A stretch of 64,000 nucleotides of DNA, from assembly GCF_000472865.1 (NCBI RefSeq), contig NZ_AXAP01000004.1:124001-188000 (forward strand). Direction: 5' to 3'. Positions 1-64,000 of the stretch are shown here, piece by piece. Numbering within the stretch: position 1 is the first letter of the stretch; every line of letters starts with the position of its first letter. Both the position numbers and the translations under genes were made by a program. The notes under the pieces are model-generated. The model made no database searches, was not told the DNA's origin, and saw nothing but the letters and a program-made list of their open reading frames with translations. Origin of the DNA: Bradyrhizobium elkanii WSM2783. GTDB lineage: Bacteria; Pseudomonadota; Alphaproteobacteria; Rhizobiales; Xanthobacteraceae.

Positions 1-40
1 ACTGCGCGAAGACTTCCTTGGTCGGATCGATATGGCCCAT
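1..40 (-). CDS. N-terminal fragment of a DUF1330-like protein (runs off left edge)
   Basis: Only the first 13 codons are inside the window, reading MGHIDPTKEVFAQ on the minus strand. The ATG is preceded by a good ribosome binding site (AAAGGAGCGACGC). The peptide resembles the start of DUF1330 proteins that I remember from Bradyrhizobium, but 13 residues are too few to prove the family. It is divergent from the penicillin-binding protein gene, with about 160 bases between the two starts. Confidence 0.45.
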   Translation of the reverse strand, partial: MGHIDPTKEVFAQ

Positions 41-200
41 GCGTCGCTCCTTTCTTTGTTTGGCGCGTTTTCTATGCCTGGTTCCCCAATCCTTACCACG
101 CGCCGCCTCACCTCCTAATCCCGCGTTAAGCTTTGCGTAACCGGGCCTTAAACCGGAAACGCTAGCGTGCGGCGGAACGTGGTGTGAGCAGCGTTTGTGG

Positions 201-2444
201 ATGGCGTGGGGAAAGAAAAAGAGCGGCGGGCGCAAGGAGCCGCTATTCGGGCTTCCGGCCGCGCTCGCCGATTTGCGGCTCTCGCCGGCCGACCGCATCC
301 CCAATCCCGAAGACAGACCGAAGAAATCCGCCAAGCGCAGCAGCAGCGGCAGCAGCGGCAGCAGTGACCCCGGCGCGGAACCGCCGCGCGAGCGCAAGTC
401 TGCCCCGAGTGGCGGGAAACGGCGGAAATCGCGCGGCGGCTTTTCGATCGGCCGCCTGTTCTATTGGGGCGTGGTGCTCGGCCTGTGGGCGGCGATTGCG
501 GTTATCGGCGTCGTGGTCTGGGTCGGCGCGCATCTGCCGCCGATCCAATCGCTCGAAATCCCGAAGCGCCCGCCGACGATCCAGATCGTCGGCATGGACG
601 GCAGCGTGCTGGCGCAGCGCGGCGAAATGGCCGGCGCCAATGTCGCGCTGAAGGACCTGCCGCCATACCTGCCGAAAGCCTTCATCGCCATCGAGGATCG
701 CCGCTTCTACTCGCATTACGGTGTCGACCCGATCGGCATCGCGCGCGCAGCGGTGACCAATCTCCTGCGTCGCGGCGTGTCGCAGGGCGGCTCGACGCTG
801 ACGCAGCAGCTCGCCAAGAATCTGTTCCTCACCCAGGAGCGCACCATGCAGCGCAAGCTGCAGGAGGCCGAGCTCGCGATCTGGCTGGAGCGCAAGCATT
901 CCAAGAACGAGATCTTGGAGCTCTATCTCAACCGCGTCTATTTCGGCTCCGGCGCCTACGGCGTGGAGGCCGCGGCGCAACGCTATTTCGGCAAATCCGC
1001 CAAGAACGTGACATTGGCGGAAGCTGCGATGCTTGCAGGCCTCGTCAAATCGCCGTCGCGGCTGGCGCCGAACCGCAATCCTGAAGGCGCCGAGCAGCGC
1101 GCGCAGGTCGTGCTGTCGGCGATGGCGGACGCCAAGTTCATCACCGAGACCCAGGCGCAGGCCTCGATTGGCCATCCTTCCTACAACGTGAAGCCCGCCG
1201 GCGCCGGCACCGTGAACTATGTCGCCGACTGGATCGGCGAAGTGCTCGACGACCTCGTCGGCCAGATCGACCAGAACATCACGGTCGAGACCACGATCGA
1301 TCCGAAGCTGCAGAACGTCGCCGAAGCCGCCATCATCGACGAGCTCGCCGCCAAGAGCGTGAAGTTCAACGTCACCCAGGGCGCGCTGGTGGCGATGACG
1401 CCCGAGGGCGCGGTGCGCGCCATGGTGGGCGGACGAAACTATGCCGAGAGCCAGTACAACCGCGCGGTGACCGCGAAGCGCCAGCCCGGCTCGGCCTTCA
1501 AGCCGTTCGTCTATCTCACCGCGGTTGAGGCCGGGCTGACGCCCGAGACGATCCGCACCGATGCGCCGCTCGATATCAAGGGCTGGAAGCCGGAGAACTA
1601 CACCCACGAATATTTCGGCTCGGTGACGCTGACGCAGGCGCTGGCGATGTCGCTGAACACGGTCGCGGTCAGGCTCGGGCTCGAGGTCGGGCCGAAGAAC
1701 GTGGTGCGGACCGCACACCGGCTCGGCATCTCCTCCAAGCTCGACGCCAACCCCTCGATCGCGCTCGGCACCTCCGAGGTCTCGGTGATCGAGCTGGTTG
1801 GCGCCTACGCGCCCTTTGCCAATGGCGGCACCGCCGTCTCGCCGCATGTGGTGACGAGGATCCGCACCGATAAAGGCAAGCTGCTCTACGTCCGCCCGGC
1901 CGACCCGCTCGCCCGGGTGGTCGAGCCGCGTTATGTCGCGATGATGAACGCGATGATGATGGAGACGCTGATTTCCGGCACCGCGCGCAAGGCCGAAATT
2001 CCCGGCTGGACCGCGGCCGGCAAGACCGGCACCAGCCAGGATTTCCGCGATGCCTGGTTCATCGGCTACACCGCCAATCTCGTCACCGGCGTCTGGCTCG
2101 GCAACGACGACAATTCGCCCACCAAGAAGGCGACCGGCGGTGGACTGCCGGTGGAGGTGTGGAGCCGCTTCATGCGCACGGCGCATCAGGGCGTGCCGGT
2201 CGCGAGCCTGCCGAATTCGCAAGTCGGCTGGGCGCTGTCGAACCTGGTGCAGGCCTCCTCGCAGATCAGCGCGCCATCACCGCAGTCACTCGCGCCACCC
2301 GCACCCGTTCCATCCGCCGGTCAGTATCGCCCGCCAACGCCGGCGCCGACGCGCGCGTCCGCGCCCCCCAACCCCAACGCGCGTCCGGAAGCTGCGGCAG
2401 GATTGGACGGTTGGTTGGTCGATCGCCTGTTCGGCGGGCGTTGA
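201..2444 (+). CDS. Class A penicillin-binding protein (PBP1A-type transglycosylase/transpeptidase)
   Basis: A bifunctional peptidoglycan synthase that would polymerise lipid II and cross-link stem peptides at the inner membrane. The protein has a basic, Ser/Gly-rich cytoplasmic tail of about 80 residues, one membrane anchor at about 85-110, and a GT51 domain with the catalytic Glu in EDRRFYSHYG (about 165) and QGGSTLTQQLAKN (about 195-207). The transpeptidase domain has the nucleophile in SAFK (about 431), SLN (about 484) and KTGT (about 608). A Pro-rich tail closes it. The open frame begins six bases earlier at a TTG; I chose ATG 201 (MAWGKKK) because family members begin this way. At 747 residues the length is normal. 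Confidence 0.93.
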   Translation: MAWGKKKSGGRKEPLFGLPAALADLRLSPADRIPNPEDRPKKSAKRSSSGSSGSSDPGAEPPRERKSAPSGGKRRKSRGGFSIGRLFYWGVVLGLWAAIAVIGVVVWVGAHLPPIQSLEIPKRPPTIQIVGMDGSVLAQRGEMAGANVALKDLPPYLPKAFIAIEDRRFYSHYGVDPIGIARAAVTNLLRRGVSQGGSTLTQQLAKNLFLTQERTMQRKLQEAELAIWLERKHSKNEILELYLNRVYFGSGAYGVEAAAQRYFGKSAKNVTLAEAAMLAGLVKSPSRLAPNRNPEGAEQRAQVVLSAMADAKFITETQAQASIGHPSYNVKPAGAGTVNYVADWIGEVLDDLVGQIDQNITVETTIDPKLQNVAEAAIIDELAAKSVKFNVTQGALVAMTPEGAVRAMVGGRNYAESQYNRAVTAKRQPGSAFKPFVYLTAVEAGLTPETIRTDAPLDIKGWKPENYTHEYFGSVTLTQALAMSLNTVAVRLGLEVGPKNVVRTAHRLGISSKLDANPSIALGTSEVSVIELVGAYAPFANGGTAVSPHVVTRIRTDKGKLLYVRPADPLARVVEPRYVAMMNAMMMETLISGTARKAEIPGWTAAGKTGTSQDFRDAWFIGYTANLVTGVWLGNDDNSPTKKATGGGLPVEVWSRFMRTAHQGVPVASLPNSQVGWALSNLVQASSQISAPSPQSLAPPAPVPSAGQYRPPTPAPTRASAPPNPNARPEAAAGLDGWLVDRLFGGR

Positions 2445-2470
2445 TTGGTTTGCGCTGCCAGCTATTCCAC

Positions 2471-2589
2471 GTCGTCCCGGCGAAGGCCGGGACCCATACC
2501 GCGTGATGCCTCAATAAGGCTTCAGCGGCAGTCGCCTTCCGCAAAACTGCTCCCTGTGGTTATGGGTCCCGGGTCAAGCCCGGGACGAC
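2471..2589. repeat. Inverted pair of REP-like palindromes
   Basis: Positions 2471-2498 read GTCGTCCCGG...CCGGGACCCATA, and 2561-2589 read the opposite way, TATGGGTCCCGGG...CCCGGGACGAC. Each half is a hairpin by itself, and the two halves form a larger inverted repeat. The pair lies between two convergent genes and may stop transcription from both sides. The second half recurs at 22976. Confidence 0.8.
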
Positions 2590-2613
2590 AGCGGAGCGGC
2601 GCGAGAGCACCCC

Positions 2614-3369
2614 TTAATCCTCGATCCCGTAGCGGTGCAGGTCGTTGCCGTGGGTGTCGAGCCAGGTCTTGGCGCGATCCACCGACGAGCAGATCCGGCC
2701 CACGGTCTTCCAGAACCGCAGCGAGTGATTCATCTCGACCAAATGCGAGACTTCATGCGCGGCGAGATAGTCGAGCACGTAGGGCGGCGCGAGGATCAGG
2801 CGCCAGGAGAACGACAGCGATCCGTGCGAGGTGCAGGAGCCCCAGCGGCTCGATTGATCGCGGATCGAGACACGGCGCACGCGCACACCGAGTTCCGCCG
2901 CATACGCCAAGGAAGCCTTGTGCAAATCCTTGCGCGCTTCGCGCTTGAGGAAGTCGTGCACGCGGCGGTCCATGTGCTCCAGCTCGCCGGCCACGCACAA
3001 AATCCTTTCGCCGCTGTCACGGATCTCGGTCCACACCGTGCCGCGCTCGCCGGCGCGATGCACGAGCCGATGCGGCACGCCGCGCAGCGGCACCACTGTG
3101 CCGGGTTGGAACGGTGCCGCCTTCGGCAGACGACCGAGACGCGCGGCGATCCAGCCGCCATGAAGCTGCGCGAAGTCGCGCGCGTCGGCGATGGTGCCGC
3201 GCGGCGGCATCGTGAGGATCGCTTCGCGGTCAGTTGGATGAATGCGAAGCGTGTAGCGACGCGCGCGCCTATGCCGCCGTAGCCTGATCGCGAAATATTG
3301 GGAGCCGTGCTTGATGAGAAGAGTCGAGGGTTCGGCGGGCCGCCGATAGAGAAGCGCGCGAGTAGCCAT
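2614..3369 (-). CDS. YgjP/DUF45-type zinc metallopeptidase
   Basis: A predicted cytosolic zinc peptidase of the SprT/YgjP group (M48-like, DUF45). The 251-residue protein has the family hallmark SRWGSC at about 174-179 and the zinc site HEVSHLVEMNH at about 205-215, which is HExxH followed five residues later by a third His. The reading frame is open 58 codons further upstream, but that stretch is unlike the family. ATG 3369 (MATRALLYRRP) is preferred, although its ribosome binding site is weak. The biological substrate is unknown for the family. Confidence 0.85.
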   Translation of the reverse strand: MATRALLYRRPAEPSTLLIKHGSQYFAIRLRRHRRARRYTLRIHPTDREAILTMPPRGTIADARDFAQLHGGWIAARLGRLPKAAPFQPGTVVPLRGVPHRLVHRAGERGTVWTEIRDSGERILCVAGELEHMDRRVHDFLKREARKDLHKASLAYAAELGVRVRRVSIRDQSSRWGSCTSHGSLSFSWRLILAPPYVLDYLAAHEVSHLVEMNHSLRFWKTVGRICSSVDRAKTWLDTHGNDLHRYGIED

Positions 3370-3499
3370 TTCTGAGAGTCCGGGGAGGAGGAGTTCGCCC
3401 GGATTCTGCCATATCCGCCGCCAGGGAAATCGCTCGGCGCAAAAACAAATCATTTGCCCAATATACAGAGGCTGCCCGTGGTTTGACCCCCATATCGTG

Positions 3500-3597
3500 G
3501 GGTCGGAACCCGAAAAATTTGGGCCGACCCGGCCCGAAATCACCCCCCAAGGAACGAGTCAAAACTCATTCCTTGAGTGATCGCCGAATCCGGATTC
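3500..3597. other. Cluster of three hairpins in a 282-base intergenic space
   Basis: The gap between the metallopeptidase start (3369) and the depolymerase stop (3652) has no supportable gene. It contains a hairpin at 3500-3530 (GGGTCGG paired with CCGACCC), a 12-bp stem with one mismatch and a CAAA loop at 3548-3575 (CAAGGAACGAGT with ACTCATTCCTTG), and a perfect palindrome GAATCCGGATTC at 3586-3597 followed by TTTT. These could end transcription of the depolymerase gene or fold in a leader of the metallopeptidase; the sequence alone does not decide. Confidence 0.55.
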
Positions 3598-3651
3598 TTT
3601 TAATCAATTCAGCGACTTACAAACCCACCCAAAACGGGCTCGATCACGCCG

Positions 3652-4980
3652 CTATTCAGCGGCTGCGACCAAGGAAAGCCGTGTATTCGCCGACGAAACC
3701 ATGAAATCGGAGATGCGCGGCACGATTTCAGCGCGGAAACGCGAACCGTTGAACACACCATAGTGTCCGACGCCCTTCTGCACGTAATGCACGCGGCGGT
3801 GATCGGGAATCGACGTGCACAAAGCATGCGTCGCTTCGGTCTGGCCAAGGCCGGAGATGTCGTCCTTCTCGCCTTCCACCGTCATCAACGCAACGCGCCT
3901 GATCTTGGAGGGAACGACCAGCTCGCCACGATGGGTCATCTCGCCCTTCGGCAGCGCGTGCTTGACGAAGACGAGGTCGACCGTCTGCAGATAATACTCG
4001 GCGGTCAGGTCCATCACCGCGAGATATTCGTCATAGAATTCGCGATGCTTGTCGACGAGATCGCCGTCGCCCTTCACCAGATTGGCGAACAGCGCCTTGT
4101 GCGCATCCATGTGGCGGTCGAGATTCATGCTGATGAAGCCGTTGAGCTGCAGGAATCCCGGATAGACGTCGCGCATCATGCCAGGATGCGGGAACGGCAC
4201 CTTGGTGATGACATTGTTGCGGAACCATTCGATGCCGCGTTCGGCGGCGAGGTTGTTGACCGCAGTCGGATTGCGGCGGGTGTCGATCGGGCCGCCCATC
4301 AGCGTCATCGACAGCGGCACGAAGGGATCGCGCCGCGCTTCCATGAGCGAGACCGCGACCACCACGGGCACCGAAGGCTGGCAGACCGCGATGACATGCA
4401 TGTTGCCGCCGAGCGCATGCAGCATCTCGATGAGGTAATCGACATAGTCATCGAGATCGAAGCGGCCTTCGGACAGCGGCACCATGCGCGCATCGGCCCA
4501 ATCGGTGATATAGACCTCATGGGTCGGCAGGAAAGCTTCGACCGTGCCACGCAGCAGCGTCGCGTAATGGCCGGACATCGGCGCCACGATCAGCACGCGC
4601 GGCTGGGGGCTGCGCAGCGGCCGGGTCAGCTTGCGATCGAAATAGAGCAGCCGGCAGAACGGCTTTTCCCAGACCGCGCGGACTTCAACCGCCGTACGCA
4701 CGCCGTTGACCTCGGTCTCGTCGAGGCCCCATTCCGGCTTGCCGTAGCGGCGGGTGGTGCGCTCGAACAATTCGCAGGCAGCGGCGACGGATTTGCCGAC
4801 TTCGGTATGCGTCCACGGATTGAGCGGATTCTGAAACAGGATCTTGGTGGCGTCAGTCACCGCGCGCGCCGGGTTCAGCGACGAATGCGCCATCTCGTAC
4901 ATCCAGTACAGTGGCGTCGTGAGCGCCGGACTGCCTTCGGCCGCCAGCGGCGGTGCGCCGCCAAATTCACCAATCGGCAT
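3652..4980 (-). CDS. phaZ: Intracellular polyhydroxybutyrate depolymerase
   Basis: It is predicted to hydrolyse amorphous intracellular PHB granules so that stored carbon can be used. The 442-residue protein has the fold and length of the intracellular PhaZ family. The active-site segment reads AVCQPSVPV, with the nucleophilic Cys at about residue 200; known relatives use Cys rather than Ser here. ATG 4980 (MPIGEFGG) lies 11 bases after AAGGA; a TTG three codons earlier (4989) is too close to it. PHB genes also occur at the right end (phasin, CoA-transferase). The gene stands alone and reads away from the ABC operon. Confidence 0.92.
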   Translation of the reverse strand: MPIGEFGGAPPLAAEGSPALTTPLYWMYEMAHSSLNPARAVTDATKILFQNPLNPWTHTEVGKSVAAACELFERTTRRYGKPEWGLDETEVNGVRTAVEVRAVWEKPFCRLLYFDRKLTRPLRSPQPRVLIVAPMSGHYATLLRGTVEAFLPTHEVYITDWADARMVPLSEGRFDLDDYVDYLIEMLHALGGNMHVIAVCQPSVPVVVAVSLMEARRDPFVPLSMTLMGGPIDTRRNPTAVNNLAAERGIEWFRNNVITKVPFPHPGMMRDVYPGFLQLNGFISMNLDRHMDAHKALFANLVKGDGDLVDKHREFYDEYLAVMDLTAEYYLQTVDLVFVKHALPKGEMTHRGELVVPSKIRRVALMTVEGEKDDISGLGQTEATHALCTSIPDHRRVHYVQKGVGHYGVFNGSRFRAEIVPRISDFMVSSANTRLSLVAAAE

Positions 4981-5106
4981 TTGCTTCAAAATCCTTGTTT
5001 GCGACGCAGCATACTGTCGAATGCGTAATAATGCGTCAATGCACCGATCGGTCCATTTAAGGCGCCAAAAGCCTTAACTAAGCGAAAATCCACGAGAAAG
5101 TGATGG

Positions 5107-5925
5107 TTATTCACCGCTGCTGAGCAGCGAGCTGTTGCGTTTGGCGCTGCGCAAAAGGGCAAGAAAGATCGAAAATGACGCGACAAGCAGCACCGCGTTG
5201 ATGACGAGGGCGTCGACCATCAGCTCGGTGCGGAAGACGTGGTCGATCAAGAGCGCCCGCATGCCTTCGAACACATAGGTCGGCGGCAGCATCCAGGCGA
5301 CGACCTGCAGCCAGGGCGGCAAGACGCTGACGGGATAATAGATGCAGGCAAGCGGCATCAGCGCGAACATCAGCGTCCAGACGATGCTCTCCGCGCCGAG
5401 CCCGTTCCGCAGCACGAGGCCGGAGGCGAAAATGCCGACCGACCAGCTCGTGAAGATCAGGTTGCAGAAGAAGGCGATCAGCGGCAGGCCAATGGCGTAG
5501 AAGTTGAACCCGAAGAAGAACAGCGCCAGCAGCGTCATCGGAATGACGCCGATGGCGAGGCGGATCAGGCTCATGATCATCAGCGAGATCAGGAACTCGA
5601 TCGGCTTCAGCGGACTCATCATGAGATTGCCGAGGTTGCGCGCCCACATCTCCTCAAGGAACGAGATCGAAAAGCCGAGCTGGCCGCGGAACAGGATGTC
5701 CCACAGGATGACCGCGCCGATCAGGGTGCCGCCGGCCTGCGCAAAGAAGCCCGAGGTCTGCGAAATGTAGTTCTGCAGGAAACCCCAAGTGATGATCTGC
5801 AGCGCCGGCCAATAGACCAGTTCCAATAGTCGCGGCCAGGACGACAGCAACAGGTACCAATAGCGCAGCACCATCGCGTTGATGCGGTTGAGCGACAGCC
5901 CGCGATGGACAGCAATCTCGCTCAT
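5107..5925 (-). CDS. ABC-2 type exporter, membrane subunit
   Basis: A 272-residue integral membrane protein with about six hydrophobic segments and the layout of ABC2-membrane permeases. It forms an exporter with the ATPase encoded just upstream. The two genes overlap by four bases (ATGA), so they are translationally coupled. The start has a clear site, GGGAGAGCGAC before the ATG. The substrate cannot be read from the sequence; relatives move drugs, polysaccharide or lipid-linked molecules. Confidence 0.87.
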   Translation of the reverse strand: MSEIAVHRGLSLNRINAMVLRYWYLLLSSWPRLLELVYWPALQIITWGFLQNYISQTSGFFAQAGGTLIGAVILWDILFRGQLGFSISFLEEMWARNLGNLMMSPLKPIEFLISLMIMSLIRLAIGVIPMTLLALFFFGFNFYAIGLPLIAFFCNLIFTSWSVGIFASGLVLRNGLGAESIVWTLMFALMPLACIYYPVSVLPPWLQVVAWMLPPTYVFEGMRALLIDHVFRTELMVDALVINAVLLVASFSIFLALLRSAKRNSSLLSSGE

Positions 5926-6716
5926 GTCGCGCTCTCCCGGGTGCGGCCGCGGGCGACGTCCAGGAACACCTCTTCCAGTGTGTCGCGGTTGTAGCGGGCC
6001 ATGATCCGATCGGGACTGTCGTCATCCTCGATCTTGCCGCGCTTCATGATGATGACGCGGTCGCACAGCCGCTCCACCTCCAGCATGTTGTGCGAGGCGA
6101 GCAGGATCGTCGCGTTATGGCTCTTGCGGTAGTTCTCCAGGTGCTGCCGCACCCAATCGGCGGTATCGGGATCGAGCGAGGCGGTCGGCTCGTCCAGCAG
6201 CAACAGGTCAGGTTCGTTGATCAGTGCCTTGGCGAGCGCCACGCGCGTCTTCTGGCCGGCGGACAGCTTGCCGTTGGCGCGGTCGATGAAGTCGCGCAGA
6301 TCGAGGTCGGAGGCGAGCCGATCGATCCGCTCTGTGAGATTCGGCACGGCATAGAGCCGGCCGAAGATCGTGAGATTCTGGCGCACGGTGAGCCGCATCG
6401 GCATGTCGACATAGGGGCTCTCAAAATTCATCCGCCCGAGCACCTCGGCGCTCTGCTCGGGCATCGGAAAGCCCAGCACATGGATGCGGCCGGAGGTCGG
6501 CAGCACCAGGCCCATGATCATGGCGATCGTCGTGGTCTTGCCGGCGCCATTGCCGCCGAGCAGCCCGGTGATGCTGCCGCGCGCGATTCGGAACGAGACA
6601 TCGTCGACCGCGCGGGTGGCCTTGTAGACCTTCACCAGATGCGCGACATCGATCGCGGCCGAAGCTACGGGATCGGAAGCTGGCGGCTTACGCGACATTG
6701 TCTGTTCGATGTTCAT
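5922..6716 (-). CDS. ABC-2 type exporter, ATP-binding subunit
   Basis: The 264-residue nucleotide-binding subunit has Walker A GGNGAGKTT at about 54-62, signature LSAGQKTR at about 151-158 and Walker B LLLLDEPTASLD at about 171-182. It powers the permease encoded next to it. The first 25 residues precede the conserved core; a second ATG (MSRKPP, 6698) is a possible alternative start, and neither has a strong ribosome binding site. The LSAGQ signature, rather than the usual LSGGQ, is common in this exporter group. Confidence 0.9.
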   Translation of the reverse strand: MNIEQTMSRKPPASDPVASAAIDVAHLVKVYKATRAVDDVSFRIARGSITGLLGGNGAGKTTTIAMIMGLVLPTSGRIHVLGFPMPEQSAEVLGRMNFESPYVDMPMRLTVRQNLTIFGRLYAVPNLTERIDRLASDLDLRDFIDRANGKLSAGQKTRVALAKALINEPDLLLLDEPTASLDPDTADWVRQHLENYRKSHNATILLASHNMLEVERLCDRVIIMKRGKIEDDDSPDRIMARYNRDTLEEVFLDVARGRTRESAT

Positions 6717-6761
6717 TCAACCCGTTTCATTGAGGCATCACGTCCCCGAGCGCAAGGAGCT

Positions 6762-6917
6762 CGTCATGCCCGGGCTTGTCCCGGGCATCCACGTCTTACT
6801 CTCCCTCGGCGGCAAGAACGTGGATGGCCGGGACCCGGCTACGCCAAGGCTTCGCCGGGCACTCTAGTGTCAGTCCGGCGAAGCGATCGCGAAGACGGGC
6901 AAGCCCGGCCATGACGG
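6762..6917. repeat. Long imperfect palindrome between divergent promoters
   Basis: CGTCATGCCCGGGC at 6762-6775 is mirrored by GGGCAAGCCCGGCCATGACG ending at 6917, with further nested hairpins between (CCCGGGCATCCACGT opposite ACGTGGATGGCCGGG). The element fills most of the gap between the ABC ATPase gene and the RegB-like kinase gene. It looks like a two-ended dispersed repeat rather than a specific operator. Confidence 0.7.
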
Positions 6918-6979
6918 AGGCCAGAACAGCCAGATCACGCACGTTTGTGATCGAGCTGTCGTGTAGCTAGAGTGAGGAT

Positions 6980-8299
6980 ATGACCGACGTTGCCGCCTCC
7001 GATTTCCGCCAACCACGCCGTGTTCGCCTGGATACAATTCTGCGGCTGCGTTGGCTGGCGGCGCTCGGCCAGCTCGCCGCGATCTTCATTGTCGCGCAGG
7101 GCCTGGAATTCGACGTCCCCGTCATCCCCTGCATCGCCATCATCGCGCTGTCGGCGCTGCTCAATCTCGCCCTGCAGATCGCGTTCAACCCGATGCAGCG
7201 GCTGGAGCCGATCTATGCCGCGGCGCTGCTCGCGCTCAACATTGTCGAGCTTGCCGGCTTATTGTTCCTGACCGGCGGCCTGCAGAATCCGTTCTCATAT
7301 TTGTTCCTGGCGCCGGTCCTGATTTCCGCCACCGCGCTGCCGGTCCGGCTGACGATCGCGCTCGGCTGTCTCGCGGTCGCCTGCGCATCGGCGCTGGTGT
7401 TCTTTCATTTGCCGCTGCCCTGGGACGCCGACGATCCGCTGGTGCTGCCGCCGATCTATCTGTTCGGCGTCTGGCTCTCGATCCTGCTCGCGATCGGCGT
7501 CACCAGCCTGTACGCGTTCCAGGTCACCGAGGACACGCGAAAGCTCTCGGACGCGCTGGCTGCGACCGAGCTGGTATTGGCGCGCGAGCAGCATCTGACC
7601 CAGCTCGACGGCCTTGCGGCCGCGGCCGCGCACGAGCTTGGGACGCCGCTCGCAACCATCTTCCTGATCTCGCGCGAGCTGGAAGATACGGTGAAGGACG
7701 GCCCGCTCGCCGCCGATTTGAAGACGCTGCGCGAACAGGCGCAGCGCTGCCGCGACATCCTGGGCAAGATCACCCAGCTCTCCTCCACCGGTGCGCCGTT
7801 CGACCGCATGAAACTGTCGACGCTGATCGAGGAGGCTGTTGCACCGCACCGCGATTTCGGCGTTGCAATCAAGGTGCGGCTTGCTGTCGCAGTCACCACG
7901 GAACCGGTCGGCGCCCGCAATCCCGCGATCCTCTATGGCGTCGGCAACATCCTGGAAAATGCAGTGGATTTCGCCAACCAAACCGTCGAGGTGAATGCTT
8001 GGTGGAATGCCGAGACCGTCGAAATCGTCATTTCCGATGATGGCCCCGGCATCGCCCCTGATATGCTGAACCGGATCGGCGAGCCTTATTTGTCGCGGCG
8101 CCGCAGCGCGGATGAGGCGCAAAACGGCCGCACAGGGCTTGGTCTTGGCGTTTTCATCGCGCGGACGCTGCTGGAGCGTACCGGCGCCAAGGTCACCTTC
8201 ACCAACCGCGTATTTCCCGATCACGGCGCCGTGGTGCAGATCGTCTGGCCCCGCGATGTGTTCGAGACAAGCGACGCCGCCGACGAAATGATGGGCTGA
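6980..8299 (+). CDS. regS: RegB/PrrB/ActS-family redox sensor histidine kinase
   Basis: A membrane redox sensor that would phosphorylate the response regulator encoded downstream. The N-terminal half has six hydrophobic segments and the family motif GGLQNPFSYLFLAP at about 99-112, the region linked to ubiquinone sensing in RegB. The H-box is AAAAHELGTPLA with His about 218, and a Cys at about 257 (RCRDILGKI) matches the redox-active cysteine position of RegB. ATPase motifs include GPGI and GLGLGVF. At 439 residues it is full length. I use regS because Bradyrhizobium homologues carry that name; orthology is inferred. Confidence 0.9.
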   Translation: MTDVAASDFRQPRRVRLDTILRLRWLAALGQLAAIFIVAQGLEFDVPVIPCIAIIALSALLNLALQIAFNPMQRLEPIYAAALLALNIVELAGLLFLTGGLQNPFSYLFLAPVLISATALPVRLTIALGCLAVACASALVFFHLPLPWDADDPLVLPPIYLFGVWLSILLAIGVTSLYAFQVTEDTRKLSDALAATELVLAREQHLTQLDGLAAAAAHELGTPLATIFLISRELEDTVKDGPLAADLKTLREQAQRCRDILGKITQLSSTGAPFDRMKLSTLIEEAVAPHRDFGVAIKVRLAVAVTTEPVGARNPAILYGVGNILENAVDFANQTVEVNAWWNAETVEIVISDDGPGIAPDMLNRIGEPYLSRRRSADEAQNGRTGLGLGVFIARTLLERTGAKVTFTNRVFPDHGAVVQIVWPRDVFETSDAADEMMG

Positions 8300-8404
8300 A
8301 CGCAATTCGACAATTTGACGCATTAACCGGTCGGTTTTGGGTGGCCTTGGCATCGCCGCAGTCACACGCCATATCTTTGGGGTTGGAGAAGGGATAGCAG
8401 AACC

Positions 8405-8959
8405 GTGAACGCCATCGCCGAACTGAACGATCAAGCCGACCGCTCATTGCTCATCGTCGAGGACGACAAGCCGTTTCTGGAGCGCCTGTCGCGCGCCATG
8501 GAGACCCGCGGCTTCACCGTGACATCCTGCGATACTGTGTCCGATGGCCTCGCGCAGATCGGAAAGGCCGCGCCTGCGTTTGCGGTGGTCGATCTGCGGC
8601 TCGGCGACGGCAACGGCCTCGACGTCGTCTCCGCGTTGAAGCGCAAGCGCCCCGATGCGCGCGCGATCGTGCTCACCGGCTATGGCAACATCGCCACCGC
8701 CGTGACCGCGGTGAAGATGGGCGCGATCGATTATCTCTCCAAGCCCGCTGATGCCGACGACGTCGTCGCGGCGCTGCTCGCAAGCGGCACCGAGAAATCC
8801 GAACCGCCGGCCAACCCGATGTCGGCCGACCGCGTGCGCTGGGAGCACATCCAGCGCATCTACGAAATGTGCAACCGCAACGTCTCGGAAACGGCGCGCC
8901 GCCTCAACATGCACCGCCGGACGCTGCAGCGCATCCTGGCAAAGCGCGCGCCGCGGTAA
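8405..8959 (+). CDS. regR: RegA/PrrA/ActR-family response regulator
   Basis: A 184-residue response regulator that pairs with the kinase upstream and is expected to control redox-responsive operons. The receiver has acidic residues ED at about 19-20, phospho-acceptor Asp 63 (VVDLRLGDGNG) and a KPAD lysine. The C-terminal Fis-type helix-turn-helix (NVSETARRLNMHRRTLQRIL) is nearly invariant in this family. The start is GTG 8405, preceded by GGAGAAGGGATAGCAGAACC. The 105-base gap to the kinase suggests cotranscription, possibly with an extra promoter. Confidence 0.92.
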   Translation: MNAIAELNDQADRSLLIVEDDKPFLERLSRAMETRGFTVTSCDTVSDGLAQIGKAAPAFAVVDLRLGDGNGLDVVSALKRKRPDARAIVLTGYGNIATAVTAVKMGAIDYLSKPADADDVVAALLASGTEKSEPPANPMSADRVRWEHIQRIYEMCNRNVSETARRLNMHRRTLQRILAKRAPR

Positions 8960-8982
8960 TTTTGACGGCGCAACCGCCGTAT

Positions 8983-9089
8983 CCCCTCATGGTGAGGAGC
9001 CGCAAAGCGGCGTCTCGAACCATGAGGCCTTGATCTCGCCCGTGGCCCATCCTTCGAGACGCCTGCTACGCAGGCTCCTCAGGATGAGG
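8983..9089. repeat. Dispersed-repeat-like inverted element
   Basis: CCCTCATGGTGAGGAGCC...GTCTCGAACCATGAGG in the left half and CATCCTTCGAGACGCC...GGCTCCTCAGGATGAGG in the right half form nested palindromes between two convergent genes. The wording (TCATGGTGAGGAG, TTCGAGACGC) matches a repeat that I remember from many Bradyrhizobium intergenic regions. It may act as a bidirectional transcription end. Confidence 0.7.
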
Positions 9090-9097
9090 TCTGCCGT

Positions 9098-9583
9098 TCA
9101 AAACTCAGCATGCCCCTGCGGGTCGAGCAGGCGATTGAATCGCTGCGCCGCCGCGATCGCAAAGCGCACCGTCATCAGCTTGCGGGTCGGCGCCGGCAGC
9201 CGATGCTCCGGCGCCTCGCAATGCATGTGCGCGCCATAGGCATCCGCAATGATCAGGCCGGTGTCAGTAGGAAAGATCTCGCACGGCAGATCCTGCGTGA
9301 AGGCAAAGAACAGGCGGTCGCAATGGAGGCGATAGTCCTGCCATTTCTGGTCGGCGCGCAAGTCCTCCACCGACGACTTGATCTCGACGATCCAGATCTC
9401 GCCGCGCTCGTTCAGCGCCACGAGATCGGCACGCCGGCCCGACGGCAGCGGCAATTCGCTGATGCAGGAGAACCCGAGCGAGCGCAACAGTCGCGCCGTG
9501 CCGCGCGCGATCGCAAGCGCCGTCTCCGACTGGCGACGGTCCGGCGGCGGAACAAGGGCGATGTTGCGGGCGGACGATTCCAT
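9098..9583 (-). CDS. mmcB: MmcB-like PD-(D/E)XK DNA repair protein
   Basis: A 161-residue protein resembling MmcB, a predicted endonuclease-fold DNA repair factor of alphaproteobacteria. The nuclease-fold signature is visible as SGRRADLVALNERGEIWIVE followed by IKSS (about 47-70), giving the D...ExK arrangement, then a QKWQDY helix. In Caulobacter the homologue belongs to the damage response. I see no LexA site (GTTC-N7-GTTC) upstream. The start ATG 9583 lacks a strong ribosome binding site. The gene is not in an operon. Confidence 0.8.
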   Translation of the reverse strand: MESSARNIALVPPPDRRQSETALAIARGTARLLRSLGFSCISELPLPSGRRADLVALNERGEIWIVEIKSSVEDLRADQKWQDYRLHCDRLFFAFTQDLPCEIFPTDTGLIIADAYGAHMHCEAPEHRLPAPTRKLMTVRFAIAAAQRFNRLLDPQGHAEF

Positions 9584-9703
9584 ATCAATAACCTAGCCGA
9601 TTCCGCCGGACCACCCAACATGGCTATGGCGGGAACCCAAGCTGCTCTCTCCGCTTAATAGACGGCCGCTGAATCACCCGGGCGGACCTGTGAGGGAAGC
9701 CCT

Positions 9704-11398
9704 GTGATCGACGACCTCTGGTACAAGAACGGCGTTATCTACTGTCTTTCCGTCGACACCTATATGGATGCCAATGGCGATGGTGTCGGCGATTTCAAGG
9801 GGCTGTTGCGCCGGCTGGATTATCTCCACGGGCTCGGCGTCACCGCGATCTGGCTAATGCCGTTCCAGCCCTCGCCAGGCCGCGACGGCGGCTACGACAT
9901 ATCGGACTATTACGGCGTCGATCCGCGCTATGGCACGCTCGGAGACTTCGTCGAATTCACCCACGGCTGCAAGCAGCGCGGCATCCGTGTCATCATCGAC
10001 CTTGTCGTGAATCACACGTCCGACCAGCATCCCTGGTTTCGCGAGGCGCGCAAGAACAAAGAATCCCAGTATCGCGACTGGTATGTCTGGTCCGACAAGA
10101 AGCCGGCCAATGCCGGCACTGGCATGGTGTTTCCCGGCGTGCAGAAGTCGACCTGGAGCAGGGACAAGGAATCCGGCGCCTGGTACTTCCATCGCTTCTA
10201 CGATTTTCAGCCGGACCTCAACACATCGAATCCGCATGTGCAGGCGGAGATCCTCAAGATCATGGGGTTCTGGATTCAGCTTGGCGTCTCCGGCTTCCGC
10301 ATGGATGCGGTGCCCTTCGTGATTGCGACCAAGGGACCAAACGTCAAGAAGCCGGTCGAGCAATACGACATGCTGCGCGCCTTTCGCGAATTCCTGCAAT
10401 GGCGCGAGGGCGACGCCATCATTCTGGCCGAAGCCAATGTGCTGCCGAAAACCGACATGGAGTATTTCGGCAGGGATGGCGACCGCATGCACATGATGTT
10501 CAATTTCCAGGTCAACCAGCATCTGTTCTATGCACTCGCCTCCGCCGACTCGCGTCCGCTCGCAAAAGCGCTCGAGGCGACAAAGCCGCGACCGGCGACG
10601 GCGCAGTGGGGCCTGTTCCTGCGCAACCATGACGAACTCGATCTCGGCCGCCTGACCGACGCGCAGCGCAAGATCGTGTTCAAGGCGTTCGGTCCCGACA
10701 AGGAGATGCAGCTCTACGATCGCGGCATCCGCCGCCGCCTCGCGCCGATGCTGGGCGGCGACCGGCGCCGGCTCGAACTGGCCTACAGCCTGATGTGCAC
10801 GCTGCCGGGCACGCCGGTCATCCGTTACGGTGACGAGATCGCGATGGGTGACAATCTCGATCTGCCCGAGCGCGGCTGTGCGCGCACGCCGATGCAATGG
10901 TCGACGGAGCCGCATGCCGGATTCACGAAGGGCGACAGGCCGACGGCGCCCGTCATCGATACCGGCCCTTACGGTTATGAGCACGTCAACGTCGCCAAGC
11001 AGCGCCGCGATCCCAATTCAATGCTGAACTGGACCGAGCGCATCATCCGCATGCGCAAGGAAGTGCCGGAGGTCGGCTGGGGCGACTTCAGCATCATCGA
11101 CACGCATGATCCAGCCGTATTCGCGATCCGCTACGACTGGCGCAACAATTCGGTGCTGTTCGTCCATAACCTCGATGACAGACCGTGCGAGGTGGCCTTT
11201 CGGGCCGGGCTTCCCGGTGACACCGGCAAGCTCCTGATCAACCTTCTCACGGAAGACCACAGCCGCGCCAATGGCCGCGGTCAGCACCGGCTATTGCTCG
11301 AGGCCTATGGCTACCGCTGGTACAGGGTCGGCGGGCTCGATTATCTGTTGAAACGCAGCGATATCGATCAGGCCGACAAAGGCGGTCACCCGGCCTGA
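9704..11398 (+). CDS. GH13 alpha-glucan enzyme, trehalose-synthase/maltosyltransferase-like
   Basis: A 564-residue alpha-amylase superfamily enzyme. The catalytic triad is complete: nucleophile Asp 201 in GFRMDAVPF, acid/base Glu 243 in ILAEANV, and Asp 310 in RNHDEL. The opening WYKNGVIYCLSVDTYMDANG and the overall order resemble TreS-type trehalose synthases and their close GH13 relatives, so it may interconvert maltose and trehalose, but no fused maltokinase is present. The start is a GTG (9704) after GAGGGAAGCCCT. It converges on the next gene, and the coding ends overlap by 13 bases. Confidence 0.82.
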   Translation: MIDDLWYKNGVIYCLSVDTYMDANGDGVGDFKGLLRRLDYLHGLGVTAIWLMPFQPSPGRDGGYDISDYYGVDPRYGTLGDFVEFTHGCKQRGIRVIIDLVVNHTSDQHPWFREARKNKESQYRDWYVWSDKKPANAGTGMVFPGVQKSTWSRDKESGAWYFHRFYDFQPDLNTSNPHVQAEILKIMGFWIQLGVSGFRMDAVPFVIATKGPNVKKPVEQYDMLRAFREFLQWREGDAIILAEANVLPKTDMEYFGRDGDRMHMMFNFQVNQHLFYALASADSRPLAKALEATKPRPATAQWGLFLRNHDELDLGRLTDAQRKIVFKAFGPDKEMQLYDRGIRRRLAPMLGGDRRRLELAYSLMCTLPGTPVIRYGDEIAMGDNLDLPERGCARTPMQWSTEPHAGFTKGDRPTAPVIDTGPYGYEHVNVAKQRRDPNSMLNWTERIIRMRKEVPEVGWGDFSIIDTHDPAVFAIRYDWRNNSVLFVHNLDDRPCEVAFRAGLPGDTGKLLINLLTEDHSRANGRGQHRLLLEAYGYRWYRVGGLDYLLKRSDIDQADKGGHPA

Positions 11399-13077
11399 TC
11401 ATCGATGTCGGCCGATTCGCCCTGCTCCAGCTCTGGCTGGTGGAGGTCGGCCGCATCGCGATCTCGGTGCCCCGGTGGGGCGATGATGACGCCTTCATTG
11501 CCGCGCAGCTCGAGCACGCTTTCGATCGTCTCTCCCTCGCGGTCGAGGAAGGTCGACAGCAGGATTTCGCTGCCGAAAGCGATCGCGCTCGAGGTGACCG
11601 CGGCCGGCTCGGCCCCCAGGTTCAGCGCCACGATCAGCGCGCCGTCCTCGCCACGCCGGCGATAGAGCAGGATGTCGCCTTGCGCGGCGACCCGTTCATA
11701 GCTGCCGGTCACGAGCTGTGGCCATTGCCGACGAAGCGCGATCAGCGCCTTGTACAGGTTGAGGATCGACGTCCTGTCGGCGCCGAGACTGGCGACGTTT
11801 TCGCGCAGCGCATCATGGGCGAGCGGCAGCCAGGGCTTTGCCGTCGAGAAGCCGGCATTGGGCTCGGCGTCCCATTGCATCGGCGTGCGGCAGCCGTCGC
11901 GGCCGACGCCGATACCCGGCACGTTCCTTTCGAAGGGATCGCGCACTTCATTGGGCGCGATCGGAACCTGGCGCATGCCGATCTCGTCGCCGTAATAGAG
12001 CGTCGGCGTGCCGCGCAGCGTCAGCAGCAGCATGGCGGCGACGCGCGCCTGCTCAGGCCCGACCCGGCTCGCGACCCGCGGCCGGTCGTGATTGCCGAGC
12101 ACCCAGTTCGGCCATGCGCCCTGTGGCAGCGCCTTCTCATAATCCTCGATGATCCGCTCGATCGAGCGCGCGCTCCACAAGGTCGACAGCAGCGCGAAGT
12201 TGAACGGCATCTGCGCGCCGGTGAGATCATTGCCGTAATAGGCGACGAGGCGATGCAGCGGCAGATAGATCTCGCCGATCAGCACGCGGGCCTCGAATTC
12301 GTCGGTGACGCGCCGCATCTCGGCGATCACCTCGTGCACCTCCGCCTGGTCGGTGGAATATTGCGTCAGAAACTTCTCATGCGGCGGCCGGCCCTCGTGA
12401 TAATGCGGATTGGGCGGGTTGTCGCGAAACTTGGCGTCCTTGATCAGATGCCAGATGACGTCGACGCGAAAGCCGTCGACGCCCTTGCCGAGCCAGAACC
12501 GCATCACGTCATAGATTGCCTGGCGGACCTCCGGATTGCGCCAGTTCAGGTCCGGCTGCTGGGCCAGGAAGGCGTGGTAATAATATTGCCCGCTCTCGCT
12601 GTCATATTCCCAGGCGCTGCCGCCGAATTCCGACAGCCAATTGTTCGGCGGTCCGCCGCCCGGCTTCGGATCGCGCCAGATGTACCAGTTGCGCTTGGGG
12701 TTATCCCGCGAGCTTCGCGATTCGATGAACCAGGGATGCTGGTCCGAGGTATGGTTCGGCACCAGATCGAGGATCAGCTTCAGCCCCGCGTCGTGGGCTG
12801 CAGCGACCAGCGCGTCGAAATCCTCCATCGCGCCGAACTGCGGATCGATGCCGGTGTAGTCGGAAATGTCGTAGCCGAAATCGACCATTGGCGACGGATA
12901 GATCGGCGACAGCCAGAACGCATCGACGCCAAGTTCTCTCAAGTACGGCAATCGCCGCAAAATTCCCTTAAGATCGCCGACGCCGTCGCCGTTGGAATCC
13001 TGAAACGAGCGCGGATACACCTGATAGAAGACGCCGCGCCGCCACCAATCTTTTTCAATATCGCCCAAATCACTCAT
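11386..13077 (-). CDS. GH13 alpha-glucosidase / oligo-1,6-glucosidase
   Basis: A 563-residue cytosolic alpha-glucosidase that would release glucose from short alpha-glucosides. The triad is Asp 206 (DGFRVDVIWH), Glu 269 (VLIGEIYLP) and Asp 331 (GNHDRPR). The N-terminal WWRRGVFYQVYPRSFQDSNG is typical of oligo-1,6-glucosidases and alpha-glucosidases. The gene is convergent with the trehalose-synthase-like gene, and together they suggest local metabolism of trehalose, maltose or sucrose. ATG 13077 is preceded by GAAGGGTGACGTGACGAT. Confidence 0.88.
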   Translation of the reverse strand: MSDLGDIEKDWWRRGVFYQVYPRSFQDSNGDGVGDLKGILRRLPYLRELGVDAFWLSPIYPSPMVDFGYDISDYTGIDPQFGAMEDFDALVAAAHDAGLKLILDLVPNHTSDQHPWFIESRSSRDNPKRNWYIWRDPKPGGGPPNNWLSEFGGSAWEYDSESGQYYYHAFLAQQPDLNWRNPEVRQAIYDVMRFWLGKGVDGFRVDVIWHLIKDAKFRDNPPNPHYHEGRPPHEKFLTQYSTDQAEVHEVIAEMRRVTDEFEARVLIGEIYLPLHRLVAYYGNDLTGAQMPFNFALLSTLWSARSIERIIEDYEKALPQGAWPNWVLGNHDRPRVASRVGPEQARVAAMLLLTLRGTPTLYYGDEIGMRQVPIAPNEVRDPFERNVPGIGVGRDGCRTPMQWDAEPNAGFSTAKPWLPLAHDALRENVASLGADRTSILNLYKALIALRRQWPQLVTGSYERVAAQGDILLYRRRGEDGALIVALNLGAEPAAVTSSAIAFGSEILLSTFLDREGETIESVLELRGNEGVIIAPPGHRDRDAADLHQPELEQGESADIDDQAG

Positions 13078-13210
13078 ATCGTCACGTCACCCTTCAATTC
13101 AGGCTTGAACGTGGCAAGGCGCTAACGCGTGGCGCGTTTGCGTGAAAATTTCGATGCATAACGTATTAATGATTCGCATCGAAGCGAGCCGCGAGCTCCG
13201 CTTCACCTCA

Positions 13211-13224
13211 CCCCGCTTGCGGGG
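13211..13224. repeat. Short CCCCGCTTGCGGGG hairpin
   Basis: A perfect 6-bp stem with a TT loop just after the stop of the RMD1-family gene. The flanking CACCTCACC...GAGAGG resembles the CCCGC-AAGC-GGGAG repeat family seen at 19332. It is probably a fragment of the same dispersed repeat and may help end transcription. Confidence 0.5.
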
Positions 13225-13233
13225 AGAGGAACA

Positions 13234-14076
13234 TCACACGTGGCGGCCGGTCGCGAGCTGGTAGATGGTGATCAACACCTCGAACAGGATCAGCAAGACG
13301 ATGATCAGCTCGAGCCGCAGCGAGCGGCGGGTATCGATGATGTCGGTCAGGACCTGCGCGGTCTCGGCGATGACCGCGAGCTTGCGGTTGAGCGATTCGG
13401 TGCGCTCCTTCAGTTCGTATTCGTCCTCGAGCCGGGCATAGAGCCGCTCGAGCTGCGGCTTGTCCCAGAGGATATCGGGCTTCTCGGACACTTCGACCGG
13501 CCCCGAGACGCGATGACGGACCGACAAGGCATTGCCGATGTGCTTCAGGATCGCGCTGCGGCTGCGATGGATCTGTCCGCTCTTGGCGAGCTCGCGCGCG
13601 AACGGCTCGGTCGTGTCGAATACCGCGGCGACCTCGCGCTCATGGCGCGCCAGCACGACGCTCTTCGCCAGCGCCTCGCCGACCAGGATCAGCCGCTCCG
13701 GCGACAGGCTCTGCAGACAGATCGGACCGCCCGGCGGAATTTGATCGTCCTTCTCGGAGGCGAGCTCGATGGTGGCGCTCTCCTCCTCGCGCCGCGCAAA
13801 CGGCGCGACCAGGCGCGACTGCAGCCCGCGCAGGAACTCCTCCTCCTCCAGCGCATTCAGGCCGATCAGGACCACGACACCGTAACGGAACAGGATCGCG
13901 ACGCCGTTGTCATTGACGCGGAACGCCAATGGCGTCGTCGCCAGTACATCGCTGCGCTCGAGCCCCGACGTGTTCAGGCGCTCGGCCACAAAGAAGGCGC
14001 GGGCCGTGGTGCGCGGGCCTCCGAGCGGCGACCGCGAAACCTGGCTCACGGGATGTTCCGTCACGGTGGATGCCAT
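13234..14076 (-). CDS. RMD1/DUF155 family protein with C-terminal membrane anchor
   Basis: A 280-residue protein of the RMD1 (DUF155) family, known in yeast mitochondria and in many alphaproteobacteria but without an established bacterial function. The core runs from about residue 50 to 225 (including FRYGVVVLIGLNALEEEEFL). A charged, probably coiled stretch (LYARLEDEYELKERTESLNR) precedes a single hydrophobic segment near the C-terminus (LELIIVLLILFEVLITIYQL, about 254-273), so the protein is likely tail-anchored in the inner membrane. AGAGGA lies directly against the ATG, an unusually tight spacing. Confidence 0.85.
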   Translation of the reverse strand: MASTVTEHPVSQVSRSPLGGPRTTARAFFVAERLNTSGLERSDVLATTPLAFRVNDNGVAILFRYGVVVLIGLNALEEEEFLRGLQSRLVAPFARREEESATIELASEKDDQIPPGGPICLQSLSPERLILVGEALAKSVVLARHEREVAAVFDTTEPFARELAKSGQIHRSRSAILKHIGNALSVRHRVSGPVEVSEKPDILWDKPQLERLYARLEDEYELKERTESLNRKLAVIAETAQVLTDIIDTRRSLRLELIIVLLILFEVLITIYQLATGRHV

Positions 14077-14191
14077 TCCTCTTTCACACTACATGTTCAA
14101 GAACTGTGCAATCCTATCACAGACCGGCCAATGGGCGCAGGATGTTCCGGACCCTTGTTGACGGGGTCCAAGGGAAGAATAAGGTGCCGCC

Positions 14192-14860
14192 ATGGATGAC
14201 AAAACCGAAACAAAACCGAAGGCCGGCGCCATCATCGTGCCGGTGACGCTGTTCGAGCAGAACTGCACCATCCTCTGGCACGAGCCGAGCAAGAAGGCGG
14301 TCGTGATCGATCCTGGCGGGGACGTCCCGAAGATCCAGGAGGCGATCAAACAGACCGGCGTCAGCGTCGAGAAGATCTGGATCACCCATGGCCATATCGA
14401 CCATGTCGGCGGCGCCGCCGAACTGCGCGATGCGCTGAAGGTGCCGATCGAGGGCCCGCATATCGCGGACAAATATCTGCTCGACAATGTCGTTGCGAGC
14501 GGCGCGCGGTTCGGCATAAGCGGCGTTCGCGACTTCGCGCCGGACCGCTGGCTCGAGGAGGGAGAGCAGGTCACGATCGGCGAACTCACCTTCGAGATCC
14601 TGCATTGCCCCGGCCATTCGCCGGGCAGCGTCGTGTTCTTCAACCGCGAATTGCGCTTCGCCCATCTCGGCGATGTCTTGTTCAACGGCTCGGTCGGCCG
14701 CACCGATCTGCCCGGCGGCAGCCACGAGACGCTGATCAGGTCGATCAAGGAGAAGCTGCTGCCGCTCGGTGACGATGTCGGCTTCATCTGCGGCCACGGC
14801 GCCGGCTCCAGCATCGGCCAGGAGCGGATGACCAACCCGTTCATCACCGGCGAGCTTTGA
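14192..14860 (+). CDS. Metallo-beta-lactamase-fold hydrolase, glyoxalase II-like
   Basis: A 222-residue metal-dependent hydrolase. The metal site THGHIDH is at about 65-71, followed by HCPGHSPGS with the bridging region, LGDVLF with the metal-binding Asp, and CGHGAG with the last His. The size and layout fit small glyoxalase II-like thioesterases (YcbL type) rather than beta-lactamases. The start ATG 14192 has AAGGTGCCGCC upstream. It is divergent from the RMD1 gene; nothing nearby names the substrate. Confidence 0.88.
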   Translation: MDDKTETKPKAGAIIVPVTLFEQNCTILWHEPSKKAVVIDPGGDVPKIQEAIKQTGVSVEKIWITHGHIDHVGGAAELRDALKVPIEGPHIADKYLLDNVVASGARFGISGVRDFAPDRWLEEGEQVTIGELTFEILHCPGHSPGSVVFFNRELRFAHLGDVLFNGSVGRTDLPGGSHETLIRSIKEKLLPLGDDVGFICGHGAGSSIGQERMTNPFITGEL

Positions 14861-14893
14861 GCGGCGGCGCAGCTTGTCCTCGCGGCGTCAGAA

Positions 14894-16087
14894 CTATTTC
14901 ATCAAACCGGCGGCCGTCAGCGCCCGGGTGATCACGTCGCTGATCTCGCGGGCACGGCCACGGAGATTCCGTGACGGCACAGTCTGACGCGAGGGAGTGG
15001 CGCGCGGCAAGGGCATCGGCTGCTTTGCCGCTTCCTTTGCGACCGGCTGCGTCACAAGCTTGACCGCTTCTCTCGGAGCCGGCGCGGATCGGCGGGTCCG
15101 TTCGGTGAGGCCGAAGAAATTCGCGATGTGGTAGGACGACGAAATCCCGGCCTCGATCAGGAAGGCGCCGGCTTCGCCGTAACGTTCGTCATTGGCGGCG
15201 ACACCAAGCGGCGTGCCGTGGGCCATGCCGGTGATGGTGTAGGACTCGACGACGGTCTCGCCGTTCGAATCCCACCACACATCACGCGGATAGCCGTCGA
15301 CCAACGTCGCCGCCATCGGCGCCTCCGGCAGGCCGTGCACGTCGAGCCATTGCCTGACGATCGCGTCCGCATTGCCGGGATTGACGGTGCGATCGGCACT
15401 GCCATGCCAGACCGAAACCTTCGGCCACGGACCGTTATGCTTCCACGCGCCGCGCACCAGATCGCCCAATTCAGTGGCGGTACGCGACGACGCCTGCATC
15501 ATGCCATTGAGGGCTTCGCGCAGATTGGTGGCGATGCCGAATGGCAGGCCGGCAACGATCGCGCCGGCCGCGAACACGTCCGGATAGGCCGCGAGCATCA
15601 CCGAGGTCATGGCGCCGCCGGCGGAGAGTCCGGTGATGTAGATGCGGCGCGGATCGAGCTTGTGATCGACCACCATGCGCGCGATCATCTGACGGATCGA
15701 GCCAGCCTCGCCCTTGCCGCGCTTGATGTCCGCCGGATTGAACCAGTTGAAGCAGGTGTTGGCGTTGTTCGCGACCTGTTGCTCCGGAAGCAGCAGCGCA
15801 AAGCCATAGTGACGCGCAAGCGTCGACCAGCCCGCACCGAGATCGTAACCGGCCGCGGTCTGGCCGCAGCCGTGCAGCACGACCACCAGCGCGGCACCGC
15901 GCGGCAACTCTTCCGGCACGAACGAATACATCTTCAGCGCGCCGGGATTCGATCCGAAATCGGCGGTCTCGACCAGCGGACTGTCGACCGCAGGTGCAAG
16001 GCTTCGCCCGTAGACGGCGGCAAGCCCATTGAATCCGCTCAGCCGGGGCAGATGGCTTAGGAACTCGATGTTCTTGGCAAGTGACAA
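14894..16087 (-). CDS. PHB depolymerase/feruloyl esterase-family serine esterase
   Basis: A serine esterase of the Esterase_phd family (PHB depolymerase, acetylxylan and feruloyl esterase group). VVVLHGCGQTA at about 68-80 forms the oxyanion region, and the nucleophile is in GLSAGGAM (Ser about 155). NTCFNWFNP is also characteristic. There is no clear signal peptide at the start, so its location is uncertain. The C-terminal 70 residues are Pro/Ala/Arg-rich and not conserved. The start is a TTG: the codon at 16087 lies six bases after AGGAG and is preferred to the TTG at 16093, which touches it. Confidence 0.82.
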   Translation of the reverse strand: MSLAKNIEFLSHLPRLSGFNGLAAVYGRSLAPAVDSPLVETADFGSNPGALKMYSFVPEELPRGAALVVVLHGCGQTAAGYDLGAGWSTLARHYGFALLLPEQQVANNANTCFNWFNPADIKRGKGEAGSIRQMIARMVVDHKLDPRRIYITGLSAGGAMTSVMLAAYPDVFAAGAIVAGLPFGIATNLREALNGMMQASSRTATELGDLVRGAWKHNGPWPKVSVWHGSADRTVNPGNADAIVRQWLDVHGLPEAPMAATLVDGYPRDVWWDSNGETVVESYTITGMAHGTPLGVAANDERYGEAGAFLIEAGISSSYHIANFFGLTERTRRSAPAPREAVKLVTQPVAKEAAKQPMPLPRATPSRQTVPSRNLRGRAREISDVITRALTAAGLMK

Positions 16088-16228
16088 CAGCAACTCCTGA
16101 GGTGATTTCGTCCAGCCTCGGCCAAATCACATAGTTGCTGCAGCGCAAAATAAAAAGTCCGTATACTGTCCTTTCCCGCGAAATCGTGAGGCGGCCGGTA
16201 AATTCGTGATCGCAAGATTAATTTGTGA

Positions 16229-17647
16229 TCATGTTGCACGCCGCATCCATGACAGGAATGCGGCGCAAATGATGATCGACAGCCCAAACAATGCGCATGC
16301 CGCATGCAGCGCCAGCCGCGCTGACCCTGCGACTTCGATCGCGAAGAACACGGCGCCAATTGCGGCCACACCGGACGCATTGCCGATCTGCGCCGTAGTG
16401 CCGTAGATGCCGGAACCCGCGCCCGCGCTCGCGGGTTTCACCGTCGAGAGCACTGCACTCGAGAGCGGCGCCATCACCAATCCTTGCCCGTAGCCGAAGA
16501 TCATCAGCACCAGCGCAAGCGACGGCGCGGAAGGCGCCTCAACCAATGCCGCTGTCACGGCAATCGCGGCAAGGCCCACAATCTGCAGCGCGCAGCCCTC
16601 GATCAGCACCAGCGTGCCGCGATGCCTGGCCCGTGCGCCGCTATGGCGCGAGGCGACCACGAAGGTGAGCGCAGCCGGCATGAAGACCAATCCGGCCTGA
16701 AGCGGCGGAATATGCAGCGCGTTCTGCATGAACATGGTCATGATCAGATAGAATGAGAGATTGGCGAAGAAGAAAAAGAACACGGCAACCAGTCCGCGCA
16801 TGAAGGCTGCGTCAGTCAGCAGCGCCAGATCGATCAGCGGCATGCCGCCGCCGCGCGCGATCACGCGTTCGAGCCGGACGAACGCGGCGATGATCACAGC
16901 GCCGCCCGCCATCACCAGCCACACCCAGGGCGACCAGTGCACGTCATGCCCGAACAACAGCGGTCCGATCAGGCACAGCAATCCCGCAAACAGCACGACC
17001 GCGCCGGGAATGTCGAGCCTCGTGCCGGCGCGATGCGGCACCGTCGGCATAATCCTGAGGGCCGCGGCAATGATGACGATGCCGAAGGGCACGTTGACGA
17101 AGAACACCGCGCGCCAGCCAAGCCCGGCGAGATCGAGCGTCACCAGCACGCCGCCGAGCAGGAAGCCGGCGGCGCCGGAGAGGCCCAGCACGATGCCGTA
17201 GATGCCGAAGGCACGGGCGCGCGCGGAATCCGCAAACAGCAGATGCAGCGTCGCCAGCACCTGCGGCACCATCAGCGCCGCGGTCGCGCCCTGCGCCAAT
17301 CGCGCGATGATCAATTCAGGTCCGGATTGCGCAAGCCCGCACCACAGTGACGCCAGGCTGAAACCCGCAACGCCGGCGACGAACACGTTCCTGGTGCCGT
17401 AGATGTCGCCGAGCCGGCCGCCGGTGACCACCAGCGTCGCATAGGCGATCAGGTAGATCGCAATCACGGCTTCGATCTCGGCCGCGCTCGCATGCAGCTC
17501 CGCCGCGATGGTCGGGATCGCGACATTGACGATGAAGGCATCGACGCCGAACATGAATTGCGCGGCGACCACGGTCGCCAACACCCACCAGCGCCGCGAA
17601 GAATCCACTGACATAGGCTCACTGACATAGGTGACGATCTGGTGCAT
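16229..17647 (-). CDS. MFS multidrug efflux transporter, DHA2-like
   Basis: A 472-residue proton-driven transporter of the drug:H+ antiporter-2 (EmrB/QacA-like) type. The first membrane segment is followed by VDAFIVNVAIPTIAAEL, a typical DHA2 opening, and the loop motif GGRLGDIYGTRNVF is present. There are about 13-14 hydrophobic segments. There is no adjacent membrane-fusion protein, so it probably acts as a single component. A second possible start is ATG 17614 (MSVDSSRRWW); neither start has a strong ribosome binding site. Confidence 0.85.
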   Translation of the reverse strand: MHQIVTYVSEPMSVDSSRRWWVLATVVAAQFMFGVDAFIVNVAIPTIAAELHASAAEIEAVIAIYLIAYATLVVTGGRLGDIYGTRNVFVAGVAGFSLASLWCGLAQSGPELIIARLAQGATAALMVPQVLATLHLLFADSARARAFGIYGIVLGLSGAAGFLLGGVLVTLDLAGLGWRAVFFVNVPFGIVIIAAALRIMPTVPHRAGTRLDIPGAVVLFAGLLCLIGPLLFGHDVHWSPWVWLVMAGGAVIIAAFVRLERVIARGGGMPLIDLALLTDAAFMRGLVAVFFFFFANLSFYLIMTMFMQNALHIPPLQAGLVFMPAALTFVVASRHSGARARHRGTLVLIEGCALQIVGLAAIAVTAALVEAPSAPSLALVLMIFGYGQGLVMAPLSSAVLSTVKPASAGAGSGIYGTTAQIGNASGVAAIGAVFFAIEVAGSARLALHAACALFGLSIIICAAFLSWMRRAT

Positions 17648-17741
17648 GGCGGGGCGTCCCGTTCAAAATCTGTTGTGCCCGCAGGCTACAGATTCGGCAC
17701 ATTCCGGCGATTACCTCCGAGGTAAGCGTCGCAGCAGGAAT

Positions 17742-17830
17742 CGTAGGGTGGGCAAAGCGAAGCGTGCCCACCATTGCGGGCGGAATGCTTGATGGTGGGC
17801 ACGTCGCTGCGCTCCTTTGCCCACCCTACG
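17742..17830. repeat. Copy 1 of an 89-base palindromic repeat (CGTAGGGTGGGC...)
   Basis: CGTAGGGTGGGCAAAGCG at the left end is mirrored by TTTGCCCACCCTACG at the right end, and GTGCCCACCAT by ATGGTGGGCAC inside, giving a long cruciform-capable element. A second copy lies at 22845-22934. It occupies most of the 334-base gap between the MFS gene and the LLM monooxygenase gene; I see no gene in the rest of the gap. Confidence 0.85.
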
Positions 17831-17981
17831 ATCGCGTGCCTAAAATTCGCGGGCGGCGGCAAGCTGCGCCGCCCGCGCAACAACCATGCAGGCCCGGCGG
17901 GCTTGGAGCATTGCGTCGCACCTGCCCTGCCCGTAGGGTTGGCGCAACTAACGACAACAACAATCCTGGAGAAAACACCCA

Positions 17982-19220
17982 ATGGCGCGCCTGAAATTCG
18001 GAGCCTTCCTCGCCCCGCATCATCCGATCGGCGAGCATCCGCTGCTGCAATTCCGCCGCGACCTCGATTTCGTCCAGCAGCTCGACGAGCTCGGCTATGA
18101 CGAGTTCTGGTGCGGCGAGCATCACTCCTCGGGCTGGGAGATGATCGCTTCGCCGGAGATGTTTCTGGCCGCCGCCGGCGAGCGCACCAAGCGGATCAAG
18201 CTCGGCACCGGCGTGATCTCGCTGCCCTATCACCATCCGTTCAACGTCGCCCAGCGCATGGTGCAGCTCGACTACATGACCGGCGGCCGCGCCATTTTCG
18301 GCTCCGGCCCCGGCGCGCTCGCTTCCGACGCGCACACGCTCGGCATCGACCCGATGACTCAGCGCGACCGGCAGGACGAGGCGATCGCAATCATCCGCCG
18401 CCTGTTCAACGGCGAGCGCGTCACCGCAAAGAGCGACTGGTTCGTGATGAACGATGCCGCGCTGCAGATCCTGCCCCTGCAGGAAGACATGCCGTTCGTG
18501 GTGGCCTCGCAGATCTCACCCTCCGGCATGACGCTCGCCGGCAAATACGGCATCGGCATCATCTCGCTCGGCTCGATGTCGACCCAGGGCCTGATGGCGC
18601 TGCCGCAGCAATGGCAATTCGCCGAGGACGCCGCCAAGAAGGCCGGCACCACCGTGAGCCGGTCGAACTGGCGGGTGCTGCTGTCCTGGCACATCGCCGA
18701 GACCCGCGAGCAGGCGCGGCGCGAGGCCGGCGCCGGGCTGATGCGCTGGCACAACGAATATAATGTCGGCACTTTGATGCGGCCCGGGCTGACCGCATTC
18801 TCCTCACCGGACGAGGCCGTCGACAAGACTGCTTTCGTCGAGGGTGCGGCCTCCACCATCGGCACGCCTGACGATCTGGTGAAGATGATCAAGAACCTGG
18901 TGCAGGTCTCCGGCGGCGTCGGCACCATCGTCGGCTTCGCCCATGACTGGGCCAATCCGGAAAACACAAGGCGAAGCTGGGACATGGTGGCGCGCTATGT
19001 GATCCCCGAGATCAACGGCTTTATCGAGCCCTTGCGCAAGTCGCAGAAATTCGTGATCGAGAACCGCGCGATCTTCGAACGCGCCGGCCAGGCCGTGATG
19101 GCCAAGATCATGGAGAACGACAAGGCCGCCGCCGCGCTCGCGCATACCGGCCCCGGCCGTGTCGCGATCCCCACCGTCAACGCGCCTGATCTGCAGGAAG
19201 CCGCCAAACGCAAAGCGTGA
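17982..19220 (+). CDS. LLM-class flavin-dependent monooxygenase, limonene-monooxygenase-like
   Basis: A 412-residue bacterial-luciferase-like protein. It starts with LKFGAFLAPHHPIGEHPLLQ and has the (beta/alpha)8 pattern DELGYDEFWCGEHHSSGWE, RIKLGTGVISLPYHHPF and DYMTGGRAIFGSGPGAL, which fit the limonene 1,2-monooxygenase branch. It would use reduced flavin and oxygen to oxidise an organic substrate that the sequence does not identify. ATG 17982 has TGGAGAAAACACCCA upstream. A LysR regulator gene follows on the same strand and may control it. Confidence 0.85.
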   Translation: MARLKFGAFLAPHHPIGEHPLLQFRRDLDFVQQLDELGYDEFWCGEHHSSGWEMIASPEMFLAAAGERTKRIKLGTGVISLPYHHPFNVAQRMVQLDYMTGGRAIFGSGPGALASDAHTLGIDPMTQRDRQDEAIAIIRRLFNGERVTAKSDWFVMNDAALQILPLQEDMPFVVASQISPSGMTLAGKYGIGIISLGSMSTQGLMALPQQWQFAEDAAKKAGTTVSRSNWRVLLSWHIAETREQARREAGAGLMRWHNEYNVGTLMRPGLTAFSSPDEAVDKTAFVEGAASTIGTPDDLVKMIKNLVQVSGGVGTIVGFAHDWANPENTRRSWDMVARYVIPEINGFIEPLRKSQKFVIENRAIFERAGQAVMAKIMENDKAAAALAHTGPGRVAIPTVNAPDLQEAAKRKA

Positions 19221-19231
19221 GGGTTCGGTCC

Positions 19232-19355
19232 ACCTCTCCCGCTCGCGGGAGAGGTCGCTGCGCCAAAGACGGAGCGGGCGAGGGCTTTCTCCACCCAAAG
19301 AATGTCAATCGCGGAGACACCCTCACCCCGACCCTCTCCCGCAAGCGGGAGAGGG
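19232..19355. repeat. Two related hairpins of a dispersed repeat
   Basis: ACCTCTCCCG-CTCG-CGGGAGAGGT at 19232-19255 is a perfect 10-bp stem, and CCCTCTCCCGC-AA-GCGGGAGAGGG at 19332-19355 is a perfect 11-bp stem. They are in the same repeat style as 13211. The first begins 12 bases after the monooxygenase stop codon and could end its transcript. Confidence 0.75.
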
Positions 19356-19429
19356 AGCGCAACCGCCTGCGCTATTGATCCAACGACACTCCCGTTCCAT
19401 CATTACTGACACACAGTCATGGTGAAGCA

Positions 19430-20353
19430 ATGCCCTTCGACGGCCGCCTGTTGGCGGGAATCAGCGTGCTGGCGGCGGTGGTGCAGACCAAAAGCTTTGC
19501 CCGCGCCGCCGATACGCTCGGCATCACCGCCTCCGGCGTCAGCCGGGCGGTTGCGCGACTCGAAGCGCGCGTCGGCGTGCGGCTGTTCGACCGCACCACG
19601 CGCTCGGTGGCGCTGACCGACGAAGGCCGCCGCTTCTATGAACAAGTGGCGCCGCTGCTGGCCGGGATCGAGGACGCCGCGAGCACCGCGTCGGGATCAT
19701 CAGGCGTGGTCCGCGGCCGGCTGCGCGTCGACATCGATCCCTATTTCTCGCGCATGATCCTCTCTGGCCATATCGGCGGCTTCTTGCGCCAGCATCCGGA
19801 GCTGAAGCTGGAATTGATCACGCGCGAGCATGTCGGCGATCTCGTCGCCGATGGCATCGACGTTGCGATGCGCTTCGGCGAACCTCCCGCCGGCCCGCTG
19901 ATCGCGCGCAAATTGCTGGAGACGCGCGTGCTGACCGTCGCCTCGCCCGGCTACCTCAGGAAGCACGGCCGTCCCAAGCATCCTGGCGAACTGCAGCATC
20001 ATCCCTGCATCCAGTTCATCGACCCGCTGTCCGGACAGCTTTTCGAATGGGAATTTCATGCGGGCAAGAAAGTTCTGCCGGTGAAGACCTCGAGTGCGTT
20101 AGTGCTGACCGACATCGGCACCATGATCAACGAATGCATCGCCGGCACAGGGATCGCACAACTGCTGGCCATCGGCGTGCAGCCGCTCTTGGACTCGGGC
20201 CGGCTGATCGAATTGTTTCCGGACTGGCCGGGCGAGACCTTCCCGCTCTACGCGCTGCATCCCTCGCGACACCACCCACCGGCGAAAGTCCGCGCCTTCA
20301 TCGACTTCGCGCTCAAGGCGGCACAGGGCGCAGCCCGTTCGCGTGCGGAGTAA
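19430..20353 (+). CDS. LysR-family transcriptional regulator
   Basis: A 307-residue LysR-type regulator. The N-terminal winged helix-turn-helix spans about residues 8-65 (SFARAADTLGITASGVSRAV, RLEARVGVRLFDRTTRSVAL), and an effector-binding domain follows. The sequence resembles the CrgA/AaeR-like group that often controls a neighbouring oxidoreductase. Candidate targets are the monooxygenase before it and the short-chain dehydrogenase after it. The start ATG 19430 follows GGTGAAGCA. Confidence 0.88.
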   Translation: MPFDGRLLAGISVLAAVVQTKSFARAADTLGITASGVSRAVARLEARVGVRLFDRTTRSVALTDEGRRFYEQVAPLLAGIEDAASTASGSSGVVRGRLRVDIDPYFSRMILSGHIGGFLRQHPELKLELITREHVGDLVADGIDVAMRFGEPPAGPLIARKLLETRVLTVASPGYLRKHGRPKHPGELQHHPCIQFIDPLSGQLFEWEFHAGKKVLPVKTSSALVLTDIGTMINECIAGTGIAQLLAIGVQPLLDSGRLIELFPDWPGETFPLYALHPSRHHPPAKVRAFIDFALKAAQGAARSRAE

Positions 20354-20463
20354 TTGATGACCATCGATCACCAGTCACATGACATATCCGCACTGGGATC
20401 ATCAGTACCTGAGTGAGAGAGTCCATCCAGCAGATCAAACGATCTCGGAAAGGATCGCTCTCA

Positions 20464-21153
20464 ATGGCAACCAGGAAAACCGCTCTCATCATCGGCGCCT
20501 CGCGCGGGCTTGGTCTTGCGCTCGCCGAGGAATATTGCGGCCGCGACTACCAGGTGACCGCCACCGTGCGCGCCCCGTCGAAAGCGCTGGATGATCTTGC
20601 CGCGCGCTTTCCTGTAAGCCTCGAGATCGAGACTGTCGACACCACCGAGCCGGCCTCCGTCAAGGCGCTGAAGCAGCGCCTCGGGAATCGCATCATCGAC
20701 ACCTTGCTGGTCAATGCCGGCATTTGCCTCGCGCGTGAGAACACGCCGATCGATGCTGATGTCAACGACTTCGTCGCGATGATGGTGACCAACGCACTGT
20801 CGCCGATGCGCGTGGTCGAAACCTTCGAGGACCAGGTGCCGCCGCGTGGCATCATTGCGGTGATGTCATCCGAGCTCGGCAGCATCGCCGCCAATCGTGG
20901 TTTCTGGGAGCTCTACAGCGCAAGCAAGGCCGCGCTCAACATGCTGATGAAATGCTTCAGCCAGCGGCATCCCGGTGACCCGCGAGCGATGCTCTTGATC
21001 GCGCCGGGATGGGTGCGGACCGAAATGGGTGGCAGCCAAGCAATACTCTCGATCGAGGAGAGCATCCCGGCTGTCGTGACCGCGGTTGAGGCCCGCGCCG
21101 GCAAACCCGGCCTGAAGTTCATGAGCCGGCACGGCGACAGCCTGCCCTGGTAG
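20464..21153 (+). CDS. Short-chain dehydrogenase/reductase
   Basis: A 229-residue NAD(P)-dependent SDR. The cofactor motif GASRGLGLALAEEY (about 11-24), the NAG motif in LLVNAGIC and the active-site YSASKAAL are all present. The open frame reaches back to 20413, but ATG 20464 (MATRKTALI) has AAAGGATCGCTCTCA at proper distance and matches family starts. The substrate is unknown. It may be cotranscribed with the LysR gene, about 110 bases upstream. Confidence 0.86.
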   Translation: MATRKTALIIGASRGLGLALAEEYCGRDYQVTATVRAPSKALDDLAARFPVSLEIETVDTTEPASVKALKQRLGNRIIDTLLVNAGICLARENTPIDADVNDFVAMMVTNALSPMRVVETFEDQVPPRGIIAVMSSELGSIAANRGFWELYSASKAALNMLMKCFSQRHPGDPRAMLLIAPGWVRTEMGGSQAILSIEESIPAVVTAVEARAGKPGLKFMSRHGDSLPW

Positions 21154-21163
21154 CCGATTTCTA

Positions 21164-21292
21164 CCCGCAGCCCGGGTGAAGCCAACGGGTCGCGCGAACG
21201 CGCGCCCGATGACAGGCTCCGCGTTACCCGGGTAACCGTGCCGCCGCATAACAACCATCCCGGGTTGCGCTTCGCTTCACCCGGGCTACGGG
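21164..21292. repeat. Palindromic repeat with CCCGGGTGAAG ends
   Basis: CCCGCAGCCCGGGTGAAG at the left is mirrored by CTTCACCCGGGCTACGGG at the right; ACCCGGGT and CGCGCGAACGCGCG form further inner palindromes. It sits between two same-strand genes and looks like another dispersed repeat type. Confidence 0.7.
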
Positions 21293-21335
21293 TCGCACAA
21301 TCGGGGGCGATCATATCAGGCCAAAGGAGAGAGAC

Positions 21336-22208
21336 ATGTACACGCTCATGGGAGTCACGGGAAAGGTCGGCGGCGCCACAGCCCGCGCGCTGCTCGCGGA
21401 GGGCAAGCGGCCGCGCGTCATCGTGCGGGATCGCGCCAAGGGCGAGAGCTGGGCCGCACAGGGATGCGAGATCGCGATCGCCGATCTCGGCGATGCCAAT
21501 GCGCTGGGCCGCGCCTTCGAGGGCGCGGAAGCCGCGTTTGTGATGCTGCCGCCGCTGTTCGATCCCTCGCCTGATTGGCGCGAAGCTAAAGCGATGATCG
21601 CTACGTTGCGCGCGGCGCTGACACGCGGCGCGCCCAAACGCGTGGTGGCGCTCTCGACGATCGGCGCCGATGCCGAGCGGCCGAACCTGCTCAGCCAACT
21701 CGGCCTGCTCGAGCGCGCGCTCTCGACGATCGCCATGCCGGTGGCTTTCCTTCGCGCCGCCTGGTTCATGGAGAACGCGGCATTCGATCTCGCCTCAGCC
21801 CGGGATCGCGGCGTCATCACAAGCTATCTGCAACCGCTCGATCGCGCGGTGCCGATGATCGCCACCGCTGACATCGGCAACACCATCGCCGATCTCTTGC
21901 AGCAGCAGTGGAGCGACACCCGCATCGTCGAACTCGAGGCCGCCGAGCGCGTCAGCCCCGCGGCCATCGCTGCGGCGTTCTCAAAGGCGCTCGGCAAGCC
22001 GGTTCGGGCCGAGGCAGTGCCGCGCGAACAATGGGAAACGATCTTTCGCGAGCAGGGCATGCGCAATCCGCTGCCGAGAATGCAGATGATCGACGGCTTC
22101 AACGAGGGTTGGATCGACTTTGCGGATAAAGGCGCCAATGCCCGCAAAGGCGCGGTGTCGATCGACTCCGTGATCGCCGCGCTCGTGAAGGGCAATACTT
22201 CGGCATGA
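21336..22208 (+). CDS. NmrA-family NAD(P)-binding protein
   Basis: A 290-residue Rossmann-fold protein of the atypical SDR/NmrA group. The N-terminal loop reads GVTGKVGGATARALL (about 6-20), the shortened cofactor motif of this group, followed by VIVRDRAKGESW, which often selects NADP. It lacks the Tyr-x3-Lys pair of classical SDRs, so it may sense redox cofactor or reduce a quinone. ATG 21336 is preceded by AAAGGAGAGAGAC. Confidence 0.84.
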   Translation: MYTLMGVTGKVGGATARALLAEGKRPRVIVRDRAKGESWAAQGCEIAIADLGDANALGRAFEGAEAAFVMLPPLFDPSPDWREAKAMIATLRAALTRGAPKRVVALSTIGADAERPNLLSQLGLLERALSTIAMPVAFLRAAWFMENAAFDLASARDRGVITSYLQPLDRAVPMIATADIGNTIADLLQQQWSDTRIVELEAAERVSPAAIAAAFSKALGKPVRAEAVPREQWETIFREQGMRNPLPRMQMIDGFNEGWIDFADKGANARKGAVSIDSVIAALVKGNTSA

Positions 22209-22214
22209 GCTGCC

Positions 22215-22292
22215 CGTCATTGCGAGCGCAGCGAAGCAATCCATGCTTCCGCAGGTGGTTGCTGTGGATTGCTTCGCTGCGCTCGCAACGAC
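22215..22292. repeat. Inverted repeat CGTCATTGCGAGCGCAGCG...
   Basis: CGTCATTGCGAGCGCAGCGAAGCAATCCA on the left pairs almost perfectly with TGGATTGCTTCGCTGCGCTCGCAACGACA on the right, leaving a short loop. It starts seven bases after the NmrA-like stop codon. It is the first of several repeat elements that fill the space to 23016. Confidence 0.8.
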
Positions 22293-22322
22293 AATGTGGA
22301 CACAATGGGTGCGACAAATCAA

Positions 22323-22400
22323 CCCGACGGGCAAATCAGTGGAAATGTGTCCATCCCTCTCGCGAAAAATAAATCGCTTAACCCGTCGGGCAAATCAGTG
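22323..22400. repeat. Direct repeat of CCCG(A/T)CGGGCAAATCAGTG
   Basis: Two 19-base copies at 22323-22341 and 22382-22400 differ at one base, which keeps the CCCGWCGGG palindrome. The spacing is 59 bases. They lie at the left border of the structured element that follows. Confidence 0.7.
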
Positions 22401-22439
22401 ATTTAACTCCGCGCGTCTCACCCAAGAGAGGGGCGGGTC

Positions 22440-22800
22440 GCGATCGTCACGAACGTTGCGGTGAGATGCGGTGGACGTGATGGATGTGACTGACGAGCAC
22501 ACGCATCACGGACGGCGAAGTCGTGTGGTCCTGGCGCCCCGACGCTGGCGCTAAGCTTCTATGAAGTGACGGTGGCAAAAGAGCCCGGTCACCGGGGAGA
22601 GCACGAAGGAAACCGTAACACCATCGCGCAGGGAGAGCCGGAATGCTTCGGTTGAACCTGTGGTCCTACCCCCGTGCTTTTTGTTGCACGGGACCCATGG
22701 GTGCAACCAGCACCCGGCTTTCCCTGCGCCCTCTGCTGATTGAGAGGGTGGAAAGTGAAGCAAACCTCGGGCGCAACGCGTCGCGAGAACGCGACCTCAC
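22440..22800 (+). repeat. Structured dispersed element with four nested stems
   Basis: No gene is supportable here. The right part folds strongly: a 15-bp outer stem CGCAGGGAGAGCCGG (22627-22641) with CCGGCTTTCCCTGCG (22714-22728) containing one G-U pair, an inner stem CCCGTGC/GCACGGG (22671-22692), a hairpin GGGTGC-AACCA-GCACCC (22699-22715, sharing two bases with the outer stem), and CCCTCT/AGAGGG (22729-22748). From memory, segments such as GGGGAGAGCACGAAG, GACCCATGGGTGCA and CAAACCTCGGGCG recur in Bradyrhizobium intergenic regions with varied bases but kept pairing, so I read it as a repeat family, possibly transcribed. Confidence 0.6.
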
Positions 22801-22844
22801 ATCCTCACGCTGTTTGAAATTTGAATCATAAGTCACGACGACGC

Positions 22845-22934
22845 CGTAGGGTGGGCAAAGCGAAGCGTGCCCACCATCCCGAGCACGGCGCTGGATGGTG
22901 GGCACGGCGCAAGTGCGCCTTTGCCCACCCTACG
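22845..22934. repeat. Copy 2 of the palindromic CGTAGGGTGGGC repeat
   Basis: It has the same ends and inner CCCACCAT/ATGGTGGG arms as the copy at 17742-17830, with a variable centre (GAGCACGGCGC against GCGGGCGGAATGCT). The outer arms CGTAGGGTGGGCAAAG and CTTTGCCCACCCTACG are conserved. Confidence 0.85.
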
Positions 22935-22975
22935 CCTCTGCAACCGCTTAGTCGCGCCACAACAACATCTGTGGT

Positions 22976-23003
22976 TATGGGTCCCCGCCTTCGCGGGGAC
23001 GAC
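22976..23003. repeat. Single REP-like palindrome
   Basis: TATGGGTCCCCGC-CTTC-GCGGGGACGAC is the same half-element as 2561-2589 with a different stem composition. It lies 13 bases beyond the stop of the next gene, a minus-strand dehydrogenase, and could end its transcript. Confidence 0.75.
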
Positions 23004-23016
23004 ACCGGCGCTAGAT

Positions 23017-23859
23017 CTATCCCCCGCCCTGATCAAACGCCTTGCGGAGCGCGACGTAGCCCTGCTGCTGCTGGGTCCAGTTGCGGCCGCCGGTGATGGC
23101 GCCGTCGATGACGAGGTCGTGGCCGTTGATGAAGGAGGATTCGTCGCTGGCGAGGAACACGGCGGCGTGCGCGATGTCATCGGGCAGGCCGGCGCGCGGG
23201 ATCGGCTGGGCGGTCTTGTAGACCTCGCGCATCACGGCCGGCGTCTTCTCCGCGGCGTCAGTCGACAATCCCAACGCCTTGCCGAAGATGCCGGTCGCGA
23301 TCGCGCCGGGCGAGATCGAGTTGACGCGGATGCCGGACTCGCCGAGCTCCATCGCCACGCATTTGGTCAGATGGATCACCGCGGCCTTTGCCGCGCCATA
23401 GACCACCGAGGACGAAAAGCCGGCAAGCCGTCCCGCGATGCTGCCATTGTTGATGATGCTGCCGGAGCCCTGCTTCTTCATGTGCGGCGCGACATGCTTC
23501 ATGCCGAGCATGACGCTGCGCACCAAGGTTGCCATCGCGGCATCGAAACGGTCGACCTCCAATCCCTCGATGCCGCCGGTCTGCGCCGGGCCGCCGGCAT
23601 TGTTGAAGAGGCAGTCGACCTTACCGAATTTTTCCAGCGTCAGCGCGATCAGCGCCTTCATCTGCTCTTCCACGGTGACGTCGGTCTGGCGGAAGATGCA
23701 GTTGGCGCCAAGCGCCTTGGCCAAGGCTTCGCCTTCGGCGACGCGCCGCCCGGCGATGACAACCTTCGCACCCTCGGCGACGAAAACCTCCGCCGTGCGC
23801 AGGCCGATGCCGCTCGTGGCGCCCGTGATCACCGCGACCTTGCCGTCCAAGCGTCCCAT
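23017..23859 (-). CDS. Short-chain dehydrogenase/reductase
   Basis: A 280-residue classical SDR. The cofactor loop TGATSGIGLRTAE (about 13-25), LFNNAGG, catalytic Ser in IINNGSIAG, and the Tyr/Lys pair in VVYGAAKAAV are all visible, and the C-terminal INGHDLVIDGAI matches the family. It probably oxidises a secondary alcohol or reduces a ketone with NAD(P). The last 20 residues (QQQQGYVALRKAF) extend past the usual end. ATG 23859 follows AAGAGGGTATTGAC. Confidence 0.88.
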   Translation of the reverse strand: MGRLDGKVAVITGATSGIGLRTAEVFVAEGAKVVIAGRRVAEGEALAKALGANCIFRQTDVTVEEQMKALIALTLEKFGKVDCLFNNAGGPAQTGGIEGLEVDRFDAAMATLVRSVMLGMKHVAPHMKKQGSGSIINNGSIAGRLAGFSSSVVYGAAKAAVIHLTKCVAMELGESGIRVNSISPGAIATGIFGKALGLSTDAAEKTPAVMREVYKTAQPIPRAGLPDDIAHAAVFLASDESSFINGHDLVIDGAITGGRNWTQQQQGYVALRKAFDQGGG

Positions 23860-24054
23860 GTCAATACCCTCTTAAGTTGTCGATCGAATTCCATGAACTG
23901 GGATATTCCTGCCACAGGCGGAACAAGGCAAGCGGACTGTTCGGTGCACAACGCCGCCAGCTGTGGCCTGCGGCCCTCTGCCGGCCACAAATCGCAGCTT
24001 ACCCGTCGGTTCGGCCTTATTTTGGATTCGCTGATCACCTGAAGTGACAAAGCC

Positions 24055-25017
24055 ATGAAGAGATTGATCGACGAGTTCAGGTGCGGCTGGCGCGGGGACG
24101 CCCCGCCATCGCTCGCGCTCGGCATCGGCTTTGCGATCACCTGTCTGGCGCTGGCGACGGCGGTCCGGTGGGGCCTGTCCCAGCTCCGCCCCGACGTATT
24201 CTTTACGCCATACTTTCCGGCGGTGTTCTTCGCCGGCGCGTTCGGCGGCTTGCGCATCGGAATCCTGACCGCGCTTGCAGGCGGCCTGCTCGGCCTCGCC
24301 CTCAATTTCGGCAGCACGGTCACCGATCCGACGCGGATCGCGTTGCTTTTGATGTTCTGGGTGGTCTGCGGCCTGACGATCTGGGGCGTCGAGCACTACC
24401 GCTCGATCGTCGCCGAGCAGCAGCGGATCGCCAAACGCCTGATCGGCGAGCAGGACTACCGCAAGCTCGTGTTCGACGAATTGCAGCACCGGCTGAAGAA
24501 CAAGTCCTCCACCATTCACGCCGTGCTGCACCAGGCGCTGCAGGACCAGCCGCAGATCTGGAGCCGCATCGATCATCGCATCCGCGCGCTGTCGGCGACC
24601 GACGACCTGATCGCGAAGGTTGACGGCAACGGATGCGATATCCAGGACCTCCTGATCTCCGAACTTGGTCCCTACGGCCACGTCCGGTTCAGCCTGAACG
24701 GCGATCGCCTGTTCCTGCCGGCGAAGCTGGCGGTGAGCCTGGCCTTGATCTTTCATGAACTCGCCACCAACGCCGGCAAGTATGGCGCGTTTTCCTCCGC
24801 GCGCGGCTTCCTGCAGGTATCATGGTCGGTATCCGACGATCGCCTCACCATCACCTGGGACGAGACCGAGGGCCCGGCCGTAGAGAAGATCGGCGAGCCG
24901 GGCTTCGGCACCAGGCTTTTGAAATCGGCGCTCAGGCCATTCGACGGCAAGACCGACGTCAGCTATCTCAAGACCGGTATTCACTGCACCATGCAGTGCC
25001 GGATTCCCACGGCTTGA
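24055..25017 (+). CDS. Membrane HWE-family sensor histidine kinase
   Basis: A 320-residue kinase. Residues about 20-120 contain four hydrophobic segments with a DUF4118-like pattern (FFTPYFPAVFFAGAFGGLRI). The phospho-acceptor His about 145 lies in DELQHRLKNKSSTIHAV, and the ATP-binding part has FHELATNAGKYGA and GFGTRLL, all typical of HWE/HisKA_2 kinases. No cognate regulator is encoded beside it; two cyclic-di-GMP proteins follow. The start ATG 24055 has only a weak ribosome binding site. Confidence 0.85.
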   Translation: MKRLIDEFRCGWRGDAPPSLALGIGFAITCLALATAVRWGLSQLRPDVFFTPYFPAVFFAGAFGGLRIGILTALAGGLLGLALNFGSTVTDPTRIALLLMFWVVCGLTIWGVEHYRSIVAEQQRIAKRLIGEQDYRKLVFDELQHRLKNKSSTIHAVLHQALQDQPQIWSRIDHRIRALSATDDLIAKVDGNGCDIQDLLISELGPYGHVRFSLNGDRLFLPAKLAVSLALIFHELATNAGKYGAFSSARGFLQVSWSVSDDRLTITWDETEGPAVEKIGEPGFGTRLLKSALRPFDGKTDVSYLKTGIHCTMQCRIPTA

Positions 25018-25210
25018 GCGCGCTTTTTCGCGCTCCGCGCCGAAGCGAAGGTGAAACGAAACACAGCCGCAAGCACTCGATGATCGGGTTGACGCTCTGT
25101 TAATGACGATTGAGGCGGCGTCTGTTGAAATCTCCTATCGACACAGATGTCGCGGTTTTTCTCAGTTCCACTTAACCAAAACTACAAGGGACTTTGCCAA
25201 GTTCGCGCGC

Positions 25211-26983
25211 ATGCACAGTCCCACAAAGCACGACTTTCAGATGGCCACGGCGGCGGCCACGAATGAGAGCGAACTCCATTCCGAATTGCGGATTCTGCGC
25301 GATGTCGTCAGGTTGTTGCCTGCGGGCGTCACGGTCCAGGACGAGCACGGCGACTTCCTGGTCGTTAACGATGCCGCCGCAGCGCGCTTCCAATTGGCAA
25401 GCGATGCAATGGCCTCGCAACTCGACGAACGCCGCGAGACCTGTCTCGAATTGCTACGCAACGGCCGCTCCGCCGTGCTGGAGGAAGCGGTTGCTTCCGG
25501 CGCCACCAGGCAGGTGTTCCTCACCGCGCATCGGCCGGTGCGGATCGCCGACCGCAGTCTCCTGCTGTCGACCTCCGCAGACATCACCGAGCAGAAGGCG
25601 TTCGAGGATCAGCTATTCCGCTCCGCCTATTATGACGAACTGACCGGCCTGCCGACGCGCCGCGTGATCGAGCACCGCGTCAACAGCCTGTTGCGCCGTG
25701 ACGATGCAGATGGCCATTTCGCGCTCGCCTTCCTCGACATCGACAATTTCAAGCACATCAACGACTATTACGGCCACGCCATCGGCGACGCGCTGCTGGT
25801 CGAGATGACCCGGCGGCTCAGCCTGTCCTTGCGCGAAACCGACATTCTGTCGCGCATCTCCGGCGACGAATTCCTGCTGCTGCTCAATCCGATCCAGACC
25901 GAGCAGGAGGTCGCCGACTACATCGAATTCATGCTGCAGCGGTTGAAGGCGCCGTTCTTCATCGACCAGTCGGAGATCTTTGCCTCCACCTCGATCGGCG
26001 TGAGCCTTTATCCCGAGCATGGCCGAAGCTACGACGAGCTGCGCCAGAACGCCGACATCGCGATGTATCGGGTCAAGCACGGCGGCAAGGGTGCCGCGGC
26101 CTTCTTCGACGCCAGCATGGAAGTCGAGGCCATGGCGCGGATGAAGATCGAGCAGTCGCTGCGGCTCGCGATCCTGGAGAAGCGCTTCTGTTGCGCCTTC
26201 CAGGCCAAGGTCGATCTCAGGACGCAGGAGGTCAGGGGCATCGAGGCGCTGGTGCGGCTGCGCGACAATGAGGGCGTGATCCAGGCGCCCGGCACTTTCG
26301 TCAACCTCGCCGTCGAGCTCGGGCTGATCGACGAACTGACCCATCTGGTGCTGGCGGAGATCGTGAGATCGATCGACCTGATCAACAACACCTTTGGTCC
26401 CGACGCTTCCATCAGCATCAACGTCGCGGCCAAGCAGGCCGCCAATCCCGAATTCATGCGCCCGTTCGCCCGCGCGCTCGAGGAGACGGGATACCCGAAG
26501 CGCTTCATGATCGAGGTGACGGAAGACGCCTTCGTCACCAAGTCGCATTTCCAGGAGGAGATCCTGCCGATACTGCGCCGGATCGGCGTCGGGATCTCGA
26601 TCGATGATTTCGGCATCGGCTATTCGTCGCTGTCGGCGCTCGCCGACATCACCGCCGACGAGATCAAGATCGACCGCTCATTCATCACCGACATCCATAA
26701 GCGCCCGCGCAGCCAGGGCATCCTGCGGGCGATCGAGTCCTTGAGCGAGGCGCTCGGCATGACCGTGATCGCGGAAGGCATCGAATCCTACGAGGAACTG
26801 GCCTACCTGCAGGCCGCGACCAAGATCCGCTACGCCCAGGGTTACTATTTCTCGAGACCGATCTTCCTGGACGACCTCAAGCCGTCGATGCCGCTGACGA
26901 GCGAAGCGCGGGCCCACCTGGCGAGCCGGGCGATGGAGGAGGCGCGTCCCGCTTACACCCGGACAAGCAGGTATCGGCGCTGA
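25211..26983 (+). CDS. PAS-GGDEF-EAL cyclic-di-GMP protein
   Basis: A cytosolic protein that may make and/or break cyclic-di-GMP. A PAS-like region precedes the GGDEF domain, whose active site reads SGDEF. An intact inhibitory-site RETD lies five residues ahead of it. The EAL domain keeps IEALVR, EVTEDAF, DDFGIGYSSLS, KIDRSFI and AEGIES, so phosphodiesterase activity is plausible. The frame is open back to 25103, but the extra 36 codons have intergenic-like composition. ATG 25211 (MHSPTKHDF) or 25241 (MATAAATNE) are better starts; neither has a strong ribosome binding site. Confidence 0.85.
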   Translation: MHSPTKHDFQMATAAATNESELHSELRILRDVVRLLPAGVTVQDEHGDFLVVNDAAAARFQLASDAMASQLDERRETCLELLRNGRSAVLEEAVASGATRQVFLTAHRPVRIADRSLLLSTSADITEQKAFEDQLFRSAYYDELTGLPTRRVIEHRVNSLLRRDDADGHFALAFLDIDNFKHINDYYGHAIGDALLVEMTRRLSLSLRETDILSRISGDEFLLLLNPIQTEQEVADYIEFMLQRLKAPFFIDQSEIFASTSIGVSLYPEHGRSYDELRQNADIAMYRVKHGGKGAAAFFDASMEVEAMARMKIEQSLRLAILEKRFCCAFQAKVDLRTQEVRGIEALVRLRDNEGVIQAPGTFVNLAVELGLIDELTHLVLAEIVRSIDLINNTFGPDASISINVAAKQAANPEFMRPFARALEETGYPKRFMIEVTEDAFVTKSHFQEEILPILRRIGVGISIDDFGIGYSSLSALADITADEIKIDRSFITDIHKRPRSQGILRAIESLSEALGMTVIAEGIESYEELAYLQAATKIRYAQGYYFSRPIFLDDLKPSMPLTSEARAHLASRAMEEARPAYTRTSRYRR

Positions 26984-27108
26984 GGAGTGGCGCCCCTACA
27001 ACCATTGCGAGGAAATACTGCGAGATCCCAATTAAGCGTTGAGTAACCGGATTTCCTAACCGCTTGTGACAATTTTGCGTTGTATCCCTGCCTCCCGGGA
27101 ATTCGGGA

Positions 27109-30100
27109 ATGCGCAATCCTTCAAAGCACATCCATAGGATCATCCTTCGCGCGAAGGTATTCCGCCGCCACTTCGCCGCGACGATCCGCGGCCCGGTGCT
27201 GTGGTTGACGCTCTGCGGCGGATTGCTGGTGACCGCGATCTTTGCCGGCACCATCCTGATGGTCGGCCAATTCCGTGAGCGCGCCCTGCACAACAGCGAG
27301 CGCGAACTGGAAAACACCGTGCTGATGCTGACGCGCCACTTCGACCAGCAGTTCGAAGACTCCGCGACGATCGCTTCCGACCTGATCTCACAATTGCGGA
27401 TTCCGGAGCTTGCCTCGCCCGAAGCGTTCAAAGAACGGATGTCGACCGTCGAAGTGCACCATGTGCTGAGATCGAAGGGCCTGTCCTATCTCGGCGACGT
27501 CTCGCTGTTCGACACCGACGGGCACATCATCATCTGGTCCGGACCGCTGCCGGTGCCGAAGCTCGACATATCCGAGCGGGCCTACTTCAAGAGCTTCAAG
27601 TCCAATCCGACCACGGAAACCGTTCTCGCCGAAGCGGTCCGCAGCTATCGCAACGGCAAACTCAATACCGTGATCGCCCACCGCTTGACCGGGCACAACG
27701 AAATCTTTCTCGGGATCATGACGCGGCGCATCGATCCCGCGAACTATGAGAAGTTCTTTGCTTCCGTCGCTCCAGGCGAGAGCGCCACCATCGCCCTGTT
27801 TCACGCCGACGGGACCTTGCTCGCTCGTCATCCGCGCATCGATGAGATGATCGGACGGAATTTCGCTTCCGCCCCGCTGATGCGAGAGGTGCTGGCGAAG
27901 GGAGGCCAGCATACCCTGCGCGTCGAAAGCCCGGTCGATGGAATGAAGCGGCTGGGCTCGGCGGCGCGGCTCGGCCATTTCCCCGCGGTCGTGATCGCAA
28001 CCAATTCCATCGACGCGGCGCTCGCCGACTGGCGTGCCCAGACCAAATTCCTGGTCGTCGCCGCTACGCTCGCCGCGCTGGTGGTTGCAGGGGTGCTGTT
28101 CCTGATCATCCGCGAGATCAACAAGCAAAACCGCCAGGCGCGGCAACGGCTGAAGGCGGAGCGGCAGCGGCTCGATACGGCGCTTAACAACATGATCCAA
28201 GGGCTGGTGCAGTATGACGCCACTGGGCGCATCGTCGCCTTCAACCGGCGCTATCTCGACATGTTCCAGCTCTCGACCGACGTCGCGAAGCCGGGATGCC
28301 ATTTCCGCGACCTGATGCTCCACCGCCAGGTGAAGGGATTGTTCGACGGCGATGTCGACGCATTCTGCACCTCGGTCATGGACAATATCGCCCAAGGCCA
28401 GGTTGATCGCCGACTGATCGGTTGCGCGGACGGCCGCTGGTTTTCGGCCATCAGCACGCCTCTCAAGCACGGCGGGTGGATCACCACCGTCGAGGACATC
28501 ACCGAGCGCTGCAGGCTCGAGCAGGAGCGCGACCGGAACTTCGCGTTCCTGCGCGAGATCATCGACCACATCCCCTCGCAGATCACCGTCAAGGATGCGC
28601 AGGACCGGCGCTATCTCCTGGTCAACCGGGTTGCCGAGGAGCAGTTCGGCATTTCGCGCGAGCTGATCTTCGGCAGGACCGCATTCGATGTCTTTCCGGC
28701 CGCCTCCGCGCGAATAATCACCTCGGACGACGAAAGGTTGCTGGGATCCACCGACGGCTTCTACAGGGACGAACACCTCTGGAAGACCCAGGCCAAGGGC
28801 GAACGCTACATCACCTCGAAACGCATCGGCATCCGCGATCAGGCCGGCGCGACGCGCTATATCATCAACGTCGTCGAGGACGTGACCGAACGCAAGCTCG
28901 CGAACGAAAGGATCACCTATCTTGCGCATTACGATGCGCTGACCGATCTGCCGAACCGCGTGCTGTTCCGTGCGCAGATCGCACGCGAGCTCGAAAGGGC
29001 AATGCGCGGAGAACGGTTCGCATTGCTTTACATCGATATCGACGAGTTCAAGGCCATCAACGACTCGCTCGGCCATCATGTCGGCGACGAGTTGCTGAAG
29101 ACGCTGGCCGCACGGATCAAGGCCTGCCTCAAACCCGGCGACCTGATCGCCCGGCTTGGCGGCGACGAATTCGCGGTGATCCAGACCGCAGTTGATGCAA
29201 CCGGTGATGTCGCGGAATTCGTGACGCGGATCCATGGCGCGATCCGGCAACCTTGCGACTGCCTCGGGCATCATCTTTCCACCGACGCCAGCATTGGCAT
29301 CGCGCTGGCGCCGCAGGACGGCACGGAACTCGACCAGCTCATCAAGCACGCGGATCTGGCGATGTATGCCGCCAAAGCCGGCGGGCGCCGGACCCATCGC
29401 TTCTTCGAGCCGGCAATGGATGAAAGCGCCCAGGCCCGCCTCGCCATGGAGCAGGACCTGCGGCAAGCCATGGTGGAAGGCGGTTTCGAAATCCACTACC
29501 AGCCGCTCTTGGACTTGAGGACCAATCAGGTCGCGGGCTGCGAGGCCCTGTTGCGCTGGCGTCATCCGGAGCGCGGCATGATCTCTCCTGCCGAGTTCAT
29601 TCCGGTGGCCGAAGACACCGGACTGATCAACGAGCTCGGCGACTGGGTGCTACGCACGGCCTGCACGGAAGCGGCCGCCTGGCCATCCCACATTCGGCTC
29701 GCCGTCAACGTCTCGCCGGTCCAGCTCAAATGCGAAACACTGGCGTTGCGGATCACGGGCGCGCTCACCGCCTCCGGCCTCGCGCCCGGTCGGCTGGAGA
29801 TCGAGATCACGGAGGCGGTGCTGATCAGGGACGATGAAGCCGCGCTCGCGATCCTGCATCAGCTCCGCGCCATCGGCGTGCGCATCGCGCTCGACGATTT
29901 CGGCACCGGCTATTCCTCCTTAAGCTATCTGAAGCGGTTTCCGTTCGACAAGATCAAGATCGACCGATGCTTCGTCAGCGACATCGAGGTCGACGGTTCC
30001 TCAACCATCGTGCAGGCGGTGGTGAATATCGCTGCGTCGCGCAACATGACCACCGCGGTCGAAGGCGTCGAAACCGAGCAGCAGCGAAAACTATTGCGCG

Positions 30101-30210
30101 AGCTGGGCTGCACGCAGATGCAAGGCTTCCTGTTCAGCGCGCCGAAGCCGGCATCGGAGATCAGGCGATTGCTCGACATGGACCAGATGGCGACGCGGGT
30201 TTTGGCCTAG
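27109..30210 (+). CDS. Membrane Cache-PAS-PAS-GGDEF-EAL cyclic-di-GMP protein
   Basis: A 1033-residue sensor/turnover protein. A membrane segment at about 29-52 and another at about 310-335 enclose a periplasmic double-Cache-type sensor (ISERAYFKSF is typical). Two PAS-like regions follow (about 350-470 and 490-590, ending in ITER and VTER), then GGDEF with RLGGDEF at about 682-688, and EAL with CEALLRW at about 812. The inhibitory-site position reads KPGD instead of RxxD, so product feedback may be lost. EAL motifs DDFGTGYSSLSYLKRFPFD and KIDRCFV are intact. Confidence 0.9.
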   Translation: MRNPSKHIHRIILRAKVFRRHFAATIRGPVLWLTLCGGLLVTAIFAGTILMVGQFRERALHNSERELENTVLMLTRHFDQQFEDSATIASDLISQLRIPELASPEAFKERMSTVEVHHVLRSKGLSYLGDVSLFDTDGHIIIWSGPLPVPKLDISERAYFKSFKSNPTTETVLAEAVRSYRNGKLNTVIAHRLTGHNEIFLGIMTRRIDPANYEKFFASVAPGESATIALFHADGTLLARHPRIDEMIGRNFASAPLMREVLAKGGQHTLRVESPVDGMKRLGSAARLGHFPAVVIATNSIDAALADWRAQTKFLVVAATLAALVVAGVLFLIIREINKQNRQARQRLKAERQRLDTALNNMIQGLVQYDATGRIVAFNRRYLDMFQLSTDVAKPGCHFRDLMLHRQVKGLFDGDVDAFCTSVMDNIAQGQVDRRLIGCADGRWFSAISTPLKHGGWITTVEDITERCRLEQERDRNFAFLREIIDHIPSQITVKDAQDRRYLLVNRVAEEQFGISRELIFGRTAFDVFPAASARIITSDDERLLGSTDGFYRDEHLWKTQAKGERYITSKRIGIRDQAGATRYIINVVEDVTERKLANERITYLAHYDALTDLPNRVLFRAQIARELERAMRGERFALLYIDIDEFKAINDSLGHHVGDELLKTLAARIKACLKPGDLIARLGGDEFAVIQTAVDATGDVAEFVTRIHGAIRQPCDCLGHHLSTDASIGIALAPQDGTELDQLIKHADLAMYAAKAGGRRTHRFFEPAMDESAQARLAMEQDLRQAMVEGGFEIHYQPLLDLRTNQVAGCEALLRWRHPERGMISPAEFIPVAEDTGLINELGDWVLRTACTEAAAWPSHIRLAVNVSPVQLKCETLALRITGALTASGLAPGRLEIEITEAVLIRDDEAALAILHQLRAIGVRIALDDFGTGYSSLSYLKRFPFDKIKIDRCFVSDIEVDGSSTIVQAVVNIAASRNMTTAVEGVETEQQRKLLRELGCTQMQGFLFSAPKPASEIRRLLDMDQMATRVLA

Positions 30211-30313
30211 AGTCGATCGGGCGGCTATCTTGCGCGACGGCGATGGCGTACAAATATGGGGTGCGAGCCCGACCACGAGGCAATCTGGCCATAGGGCAAT
30301 GGCGAGTGAACCC

Positions 30314-30718
30314 ATGTCCCCTCTTTCCATCCTCCTCAATGTGCTCTGGATCCTGATCGGCGGCGCGTGGATGGCGTTTGGCTGGCTTGTCGCCGCGATC
30401 ATCATGGCGATCACGATCATCGGCCTGCCCTGGGCGCGCGCGGCCTTCAATATCGCTGTCTATACCCTGTTGCCGTTCGGTTCGCGGGCCGCGCGCCGCG
30501 ACGAAATCACCGGCGTGAGCGACGTCGGGACCGGCCCGCTCGGGCTGATCGGCAACCTGATCTGGTTCGTGCTCGCGGGCTGGTGGCTTGCGCTCGGTCA
30601 CCTCGTCACGGCGATCATCTGGGCGGTCACCATCATCGGCTTGCCCTTCGCCTGGGCGCACCTCAAGCTTGCCGGCATCGCGCTGTGGCCGATCGGCAAG
30701 ACGATCGTACCCGCTTGA
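30314..30718 (+). CDS. YccF/DUF307 small inner-membrane protein
   Basis: A 134-residue membrane protein made of two similar halves, each with the motif ITIIGLPWARAA / VTIIGLPFAWAHLKL, which is the YccF domain pattern. Function is unknown in the family. ATG 30314 (MSPLSILLN) is the family-like start; ATG 30299 (MASEP) is possible, and the open frame goes back to 30230. It converges on the monooxygenase gene at 30723, only four bases away. Confidence 0.85.
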   Translation: MSPLSILLNVLWILIGGAWMAFGWLVAAIIMAITIIGLPWARAAFNIAVYTLLPFGSRAARRDEITGVSDVGTGPLGLIGNLIWFVLAGWWLALGHLVTAIIWAVTIIGLPFAWAHLKLAGIALWPIGKTIVPA

Positions 30719-30722
30719 TCCC

Positions 30723-31802
30723 TTACGCAGCCAAGCGGCCGCGATTGTGCTGGGCAAGGATCGGGCGGATCAGCCGCCCGAAACGCTCGGCCTCTTCGTC
30801 ATGCAGATAGCCGGACAGGCAGAAGGAATGGCAGCCGGCATCAATGAATTGCTGCAGCATGTCGGCGCATTGGACGGGATTGCCGACCACCGCAATGCCG
30901 GCGCCGGGCCGGACCTTGGTGATGCCGGTCCACAGATGCGGCAACAGGAGGTCGCCATGCTCGCGCGCAAGCTGCTGCACCCGTTGATTGGCCGCTGAAT
31001 TGTTGTAGAGCGTCTTCATCTCCTGTTTCTGACGTTCGGTGGCATGACGCACCAGGCGGTCGGCCGCCTCCCACGCGTCCGCTTCGTTCTCGCGGCAGAT
31101 CACCTGCAGCCGCATACCGAAACCAATCTCCTGCTCGCGGCCGTGGCTGCGCGCCAGCGCCCTGATTTCGGCGATGTTCTGCGCGATGCGCTCCGGCAGG
31201 TCGCCCCAGAACAGATGCACATCGGAGTGTTTCGCCGATAATTCCCACGCCTGCCGCGAGCCGCCGCCGAGATAGAATTTCGGAAACGGCTGCTGCAGCG
31301 GCCGCGGCCGGATATGCGCGCCCGACAGCGAGTGGAACCTGCCATTGAAATGCACCGGCCCGCGCGTGGTCCACAGCGCCTTCAGGATCGAGACCTCCTC
31401 GTCCATCAGCGCGTAGCGCTCTTCCTTGGCGTAACTGATACCCTCGGCTCCGACCTCGCTCTCGTTCTGGCCCGCGATCAGGTTGATACAGATGCGCCCG
31501 CCCGACATCTGGTCGAAGGTCGAGATCATCTTGGCAAGCAGCACCGGATTGATGTAGCCGGGACGCGCCGCGATCAGCGGCTTGATCTTCGACGACCGCG
31601 CCGCCATGAAGGCGCCCGTGATCCAGGCCTCCCAGCACACCGAGCCAACCGGGATCAGCAAATATTCAAAGCCCGCCGCTTCGGCGGCCTGCACGACCCG
31701 CTCGCAGAGTTCCGGCGAGCCCGCCACCTGGGCTTCCATCAGCCCATAGGCGGTGGTGTCGCCATGCGTCGGCAAATACCAGCCAAATTCGAGCGGACGC
31801 AT
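30723..31802 (-). CDS. SsuD-like LLM flavin-dependent monooxygenase
   Basis: A 359-residue member of the alkanesulfonate monooxygenase branch of luciferase-like enzymes. MRPLEFGWYLPTHGDT at the start, FDQMSGGRICINLIAGQNES and YLGGGSRQAWEL are typical. It would use reduced flavin from a partner reductase to cleave a sulfonate or related compound; no ssu transporter or reductase is adjacent. ATG 31802 is chosen because GGGGAGATCGTC stands directly before it; the open frame 28 codons further upstream lacks conservation. Confidence 0.84.
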   Translation of the reverse strand: MRPLEFGWYLPTHGDTTAYGLMEAQVAGSPELCERVVQAAEAAGFEYLLIPVGSVCWEAWITGAFMAARSSKIKPLIAARPGYINPVLLAKMISTFDQMSGGRICINLIAGQNESEVGAEGISYAKEERYALMDEEVSILKALWTTRGPVHFNGRFHSLSGAHIRPRPLQQPFPKFYLGGGSRQAWELSAKHSDVHLFWGDLPERIAQNIAEIRALARSHGREQEIGFGMRLQVICRENEADAWEAADRLVRHATERQKQEMKTLYNNSAANQRVQQLAREHGDLLLPHLWTGITKVRPGAGIAVVGNPVQCADMLQQFIDAGCHSFCLSGYLHDEEAERFGRLIRPILAQHNRGRLAA

Positions 31803-31926
31803 GACGATCTCCCCAAGCAGATGGCGCTTTTCGCGCGGTTCTACCGGCAGTTTACAGCCTGCATCTCGCCAGACAATCGCTCTCAAGACCGTTGCCGATG
31901 GGGGACCAATCGGCTAAATGAACCGT

Positions 31927-32006
<80 letters not shown>

Positions 32007-32049
32007 TTTATCCCCATTTTACAGCGCGATAGCGCGCCAGAACCGAACG

Positions 32050-32089
32050 ATCCAGATTTGTCTCGTTCGAGCGAGTAAGCGATCTGGAT
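32050..32089 (-). terminator. Hairpin after the ArsB-like gene
   Basis: ATCCAGAT at 32050-32057 pairs with ATCTGGAT at 32082-32089, with a smaller CTCG/CGAG stem inside. It lies just past the last gene of the minus-strand transporter operon. There is no T-run, so intrinsic termination is doubtful. Confidence 0.3.
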
Positions 32090-32096
32090 GAGATCC

Positions 32097-33341
32097 TCAC
32101 CAGATCGCGGCCGCGAGCGCCGCGAGCAATGCGGGCGGCGTCACCAGCACACCAATTTTCAGGAAGCGCCAGGCACTGACGTCGACCTTTTCCCGCCGCA
32201 ACGCCACCAGCCACAGGATCGTTGCGAGCGATCCAGTCACCGAGAGATTGGGCCCGAGATCGACGCCGATCAGCATGGCGCTCAAAACCTGCGCCGGGAG
32301 GTGGTCGACCGAGCCCGCAACGAGGCCTACGGGAAGGTTATTGGCGATGTTGTCGGCGATCGAGGCGACGATTCCGGCGCTCCAGGCGGCCTCAGTCGGC
32401 GATCTCTCGATTCCGGCCTGCAGAAGCGCATTGAGATGGTCAATCGCGCCGCTCTTCAGCAGCGCTTCCACCATCACGAACAGTCCCGCGACCAATGGCA
32501 GCACGCTCCAGGAAATGCCTTTCATCACCCGCCGGGGCGACTGGCGGCTGAGCGCGAGCACTGCCGTAGCCGTGACGAGACCGCAAATGAAGGTCGGCAA
32601 TCCCAATTGCACGTCGAGTGCCGAAGCCGTCAGGAGTACGACGCCGATCGCGGCGATGCCGATTGCGGTGAGCCTGCCGCCGCGGCCGAGCCTGGGATGT
32701 GGCACGCGGCTCGCGATGGTCCCTTCAGCGAGCGCGTGGCGCTGGCTGAGGCACAGCACGACATAGGTCACGACAATTGCGGCAACCGAAGGCAGCGCGA
32801 ACTGGCGCAGCCATTCAAATAGATGCGGCATGCGTTCGCCGAACACAACAAGATTGGCGGGATTGGAGATCGGCAGCACGAAGCTCGCGGCGTTGGCAGT
32901 GAAGGCGCATGCGAACAGATAGGGCAGCGGATTTGCGCCGGCGGCGCGGGTCGCGGCGTAGACAGCTGGCGTCAATACGATGGCCGTGGCGTCATTGGAG
33001 AGGAAGCTGGTGACGAGAATGCCGACGGCATAAACCAGAAGAAACAGCAGCTGCGGCGAGCCGCGCGCATGTTCGACCGCAAAAGCGGCAAGGTAGTCGA
33101 ACAGGCCTTCACAACGAGCGAGCTCCGCGGTGAGCATCATGCCGGTCAGGAAGAAATATACATCGAGGCCCTTGGCGATACCGCGCAGCGCTTCGCTTGC
33201 GGTCAGGAGGTTGCAAAGCACCAGCGCGACCGCGCCCGCCACCGCCCAGACCGCCTCGGGCAGGCGAAAGGGCCTGATGATAACGCCGGCGGTTGCCGGG
33301 ATAATGATGCTCCAAGTCAGAAGCGATTCGTGCGGCGACAT
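32097..33341 (-). CDS. ArsB-like (ArsB/NhaD superfamily) ion transporter
   Basis: A 414-residue membrane protein with about 11 hydrophobic segments and the ArsB-family signatures SNDATAIVLTPAVYAA, PISNPANLVVFGERMP and DLGPNLSVTGSLATILW. The family exports arsenite/antimonite or carries other anions. No arsR, arsC or arsA is nearby, so arsenite is only one possibility. The reading frame is open much further upstream, inside the previous gene in another frame; ATG 33341 (MSPHESLLTW) with GGAGACGAGGGCG before it is the real start. It is the last gene of the sigma-54 operon, 29 bases after the MFS gene. Confidence 0.85.
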   Translation of the reverse strand: MSPHESLLTWSIIIPATAGVIIRPFRLPEAVWAVAGAVALVLCNLLTASEALRGIAKGLDVYFFLTGMMLTAELARCEGLFDYLAAFAVEHARGSPQLLFLLVYAVGILVTSFLSNDATAIVLTPAVYAATRAAGANPLPYLFACAFTANAASFVLPISNPANLVVFGERMPHLFEWLRQFALPSVAAIVVTYVVLCLSQRHALAEGTIASRVPHPRLGRGGRLTAIGIAAIGVVLLTASALDVQLGLPTFICGLVTATAVLALSRQSPRRVMKGISWSVLPLVAGLFVMVEALLKSGAIDHLNALLQAGIERSPTEAAWSAGIVASIADNIANNLPVGLVAGSVDHLPAQVLSAMLIGVDLGPNLSVTGSLATILWLVALRREKVDVSAWRFLKIGVLVTPPALLAALAAAIW

Positions 33342-33370
33342 CGCCCTCGTCTCCAAAAGAAGGCCGAAAA

Positions 33371-34657
33371 TCATCCCGCCGCGATACTGGAGGTCGGCGG
33401 GATCGTCTTCGCCGTTTGTCCCAAATCCGAACCCGAATGCACGCGCGTCTCCGGGAGCGCAAACCAGCAAACCGCAAAACCAACGCCCGCAACCGCGCCG
33501 AGCGTGAGGAAGGCCGCGCTGTAGCCTACCTTCACAACGACAAAGCCTGCGAGTGTGGTAGAGATTGCCGCTCCGACGCTTTGCGCGGTGATCATCGCGC
33601 CTTGCGCGACGTTGAAACGTCCAGTGTTTCGCATGAGGTCGGCGACGATCACGGGAAAGATCGCGCCGAGAATACCTGCCCCAATCCCATCCAGCAGCTG
33701 TACGGCAAGGAGCCAGTTCCTGTTGTCGGATAGCGTATAAAGCGCTCCGCGAAGGGGCAGTATTAAGAGCGCAGCGAGGAAGAAGCTTTTGTGGCCCCAT
33801 CGGTCGGCCCGCGCTGCAACAAGCATCGCCATTGGCACCATCATTATTTGGGCCGCGACGATGCACGCCGACATCATGCTGGTGCCGAGATTCTTGTCCT
33901 GAAGCGCGAGCTTCTGCCCGACGAGCGGCAGCATCGCTGCATTCGAGAGATGAAAGAGCGTTACGCAAACCGCAAAGACCAGAAGCGGGCGGCACGTCAG
34001 GAGAATGCTAAGGCCTGCCGGCTGCTCGCGGACGCTGTCTGGATTTCTCCCATGTTTCTGCAGCCCACGCGCGAGGTCATGGTCGATCGCATCTTCTGGG
34101 AGCGCCAGCACACTAATTAGGCTTGCGATCGTCATCACGCCAAGCACATAGAATACGACCTGAGGCCCGAAAAAGTAGGCCGCGCCGCCCGCAACAGTCG
34201 CGGCCGCTGCGTTACCGGCGTGATTGAAACTTTCATTGCGGCCGACGCGGGCCGTGAAGGCGCGATGGCCCGCGACGCCAAGGGAAACGGCTGCTATCGT
34301 CGGCGGAAAGATCACGCCTGCCGCGTGCGCGACGCTCTGCGACAGAACAACCGGCCAGAAGCCTGCGCAGAGAGGCAGAATCAGCGAGGCGCAGGTGACA
34401 ATCAGCGCTGCACACACCATCATTAAGCGCTTTGCTCTTGTCGCATCGACCAGCGCGCCGACCGGGGTCTGCGCAACGAGGCCGGCAAAACCAGCGATCG
34501 ACATCACCACGCCGATGCTAGCTTCGTCCCATTTTTGCTCGGTTAGGAGATAGACGGCGAGATAGGGACCGAGCCCGTCGCGCACATCGGCCAGGAAGAA
34601 ATTGGCGGCATCAAGGGCGCGGTTGGCACGTTGTCCTGATTTTGAATCGCTAGACAT
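33371..34657 (-). CDS. MFS transporter
   Basis: A 428-residue 12-segment major facilitator protein. FFLADVRDGLGPYLAVYLL near the start and VGALVDATRAKRLMM between segments 2 and 3 are the clearest motifs. I recall similar proteins annotated only as MFS transporters. ATG 34657 (MSSDSKSGQ) has GAGG seven bases ahead; the open frame begins 11 codons earlier. The gene sits between the cytosolic repeat-domain protein (54-base gap) and the ArsB-like transporter, so its substrate is probably the signal or toxin that this cluster answers. Confidence 0.85.
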   Translation of the reverse strand: MSSDSKSGQRANRALDAANFFLADVRDGLGPYLAVYLLTEQKWDEASIGVVMSIAGFAGLVAQTPVGALVDATRAKRLMMVCAALIVTCASLILPLCAGFWPVVLSQSVAHAAGVIFPPTIAAVSLGVAGHRAFTARVGRNESFNHAGNAAAATVAGGAAYFFGPQVVFYVLGVMTIASLISVLALPEDAIDHDLARGLQKHGRNPDSVREQPAGLSILLTCRPLLVFAVCVTLFHLSNAAMLPLVGQKLALQDKNLGTSMMSACIVAAQIMMVPMAMLVAARADRWGHKSFFLAALLILPLRGALYTLSDNRNWLLAVQLLDGIGAGILGAIFPVIVADLMRNTGRFNVAQGAMITAQSVGAAISTTLAGFVVVKVGYSAAFLTLGAVAGVGFAVCWFALPETRVHSGSDLGQTAKTIPPTSSIAAG

Positions 34658-34711
34658 GTTCGGCCTCGACCCTTGACGTGATTCCGCCAATTCCTTTCAA
34701 CACGATCCGCT

Positions 34712-35332
34712 TCAGGCGTGTGTGGCGCGATCGTGCTTGGGCTTTGCCTCGTGCTTGGGCCTCGGCTTGGCCTCCTTGATCGGACGAAGATCATGGCTGT
34801 TGGTGCCGATCTCCTTCGCATCCACGACGCGGCCGTGTTTGGTTTCGACGCCCTCGCCTCTAACAGCGATCTTTGCGGCGGGCGCAAGAAGCTCGGCAAC
34901 CTGTTCAGCCTCCTTCGGTCCGACACGGATGGTGGTGCCGTCGGCGAGCAGCGCGCCGCGGAGTTCGCCCTTCGGGCCGAACAACGGCAGCCGCACCGTT
35001 CCTTCGGCCAACATCTTCCTTTTCTCGAGCTTCGGATGTTTGTGATCGTGGTCCGGTCCTTGGTCCACGATACTTGCCCCGCTCGTGAGGGTAACCGCGA
35101 TCGCCGCGATGAGATCGCCCTTGCGCGGCCGGACGCCGCGAACGCCGACCATGTCGCCGGCTTTCACTTGGCGAGTGAGTTCGGCCTCCATGTGCGGCGG
35201 CGTATGAACCAGGACAGGCGCCTGCGTCTCGCCATTCATGACGAAGCCGTCGATCGCGCCGTGGGGGGTGAGCAGGAAGCGTTCGACGGTTCCTTTGACT
35301 TCCGGCAGGCAATCGGGATCGATCCAGTGCAT
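34712..35332 (-). CDS. Cytosolic protein with two copies of a small OB-like domain
   Basis: A 206-residue protein without signal peptide. Residues about 14-83 (GTVERFLLTPHGAIDGFVMN ... AGDMVGVRGVRPR) and about 111-177 (GTVRLPLFGPKGELRGALLA ... AAKIAVRGEGVETKHGRVVD) are repeats of one domain with an OB-fold-like strand pattern. A His/Asp-rich linker DHDHKHP joins them, and the tail KPRPKHEAKPKHDRATHA is Lys/His-rich. Metal or nucleic acid binding is possible but unproven. ATG 35332 follows AGAGGAGAACAAC. It is a paralogue of the secreted protein encoded just upstream. Confidence 0.72.
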   Translation of the reverse strand: MHWIDPDCLPEVKGTVERFLLTPHGAIDGFVMNGETQAPVLVHTPPHMEAELTRQVKAGDMVGVRGVRPRKGDLIAAIAVTLTSGASIVDQGPDHDHKHPKLEKRKMLAEGTVRLPLFGPKGELRGALLADGTTIRVGPKEAEQVAELLAPAAKIAVRGEGVETKHGRVVDAKEIGTNSHDLRPIKEAKPRPKHEAKPKHDRATHA

Positions 35333-35378
35333 GTTGTTCTCCTCTGTAGTCTGTTGCTTCAGAAATTCGTTATTGGGG

Positions 35379-36092
35379 TCAACCGCGCGGCGGTGGCGGC
35401 AGAGGCGGACCGAAACGATCGGATCCACCCTTGGGGCCGCGCGGCGGACGCGGTCCGTCAAATTCGGTCATCTGGCCAGGTGAAGCGCCGATCGCCTGCA
35501 CATCGACCACCCTACCGAGTGCGATGTCGAGCATCTCCCCGCGCACGGAAACCATCTGCCCGGGCAGCAGCCAGTCCGCAAATCGCTCGGCCTCTGGCGG
35601 GGGCAGTCGAAGCTGGGTGCCGTCGTCGAGCAGCGCGCCATTCACCTCGCCGCGCTTGCCGTGCAGCGCCGCGACGATCCGGCCGCTGATGGCCTGCTGC
35701 ATGCCGCCGCGATCGGGGCCGCGCGGTAGTCCATTGTCGGCCACGCTCCTGCCCGTTGCGACATTGGTGACGGAAGCCGCATCAACGAGCGGAATCGCCC
35801 GGGCGCAAATGCCGCGAATCGAAACCTCATCGCCTGGCCGGATCGTATGGACGACCTGGGTGGAGAGATGTGGCGGCAACTTCACTTCCGTGCCGTCCGC
35901 AAGGATGAGCCCGTCAACGTCACCCCGCGGCGTCAACGTGTATTGCTTCACTCGGCCCAGCGATTCCGGCAGTTGAGACGAATCCCAAACTGAGCCGGGG
36001 GCTTGCGAATAGGCATCAGTACCGGCGCCGATGGACGTCGCGGCGAGGACCGCGCACGCAAGTGCGCGTCTTCGTGTCATTGTCATCTTCAT
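35379..36092 (-). CDS. Exported protein with two copies of the same OB-like domain
   Basis: A 237-residue protein whose N-terminus MKMTMTRRRALACAVLAA and cleavage region DAYSQA form a signal peptide. Two repeats follow at about 46-109 (GRVKQYTLTPRGDVDGLILA, DGTEVKLPPHLS, PGDEVSIRG) and 137-202 (GRIVAALHGKRGEVNGALLD, DGTQLRLPPPEA, PGQMVSVRG). The tail is Pro/Gly/Arg-rich. It is a periplasmic partner of the cytosolic paralogue. ATG 36092 is preceded by GGAAGGAGCTCGATC, and a sigma-54-type promoter lies about 50 bases upstream of the start. Function unknown. Confidence 0.75.
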   Translation of the reverse strand: MKMTMTRRRALACAVLAATSIGAGTDAYSQAPGSVWDSSQLPESLGRVKQYTLTPRGDVDGLILADGTEVKLPPHLSTQVVHTIRPGDEVSIRGICARAIPLVDAASVTNVATGRSVADNGLPRGPDRGGMQQAISGRIVAALHGKRGEVNGALLDDGTQLRLPPPEAERFADWLLPGQMVSVRGEMLDIALGRVVDVQAIGASPGQMTEFDGPRPPRGPKGGSDRFGPPLPPPPRG

Positions 36093-36140
36093 GATCGAGC
36101 TCCTTCCGAATGACGAGCGAATCGCCAGTGCGAAAGGTTC

Positions 36141-36157
36141 AGCAATGGGCATGCCAA
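36141..36157 (-). promoter_or_regulatory. Sigma-54 (RpoN) promoter, -24/-12
   Basis: On the minus strand 36157-36141 reads TTGGCATGCCCATTGCT. The sigma-54 consensus is YTGGCACGRNNNTTGCW, so the GG and GC elements and the spacing are exact, with T for C at one position. Transcription would start near 36130, giving a leader of about 38 bases before the exported OB-domain gene. The gene just upstream encodes a sigma-54 activator, which strongly supports the call. Confidence 0.8.
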
Positions 36158-36203
36158 AGCCGAAGTGCTTGTTTGTGAAGGTGTTAGCGGGAAGTGAAGT
36201 TGT

Positions 36204-37555
<1,352 letters not shown>

Positions 37556-37571
<16 letters not shown>

Positions 37572-39010
37572 GGCACCTCGATCTCAAACCTCGCGCCGCG
37601 CTCGGTGCGCGCAAGCCGCGCTTCCCCATGATGAGCACGCGCGATTTCCCGTACTATAGCAAGCCCAAGCCCGGTTCCCTCGGAGCGCGCAGTTGCGAAC
37701 GGCTCGAACAGACGCTCGCGCATCTCTTCGCTCACCCCTGCACCACTATCGGTCACGGACAGCAACAACTTATCCTGTTGCCTGAGAGCGTCGACGACGA
37801 TGCGTCCGCCAGCGAGCGTGTTCTGGATGGCGTTGAGAATCAGATTGTCAAGAGCCCGCTGCATCTGGGAGGGGTCAAAGCGAGGCAACGGGCTGGTCGG
37901 CTCGGGCGTTCCCATCTCCAAGGACAAGCCGTTGGCAGCCGCCAATTCCTGGTGGGGCTCGATCGTACTTTCTAGAAAAGACACAAGTTCGACATCTATC
38001 GGCTTGGGCTCGCCGGCCTGAGTCATTTGCAGCAGATTGCGGAGCAGCGCATCCAACCGTGCGACCTGCGTGAGGATCGCTTCCAGTGCGATCTTCTTGC
38101 GAGCGTCATCGCTCGCAGCCAGCGCGTTTTCCGCCTTAAGTCGCATAGCCGCGATGGGATTGCGTATCTCGTGCGCAAGTCCTGCCGATAACCGCCCGAC
38201 GGCCGCAAGGCGCTCGGCCGTACTTGCGCGGCGCCGCTCCAGCGCGAGCCGTTCGCCGGTCTGGTTCAGCGCATCGACCAGCCGGTCGAGCTCCTGCTCG
38301 CCAGTGCGCGGAAGCTTTGGAAGGTCGACAGACCGGCTGTCGCTCTTGCCCAGCGCTTTCTCCAGCGCCCCGATCTTCCGCGACCATGAGAACAGCACGC
38401 GCGCGAGCCAGATGGCCGAACCGAAAATGGTCAGTGCGAGCACAAGCAGCCCTGCCAGCAACTGCGTGTAAGCCGGGCCCTCGGCGGTGAAGGCGCGCGT
38501 CATGGTCCAGGCTGTGGTGCCTTGCAGTGGTCCGCGCAGCGGGCAAGCGTGCACCAGAAGTACCTGCGAACGCGCCGGCTGCCGCCGGCCGGCCGGCCGG
38601 CCGGAACGCACGGCTTCGGCGTTGACTTCACGGATTGTGTTCAGTTCAGCGGCGGGAAGATCAGTCTTCGGACCGGTACCCTCATAGGAAGGGAAGGCGT
38701 AAGCGAGCGAGCCTGCATCAGCTTGCCAGATGCCGCCTTCGACACCGATAGCGCTGGAGAGAGCGACCTGAACCAGCGTCGTGAGGTCTTGCTTTAGCCT
38801 ATCGTCGATCCGCCCTCCAGTCCAACCGGAGACGAAGAATTGGTAGCGGTCGGCGATTTCTCGACAGGCCCGCGCGGCCAGTTCCTCAGAGCGCGCAACA
38901 CGCGCGTTGGCTGTCTGCTGAAAGGACTCGAACAGAAGATAGCCAGTCGCCACTCCCGACAAGACCAGCATTATCCAGAGTGCAAGCAGTCGCGACCAAA
39001 GAGATCGCAT
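37556..39010 (-). CDS. Membrane sensor histidine kinase of the sigma-54 cluster
   Basis: A 484-residue kinase with a membrane segment at about 8-28, a periplasmic sensor of about 150 residues, a second segment at about 184-207, a HAMP-like linker, phospho-acceptor His 280 in GLAHEIRNPIAAM, and ATPase motifs (DNLILNAIQNT, DSGAGV, GTGLGLAIVREIARAHHG). It should phosphorylate the overlapping NtrC-type regulator. The periplasmic domain has no signature that I recognise. A GGCC run in the DNA near 38577-38597 encodes GRPAGRR and may be unstable. Confidence 0.88.
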
Positions 39011-39072
39011 CGAAAGTTCTCACGCAGTTAAACAGCTCTGATCTTATACGAATCTCAAGATAGCGCTATTGA

Positions 39073-39357
39073 CCGCTGACGGTCTTCGCGGGGATCTGGA
39101 CCGAGTTCAGAGGTGGCCGCGGCACAAAGTCAAAGCCGATCACGGGTCCGCACCTCGTCTACGGCTTCCTCACCACCACCGAGCCGAACGCGATTGTCGC
39201 GCCGATCCACTCCAAGGCGACGCCGGTGATCTTGACGACGGACGGTGGGCGCAACGTGTGGCTGCGCCCACCGTGGGAGGAGGCGAAGGCGTTGCAACGG
39301 CCGCTGCCGGATGATGCTTCTGAAGATCGCGCTGCGCGGCCCCGACAAGAAAGATAG
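39073..39357 (+). pseudogene. Remnant of an SRAP/YedK (HMCES-family) gene
   Basis: The plus frame from 39073 translates to a recognisable SRAP C-terminal half: [67 protein letters not shown]. There is no start codon, and the N-terminal catalytic Cys region is missing. Near 39325 one extra base shifts the frame; reading around it restores [13 protein letters not shown]. Truncation plus frameshift show a dead gene. It lies between the sigma-54 cluster and the methyltransferase-like gene, and the 39011-39457 gap holds nothing else I can support. Confidence 0.75.
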
Positions 39358-39457
39358 AGCGGCCGCGTCGTCCTCGCCGGGCTGGTGCTGAAGTTATCCG
39401 CATTGCGCTGGGGAGGCGGGTCATATTGCCGAGCCGCCACAGAATTGCTCGGTTTGG

Positions 39458-40291
39458 TTGTATACGCTAGACCGTCGGGAGGCGCCGTTGGGGATCACGC
39501 TACAGAAGCTAGAGGAACTGCGTGGGCGGGGCTTGTTTGCGGCTGGCTGTCGCGTTCTCGATATCGGATCATCCAATCTGTATTCAGCAGACCGGGATGG
39601 ATTGCGATCCTTCCTCGCCTGCTACGGGGTGAGCCCCGACGACGCGTCCATCAACCAGATATCGAACGGCTCGGGCTATGGATCGGCCGGAGGAGCAAAC
39701 CAAAGCTTTATCGGCGAAGTCCTTGAGAAGGCAGGCCTGACCTATCTCTCTTTCGACATTGCGAACGGGTACCGCACTAGGATCTTCGATCTAAACACGG
39801 AAAGAATTCCCGACGATCTGATGAGTTCGTTCGACACGGTGCTTAATTTCGGCACTACAGAACATGTCTTCGACCAGCTCAACGCCTTTCGAGTGATCCA
39901 CGACGCTACCAAAGTCGGCGGCTATATCGTTCACGATTTGCCGATGTCCGGCTATGTCGATCACGGCTATTTCTGCTACACGCCGCGCTTCCTGTTCGAT
40001 CTTTCGGGCCATAACGAATATGAGATGATCGATTTCGCCTACCAGGGTCCCGTCGCAGGCAACGACATTTATGGCATCGTTCGCGACTATACAGCCTACT
40101 TTCCAGCGCTGGCCAACAAGCTGCCCGAATACAGGACGGATTTTTGGTCGCGGCTGAATCGCAAGCTCAAGCGCAAGTTACCAGAGGTCAGGCCGGACAA
40201 CATCTCGTTGTATCTTGTTCTCCGCAAGATGAAAGAGGGGCCCCTGAAAATGCCGTATGACACCAGCACGTCGGTACATGTCGCGGCCTGA
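39458..40291 (+). CDS. SAM-dependent methyltransferase-like protein, start uncertain
   Basis: A 277-codon frame with a class I methyltransferase pattern: motif I VLDIGSSNLY (about 33-42), DTVLNFGTTEHVFDQLNAF in the motif IV region, then GGYIVHDLPMSGYVDHGYF. The acceptor is unknown. The only possible early starts are TTG codons (39458, 39488) without ribosome binding sites, and the frame is open back to 39392, so the N-terminus may be truncated. Base composition is visibly less GC-rich than neighbouring genes, and it lies beside a pseudogene; both suggest transfer or decay. Confidence 0.6.
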   Translation: MYTLDRREAPLGITLQKLEELRGRGLFAAGCRVLDIGSSNLYSADRDGLRSFLACYGVSPDDASINQISNGSGYGSAGGANQSFIGEVLEKAGLTYLSFDIANGYRTRIFDLNTERIPDDLMSSFDTVLNFGTTEHVFDQLNAFRVIHDATKVGGYIVHDLPMSGYVDHGYFCYTPRFLFDLSGHNEYEMIDFAYQGPVAGNDIYGIVRDYTAYFPALANKLPEYRTDFWSRLNRKLKRKLPEVRPDNISLYLVLRKMKEGPLKMPYDTSTSVHVAA

Positions 40292-40527
40292 ATAAGACTA
40301 AATCTAAACTAACCGCCATATGCGACTCTGATACCGCGGTTGATCCGATGCCGCCTTCGGGTGATCTGGTCCTGAGTGTTATCCGGCGTAGGCTCCGAAC
40401 GCTAGCCGACGTTCCTAAGCGCGTGAGTCGCTTCGCGCGCCATTCCCGCACGAATGTCCGCTCATTGTCATAGGCAAAGAAGCTTAGCTTGAGCGGATAA
40501 CTGTCGCGCTTCCCCGATACTCATAGC
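40292..40527. other. Intergenic stretch without recognisable gene
   Basis: These 236 bases separate the methyltransferase-like gene from a convergent exported protein. A weak 87-codon minus frame overlaps the methyltransferase end and has no ribosome binding site or family resemblance. I see no strong hairpin or regulatory box. Confidence 0.5.
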
Positions 40528-40962
40528 TCACTTCAGCGAAATCCTGATCCCGCTGAGGTTGGCGGCGAACTCCATCCCCGCTTTCGGTCCCTTCAAGACG
40601 AGCACGACGCCGTTCTCGTTTCTCAAGTTGACGCCGCCGGCGCCGCCAACCAGAGCACCACCGGCGCCGACCGCGCTATAGGTGCCGGCGAAGTCGCTCA
40701 CGTCAGCTATGCCGGATGCCCAACCTTCCAGCCGGCTGACGGATGCGCCGGCGGTAACGCCGAGGCTGAGGCCGGAGACCCGGAACGGATAGTTGCGGCC
40801 GCGATATGTCAGGACGCCGGTGCCGCCGCCGGCGCCGACCAGCAGGCCCGCTTTCGCGAAATGGACCCGCACGTAGCCCGGCGCTTGCGCTTGCGATGAC
40901 GTTACCGGAAATACGAAGGCGAGCAGCGCGATCACCGCAAGACGAATTGCAGATGGCTCCAT
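40528..40962 (-). CDS. Small exported glycine-rich protein (paralogue of 50555-50983)
   Basis: A 144-residue protein with a signal peptide (AVIALLAFVFPVTSSQA). The mature part is Gly/Val-rich and beta-like: VHFAKAGLLVGAGGGTGVL, YRGRNYPFRVSGLSLGVTAG, GAGGALVGGAGGVNLRNENG. It is clearly related to the protein at 50555. The pattern recalls DUF1134/EipA-like envelope proteins, but I cannot assign the family firmly. It lies 18 bases after the DUF2950 gene and likely belongs to the same operon, which has a FixK box at its head. GGAAACATTGCA precedes the ATG. Confidence 0.72.
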   Translation of the reverse strand: MEPSAIRLAVIALLAFVFPVTSSQAQAPGYVRVHFAKAGLLVGAGGGTGVLTYRGRNYPFRVSGLSLGVTAGASVSRLEGWASGIADVSDFAGTYSAVGAGGALVGGAGGVNLRNENGVVLVLKGPKAGMEFAANLSGIRISLK

Positions 40963-40980
40963 TGCAATGTTTCCGCGTTT

Positions 40981-41916
40981 TCAGGGATTCGTCGCGTCCA
41001 CCTTCTTCCACGTCTGGTCCGGATCGAACAGATAGGTGCGCTTGGCGATGACCGCCGTGCGTTCGCCGAGATCCTTCTGATAAACGGTGCCCGCGTGGTT
41101 GACCATGAAGGTCATGACACCTGAATTGCCATACTCTGCGGGATAGGCGATCAGTCCGAAGCCGCCGATCATCTTGCCCTTGACGACATAATTCACGGCT
41201 CCACCGGGCGCATTGGGCCCCTGTCCTTTCAGGATTCGGAAGTAGTAGCCGTGGTAGGGCGCGCTGCCCTCCGCGCCAGCCTTATAGCCTTCCGTTGCCG
41301 CCTGCGCCGCGAGCTCACCGAGGGGACTTTGGTCGCGATCGTCGCGCCAGAACAGGCCATCCTTCTTGCCGGGAGTGCTGACAATCCGTTGCGCATAGAG
41401 CCCGGCGCCGTCGCCGGTGCGATCCTTGTCCGCATACTCGTTCTCGGCATCGACAAAGGCGAGCGCGGTTTGAATGACATCGATCTCGTTGCGTCCGATG
41501 CGGCGATACAGGATCTCGAGGCGACCCGCGGCGGAATCAAACTCCCAGCCATCCCTGTTGTTGACCAGGGGGATCGGGAACGGGAAGTCATCCGCGCCCA
41601 GGATGAGCGTTGCCTTCTTGTTTCCTTCCGCCTTGATCGAATGCTTGGCTTCATACGCGGACAGGAAGCGTTCACGCGTCTCGGCGTCGGCGACATCATC
41701 GCCTGATGCGATGATGTCCTTGGCGTCCTTGCCGAGAACCTTCAGCACGGCTCTCTTCTCGCCGGTCTTGACGGCGGCAGCCAGCGCGGCCGCGGCGTCC
41801 TCCGGCGAAGGATAGGCCTGTTGCGCGTGAGCCGATGTGATCGGGAATGCCAGCATGATAACGGTGGCGACAGCGGCCGCGGGGCGGGCCAACCGGAGCG
41901 ACTGAACGATCGTCAT
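40981..41916 (-). CDS. DUF2950 exported protein
   Basis: A 311-residue protein with signal peptide ending near SAHAQQA. The rest fits DUF2950: QAYPSPEDAAAALAAAVKTG, DDFPFPIPLVNNRDGWEFD, GAGLYAQRIVSTPGKKDGLFW and GGFGLIAYPAEYGNSGVMTF. The function is unknown; it is usually encoded next to DUF3300 proteins, as here. It overlaps the DUF3300 gene by four bases (ATGA), so translation is coupled. It would act in the periplasm or envelope. Confidence 0.88.
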   Translation of the reverse strand: MTIVQSLRLARPAAAVATVIMLAFPITSAHAQQAYPSPEDAAAALAAAVKTGEKRAVLKVLGKDAKDIIASGDDVADAETRERFLSAYEAKHSIKAEGNKKATLILGADDFPFPIPLVNNRDGWEFDSAAGRLEILYRRIGRNEIDVIQTALAFVDAENEYADKDRTGDGAGLYAQRIVSTPGKKDGLFWRDDRDQSPLGELAAQAATEGYKAGAEGSAPYHGYYFRILKGQGPNAPGGAVNYVVKGKMIGGFGLIAYPAEYGNSGVMTFMVNHAGTVYQKDLGERTAVIAKRTYLFDPDQTWKKVDATNP

Positions 41917-43547
41917 GGTGTTGGCTCCGATGCTGTGGGAATCCGCGCGCCGGCGGCAAGCCAGTCGCCGTAGGTCCGGAATTTCAATCCGAGCTTGTCG
42001 TAGTAGACCCTGAGATAGCCGTCGCTACCGCGCGTGACAGCTTCCGGCATGATGCCCTGCACTTCCTGCGCCATCACACCGACATAGGACTTGTTGCTGC
42101 CGAGATAGCTGAAGCGGTAGTAGCCAAGACCGTTGGCGAGGTGGCCGAGCAGCACGACGTCATGCTTTAGCGCGATATCGGAGCGCCGTCCGCCGCCACC
42201 ACGGAAGCCCCCGCCGCCTCCGCCACGGAAGCCTCCACCGCCACCGCGAATCGCGGCGCCCTGGAAACCACCGCCCCCGCGGCCGGCTAAGGCAACAGCG
42301 CCTCCCGCCCGTCCGGCAAAGCTTGCCTGGCCTCGGGCGGCCTGCAGATTGGCAGCCCTGCCGGATGACACATTTTTGAAGGCGGTGTCGCGGCCGCCGC
42401 CGCCACGCGCCGCATTGCGACCGCGGTCAGCAGCCCCCGCACGAGCACCACCTGCTTTGGCGCGATCGGCCGCGGCTGGGCGATTGGCGCGATCTCCGCC
42501 GGGACGATCACGAGAGGCGCCGCCCTCGCGGCCGCGATCACCAGCGCGATCTCCGACCCGATCGCCACCGCCCGGCCGATCCTGTCCCGGACGCAGCACC
42601 TGCTCGCCGCCGCGGCCACGGAAATCCATCCGGTTGGCGCTTCCCGCCTTCAGGTTGTTGTTGCCGAAACGCTGCTGCACATTGGCGTTGTTGTACCGTA
42701 CGCCTTGCCGATGCGCCGGGTTGTGCTGCCAATTGTTTCCGACGTTGGTGACCCTGTTGTAGTGGTTGACGTAGAGGTTGCGGTTGCCCCAATTGAATCC
42801 GCCACCCCAATAATTGCCCCAGCGGCCGATGGCCCAGGCGGTACTGAAGGCAAGGCCCGCTGCGATCACGCCCGCGCCGATATAGGATGGGTAGCCGAAG
42901 TAATAGGGCGGATAGGCCGCATACGGCCAGGTTCCGTAGACGGTGGCCGGATCATAATAGGGAACGTACATCGTATTGGGATCAGCCGACTCGATGACGA
43001 TCACCTGCTTGTTGTCCTGGGTCTGCACGCTGACCTTCTGCTGCTTGGTCGTCACCAGCTTGTTGTTGGCCTGGGCTTTGGCGCGCAGGCGCTGGACCGC
43101 GTCCATCACATCAGGCTGCTGCGCGAGCACGGCATCGCCGAGATTCTTGGTCCAGTCGATCTTGTCGCTCATCATCGAAAGAACCGCTGCGGTGCTGACC
43201 AGGGCTTTCACGCTGTCGTCCCAAGGCTGCTTGTCGACCTCGTTCTTCAGAGCATCGCCCTTCAGGTTCTTGTGCGAGGTCACCCAACGGTCGGCCTGCA
43301 CGATCTCCAGCGGATAGGTCGACGCCGCGAGCACGTTCGCCAGGAGGTCGTCGGGATAGAGTGCAATCGGCGCGACCAGCGCCTCGAGCTGTTCAGGCTT
43401 CAACAATTGTTCGCTCGGCGCAGCCTGTGACGCCCCCTGCGGCTGACCGCCCTGATCAGGCGGAGAACTGGTCGCCTGCGCACAGGCCGCGACGGGAGCC
43501 AACATAAACAGTGCGAGCGCGAGCAAGATCCTGCCGCAACGAGACAT
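41913..43547 (-). CDS. DUF3300 exported protein with S74-like C-terminal domain
   Basis: A 544-residue exported protein: signal peptide (ILLALALFMLAPVAACAQA), DUF3300 domain (LEALVAPIALYPDDLLANVL, ASTYPLEIVQADRW, MYVPYYDPATVYGTWPY), a long Gly/Arg/Asp-rich low-complexity linker (about 300-460), and a C-terminal region SDIALKHDVVLLGHLANGLG ... YVGVMAQEVQGIMPEAV that resembles the S74 intramolecular-chaperone (endosialidase tail) domain. ATG 43547 has GGAGGTTGTG directly ahead; the frame is open ten codons further. A FixK-type box lies 57 bases upstream of the start. Confidence 0.87.
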   Translation of the reverse strand: MSRCGRILLALALFMLAPVAACAQATSSPPDQGGQPQGASQAAPSEQLLKPEQLEALVAPIALYPDDLLANVLAASTYPLEIVQADRWVTSHKNLKGDALKNEVDKQPWDDSVKALVSTAAVLSMMSDKIDWTKNLGDAVLAQQPDVMDAVQRLRAKAQANNKLVTTKQQKVSVQTQDNKQVIVIESADPNTMYVPYYDPATVYGTWPYAAYPPYYFGYPSYIGAGVIAAGLAFSTAWAIGRWGNYWGGGFNWGNRNLYVNHYNRVTNVGNNWQHNPAHRQGVRYNNANVQQRFGNNNLKAGSANRMDFRGRGGEQVLRPGQDRPGGGDRVGDRAGDRGREGGASRDRPGGDRANRPAAADRAKAGGARAGAADRGRNAARGGGGRDTAFKNVSSGRAANLQAARGQASFAGRAGGAVALAGRGGGGFQGAAIRGGGGGFRGGGGGGFRGGGGRRSDIALKHDVVLLGHLANGLGYYRFSYLGSNKSYVGVMAQEVQGIMPEAVTRGSDGYLRVYYDKLGLKFRTYGDWLAAGARIPTASEPTP

Positions 43548-43603
43548 CACAACCTCCATGAGCCTCACATGCTGCAAGCATCAGTCCAGGGCATGCGCGT
43601 CTC

Positions 43604-43617
43604 TTGATCGAGATCAA
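43604..43617. promoter_or_regulatory. FixK/FNR box TTGATCGAGATCAA
   Basis: A perfect TTGATC-N2-GATCAA palindrome. Its centre is 63 bases before the DUF3300 start, so an activator bound at -41.5 would place the transcript start near 43569, leaving a short leader that contains the GGAGG site. Confidence 0.8.
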
Positions 43618-43725
43618 AGAAACCAAGCGCCGTTCATCTGGATAGCGAGATTGCTGCGACGCGACATGTTCGCGCGGACACCAGGATCGGGACCAACTCC
43701 CGGGGCAGACCGGTCGCGCCGAAGG

Positions 43726-45615
43726 TCAGCGAGCAAGTGGTAGTTTGATGCGGAACAGCGCCCCGCTGCCGCTCCGGTTTTCCACGGTGATCCGGCCGTG
43801 GTGCGCTTCCACGATCGTGCGGGCGATCGCGAGTCCCATTCCCATGCCGTGCGTCTTGGTGGTGAAGAACGGCTCAAAGACATCCTTCAGATGATCGTCG
43901 GCGACGCCCGGGCCGGTATCACCGACCAGGATCTCGGCCTGTTCATTCGAGATGCCCATCGCGACGATCACCTCCCGCTTCTCGCTTTGCGATTCCGATA
44001 TAACGTCGATCGCGTTCATGATGAGATTGAGGACAACCTGCTGAAGTTGGATGGAATCTCCCTTGACGCGCAGCGTCATTGGCGCCGGAACATATTTCAG
44101 CATCACATCGCGGCCTTCGGCCGAAGCCGAAATGACGCCGACGGCTTCCCTCACGGTCTCGTTGAGATCAATCTCGCTAACTTCAATTGGCGCCCTTTTC
44201 AGCATGTTGCGAAGACGGCGGATCACTTCGCTCGCTCGCTGATCATCACGCCTGATGTCGGCGAGGATTTCTCGTATTTCGTCGAGATCTGGCGAGATCG
44301 ATTTCAGCATCAGCTCCGCCGTTTCGGTATTGGTGAGAATGGAGCCGAGCGGCTGGTTCAGCTCATGTGCGAGCGAGGTCGCCATCTCTCCGGCAGCCGA
44401 ATAGCGGTTGACGCGCGCAAGCTCCGCCAGCCGTTGCCGTGCTTCGACTTCAGCGAGGCGACGGCGACGACGTTCATGGAGCAATCCACTGATCAGGCCA
44501 GCCTGCACCAGAATCACGCTCGCGATGAGCGCGACCTGCCATCGATATCTTTCCCAGAATGTCGGCTCGCGAAACAGGATTTCGCTTCCCGCGGGCAGGT
44601 TGCTCTCGCGGATGCCCCAGCGTTGCAGCTCGCGCCAGTCGTATTTCGGAGCTGCAAATCCAATCGGCTCGATCTTGATGTCGGCCGGCTTCTCGCCACC
44701 GAGAATCCGGATCACGGCATTGACGGTTTTCTCGCTCGATGCGCTGATGGAATGCATCGGGCCGCCGACCGTGTCCTGGCCGAAAAAGGCTTCCTGGAAT
44801 GAAAAGATAGGGGCATTCGCGACTGCATGAAGACTGCGCAGTGCAAGATCGCCCTCATGGGCGACACCTGCCGCGTCGACCGACATCAAGCCCCAGAACA
44901 GGACGGTGTGTGGCGGAAGTGTCGCCGCCCGCTGCAGGATTTCCTGGAATGACAAGTCCGCGTACCACACGAACGCGACCCGGCTTTCGAACGGCTTCGC
45001 TTCCCTCTTTGCTTCCTCGAGCCAGAACTTCTCCAGGGGCGAGGCGCCGATCACGACGGCAATCGTCTGCGTGTCCGGCAGGACCTTAAGAATGCTGGCG
45101 AAAAAGGCTGCGGAATCATTGTGGACGGAGACGACGGTGTCGTTGTCCGTGAGTCCGGCGCGGTTCACCAATCGCTGTTCGACCGCCGTCAGGACCATGG
45201 GCGTCCCTGGGAAGAGCTCCGCGCGGTATTTCTGGACGAACCCGGCCGCAGGTGCCCCGATGCTGATCACAATGTCGGGCGCCGCACCCTGATAGAGCGC
45301 GCGCAGATAATCGACGAAGGGCGCTTCCGAACCCGAATTGTTGAATCGCGCCGCCAGTAGCGTCTGTTCCTGGAGGTTCAGCGGCCACGGCGATTGGCGC
45401 TCGAGCTCCGCCCGGATGGCCCGGGCAAATTCGCTCCATGGTCGGAAGTCTCGCCCGAACGAATGGAGCAGCAGCACGCGTTTCGGTTCGCCGCGTGGGA
45501 CGGCGCTTGCCGGCCCGGGCAGGATGGCAACCCACGCCAGCAGACAGACGCACAGGCACAGGGCAACAACTGCCCGGCCCGTGCTGACCGCATCAACGAT
45601 GATGCGTCTGCTCAT
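43726..45615 (-). CDS. FixL-type histidine kinase with periplasmic ABC-substrate-binding-like sensor
   Basis: A 629-residue kinase. After a signal/anchor segment (AVVALCLCVCLLAWVAIL) comes a sensor of about 300 residues resembling ABC substrate-binding domains (RVLLLHSFGRDFRPWSEFAR, APDIVISIGAPAAGF), then a membrane segment (about 361-380) and a kinase core with phospho-acceptor His in SLAHELNQPLGSILTN and ATPase motifs DTGPGV, MGMGLAIARTIVEAHHG. This HELNQPL type pairs with FixJ-like regulators; candidates lie at 54543 and 55127 but none is adjacent. ATG 45615 follows GGTGAGAAAG; a GTG at 45636 is possible. Confidence 0.87.
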   Translation of the reverse strand: MSRRIIVDAVSTGRAVVALCLCVCLLAWVAILPGPASAVPRGEPKRVLLLHSFGRDFRPWSEFARAIRAELERQSPWPLNLQEQTLLAARFNNSGSEAPFVDYLRALYQGAAPDIVISIGAPAAGFVQKYRAELFPGTPMVLTAVEQRLVNRAGLTDNDTVVSVHNDSAAFFASILKVLPDTQTIAVVIGASPLEKFWLEEAKREAKPFESRVAFVWYADLSFQEILQRAATLPPHTVLFWGLMSVDAAGVAHEGDLALRSLHAVANAPIFSFQEAFFGQDTVGGPMHSISASSEKTVNAVIRILGGEKPADIKIEPIGFAAPKYDWRELQRWGIRESNLPAGSEILFREPTFWERYRWQVALIASVILVQAGLISGLLHERRRRRLAEVEARQRLAELARVNRYSAAGEMATSLAHELNQPLGSILTNTETAELMLKSISPDLDEIREILADIRRDDQRASEVIRRLRNMLKRAPIEVSEIDLNETVREAVGVISASAEGRDVMLKYVPAPMTLRVKGDSIQLQQVVLNLIMNAIDVISESQSEKREVIVAMGISNEQAEILVGDTGPGVADDHLKDVFEPFFTTKTHGMGMGLAIARTIVEAHHGRITVENRSGSGALFRIKLPLAR

Positions 45616-45710
45616 CTTTCTCACCGGCAACTTCACCGTTTGGACGGCTGCACTCTATCCCAACTCTAGCGCCAAAATTGCACTGCAGCCTACGGTCTCA
45701 ACGGTCCGGC

Positions 45711-46130
45711 CTATAGCTGGCAGCGATGGTACGTGACCTCCATGCCTTCGACGCCGGGAAACAGCCGCGTGACGCTGTTGTCATCGACCACTTTCAGGAA
45801 GAATTGCACGTTTGAGAGCATGATGCCATTGGCGCAGCTCACGACGATGTTGATGTTCTGGCCGTCGTCCTTCCTGGACTTGATCGAACAGTTCTCGAAC
45901 TTGCCTCTCAGGCGATCAGGCTCGGCGATGAAGCCACCGCCATAGACGCCGGGAAATCTGGTGAAGGTGACCTGTCTTGCCCTTCCCTTGCGCGCAAATA
46001 CCTTGTTGCATTGGTCGGCGCTCGTGACCCATGCGCCTGTGAGATCGAACGCGGTCGCCTTCTCTGATAGTCCGAAGACGGAAGCGGCCAATGTTGCCGC
46101 AAGCACCAGGGACCTGCGAAGTCCATTCAT
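45711..46130 (-). CDS. Small exported protein of unknown function
   Basis: A 139-residue protein with a signal peptide (RSLVLAATLAASVFGLSEKATA). The mature protein begins FDLTGAWVTSADQCNKVFAR and contains three further Cys residues (ENCSIKS, VVSCANG, YHRCQL), so disulfides in the periplasm are likely. The opening resembles small lipocalin-like domains but I cannot name a family. It stands between the HlyD-type gene and the FixL-type kinase gene, all on the same strand. Confidence 0.72.
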   Translation of the reverse strand: MNGLRRSLVLAATLAASVFGLSEKATAFDLTGAWVTSADQCNKVFARKGRARQVTFTRFPGVYGGGFIAEPDRLRGKFENCSIKSRKDDGQNINIVVSCANGIMLSNVQFFLKVVDDNSVTRLFPGVEGMEVTYHRCQL

Positions 46131-46181
46131 ATCATGCCCCCTACCCCGAAACTCTCAAGCGCTTTCCGTCCTCACCACGCA

Positions 46182-47414
46182 TCAATGGCCGGTGAACACC
46201 AGGGTCTTGATCGGCAACAGCAGCGCCTGGATGCGCAGCAGCAATGCGTGCACCAGTCCCACGCCGTCGACCACATGCAGCGCGATGCGGCGGCCCGCGC
46301 TGGTTTCCTTGTTGGAAATTTCCTCATGATTGCTGGTGTAGGCGTTGACGATGCAACTGCTGCCCGGCGTGACCCCTTCGAGACCGCCCTTGTAGAGCGG
46401 CTCCAGGAACACCAGGACGGTCCCCGGCCGGAGGATGTTTTGCGCTTCGAGCAGTTGCTCGCCACCTCGGAACTGGCCGGCGGCGATATAATCCTGGACC
46501 GTCGTGACCACCATCGGAACGATGACCCACGGTCTTGAGATGCAGGTCGCTTCCGCCACCATGCCTTCCCTCATCACCTGCGCCTCGATCTGACCGAACC
46601 CGGCCTGCAGAGCCCGCCGGCCCGCCCCCTCCGGGATAAGGATGCCGGCCGGCCGCATCAGCGGGTTGACGACGTCGCCGACGCGAAGCAGGAACTGCTC
46701 CACCCGCCCATCGACGCCGGCGCGAACGAAAGTCTTGTCCAGATCCACCTGGGCCTGCGCCAAGCTGGCTTCGGCGCTTGCCTTCTCCGCCGGCAGCAGT
46801 GTTGAGAGCCGAAGGGTCGCAGACTGCTTGGTAGCCACTGCGGCATCAATCCCGGCTTGCCGCTGATCGACCAGGACTTGAAGTTTTTCAATATCGCGCT
46901 GCGGCACGATGCCGGGATTGCGGCGCTGCAGGTCGCTCTTGGTATCCAATTCGTCCTTCGCTTGCTGATGCGCGCTCCTGGCTTCCTGTGTCTGCGCCTC
47001 GGCCTTGACGACGTCGGCCTCCGCCGCCACCAGCGCAGCATCGACCTCGGCGACTTTGCGCTTGGCTGTTTCAACGGCCGCTTCCTGCTTCGAATTGTCC
47101 AGCCTGAAGATCACATCGCCTTTCTTCACCGGGGCACTGAAGCCGAAATTGACTTCCGCGACGCGTCCGGAGGTTTCCGGGAGGATAGGGATCGTCCGGA
47201 AGAATAGCGTGGCGCTGTCAGTGGCAGGGTGGAAATAGAAGATCATGGTGATCAGCGCTATCGTGAGCATCAGGCAGCCGGTGATACCCCACCTCAGCTC
47301 GAACCAGACCGAGAAGAACGTGATCTCCTTGCCGAAGCGCTTGCCCTGGACATAGCGGCGGAAGAGATAGTCTGGAAGGATGGTCACGAGGGAGCAGATC
47401 ATGAGCTCAAGCAT
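46182..47414 (-). CDS. HlyD/YibH-type membrane fusion protein
   Basis: A 410-residue periplasmic adaptor. An N-terminal membrane segment (ITGCLMLTIALITMIFYFHP) precedes a biotinyl-lipoyl-like hairpin (TSGRVAEVNFGFSAPVKKGD), a long coiled-coil region (about 110-230) and a barrel domain (TFVRAGVDGRVEQFLLRVGD). The C-terminus ends with a hydrophobic stretch like that of YibH. ATG 47414 (MLELMICSL) has GGGAG eight bases ahead and overlaps the preceding gene by eight bases; the longer open frame is rejected. No ABC or outer-membrane partner is adjacent. Confidence 0.84.
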   Translation of the reverse strand: MLELMICSLVTILPDYLFRRYVQGKRFGKEITFFSVWFELRWGITGCLMLTIALITMIFYFHPATDSATLFFRTIPILPETSGRVAEVNFGFSAPVKKGDVIFRLDNSKQEAAVETAKRKVAEVDAALVAAEADVVKAEAQTQEARSAHQQAKDELDTKSDLQRRNPGIVPQRDIEKLQVLVDQRQAGIDAAVATKQSATLRLSTLLPAEKASAEASLAQAQVDLDKTFVRAGVDGRVEQFLLRVGDVVNPLMRPAGILIPEGAGRRALQAGFGQIEAQVMREGMVAEATCISRPWVIVPMVVTTVQDYIAAGQFRGGEQLLEAQNILRPGTVLVFLEPLYKGGLEGVTPGSSCIVNAYTSNHEEISNKETSAGRRIALHVVDGVGLVHALLLRIQALLLPIKTLVFTGH

Positions 47415-47850
47415 TGCTGGGCTCCCTTGCCTTGGTCTCCGATGAGGCGGCCGGAACTGCCGGATCCGGTTTGGTTTCAGGCTTTGCCGCGCCGCCTTCA
47501 TCCGCTGCGGCACTCGCTATCTTCTCCACCGAGCCGGCAATGCTGCGCAGCGGCGTGCTGAAGTCGGGAAGATCGATCATGGCGAGCAACAGCGCCGCGA
47601 CCCAGAACAGGTGGATGTGCGTGAAAAGCGCCAGTAAGCCGAGGACCGCGACGATTTCGAACTGCAGCTTTTGCGATTTGTGCGCCATCCGCTCGGGCAG
47701 GCTGTGCAGGCGCCAATAAAGCGTGCCGACCCAGAGCACGACGGCTACCAGGAAGATGCCCATGACAACCATCAGCACGTCGACCTCGTTCGGTGGCGTG
47801 ATGAAAAACGGCAGATGATGGGGTGCCATTGGATGAATCTGGTCGCTCAA
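47407..47850 (-). CDS. DUF3302/YibI-like small membrane protein
   Basis: A 147-residue protein with two hydrophobic segments (VLMVVMGIFLVAVVLWVGTL; LLALFTHIHLFWVAALLLAM) separated by HSLPERMAHKSQKLQFE, a layout like YibI/DUF3302, which is paired with the HlyD-like YibH in enterobacteria. The C-terminal 50 residues are Ala/Pro/Glu-rich. It overlaps the HlyD gene by eight bases, so the two are translated together and probably form one complex. A FixK box lies upstream. Confidence 0.65.
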   Translation of the reverse strand: MSDQIHPMAPHHLPFFITPPNEVDVLMVVMGIFLVAVVLWVGTLYWRLHSLPERMAHKSQKLQFEIVAVLGLLALFTHIHLFWVAALLLAMIDLPDFSTPLRSIAGSVEKIASAAADEGGAAKPETKPDPAVPAASSETKAREPSNA

Positions 47851-47915
47851 CTGCTTCTCCCGGTCAGGAATTGGGTTTGACCGTTCAATCTGGATACCGC
47901 CGCCCGGGAGGTCGC

Positions 47916-47929
47916 TTGATCTGGATCAA
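47916..47929. promoter_or_regulatory. FixK/FNR box TTGATCTGGATCAA between divergent genes
   Basis: A perfect half-site pair (TTGATC and GATCAA). Its centre is 78 bases before the plus-strand gene at 48001 and 72 bases before the minus-strand gene starting at 47850. With activation at -41.5 in both directions, leaders of about 37 and 31 bases result, so one site could serve both promoters. Confidence 0.82.
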
Positions 47930-48000
47930 AGGTGCGCCCCTACCCGGCCCTAGCCTTTTGCGAACGACCATTGGAAACGGCCACTCAGGAGATGTCAGCC

Positions 48001-48456
48001 ATGCCCGCGAACATTGATGACCTGATCCCCAGCGCCAGCCAGATCCAGAAGGAGGCCGCCCTCCGCGAGGCGGAAAAGGCGGATGAGTATGTCCGCCGCG
48101 CGGCCGCCGCCGAGGCCGAGAAGAAAGCACTGATCGAGCGGCTCAGCCGGCCCTCGGGCAAGTCCGAGGAGGAAAAGATCCAGTTGGCATCGACCATCAT
48201 CCAGCGTGCCGTGCGGAACGGATTGACCGAGGTCCTGGTGTATCGCTTCCCGAATACGCTGTGCACCGACAGGGGCCGTGCCATCAACCAGATGGAAGCG
48301 GGCTGGGAAGCCACGCTGACCGGGATTCCCAAGGAGATCTACCAGCTTTGGACCGACTACCTGAAGCCGCGCGGCTACCGCATCCGCTATCAGGTCATCG
48401 ACTTTCCCGGTGGGGTGCCGGGCGACATCGGCGTCACCATTGCCTGGGGCGATTGA
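48001..48456 (+). CDS. Conserved-looking small cytosolic protein of unknown function
   Basis: A 151-residue soluble protein. Residues about 15-50 are a charged, Ala-rich helix (KEAALREAEKADEYVRRAAA) likely to be coiled coil. The C-terminal half is a compact domain (NGLTEVLVYRFPNTLCTDRG, YQLWTDYLKPRGYRIRYQVI, DIGVTIAWGD). I do not recognise the family. AGGAG lies nine bases before ATG 48001; an in-frame ATG at 47992 is less likely. It is the first gene after the FixK box and is followed by PPK2 on the same strand. Confidence 0.75.
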   Translation: MPANIDDLIPSASQIQKEAALREAEKADEYVRRAAAAEAEKKALIERLSRPSGKSEEEKIQLASTIIQRAVRNGLTEVLVYRFPNTLCTDRGRAINQMEAGWEATLTGIPKEIYQLWTDYLKPRGYRIRYQVIDFPGGVPGDIGVTIAWGD

Positions 48457-48498
48457 ACGGCCGGTTCGAGACGATCTGAAGCAGTGGAAAGCCTAGAC

Positions 48499-49296
48499 AT
48501 GGCAGATGCGCCCGCCGCACGGATGAAGCGAAAGATCTATGAGAAGGAACTGGAGAAGCTCCAGGTCGAGCTATGCCATCTCCAGGAATGGGTGAAAGCG
48601 ACCCAGGCGCGGGTCATCATCCTGTTCGAGGGCAGGGACGCGGCGGGCAAGGGAGGCACGATCAAGGCGATCACGGAAAAGGTCAGCCCGCGCGTGTTTC
48701 GTGTCGTCGCGCTCCCTGCGCCTTCCGATCGCGAAAAGACGCAGATGTTCATCCAGCGCTACATGCAGCATTTCCCCGCCGCGGGCGAGATCGTCATCTT
48801 CGACCGGAGCTGGTACAATCGGGCCGGGGTCGAATATGTGATGGGCTTCTGCACCCCCGCCGAGCACAAGCGCTTCCTTGAGCTATGCCCCACTGTGGAG
48901 CACTACGTCGTTGAGGCCGGCATCGTCCTAATCAAGCTGTGGCTCGAAGTGGGGATGGAGGAACAGGAGCGACGATTCAGGGCCAGGATCAACGATCCGC
49001 TGCGACAATGGAAGCTGAGCCCGATGGATACGGAATCCTATCGACGCTGGTACGCCTACTCGCGGGCACGCGACCTGATGTTCAAGGCCACCAACTCGAA
49101 ACATGCGCCATGGCACATCATCCGCTCCGACGACAAACGCCGGGCGCGGTTGAACTGTATCTCGCAGGTCCTGGACTTGATCCCGTACAAGCGCGTTCGC
49201 CGCAACAAGGTCAAGCTGCCAAAGCGCTCCACCAAGGGGCGCTACAACGACCAGACCGCACTGCGCGGGATGACGTTTGTTGACGAGCGATACTGA
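48499..49296 (+). CDS. ppk2: Polyphosphate kinase 2 (PPK2 family)
   Basis: It transfers phosphate between polyphosphate and nucleoside diphosphates, so it can regenerate ATP or GTP from polyphosphate. The 265-residue protein has Walker A in FEGRDAAGKGGT (about 44-55), Walker B-like IFDRSWYNRAGVEYVMG, and the lid region LEVGMEEQERRFRARINDP. A single PPK2 domain and this length fit class I. ATG 48499 (MADAPAARM) follows GGAAAGCCTAGAC; a GTG at 48484 is possible. It is 42 bases after the unknown gene and is probably under the same FixK box. Confidence 0.92.
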   Translation: MADAPAARMKRKIYEKELEKLQVELCHLQEWVKATQARVIILFEGRDAAGKGGTIKAITEKVSPRVFRVVALPAPSDREKTQMFIQRYMQHFPAAGEIVIFDRSWYNRAGVEYVMGFCTPAEHKRFLELCPTVEHYVVEAGIVLIKLWLEVGMEEQERRFRARINDPLRQWKLSPMDTESYRRWYAYSRARDLMFKATNSKHAPWHIIRSDDKRRARLNCISQVLDLIPYKRVRRNKVKLPKRSTKGRYNDQTALRGMTFVDERY

Positions 49297-49361
49297 CGGT
49301 TGCGGCGAAGTCTCAAGTTCCTGGATTCTCCGATCGGCTATCCGGGACTCGCGACGCCAGC

Positions 49362-49375
49362 TTGATCTATGTCAA
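49362..49375 (+). promoter_or_regulatory. FixK/FNR box TTGATCTATGTCAA
   Basis: TTGAT and GTCAA half-sites with exact spacing, in the 237-base gap after ppk2. The centre is about 165 bases before the exported-protein gene at 49534, so the leader would be about 120 bases long. I see no other feature in this gap. Confidence 0.65.
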
Positions 49376-49533
49376 GGGAGCGACGCCGTGCACGAATAGC
49401 GTCAATACTGGCCGCTCATTCCGGCCAAGCAGGGATAGGTTCGAGGATCATCTCACCATCCGTCGCGATTCGCCAACGGCGGCACAGCAATCATTCGGTC
49501 TTCGAATCTTGTCCGCAACGAGAGGAGAGCGCA

Positions 49534-49968
49534 ATGACACGGCTGCCAGTGATTGCCGCAGCGGTTCTAGCGATTGCTGCATCTGCCCCACTTGTCTGCA
49601 CGACAACAAGCCCCGCATCAGCCCAAGGATGGCACGGCAGGGACGGCGATGTGGGCAGCGATTTGAGAGACCTTCTGAGAGACCGGATTCAAACGCGCGA
49701 AGACTTGCGGGATCTCATTATCGACCTCCTGCGAGACCGACAGGAGATGCGGGGCCGCCTGCGCGAGCGGATGGCCCAGTGGCGTGATCGCGAGGAGGAT
49801 GAGGACGATGGGGGCTGGCACGGCGGTCTACGGGGGCGGCTCGCCGAAAGGTTGGCCGAACGACGCGGTGGAGGTGAGGGAGGAGGGTGCTATTTCCTTA
49901 CCCGCAGCCTGAGCGATGAGGACCGCGACTTTATCCTTATCATTCGTAGGCGCGTGTGCCGCGACTGA
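49534..49968 (+). CDS. Small exported Arg/Asp-rich helical protein
   Basis: A 144-residue protein with a signal peptide (LPVIAAAVLAIAASAPLV, ending near SPASA). The mature protein is dominated by charged helix repeats (LRDLLRDRIQTREDLRDLII, LLRDRQEMRGRLRERMAQW), then a Gly-rich joint and a short end domain CYFLTRSLSDEDRDFILIIR. Two Cys residues in that end domain may form a disulfide. AGAGGAGAGCGCA precedes the ATG. Family not recognised. The next small exported protein has a similar end domain. Confidence 0.7.
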   Translation: MTRLPVIAAAVLAIAASAPLVCTTTSPASAQGWHGRDGDVGSDLRDLLRDRIQTREDLRDLIIDLLRDRQEMRGRLRERMAQWRDREEDEDDGGWHGGLRGRLAERLAERRGGGEGGGCYFLTRSLSDEDRDFILIIRRRVCRD

Positions 49969-50050
49969 GCATCTCAGGGGTGAGCCGGAGCGGATCACGA
50001 CCAGGATCGTTCCGCTCCGGCGTCTCAATTCGCTCACAATGAGGAGACGC

Positions 50051-50404
50051 ATGATGAACAAAGCCTTTGCCCTCTCCGTCACGCTTTTGCTTATCTCTCC
50101 GCCCGCCTTCAGTCAGAACGCTCCCAGCTCAGATCAGCGAGACTCATCACACTCCCGAATGGATCGTGATCTGGACGATGTTCTGCGGGCGATCGGCGAA
50201 TCTGGTCGCGGGGGAGCGCGCCGAGGCGGCGCCTCGTTCTTCCTGCGGAATGGCGACTCGATAGTGGCAGTGCGCTGCGATCCACAAGACTCCATGAAGG
50301 CATGCGTTGACACCACTCTGACGCTCCTTGAGCGGGCGCGCTCCATGCAGCCAGGAGGAGGAGCGCAGGGTGGCGCCCCGGGAGCGCAGCCCCAACCTCG
50401 CTGA
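50051..50404 (+). CDS. Small exported protein, similar end domain to its neighbour
   Basis: A 117-residue protein with a signal peptide (ALSVTLLLISPPAFS). After an Asp/Arg-rich helix (MDRDLDDVLRAIGESGRGGA) comes ASFFLRNGDSIVAVRCDPQD with two Cys, resembling the end domain of the preceding gene product. The tail is Gly/Gln/Pro-rich. GAGGAGACGC stands directly before the ATG. The 82-base gap suggests cotranscription with the preceding gene. Function unknown. Confidence 0.7.
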   Translation: MMNKAFALSVTLLLISPPAFSQNAPSSDQRDSSHSRMDRDLDDVLRAIGESGRGGARRGGASFFLRNGDSIVAVRCDPQDSMKACVDTTLTLLERARSMQPGGGAQGGAPGAQPQPR

Positions 50405-50554
50405 CAACTCTGAAAGCCGGGATGTCCGCTTGCCATCTACCGTCCAGACTGGCAGGAGGACGCTCCTTGGGCGGATTGACTCTCGCGCATTGCGCAAGAG
50501 CGCCTCGCCCCCGAGAAGCGGACCAGGGCAACGCAGCCCTGGCCCGCCCCGCGA

Positions 50555-50983
50555 TTATTTCAATCGTATGGTGACGCCACCGACGGCGGCTGACACTTCG
50601 GCGCCAATCCTCGGACCGCTGAGCTGCAAGATCACGCCATTGGCATTCTGCAACTGAACGCCTCCGGCGCCGGCGGCAACGGCGCCACCGGCGCCGACCA
50701 CGGCGTAGCTGCCTTCGATGGACTCAGGCCCCCGCAAATTCAGTGCACGCCCAACAAACTTGGTGGTCGAGGCTCCGATCGTAAAGCCAACGCTCATGCC
50801 GGAGACAGTGAATGGATAACGTTTGCCGCGGAGTATCAGCACGCCCTCGCCGCCGCCGACGCCGATGACAAAGCCGCCTTTGGTGAAGACGACTGCAACC
50901 TGGCCGGTCTCCGCCCGCGACGGCGTACTCAGTCCTGCCAAGGCCAGCATTGCCATCAGCGCGATCACCCCAACTTGTCTCAT
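50555..50983 (-). CDS. Small exported glycine-rich protein (paralogue of 40528-40962)
   Basis: A 142-residue protein with a signal peptide (VIALMAMLALAGLSTPSRA). The mature part VVFTKGGFVIGVGGGEGVLI, RGKRYPFTVSGMSVGFTIGA and VGAGGAVAAGAGGVQLQNAN matches the protein at 40528 nearly motif by motif. It may be an envelope beta-structure related to DUF1134/EipA, but this is not firm. A FixK-type box lies about 140 bases upstream. Confidence 0.73.
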   Translation of the reverse strand: MRQVGVIALMAMLALAGLSTPSRAETGQVAVVFTKGGFVIGVGGGEGVLILRGKRYPFTVSGMSVGFTIGASTTKFVGRALNLRGPESIEGSYAVVGAGGAVAAGAGGVQLQNANGVILQLSGPRIGAEVSAAVGGVTIRLK

Positions 50984-51116
50984 GATTTACCTCCAAGAGC
51001 GATTTAGAGAAATTTTTCCCAAGACTACTTCTTGCGTCAGACACTCTCGACGGCGGGTTTCTCCCGATCGTCGAGAACGCCGACGTTTGATCGTGCGGGG
51101 TCGCCCCGCCGCCCCT

Positions 51117-51130
51117 TTGATCCAAGTCAA
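51117..51130 (-). promoter_or_regulatory. FixK/FNR box TTGATCCAAGTCAA
   Basis: TTGAT and GTCAA half-sites with 14-bp length, in the gap between the exported protein at 50983 and the SulP stop codon at 51178. It can only serve the exported-protein gene, with a leader of about 100 bases. Confidence 0.65.
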
Positions 51131-51177
51131 TGCCGCGATCACTAGCCAATCTGCGCCTCGTTCTGGAGATCCGGCGA

Positions 51178-52872
51178 TCATCTGCCGGCGTTGCTCTCGC
51201 CAAGCACGCTGTCGAGCGTCCGCATCCAGCTGCGGCTATCGGTCTTTTCCGCCAGCCCATCTGCCTGCAACAGGTCGCGCAGTTGGCCATGAGCGCCGAC
51301 GATGCAGAACGTCACTCCACGATCTGCCAGTTCGTCATGCAGACCATGCAACATGCGCGCCCCGGCCAGATCGATGAAGGGCGATGCCGAGAGATCGCAG
51401 ACCACCAGCTTGATACCCGACGATTCTCGGAGCGCAGCCAGGACGGCGTCGAAGATCGTCTCGGCGTTCACGTAGAGCAGTGATGCTTCAGGACGGAATG
51501 CGATGACGCCCGCCAGCGGCTCTACCCCATGATGCCTGGCGCTGTCCGAATAACGGCCGGTTCCAGGGAGTCGTCCGAGAAACGCCACATTCGGTTGCGA
51601 CGCGCGGACGAGCAGCAGGAAGATGGATGCGAGTGCCGCAAGCAGCACGCCTTGCAGGATTCCGAGCAGCAGCACCGAGGCGAGCGCGATCGCCGCAGCA
51701 TAGAAATCGATCCGGCTGATTTTCCACATGCGCAGCAGCGCCGGGATATCGACCAGCCTGTATACGGCGGCAAGAACGATGGCAGCGAGCACCGCCTTGG
51801 GAAGATTTGTCAGCAGTCCCGTGAAGAACAGCAGACACAGCGCAAGCGTGCCCGAGCAGAGCACCAGCGCCAAAGGCGTACGGGCCCCGGCCGCGTCGTT
51901 CACCGCAGATTGCGACAGGCCGCCGGCAACCGGATAGCCGTGGCCGAACGCCGCCGCGAGGTTGGCCGCACCCAGTCCCAGAAACTCCTGCCGGACATCG
52001 AGGCCGTAGCCATGCTTGGCCGCAAAGCTCCGCGCTGCGGAAACCCCCTCGACATAGGCGAGCAACAGACAGCCGGCCGCGATCGGAAACAGCTCTTCAG
52101 GCTCCGACAGTCCGAATGACGGCATTGCAAACGCCGGCAGCCCTTGCGGGATCGCCCCGGTGATCGGCACTCCGAGCGCCGGCAGGCCAAATATCGACGC
52201 GACCAGAATCGACAGTGCGACGACGGCGAGTCCAACCGGCTTGCCCGGCAGGACGCGTTCGCCGATCAACAACAGCAGCAGCGCAGCAAGACCGATCGTC
52301 AGAACGAGCAAGTGGACGTCGCCGAGCTGGCCGGCGAGCCGAACAGCCCGGTCAAAGAAGTTGTGGCCACCGCCGGCGACACCGAACAGGCTGGGTAGCT
52401 GGGTCATCATGATCGTCAGCCCGGCGCCCGCCTTGAATCCCACCAGGATGCTGTCGCTGATCAGGCGTACCAGAAGGCTCAGCTTGAACAGCCAGGCGAT
52501 CAGGCAGAGCAACGCCACCGCGCAGGCCACCAGGCTCGCGAGGCCGGCGTATCGCGCCGGATCGCCCGCGGCCAAAGCCCCGACCGAGCCGGCGATCATG
52601 AGCGAGATCGCGGATGTCGGACCAATCGCTAGCTGACGCGAGGAGCCGAGGAGCGCATAGCCGACGCCGCCAAGCAGATAGCCGTAGATTCCGACATGCG
52701 GTGGCAGTCCGGCGAGCGTCGCATAAGCGAGCGAAACCGGTATCGCGTAGGCGGCGAGCGTAATTCCCGCGACGGCGTCCGAAGGCAGAAAGGAAAGCCG
52801 ATAGTTTGTAAGCCACTCCACCGGCGGAAAGAGCCGCGTCCATCCCGGTTGCTGAGATGACAATGACTTCAT
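51178..52872 (-). CDS. SulP/SLC26-family anion transporter with STAS domain
   Basis: A 564-residue inner-membrane transporter for sulfate, bicarbonate or another anion. The membrane core (about 20-410) has the family signature VAGITLAAYAIPVSLAYATL and GLPPHVGIYG; the C-terminal STAS domain (about 440-555) contains VVCDLSASPFIDLAGARML. ATG 52872 (MKSLSSQQPG) is preferred to the longer open frame from 52941, though its ribosome binding site is weak. The divergent hydrolase gene shares a FixK box with it. Confidence 0.88.
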   Translation of the reverse strand: MKSLSSQQPGWTRLFPPVEWLTNYRLSFLPSDAVAGITLAAYAIPVSLAYATLAGLPPHVGIYGYLLGGVGYALLGSSRQLAIGPTSAISLMIAGSVGALAAGDPARYAGLASLVACAVALLCLIAWLFKLSLLVRLISDSILVGFKAGAGLTIMMTQLPSLFGVAGGGHNFFDRAVRLAGQLGDVHLLVLTIGLAALLLLLIGERVLPGKPVGLAVVALSILVASIFGLPALGVPITGAIPQGLPAFAMPSFGLSEPEELFPIAAGCLLLAYVEGVSAARSFAAKHGYGLDVRQEFLGLGAANLAAAFGHGYPVAGGLSQSAVNDAAGARTPLALVLCSGTLALCLLFFTGLLTNLPKAVLAAIVLAAVYRLVDIPALLRMWKISRIDFYAAAIALASVLLLGILQGVLLAALASIFLLLVRASQPNVAFLGRLPGTGRYSDSARHHGVEPLAGVIAFRPEASLLYVNAETIFDAVLAALRESSGIKLVVCDLSASPFIDLAGARMLHGLHDELADRGVTFCIVGAHGQLRDLLQADGLAEKTDSRSWMRTLDSVLGESNAGR

Positions 52873-52947
52873 GTGAATTGGCCCGTCACGAGCGCTATAG
52901 CGGTCGCCGAAATGCTCCGATGAACGGCGGCCTGCGGCCAAGCGGGA

Positions 52948-52961
52948 TTGATCTGGATCAA
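52948..52961. promoter_or_regulatory. FixK/FNR box TTGATCTGGATCAA between divergent genes
   Basis: Identical in sequence to the box at 47916. The centre is about 82 bases before the SulP start (minus strand) and about 60 bases before the hydrolase start (53015), giving leaders of about 41 and 19 bases if activation is at -41.5. One site may drive both genes. Confidence 0.82.
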
Positions 52962-53014
52962 GCGTCGCTTCGGATTCGATCCGTCAACTCGCCTCGTTAC
53001 AGCGGAGCTCTGAT

Positions 53015-53899
53015 ATGGGTCAGGCTTGCTCACGATTCCTGATAATGCTGTTCGTTGTCCTCAGCCAGATCGCGCCGGTGCGCCCTGACGATCAGAACGC
53101 CGCCGTGCACATTCAGGAGGAAGTCTGGGCGCTGCCGCTCGTCTTGCCGACCATCGCCTACGTGGTCCGTCCGGTCGGCGGCGGCCCTTTCCCGCTCGCC
53201 ATCATGAATCACGGCGTGTCACTTGACCCGGTGCAGCGCAGCTTCTTTCCGCTGGTCGAATTCCGCGACGCCGCCGTGTGGTTCGCGCGACGCGGCTACC
53301 TCGTGGTGGCACCGGTTGGGTCGGGCTACGGCGCCTCGGCCATCGACATACCCGCGCGCGGGCTCTACGGACCGTTCTTCTCCAAGATCGGCAGTTGCGC
53401 CAATCCCAACTTCCGCGACGCCGGCATGGCTGTTGCGCAGCTCGACCTCTGGATCATCGACTATATGGCTGCCGAGAAGAAGATCGTGCCGAAGGATGTC
53501 ATCGTGATCGGCCAATCGGCCGGCGGCTGGGCGTCGATCGCGCTTTCAAGCGTGAACCCGCCGCAGGTCAAAGCCATCATCACCTTTGCTGCCGGACGCG
53601 GCGGCCGCGTCGATGGCAAGCCGAACAACAATTGCGCCCCGGACAGATTGGTCGAGGCTATCACTGAATTCGGCCGCACCTCGCGGGTGCCGATGCTCTG
53701 GATCTACATTGCAAATGACACGTTCTTCGGCCCGACGCTGTCGAAACGGATGCACGAGGCGTTCACCGCCGCAGGCGGCAACGCCGAATACCACCTTCTT
53801 CCGCCGTTCGGCGACGATGGACATTTCCTGGTCGGCTCAGCCGACTCCATTCCGATCTGGGCGCCGCTCGTCGGTGCGTTCCTGGACGGGCACAAGTAG
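53015..53899 (+). CDS. Exported alpha/beta hydrolase (dienelactone-hydrolase-like)
   Basis: A 294-residue serine hydrolase with a signal peptide (FLIMLFVVLSQIAPVRP). The nucleophile is in VIGQSAGGWASI (Ser about 169), with a later Asp in IYIANDTFFGP and His in FGDDGHFLVG. The substrate is unknown. CGGAGCTCTGAT precedes the ATG. It leads a two-gene unit with the IalB-like gene 30 bases downstream, headed by the FixK box at 52948. Confidence 0.82.
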   Translation: MGQACSRFLIMLFVVLSQIAPVRPDDQNAAVHIQEEVWALPLVLPTIAYVVRPVGGGPFPLAIMNHGVSLDPVQRSFFPLVEFRDAAVWFARRGYLVVAPVGSGYGASAIDIPARGLYGPFFSKIGSCANPNFRDAGMAVAQLDLWIIDYMAAEKKIVPKDVIVIGQSAGGWASIALSSVNPPQVKAIITFAAGRGGRVDGKPNNNCAPDRLVEAITEFGRTSRVPMLWIYIANDTFFGPTLSKRMHEAFTAAGGNAEYHLLPPFGDDGHFLVGSADSIPIWAPLVGAFLDGHK

Positions 53900-53929
53900 C
53901 GACGGTGATCGGCGCTGAGGAGCACAGCC

Positions 53930-54526
53930 ATGACGATGCAGCCTCCCGAACCGTTTTCGATCCTGTTCGCCGCCCTGATATTATCAGCGATGATCACGGC
54001 CGGCCCGGCGAATGGACAAAAGGTGCCGACTGGTGCGCAAGCCGGGGAGCCCGAAATCGCGCTTCGCGGCCAACGTGAAGCGCGCGACATCAAGTTCGGC
54101 GACTGGGAGAAGGTCTGCTTCAAGCCTGGCGGCGCCAAGATGGTCTGTCGCACCACCATCAGCGGCAGTTTCAATACCGGCCAGACCGCGGTTCGCGTCT
54201 ATCTGACCGAGCGCGAGGACAATAGCGGCGCGCGGCTACAGCTTTTCCTGCCGGTCGGCCTCTATCTGCCAGCCGGCGCCACGCTCACCGTCGATCAGGG
54301 TACGACCTATCGACTTCCGTTCACGTGGTGTCTCACCAACACCTGCATTGCGGGTGACCTCGCAAATCCGAACCTGCTGCACGACATGGACTCCGGCCAA
54401 AAACTCTTCTTGCAGGTGGTCGACACCAATTTGCTGTCAGTGAGGACGCTACTCCCGCTCGATCAATTTGCGACCGTGCGCAAAGGCGCACCGGCACGCG
54501 TTTTCGAACAGGATATTGATGAGTGA
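53930..54526 (+). CDS. IalB-family (invasion-associated locus B) periplasmic protein
   Basis: A 198-residue exported protein. The IalB pattern appears as IKFGDWEKVCFKPGG, MVCRTTISGSFNTGQ, LPVGLYLPAGATLTVDQG and LPFTWCLTNTCIAGD, with conserved Cys pairs. Many such proteins occur in rhizobia, where the role is envelope-related but unclear. GAGGAGCACAGCC precedes the ATG. It is cotranscribed with the hydrolase before it. Confidence 0.85.
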   Translation: MTMQPPEPFSILFAALILSAMITAGPANGQKVPTGAQAGEPEIALRGQREARDIKFGDWEKVCFKPGGAKMVCRTTISGSFNTGQTAVRVYLTEREDNSGARLQLFLPVGLYLPAGATLTVDQGTTYRLPFTWCLTNTCIAGDLANPNLLHDMDSGQKLFLQVVDTNLLSVRTLLPLDQFATVRKGAPARVFEQDIDE

Positions 54527-54542
54527 ATATCGGCAAGCTCCG

Positions 54543-54995
54543 CTAGGCGATAGCGGCTGCCATTTTTTCGATCGGCTCGATCAGCGATTTTGCCGAGAAC
54601 GGCTTGGTCAGGTAAGCGACACATCCCGACTCCGTCGCCGCCGTGCGGTTCGCGTGGCTATCATTGCCAGTGATATAGATGACCGGCAGGGTGATGCCCT
54701 TGTCCAGGAGCCGGCGACGCAGATCGATGCCGGATTGGCCATTCAGATTGATATCCAGGATGATGCAGAAGGCGCCGCCGAAATCGCCGTGGCCAAGCAG
54801 CGCGCTGGCGGAATCGAACAGCGTCGTATCAAAACCGTACTGCCCCAGCAGACGCTTAAGGCTCCTGAGCATGGATCGGTCGTCATCTACGACAAGAACA
54901 GATCTTCGATTCGACAAGGTGCTGGCTTCAGCTTTTCGAGGATGTTTTCGGCTATCTTCTGCAGAAGGCGACCTGACCGCGAGCCGAGAAACCAT
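54543..54995 (-). CDS. Stand-alone receiver-domain response regulator, FixJ-like
   Basis: A 150-residue protein with one receiver domain: DDD at about 37-39, phospho-acceptor Asp about 81 in IILDINLNGQSG, Thr in YITGND and Lys in LTKPFSAKSL. There is no output domain. It resembles the receivers of FixJ-type regulators paired with HELNQPL kinases such as the one at 43726. The first 26 residues are unlike the family; a TTG at 54917 (LSNRRSVLVVDD) may be the true start. No ribosome binding site is clear for either. Confidence 0.82.
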   Translation of the reverse strand: MVSRLAVRSPSAEDSRKHPRKAEASTLSNRRSVLVVDDDRSMLRSLKRLLGQYGFDTTLFDSASALLGHGDFGGAFCIILDINLNGQSGIDLRRRLLDKGITLPVIYITGNDSHANRTAATESGCVAYLTKPFSAKSLIEPIEKMAAAIA

Positions 54996-55126
54996 GCTGA
55001 TTTCACACGCGCCTGATACGCGCTGTCATTAAGATGTGATATTGTCCGTTCGTACAGGTGTCCTGAGGGAACCCGACAGGGTCTGCGCATTTTTCCTGCA
55101 AGATTGCGATACTTCGATTTCGAACG

Positions 55127-55840
55127 CTAACGGGCTGCATCGTCGCTTGAATCGAGCACGCCGAGCCGTTCCGCGATCGACACCAATTCGGCGAGCGAGT
55201 GCACTTGCATCTTTTCCATCACTTGGTGGCGATGTGCTTTCACCGTGCGCTCGGTTGTTCCCATTTGATGCGCGATCTGCTTGTTGATCTTGCCGCGCAC
55301 GATCAACTCAAACACCTGTCGCTCGCGCGGGGTCAATCTCGCAAGCAGCGAGCGGTGGGAATCGAGCCTGATGCGCTGGCTGCGCGTTGCCTCGTGACGG
55401 GCAATCGCGCGCTCGATTGCATCGATCAACTGTGCCGAAGACACTGGTTTGGTCAGGAAATCCTCAGCGCCGGCCTTGATTGCCCGCACGGTCGTCGCCG
55501 TGTCGGCGTACCCGGTGAGGAATACGATCGGCAGCGTCGAACCGAGTTCGCTGAGACGATCCTGCAGTTCGGGACCGCTCAGGCCGGGTATCCGCACATC
55601 AAGCAGGATGCATCCCAGCCGCTCATTGTCCGACAGACGGTCCAGTAGCTGCTGAGCGGACGGATAGGTTGCGACCTCATAGCCGGCTAGCTTCAGCCGC
55701 CGCTCAATGGCCGTCCGAAACGACGCATCGTCATCAACCACGTGAACGAGGCCAGGCAATTTTCCCTCCGAGAAGGCATGGAGCCGCACCGTGACCGGCA
55801 ATCTCGCCGCCAGTCCGACACCATTGCCTACTTGTCCCAT
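55127..55840 (-). CDS. FixJ/NarL-type response regulator with LuxR helix-turn-helix
   Basis: A 237-residue regulator: receiver with phospho-acceptor Asp about 81 (ILLDVRIPGLSG), KPVS lysine, and a LuxR-type output (LTPRERQVFELIVRGKINKQ, TERTVKAHRHQVMEKMQ). The start ATG 55840 (MGQVGNGVG) is the first Met; the frame is open to a TTG at 55936. The start codon lies inside a long palindrome (55832-55862) that could be its own operator. It is divergent from the FixK-type gene, a layout reminiscent of fixJ-fixK control. Confidence 0.86.
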   Translation of the reverse strand: MGQVGNGVGLAARLPVTVRLHAFSEGKLPGLVHVVDDDASFRTAIERRLKLAGYEVATYPSAQQLLDRLSDNERLGCILLDVRIPGLSGPELQDRLSELGSTLPIVFLTGYADTATTVRAIKAGAEDFLTKPVSSAQLIDAIERAIARHEATRSQRIRLDSHRSLLARLTPRERQVFELIVRGKINKQIAHQMGTTERTVKAHRHQVMEKMQVHSLAELVSIAERLGVLDSSDDAAR

Positions 55841-55862
55841 AGTACAATGGTCCGTGGGACAA
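55832..55862. promoter_or_regulatory. Nested palindromic operator between FixJ-like and FixK-like genes
   Basis: TTGTCCCA (55832-55839) and TGGGACAA (55855-55862) are exact inverted repeats with 15 bases between. Inside the element, CCATAGTACAATGG (55837-55850) is a second, near-perfect palindrome. The element overlaps the start codon of the FixJ-like gene and lies 125 bases before the FixK-like start. It has the form of a dimer site for a LuxR-type or similar regulator. Confidence 0.55.
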
Positions 55863-55986
55863 TGATTAGGAATGCTGCCTTCGTCGCAGATCAACCTTGG
55901 CGAGACCGGACCCGATACCGAATTCTTGCAGCGCAATAGTTCTAAAGACTGATAGAATTCGTGACGTTCAGGTGAGGAGTTGGGCC

Positions 55987-56673
55987 ATGTTTTCCTATGT
56001 TAACATCGATCCGGCAGCGTCCCTACCTAATATGCTCGGCGCGTTCGGCATGGCGAGCGCTTCCAACCCGATGATGACCCTCAACGAATTTACGTACAAG
56101 AAAGGGACGGAGATCTACGGCGAGAAAGAGCCTGCCGATTACGTCTACCAGGTCAAGTCTGGCGCGGTGCGAAGCTACAAGCTGCTTTCAGACGGCCGCC
56201 GCCAGATTGGCTCGTTTCACCTGGTCGGCGATATCTTCGGGCTGGAGAACGGCAGCGAGCATCGCTTCACGGCCGAAGCGATCGTGGACACCGCGGTGCG
56301 CCTGGTGAAGCGTCGCAGCCTTGAACTCGTAGCCGAGAGCGACGCCATGGTCGCCCGCAACCTGCTGAACATGACCACGAACAACCTGCAGCATGCCGAG
56401 GATCACATGCTGCTGCTCGGCCGCAAGACGTCGCTCGAGCGCGTTGTCGCCTTCCTGCTCGAAATGGACAAGCGCCTGACCGCGGCCGGCGTCCTGGCGC
56501 TGCCGATGTGCCGCCGCGACATCGCTGATTATCTCGGCCTGACGCTGGAGACGGTCTCTCGCGCCCTGTCCCGGCTGCACGAGCTCGGTATCCTCGGATT
56601 CATCGGCAACAACCAGCGTCAGATCGTGCTCCTGGACCGGCCCCAGTTGGCTGGTCTCGATTTGCAGAACTGA
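55987..56673 (+). CDS. FixK-type Crp/Fnr-family transcriptional regulator
   Basis: A 228-residue regulator with a cyclic-nucleotide-binding-like beta-roll (about 30-110), a dimer helix and a winged helix-turn-helix (CRRDIADYLGLTLETVSRAL, about 175-194). The recognition helix carries E-x2-S-R (188-192), which in FNR reads TTGAT, matching the boxes listed here. It lacks the N-terminal Cys cluster of FNR, so it is FixK-like. Cys 175 in the DNA-binding domain resembles the oxidant-sensitive Cys reported for B. diazoefficiens FixK2. ATG 55987 follows AGGAGTTGGGCC. Confidence 0.88.
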   Translation: MFSYVNIDPAASLPNMLGAFGMASASNPMMTLNEFTYKKGTEIYGEKEPADYVYQVKSGAVRSYKLLSDGRRQIGSFHLVGDIFGLENGSEHRFTAEAIVDTAVRLVKRRSLELVAESDAMVARNLLNMTTNNLQHAEDHMLLLGRKTSLERVVAFLLEMDKRLTAAGVLALPMCRRDIADYLGLTLETVSRALSRLHELGILGFIGNNQRQIVLLDRPQLAGLDLQN

Positions 56674-56821
56674 ACGGCCCTCCGGTGTCGTCGCTCTGCA
56701 ACACGGGCGATGGCGACCACAGCGACTGTCACCAGCGCGTGGATCATGATGTTGGATCGGCTGATGGTTGCGACGACCAGGAATTGAAGGGCCACAGCCA
56801 GCACCGGGCCCGCAAGGCAAA

Positions 56822-57172
56822 TCAGCTCTTGGGAGTAAACACGCCGGTTGCGGCTTTCATGGCCGATTCGCCCATGCTCCTCCCCTGTTCCATCAGCGCT
56901 CGCATCTGGTCCTGGAAGAACTCGGACTGAATTCTGACTACATCAGGCACGTCCTTGGCCTGGATCAGGCGGTCGCAGAGGTCGAAGGTCGCCGAAGTCT
57001 GGCGCCGCATATGATCGCAGAACTGCTTGGCCTGCCCGGCAATCGGAAGCTGCGAGGAGCTCATCCCCTTCTCAAGCATGTCAAAATAATCCGAATTGGC
57101 CTTGCGAACACGACTGAGATTCTCGGCGAGCATCGCGCGGACGTTGTCCGCTGCCACTTGGGGGTCCGACAT
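56822..57172 (-). CDS. Phasin-family PHB-granule protein
   Basis: A 116-residue all-helical, amphipathic protein with the phasin pattern (MLAENLSRVRKANSDYFDML, PDVVRIQSEFFQDQMRALME, GRSMGESAMKAATGVF). It would coat PHB granules. AGAGGAGGATGCA stands directly before the ATG, a strong site. Its neighbour is the CoA-transferase gene pair, which also belongs to PHB/ketone metabolism. The 149 bases between this gene and the FixK-type gene hold no convincing coding sequence. Confidence 0.85.
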   Translation of the reverse strand: MSDPQVAADNVRAMLAENLSRVRKANSDYFDMLEKGMSSSQLPIAGQAKQFCDHMRRQTSATFDLCDRLIQAKDVPDVVRIQSEFFQDQMRALMEQGRSMGESAMKAATGVFTPKS

Positions 57173-57182
57173 TGCATCCTCC

Positions 57183-57422
57183 TCTGTTGATGAAATCTAC
57201 TAACAGTTCCGTCGATTTCGCAAGGCCGCCGAACCAGCCGTCACAGAGCGCAGCCAATTCGAGATCCATGCCGGTGCCGGGCACGATGGCGAGTCGACGG
57301 TCCCTCACAGCCTTCCCCATTGTCTCGAGGTCGGCAAGCGCAATCCAGCCGTCCTGCTCACCCAAGAGCGCAAGACGCGGATGCCGGATAACCGGTATCT
57401 GTCGCTCCAGCGAATACCCTTG
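57183..57422 (-). pseudogene. Possible C-terminal remnant of an alpha/beta hydrolase
   Basis: The minus frame reads YSLERQIPVIRHPRLALLGE, QDGWIALADLETMGKAVRDR, RLAIVPGTGMDLELA and so on for about 75 codons. This resembles the end of an alpha/beta hydrolase, where GExD carries the acid and PGxGH the His (here PGTGM, so the His is lost). There is no start, no nucleophile and no stop before it runs into the phasin ribosome binding site. It fills most of the 336-base gap before the CoA-transferase gene. Confidence 0.35.
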
Positions 57423-57433
57423 ATACAGATCAA
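57420..57433 (+). promoter_or_regulatory. FixK/FNR box TTGATACAGATCAA
   Basis: TTGAT and ATCAA half-sites, centre about 82 bases before the CoA-transferase A start at 57509. Activation at -41.5 would start the transcript near 57468 with a 41-base leader. Confidence 0.75.
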
Positions 57434-57508
57434 AGCGACGCGATGAGCGGGGACCAGCATCGCACGAGTACCGCCCCGATCAATCGCGTGCCGGCCGGAG
57501 TGCCAATC

Positions 57509-58156
57509 ATGAAGGCTATTTCCGTCGAAGAAGCCGTTGCGAAGATCCCGGCCGGTGCGAGCATCATGGTCGGCGGCTTCATGGGCGTCGGGACGCCGGA
57601 ACGCCTGCTCGACGAAGTCGTACGCCAGCACAAGACGGGCCTTGCCTTGATCTCCAATGACGCGGCGATACCCGGAAAGGGCATCGGCAAACTGTTCGAT
57701 GCCGGCCTGGTCTCAAGCCTGACCGCAAGCCACATCGGCCTCAATCCCAAAGCGCAACAGCAGATGCTGGCCAACCAGATTGCCGTCGACCTGATTCCGC
57801 AGGGGACGTTGGTGGAGCGCATCCGCGCCGGAGGCTGCGGCCTTGGCGGCGTGCTCACGCCGACCGGCGTCGGAACGACGGTTGCCGAAGGAAAACGCCA
57901 GATCGAGATCGACGGAAAAGCGTTCCTGCTCGAGACCGCATTGCGAGCCCAATTCGCGCTGGTCCACGCCTTCCTCGCCGATTACCTTGGCAACCTTTCT
58001 TATGCGCTGACCGCGCGCAACTTCAATCCCGTCATCGCGATGGCCGCCGATACCGTGATCGTGACTGCCGAGCACATCGTTCCGGTCGGCGTCATCGCGC
58101 CCGACCATGTGGTCACACCGGCGCCGCTTGTCGACTATCTCATAGCGAACGAGTGA
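57509..58156 (+). CDS. 3-oxoacid CoA-transferase, subunit A
   Basis: Alpha subunit of a succinyl-CoA:acetoacetate or acetate:acetoacetate type CoA-transferase, which activates or frees acetoacetate during PHB turnover. The 215-residue protein has ISVEEAVAKIPAGASIMVGG FMGVGTPE and GVLTPTGVGT, typical of the A subunit. ATG 57509 (MKAISVEE) has CCGGAG ahead; the open frame extends 22 codons earlier. The B subunit gene follows after three bases. Confidence 0.9.
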   Translation: MKAISVEEAVAKIPAGASIMVGGFMGVGTPERLLDEVVRQHKTGLALISNDAAIPGKGIGKLFDAGLVSSLTASHIGLNPKAQQQMLANQIAVDLIPQGTLVERIRAGGCGLGGVLTPTGVGTTVAEGKRQIEIDGKAFLLETALRAQFALVHAFLADYLGNLSYALTARNFNPVIAMAADTVIVTAEHIVPVGVIAPDHVVTPAPLVDYLIANE

Positions 58157-58159
58157 ACC

Positions 58160-58810
58160 ATGGATGCACAAGAGATCATCGGCCGCCGCGTGGCACGCGA
58201 GCTTCGCACTGGCCATCTGGTGAACCTCGGGATCGGCATTCCAACGCTGGTAGCCAACTACGTGCCATCAGACATCAAGGTGTTCTTCCAGTCCGAGAAC
58301 GGACTGATCGGCACCGGCCCGATCCCGGAGCAAGGGTTGGCCCATCCCCTTCTGACCGATGCAGGTGGACGACCGATCAGCGCGCTTCCGGGCGCCAGCA
58401 CCTTCGACAGTGCGATGTCGTTCGGATTGATCCGCGGCGGCCATGTCGACGTGACCGTGCTCGGCGGCCTTCAGGTCGACGCAGAGGGACGCCTCGCCAA
58501 CTGGATGATCCCAGGCAAGATGGTGCCGGGCATGGGTGGCGCGATGGACCTCGTCAGCGGCGCCAAACGCGTCATCGTGGCGATGCAGCATGCCGCGAGG
58601 GGGAAATCGAAGATCGTCAGAAAATGCACCCTGCCCCTGACGTCGTCGCGAACAATCGACCTCGTCGTCACCGACATCGCCGTGATCGGCTTTCCGGACG
58701 GCAAGGCGACGTTGATGGAAACCGCTCCCGGGCTCACGGTCGCTGAGGTCATGGCGGTGACGGAAGCCGAACTCGTCATTCCCGACACGGTTCCGGAAAT
58801 GACGATCTGA
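58160..58810 (+). CDS. 3-oxoacid CoA-transferase, subunit B
   Basis: Beta subunit, 216 residues, forming a heteromer with the preceding product. GHLVNLGIGIPTLVANYV is the family opening; the catalytic Glu lies in FFQSENGLIG (about 46). GGHVDVTVLGGLQVD and the C-terminal TVAEVMAVTEAELV are typical. The distance of three bases from the A gene shows one operon, which I infer to be switched on by the FixK box at 57420. It converges on fabI. Confidence 0.91.
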   Translation: MDAQEIIGRRVARELRTGHLVNLGIGIPTLVANYVPSDIKVFFQSENGLIGTGPIPEQGLAHPLLTDAGGRPISALPGASTFDSAMSFGLIRGGHVDVTVLGGLQVDAEGRLANWMIPGKMVPGMGGAMDLVSGAKRVIVAMQHAARGKSKIVRKCTLPLTSSRTIDLVVTDIAVIGFPDGKATLMETAPGLTVAEVMAVTEAELVIPDTVPEMTI

Positions 58811-58875
58811 CGGGGTAACGAACATGCGGGTATTCAGCGCTGAACGGTCCCAGCCGCTACGGCAGCCGGGTTCAC

Positions 58876-59667
58876 TTAATCGATGATGTGATAACCACCA
58901 TCGATATACATGACGGTGCCGGTAATGAGTTTTGCACCGTCAAGCGCCAGGAATGCCGTCGCGTTGCCAACGTCATCGATGCTGACGAGGCTGCGGGTCG
59001 GCGCCTTCGACTGCGCCTTATCCATCAGCGCGTCGAAATCAGGAATACCCGAGGCTGCGCGCGTGGCGAGCGGACCAGGTGAAATCGCGTGAACCCGGAT
59101 ACCCTTCGGCCCCAACTCGGCCGCGATGTAACGCACGGCGGCCTCAAGCGCTGCCTTCGCGACGCCCATGACATTGTAGTTCTCGACCACCATCTGGCTG
59201 CCGTAGTAGGTCATGGTGAACAGCGTTCCGCCGTTCTTCATCAACGGCTCAGCCAGGTGAGCCATGCGCATGAACGACCAGCATGAGACCTCCATCGTCT
59301 TCAAGAAGCCATCCCGTCCGACATCCACGACGCGGCCGTGCAGCGCTTCCTTTGGCGAGAACGCGATCGAGTGCAACACGAAATCAAGCCGGCCCCAGTC
59401 CTTCTTGATGCGCTCGAACACCTGCTCCATCTGGCCTTCGCTGTTGACATCGAGCGGCATGAAGATCGGCGCTTCCAGCGCCTGCGCCAGCGGCTCGACA
59501 TGCTTTTTCGCCCGGTCGTTCAGGTAGGTGACGGCCAGATCGGCGCCGAGCGCACGAAACGCCTTTGCGCAGCCCCATGCGATCGATTGATCATTGGCAA
59601 TGCCGACAATCAGGCCCTTCCTTCCCTTGAGGGCCACCTTGGTCTCCGGAAGCACGGGAATATTCAT
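58876..59667 (-). CDS. fabI: Enoyl-ACP reductase FabI
   Basis: NADH-dependent reductase of the last step in fatty-acid elongation. The 263-residue protein has [11 protein letters not shown] (about 22-32), HSIAF, and the catalytic pair in [19 protein letters not shown], matching FabI. It overlaps the acetate kinase gene by four bases (ATGA) and has GAGGGTGTC before its ATG. Its place in an acetyl-phosphate operon suggests a second fabI for special conditions, perhaps as an NADH outlet when oxygen is low. Confidence 0.92.
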
Positions 59668-60878
59668 GACACCCTCTGACGGTTCGCGTTGGGCGATTGA
59701 TTGTTCAACAGAACCGACAGGGTGTGCTGCGCGATCATCAGTTCCTCATCCGTCGGTATGACGTACACCGGAATGCGGCTGTCGGACCGCGATATCAGCC
59801 GCGCGTGGCCGGCATTCGCGGCCGGATCGAACGCAATGCCAAGCCAGGCCAGCTGCTCGACGATGCGTGAGCGAATTCCTGCCGAGTTCTCGCCGATGCC
59901 GGCCGTAAAGACGAACGCGTCCAGACCCTGCAGCGCCGCCGCCAGCATGCCGACGTTGAGGCATGTCCGATAGACGAAATACTCGATCGCCAGTATCGCG
60001 CGCGGATCGTTGCTTGCCTCCAATTGCCGCATGTCATTGCTGATGCCGGAGAGGCCCTTCAGTCCACAACTGCGGTAGAGGAAATCCTGGACGTTCGAGG
60101 CCGACATTCCCTTTTCAGATATGAGATAAAGCACGACGCCGGGATCGATCTGCCCCGGACGCGTCCCCATCGGCAAGCCATCAAGCGCGGTGAACCCCAT
60201 TGTGCTCTCCACGCTGCGTCCACCGTTCAGGGCGCACATTGACGCACCGCTGCCGAGATGGGCGACGATCACCCGCCCCTTCGCGACATCCGGCGCGATC
60301 TGCGGCAAGGTTCTCGCGATATATTCATAGGACAGGCCGTGGAATCCGTAGCGCCGCACGCCCTCGGCGTGGAGCTGATAAGGGATCGCGTAGTGATCCG
60401 CTACCGGGCCGTGGGTGCGGTGAAAGGCAGTGTCGAAACACGCCACCTGCGGAAGGGCAGGAAAATTGGCGAGCAGCGAACGGATCGGCGCCAGATTGTG
60501 GGGCTGATGCAGCGGCGCCAGCGCGACATAGCGCTCCAGGCGCGACACTACGCCATGGTCGATCAGCACCGGCCGCTCATAGTCCGGACCGCCATGGACA
60601 ACGCGATGCCCGACGGCCATCGGGGAGATGCGAAGCTCGTCCCGCAGCCACGCTCCCGCAACAGCCATCGCGGCCGGGATGTCTGAGACGCTTTCGATCT
60701 GGTAGGCCCGCTCCGCCAGCGGATCGCCGTTTGCATCGACAGCGCGCAGGCGCGGGCGGCTGCCGATGCCATCCATCTGGCCCTTGATCTGCCGCCGCAG
60801 CCTCCCTTCTCCTTCAATCGCAAAGATCTGGAACTTGACGCTGGAGGAGCCCGCATTGACAACGAGGATCGTATCCAT
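59664..60878 (-). CDS. ackA: Acetate kinase
   Basis: It converts acetyl phosphate and ADP to acetate and ATP, or the reverse. The 404-residue protein has [16 protein letters not shown] at the start, [29 protein letters not shown], and the phosphate-binding [20 protein letters not shown]. The frame is open far upstream inside the pta gene, but ATG 60878 (MDTILVVN) is the family start. It lies five bases after the phosphotransacetylase gene and overlaps fabI. Confidence 0.94.
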
Positions 60879-60883
60879 GGCGA

Positions 60884-61855
60884 TCACGCAGCCGCAATTG
60901 GAGCAAGCCGGCGCCGCGCGTCGGCATAGAGCGCCGCAACCGCGCAGGAGGCCATGCGCGCCCGCGGTGAATCCGCACGGGAGGTCAGAACGATTGGCAC
61001 CCGGGCCCCGAGCACGATGCCGGCGCTGTCGGCGTTCGCGAAATAGGCCAGATTCTTTGCCAGCATGTTGCCGGCCTCGAGATCGGGAACGACCAGGATC
61101 TGCGCGCGGCCCGCGACTTCGGACTTTATTCCCTTGATCCTGGCCGCCTCCACATCGATCGCGTTGTCGAAGGCGAGCGGTCCGTCGAGCAAGCCTCCGA
61201 TGATCTGCCCGCGATCCGCCATCTTGCATAGCGCCGCGGCCTCGATGGTGGACGGGATCTTGGACGTAACCGTTTCGACCGCGGACAGGATCGCCACCCG
61301 TGGCAATGTGCCGAAACCAGCCTGCGTGAACAGATCGATGGCATTCTGGATGATGTCCCGCTTGTCATCGAGATCAGGGAAAATATTGATGGCCGCATCC
61401 GTCACCAGCAGCGTGTCGGGATAGGCGGGGACATCCATCACGAACACATGGCTGATGCGCCGATCGGTCCGCAAGCCGGTCGCCTTTGCCGTGACGCTGC
61501 GCATCAGCTCGTCGGTGTGCAGGCTGCCCTTCATCAGCATTTCGCCCTTGGCCGCATGAATCAACTCGACGCCTTTGGCGGCCGCGGCGTCGCTGTGGGG
61601 AACATCGATGATCTCGACGCCGGCGATGTCGAGGCCCTGCTTGCTTGCGGTGTTCCTGATCTTGGCTTCGGGGCCGACCAGCAGCGGACGGATGATGCCG
61701 GCTTCCGCGCTGTCCAACGCACCGCGCAGCGAGGTCTCGTCGCAGGGATGCACGACAATGGTCGGCACCGGCGGCACGGCCTTGGTGGCCGCGATCAACC
61801 GATCATATTTGGTGTGGGGTCGCACTTCGCCTGAATCTGCGGGCATGACGCTCAT
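60884..61855 (-). CDS. pta: Phosphate acetyltransferase (Pta, single-domain type)
   Basis: It interconverts acetyl-CoA and acetyl phosphate. The 323-residue protein corresponds to the catalytic PTA_PTB domain alone: [64 protein letters not shown]-type segment and [19 protein letters not shown]. This short form resembles the transferase part of the MaoC-Pta fusion proteins. ATG 61855 follows GGAGCGCCACC. It precedes ackA by five bases, and together they make ATP from acetyl-CoA. Confidence 0.9.
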
Positions 61856-61884
61856 GGTGGCGCTCCGGATTCTTCCAACCAGCG

Positions 61885-63999
61885 TTACGACGCCTTCGCC
61901 TTGGGATCGAAAGGGGTAACCTTATCCCTTTCCGACATTTCGCTCGCATCCAGACAGAACAACTCGGCGACATGCTGCAAGCGCTTGGCGACCTCGCCTG
62001 AGATTTCAGCACTGGCCGACAACACCTCGCCGATCGCTGCGAAGGCCGCGCGACGTTCGTTGGCATTGTCGGGCAGCATTTTCGGAATTGCCGCTAGCGC
62101 TCTCCTCTGGTCCAGCAACAGCATGAAGAACTGCTCGCGCACCAGCATTTTGAATTGTGCCAACGTCAATCGCTCACCCCTCTCGCGGCGGATTCGCCGC
62201 AGCGCTTCGAGGCTGCGCTCGTCCACCATGCCCCGCGCCGACCCGACGTAAAGCAAGCCTCTGATAGCTGCCTCGCGAAGGCCGCCTTCGTCGATCCTGG
62301 GTTTCAGCTCGCCGATCCGCCGCTGGAGCATTTCGCGGTGCTCGGCCGGCATCCCTTGTCGCGACGGCTCCCAGCGCGGATCAACACCGACCGCCGCCTG
62401 AAGTGCGGGCGAACCATACACGGCGAGAAAGATGGTTTCGCTGAGTGCTTCCTGGTAGTCCCGCCAACCGTCGAGCGCACTGACGATTTGCCTTGAGATT
62501 CCTTCCTGAAGGGCGATGAACGGATTCTCCTCGGCCGCCGGTTTCCGATCATTCCGAATTCTTTCCGCCGTCGTCCCCACGGCAGTCATCAACGGATTTC
62601 GGCTGCTGAAAAACTCATATTGCAGGCGCAGCGGGTGGATATTGCGCGTCCACTCCGCCACCTGCGGCGTCACCATGCATTTGATCCAGGGCTGGACGAA
62701 CTTTTTATAGGCGGCGAGATTGATCTCCGAGACGCGCTTGGCGGTCGCGAAGCGCCGTTCGTCTTCCGACGAGTTGCCGCCCATGGCGCGAATATCATCG
62801 AGCGTGCGCGCCTCGCAGCGCATCACCCACTGTCCGACCGCAAGATCCGCGTTGGCGGTGTCGGCGCCCTTTGCCTCGAAGGTCGCTTCATAGAGGCCCG
62901 GCGGCAGCACGTCGATCAGATCGATGTTGCTGGAAAATTCCGCGTGTTCCTTCTTGGCGATGCCGCCGGACACGAAGATTCCGAGATGGCCGACGCTCTC
63001 ATGAACCGTGTAGACGATGGTCTGGCCGTAGGCCCTGATCTCGTCGATGTCGGCGTAGAGATCGAGGACCCAGCCCAACGCCTGCTGTGGCGGAGTGATA
63101 TTGTCTCCCTTGGAGCAGAACACCACGATGGGTGACTTGATGTTGCGCAGGTCGACTGCCTTGCCATCGGACGTCTTGATGCGGCCGGCGGCGAGATTGT
63201 TGCCGATGAAGAGCTCATCGACAATGAACTGGATTTCTTCCGCGTTCAGGTTGACATGCCCGCCCCACCAGCGCTCGAATTCGAGATAGCGGTCCGCCTC
63301 GGTATCGACCTTCGAATACACATTATATTGTTTGGTCCACAGCGTGTTCGACGGGTTCTGGTTCTCGAAATTCTGCACCAGCCAGGCGCCGTCAAACTTG
63401 CCGGCGCCGAGGTCGCTGGTGAGCGCGGTCAACCAGCTTCCGCCGAGCAGGCCGCCCGAGTAGCGCATCGGATATTTGCCGTGCACGCCAGCCCAATAGG
63501 CCAGCGGCGCGCCGGCGACGATAATGGGCCCGAACAGTTCCGGGCGCAGCGATGCGAGCATCATCACGGCCCAGCCGGCCTGGCAGTTGCCGATCACGCA
63601 GGGCTTGCCGTCGGCATCAGGATGGCGCCTGATGACTTCCTCGATGAACAAGGCTTCCGCGCGCGCGATGCGCTCGATGGTCTGGTGCGGCATCGGCTCC
63701 GGCAGGAAGCCGATGAAGTAGCAGGGATGACCGGCCTTCATGGCGACGCCGATCTCGCTGTCCGCCTTGAACCCGCCGATTCCCGGCCCGTGTCCGGCGC
63801 GCGGATCGACCACGATGAACGGTCGCCGCTCGAGATCGAGCTCGATACCCTCAGGCGGAATGATGCGCACCAGCGCATAGTTCACCGGTTCGGAGAGCTT
63901 GCGCCCGTCCATGACCAGTTCGGCGGCGTAGTGCAGAACATGCGGTGCCGTCTGGGCAATGTGCTGCTGATACTGGTCGCCACGCCGGCGCAGGATATC
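61885..63999 (-). CDS. DUF3141 protein, PHA-synthase-like alpha/beta hydrolase fold (5' end outside window)
   Basis: At least 704 residues; the frame continues through the right edge (upstream residues read DILRRRGDQYQQHIAQTAPH). The fold is alpha/beta-hydrolase with a PHA-synthase-like nucleophile region CVIGNCQAGWAVMMLASLRP (Cys in GNCQAGW). The sequence PFIVVDPRAGHGPGIGGFK is typical of DUF3141. It may act on hydroxyacyl-CoA or PHB-related substrates, but no activity is proven. It is the first visible gene of the DUF3141-pta-ackA-fabI operon; the operon promoter is outside the window. Confidence 0.85.
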   Translation of the reverse strand, partial: DILRRRGDQYQQHIAQTAPHVLHYAAELVMDGRKLSEPVNYALVRIIPPEGIELDLERRPFIVVDPRAGHGPGIGGFKADSEIGVAMKAGHPCYFIGFLPEPMPHQTIERIARAEALFIEEVIRRHPDADGKPCVIGNCQAGWAVMMLASLRPELFGPIIVAGAPLAYWAGVHGKYPMRYSGGLLGGSWLTALTSDLGAGKFDGAWLVQNFENQNPSNTLWTKQYNVYSKVDTEADRYLEFERWWGGHVNLNAEEIQFIVDELFIGNNLAAGRIKTSDGKAVDLRNIKSPIVVFCSKGDNITPPQQALGWVLDLYADIDEIRAYGQTIVYTVHESVGHLGIFVSGGIAKKEHAEFSSNIDLIDVLPPGLYEATFEAKGADTANADLAVGQWVMRCEARTLDDIRAMGGNSSEDERRFATAKRVSEINLAAYKKFVQPWIKCMVTPQVAEWTRNIHPLRLQYEFFSSRNPLMTAVGTTAERIRNDRKPAAEENPFIALQEGISRQIVSALDGWRDYQEALSETIFLAVYGSPALQAAVGVDPRWEPSRQGMPAEHREMLQRRIGELKPRIDEGGLREAAIRGLLYVGSARGMVDERSLEALRRIRRERGERLTLAQFKMLVREQFFMLLLDQRRALAAIPKMLPDNANERRAAFAAIGEVLSASAEISGEVAKRLQHVAELFCLDASEMSERDKVTPFDPKAKAS

Positions 64000-64000
64000 C

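Follow-up and report, generated by a model that had tools for sequence, protein, structure and literature searches.

A dispersed, covarying element of Bradyrhizobium elkanii WSM2783 is a likely member of a multicopy family of large structured non-coding RNA genes

A conserved unit at about 22345-22827 (+ strand) of a 64,000-nucleotide stretch of the Bradyrhizobium elkanii WSM2783 genome (the window, to whose positions all coordinates refer) is probably a member of a multicopy family of genes that encode a large structured non-coding RNA of ~400-550 nt. The family belongs to the Bradyrhizobium group, is new to the sources searched and is probably transcribed; we infer the transcription and function of its RNA, including a structural role, from sequence. 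Each copy would be, or derive from, a separate transcription unit, with a putative sigma70-type promoter directly before helix 1 in most wider relatives, and the + strand folds into a 5′ hairpin domain, a central multibranch domain and a 3′ domain built on a long stem, after which come small hairpins and a tail. We propose that the RNA has a structural role in trans, either by itself or together with a protein, and that it probably dimerises through a palindromic apical loop; its copies would spread and be homogenised at the DNA level by duplication and gene conversion.

Extent and architecture of the element

The limits of the unit were set by homology among the element copies of the genome of the window (hereafter own copies), which extends from ~22345 to ~22827 and thus beyond the 22440-22800 of the initial annotation. 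By the list of open reading frames and a rough gene caller, the element lies between an upstream gene ending at 22208 and a downstream gene on the opposite strand (23017-23859). No open reading frame of 80 or more amino acids overlaps 22335-22820, and a coding repeat was rejected on this ground. Palindromic repeats flank the element at 22214-22294, 22836-22940 and 22975-23005. In the second of these, at 22849-22930 and beyond the limits of the unit, naRNA4 matches weakly, at 27.7 bits for a cut-off of 59.5.

All parts of the unit were assigned to the + strand. Directly 5′ of the RNA lies a leader block that is conserved among own copies (22345-22411); within it falls the place that the promoter takes in relatives, degenerate in the window copy (..GGGCAAATCAGTGATTTAACTCC). 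Helix 1 (22414-22421/22461-22468) and its apical domain (22414-22468) follow, with 95.0% of cells paired over 35 copies and with covariation, and are capped by a strongly conserved loop, TCGCGATCGTCACG (22438-22451), whose palindromic CGCG at 22439-22442 is the proposed self-pairing (dimer) site. The central multibranch domain (22470-22625) is closed by the pairs 22470-22474/22621-22625, and its helices 3, 4, 6, 7 and 9 are paired in 97-100% of cells. Two hairpins in this region are hypervariable, one with helix 5 (22482-22488/22498-22504; hairpin 22478-22508), whose loop letters are conserved and which takes 29 forms in 30 own copies, and one with helix 8 (22555-22567), which ranges from 12 to 32 nt among own copies and takes 23 forms in 30.

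The 3′ domain (22626-22729) consists of a long stem enclosing two inner hairpins, and is paired with double changes in 37 copies. The stem, initially annotated as 15 bp, joins 22626-22641 to 22714-22729 (16 nt, 94% complementary), and the shorter complementary segments named alongside it were likewise found in place: CCCGTGC/GCACGGG at 22671-22677/22686-22692, GGGTGC/GCACCC at 22699-22704/22710-22715, and CCCTCT/AGAGGG at 22729-22734/22743-22748. The last of these, a hairpin with a variable loop (22729-22748), was read from the sequence and stands outside the 90 pairs of the consensus described below. The final hairpin (22766-22773/22779-22787; whole 22766-22787) is paired in 95.0% of cells over 35 copies. 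The unit ends with a conserved tail, CTGTTTGAAATTTGAATC (22810-22827), shared by many own copies and by copies of other genera; its strict motif occurs in 22 of 63 promoter-bearing copies.

Fold, covariation and strand

The + strand of 22412-22800 folds at -191.4 kcal/mol, where shuffled sequences average -153.2 (z -6.5; none of 100 folds as well), and the opposite strand reaches z -5.2. Together with a 90-pair structure kept among copies, this energy bears out the proposal that the interval looks like a folded RNA. The consensus, of 90 pairs in 13 helices with 38 pairs changed on both sides, was obtained from alignment A2, whose 35 rows are 6 own copies and 29 taken elsewhere in the genus (it excludes L085-L087 and the diverged group L077-L084, which belongs to the same genus; another alignment, A1, comprises 35 of 43 rows). 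In A2, 96.0% of 3120 cells are paired, double-change cells number 252 as against 89.4±9.6 after shuffling, 0 of 500 shuffles reach any of five covariation measures, and control structures slid along the alignment pair in 38-47%, figures that are biased in favour of the structure by its derivation from the same alignment. That paired bases vary together had been suggested in the initial annotation, which named compensatory change among copies as a test beforehand; such changes proved to be many in three alignments, of 35, 37 and 30 copies.

In an alignment of 37 chosen copies, A3 (16 rows from the genus, L085 from another family and 20 rows from other genera of the family), the long stem of the 3′ domain is paired in 98.8% of cells and the GGGTGC/GCACCC hairpin in 98.6%, with many double changes, and the first inner hairpin, CCCGTGC/GCACGGG, in only 70.9%. 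Double-change cells amount to 91 versus 36.9±4.5 shuffled, and two of the five measures are matched by 12 and 3 of 500 shuffles. The segment GGGTGC is claimed twice, by the GCACCC hairpin and by helix 11 of A2, which pairs most of it with ACCTGT; one of these pairings may be wrong, or the two may alternate. Among the 30 aligned own copies, 98.3% of cells are paired and double-change cells reach 126 versus 49.7±7.3 shuffled; two of the five measures are not clearly above shuffles there (both-side-changed pairs, 13 vs 10.7; pair types, 45 vs 47.5). Helix 1 covaries among 176 distinct sequences.

Four pairs of the A2 structure are G-U on the + strand in 31-34 of the 35 copies, and since such near-fixed pairs would be A-C mismatches on the other strand, we take the + strand to be that of the RNA. 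The alignment consensus energy is -243.7 on the + strand versus -207.5 on the other, and strong matches to R1, a covariance model of the 3′ domain, typically score 100-180 bits, as against 30-51 bits for their opposite-strand mirrors.

In all 206 distinct stretches recovered, the four letters that precede ATCGTCA (or GTCGTCA) in the apical loop form a palindrome (CGCG 192, GGCC 12, GCGC 1, GTAC 1), a count made by a motif search that requires the neighbouring letters to be intact. That these four letters stay self-complementary when they change suggests that two molecules pair here; as there are only four kinds of palindrome, the independent changes behind this idea are few.

Copy number and distribution

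Segments of the element had been likened to an abundant Bradyrhizobium intergenic repeat, and this description holds: the element is present in dozens of copies and genus-wide, and no predicted gene runs across its middle in any of 100 loci (L085, L086 and L090 show small predicted overlaps at the edge). A count of fewer than a few copies per genome had been named as speaking against it; the genome of the window contains at least 48 at an R1 E-value of 1.3e-14 or better. With 150 of 5592 candidates scored there, R1 gave at least 98 matches, most of those beyond the 48 being weak opposite-strand mirrors, and BLAST, with 40 of 85 candidates scored, gave at least 41 matches at 40 or more places, 81-100% identical. 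From 40 own loci, 31 were retained with both ends, of which 30 were aligned.

Two single-contig genomes of the genus carry 54 (G274) and 21 (G252) strong R1 matches, and in a sample of 60 genomes of the genus, that of the window included, 56 have a BLAST match. Copies are few in other genomes. Within the family, R1 finds the element in 57 of 149 genomes and in 19 of the 47 genera sampled, 12 of the 57 genomes showing a single match (18 candidates scored per genome, strict filters); across the order, 12 of 297 genomes match by R1 and 10 of 297 by BLAST; and across the class, R2, a model built from A3, finds 3 of 385. An exact pattern search yielded 114 stretches in named genomes. Named matches fall in Bradyrhizobium, Afipia, Rhodopseudomonas, Nitrobacter and Tardiphaga, the others being metagenome bins labelled Hyphomicrobiales, Rhizobiales, Xanthobacteraceae, Bradyrhizobiaceae, Alphaproteobacteria or bacterium. 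One genome of another family (G817) has two strong copies, L143 and L146, on the small contigs C208 and C245, which reflect either contamination or transfer.

Three queries matched no plasmid record, an absence that says little because a control query, another repeat of the window, matched none either. No phage record matched the window copy, the sole query used for these. The loop motif was seen in three viral contigs, two of which carry it within 2 kb of a contig end.

A putative promoter at the 5′ edge in wider relatives

In a set of 89 copies, family-wide and from named genomes (some Bradyrhizobium included), 64 score at least 9 of 12 for TTGACA-N16-18-TATATT and 30 are perfect, and in most of the 89 the motif lies 36-39 nt before the loop. 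Among letter-shuffled stretches of all three sets scored, 23 of 775 reach 9 or more, the best scoring 10. The genus set has 14 of 34 copies at 8 or more, versus 163 of 775 shuffled stretches, and the 32 own copies score 5-7, below shuffled (2 of 157 copies had too short an upstream stretch to be counted). A consensus scan of the window copy found neither a promoter nor, on the + strand, a terminator. Transcription from a promoter of the element's own is thus well supported by sequence in the wider relatives, and may or may not hold for the window copy.

In 63 copies picked by promoter score, the majority base has a frequency of 0.27-0.46 upstream of the -35 (0.63 at the last base) and 0.94-1.00 over TTGAC; the high values over the hexamer follow from the choice of copies, and the drop before it does not. 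In 13 chosen pairs of copies, the promoter hexamers are 0.88 and 0.99 identical (partly by construction, the hexamers having been picked by score), with 0.41 in the middle of the spacer, 0.57 over the five bases 5′ of the -10 box and 0.24 over the 60 nt upstream. An alternative promoter-like block, TATCCCCG..CCAAACCTCTCTTAT, takes the position of TTGACA..TATATT in some Afipia and Rhodopseudomonas copies (L150, L187, L209, L099, L190, L222 and others).

Core and variable hairpins among the copies of one genome

In a tree of 149 copies (8 of 157 having been dropped), the 32 own copies group as a single clade, and in other genomes with at least two copies the nearest neighbour lies in the same genome for 35 of 70. 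Among own copies, mean pairwise difference is 0.008-0.068 in the core blocks, 0.38 in helix 5 and 0.50 in helix 8. The variable hairpins keep their pairing: helix 5 pairs are retained in 91.4% of cells, and every own form of helix 8 folds as a hairpin, the weakest at -0.6 kcal/mol. We sorted the forms of helices 5 and 8 into classes, and all eight combinations of these classes occur, which speaks for recombination between copies.

Two further genomes, each contributing 18 copies, show a weaker contrast than the own copies: helix 8 still varies strongly (0.51 and 0.39), helix 5 differs by 0.29 and 0.24, and most core blocks differ by 0.06-0.17; both sets mix subfamilies aligned to one profile. 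In G274, the 5′ block of helix 1 (0.416) and the upstream block (0.278) both exceed helix 5 (0.241), which counts against the picture of an invariant core. A second subfamily, whose longer helix 8 contains a CCAACCGG-like loop (L275, L277, L278, L279, L280, L283, L294 and L298), coexists with the first in two genomes. Own copies carry at least three different 5′ modules immediately before the element, at about 22290-22345 and its equivalents, and several 3′ modules are found downstream, an arrangement that looks like cassette exchange.

We put forward only tentatively, as a rather doubtful idea, that these hypervariable, pair-keeping hairpins mark the copies of a self-dimerising structural RNA encoded by a recombining gene family, with selection or a dedicated process keeping the hairpins different. 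If so, they may set the dimer partners, the protein bound or the copies that recombine.

Genomic context, dispersal and alternative explanations

Flanking sequence matched between copies in 152 pairs (at least 250 nt on the same side, some being duplicate records of one place), from which 14 pairs, each sharing one flank or more, were chosen, as were the 13 pairs of the promoter comparison. In all 14, helix 1 and its loop are 0.76-0.99 identical, above the upstream stretch at 0.43-0.75. The body is 0.83-0.91 identical in 5 pairs and 0.54-0.70 in the other 9, two of these being more alike in the downstream stretch than in the body. L093 and L199 are 0.99 identical over the helix 1 region and 0.86 over the body, with 0.47 and 0.59 beside the element. 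Vertical descent with selection would best explain these identities, and the element is probably kept by selection; modules may also have been swapped, or elements may have reached one place independently, because nine bodies are only 0.54-0.70 identical and two fall below their downstream stretch.

The initial annotation had offered either a transcribed element or a mobile nonautonomous repeat. The former is favoured by the sigma70-type promoters at a near-fixed place in relatives, the edge of conservation at the -35 and the G-U pairs of the + strand, and the latter, in the form of a DNA transposon, was not upheld. The ends were compared in 22 copies, those of the 63 promoter-scored copies that have the tail motif. 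Between their first and last 45 nt the mean longest match was 5.23, versus 5.18 shuffled, hence no terminal inverted repeats, and target-site duplications of at least 6 nt were seen in 3 of 22 versus 5.0 of 22 shuffled, a count that duplications beyond the assumed ends would escape. A MITE or other non-autonomous DNA transposon was rejected for lack of both features.

A broader version of mobility, in which the fold serves its own spread, SINE-like or through an unidentified enzyme, with no gain to the host, is the strongest alternative, and we judge it unlikely. Dispersal itself is real, given that the own copies form one clade and that at 12 loci, spread over 11 other genomes, the downstream gene has an 84-87% identical orthologue and the element is lacking within 1.5 kb; a clean empty site was not found among these comparisons, the upstream gene giving only weak matches elsewhere. 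The high and variable copy number, with 54 and 21 strong copies in the two single-contig genomes, and the intergenic locations fit such an element as well. Against it stand the missing terminal repeats and target duplications, the missing plasmid and phage matches (the control repeat being absent from plasmids too), the loss of the upstream promoter that copying through the element's own transcript would entail, and the pair L077/L082, which is 0.91-0.95 identical inside the element, 0.75 in the upstream stretch and 0.59 downstream.

A repeat acting as DNA (a REP- or BIME-like mosaic, or a nucleoid or supercoiling site) with hairpins that serve as cruciforms or mRNA 3′ ends would suit a location among the palindromic repeats 22214-22294 and 22836-22940, the swapped neighbouring modules of own copies, and the 26 of 85 loci in which the element follows a same-strand gene and faces an opposing one. 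We hold it to be very improbable: the four orientations to both neighbours occur 26, 17, 20 and 22 times in 85 loci, which is little preference, the multidomain fold far exceeds that of a REP, and both the G-U strand asymmetry and the near-fixed promoter place in relatives speak against it. Still less credible is a cis-acting, riboswitch-like leader of the next gene, which the same-strand downstream gene in 39 of the 85 loci with both neighbours called would allow and which was rejected for its mixed orientation, the next gene being opposed in 46 of 85 and no protein family standing beside more than 6 of 100 loci in an all-against-all comparison.

The copies also showed some orientation relative to replication, with 39 of 54 copies co-directional in G274 versus 133 of 250 predicted genes (Fisher p 0.015) and 12-14 of 21 in G252, where the excess is not clearly repeated; origin and terminus were guessed from 20 GC-skew samples per genome, and the observation is not used as an argument.

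Comparison with known systems

No Rfam family reaches its cut-off at the element, either in the window at gathering thresholds or in 22300-22960 at E up to 10, and none matches the element in L091, L092 or L107 at E up to 0.5. A known Rfam family was rejected, the only matches within 22345-22827 being sub-threshold microRNAs (best E 0.024), taken as chance. L107 carries a cobalamin riboswitch elsewhere, at 9194-9397 (126.5 bits).

HEARO or OMEGA RNAs of IscB-type elements are dispersed structured RNAs whose associated ORF is often absent. The element resembles them in being a dispersed structured RNA and differs in that it has no Rfam match; in the all-against-all comparison of neighbours, no protein family was seen beside more than 6 of 100 loci. 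With REP/BIME repeats and MITEs it shares a dispersed, intergenic and hairpin-rich nature; unlike them, it combines a lack of terminal inverted repeats and target duplications with a fold of 400-550 nt and a promoter in relatives.

Br-REP1 and Br-REP2 are intergenic repeats of Bradyrhizobium japonicum, from the same bacterial group as the element. The consulted part of PMC5082802 describes them as short palindromes of ~20-40 nt, with reads over some of the repeats, and states that Br-REP2 belongs to a larger element, for which it shows no data. Both were rejected, since the Br-REP1 consensus and a 20-nt part of the Br-REP2 consensus have 0 matches in the window with up to 3 mismatches; for Br-REP2 the rejection covers this 20-nt part. 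The consulted part of PMC2864571 names a Rhizobiales-1 motif and gives no Rfam number for it. Among open-licence papers, at the level of titles and the beginnings of abstracts, no description of the element was found.

The closest likeness in kind is to the large ornate RNAs OLE, ROOL and GOLLD, which form homo-oligomers with kissing loops among their contacts, ROOL and GOLLD being encoded in phages and prophages (PMC12286853, consulted in part). Like them, the element is large, multidomain, non-coding and supported by covariation, and its palindromic loop, here a hint from sequence, recalls their kissing loops. Unlike them, it has no Rfam match to any of the three, and it differs from ROOL and GOLLD, as far as the consulted part of that source describes them, in being chromosomal, with up to dozens of dispersed copies. 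The element resembles the large ornate RNAs in kind, and by the defining sequence tests it matches none of the named families tried. If transcribed, it would represent a large structured RNA present in many copies and unmatched by any Rfam 15 family, in a host family that includes root-nodule symbionts and nitrifiers. It makes testable how tens of RNA copies stay alike in their core while differing in individual hairpins, and whether dimers are the general working form of large ornate RNAs.
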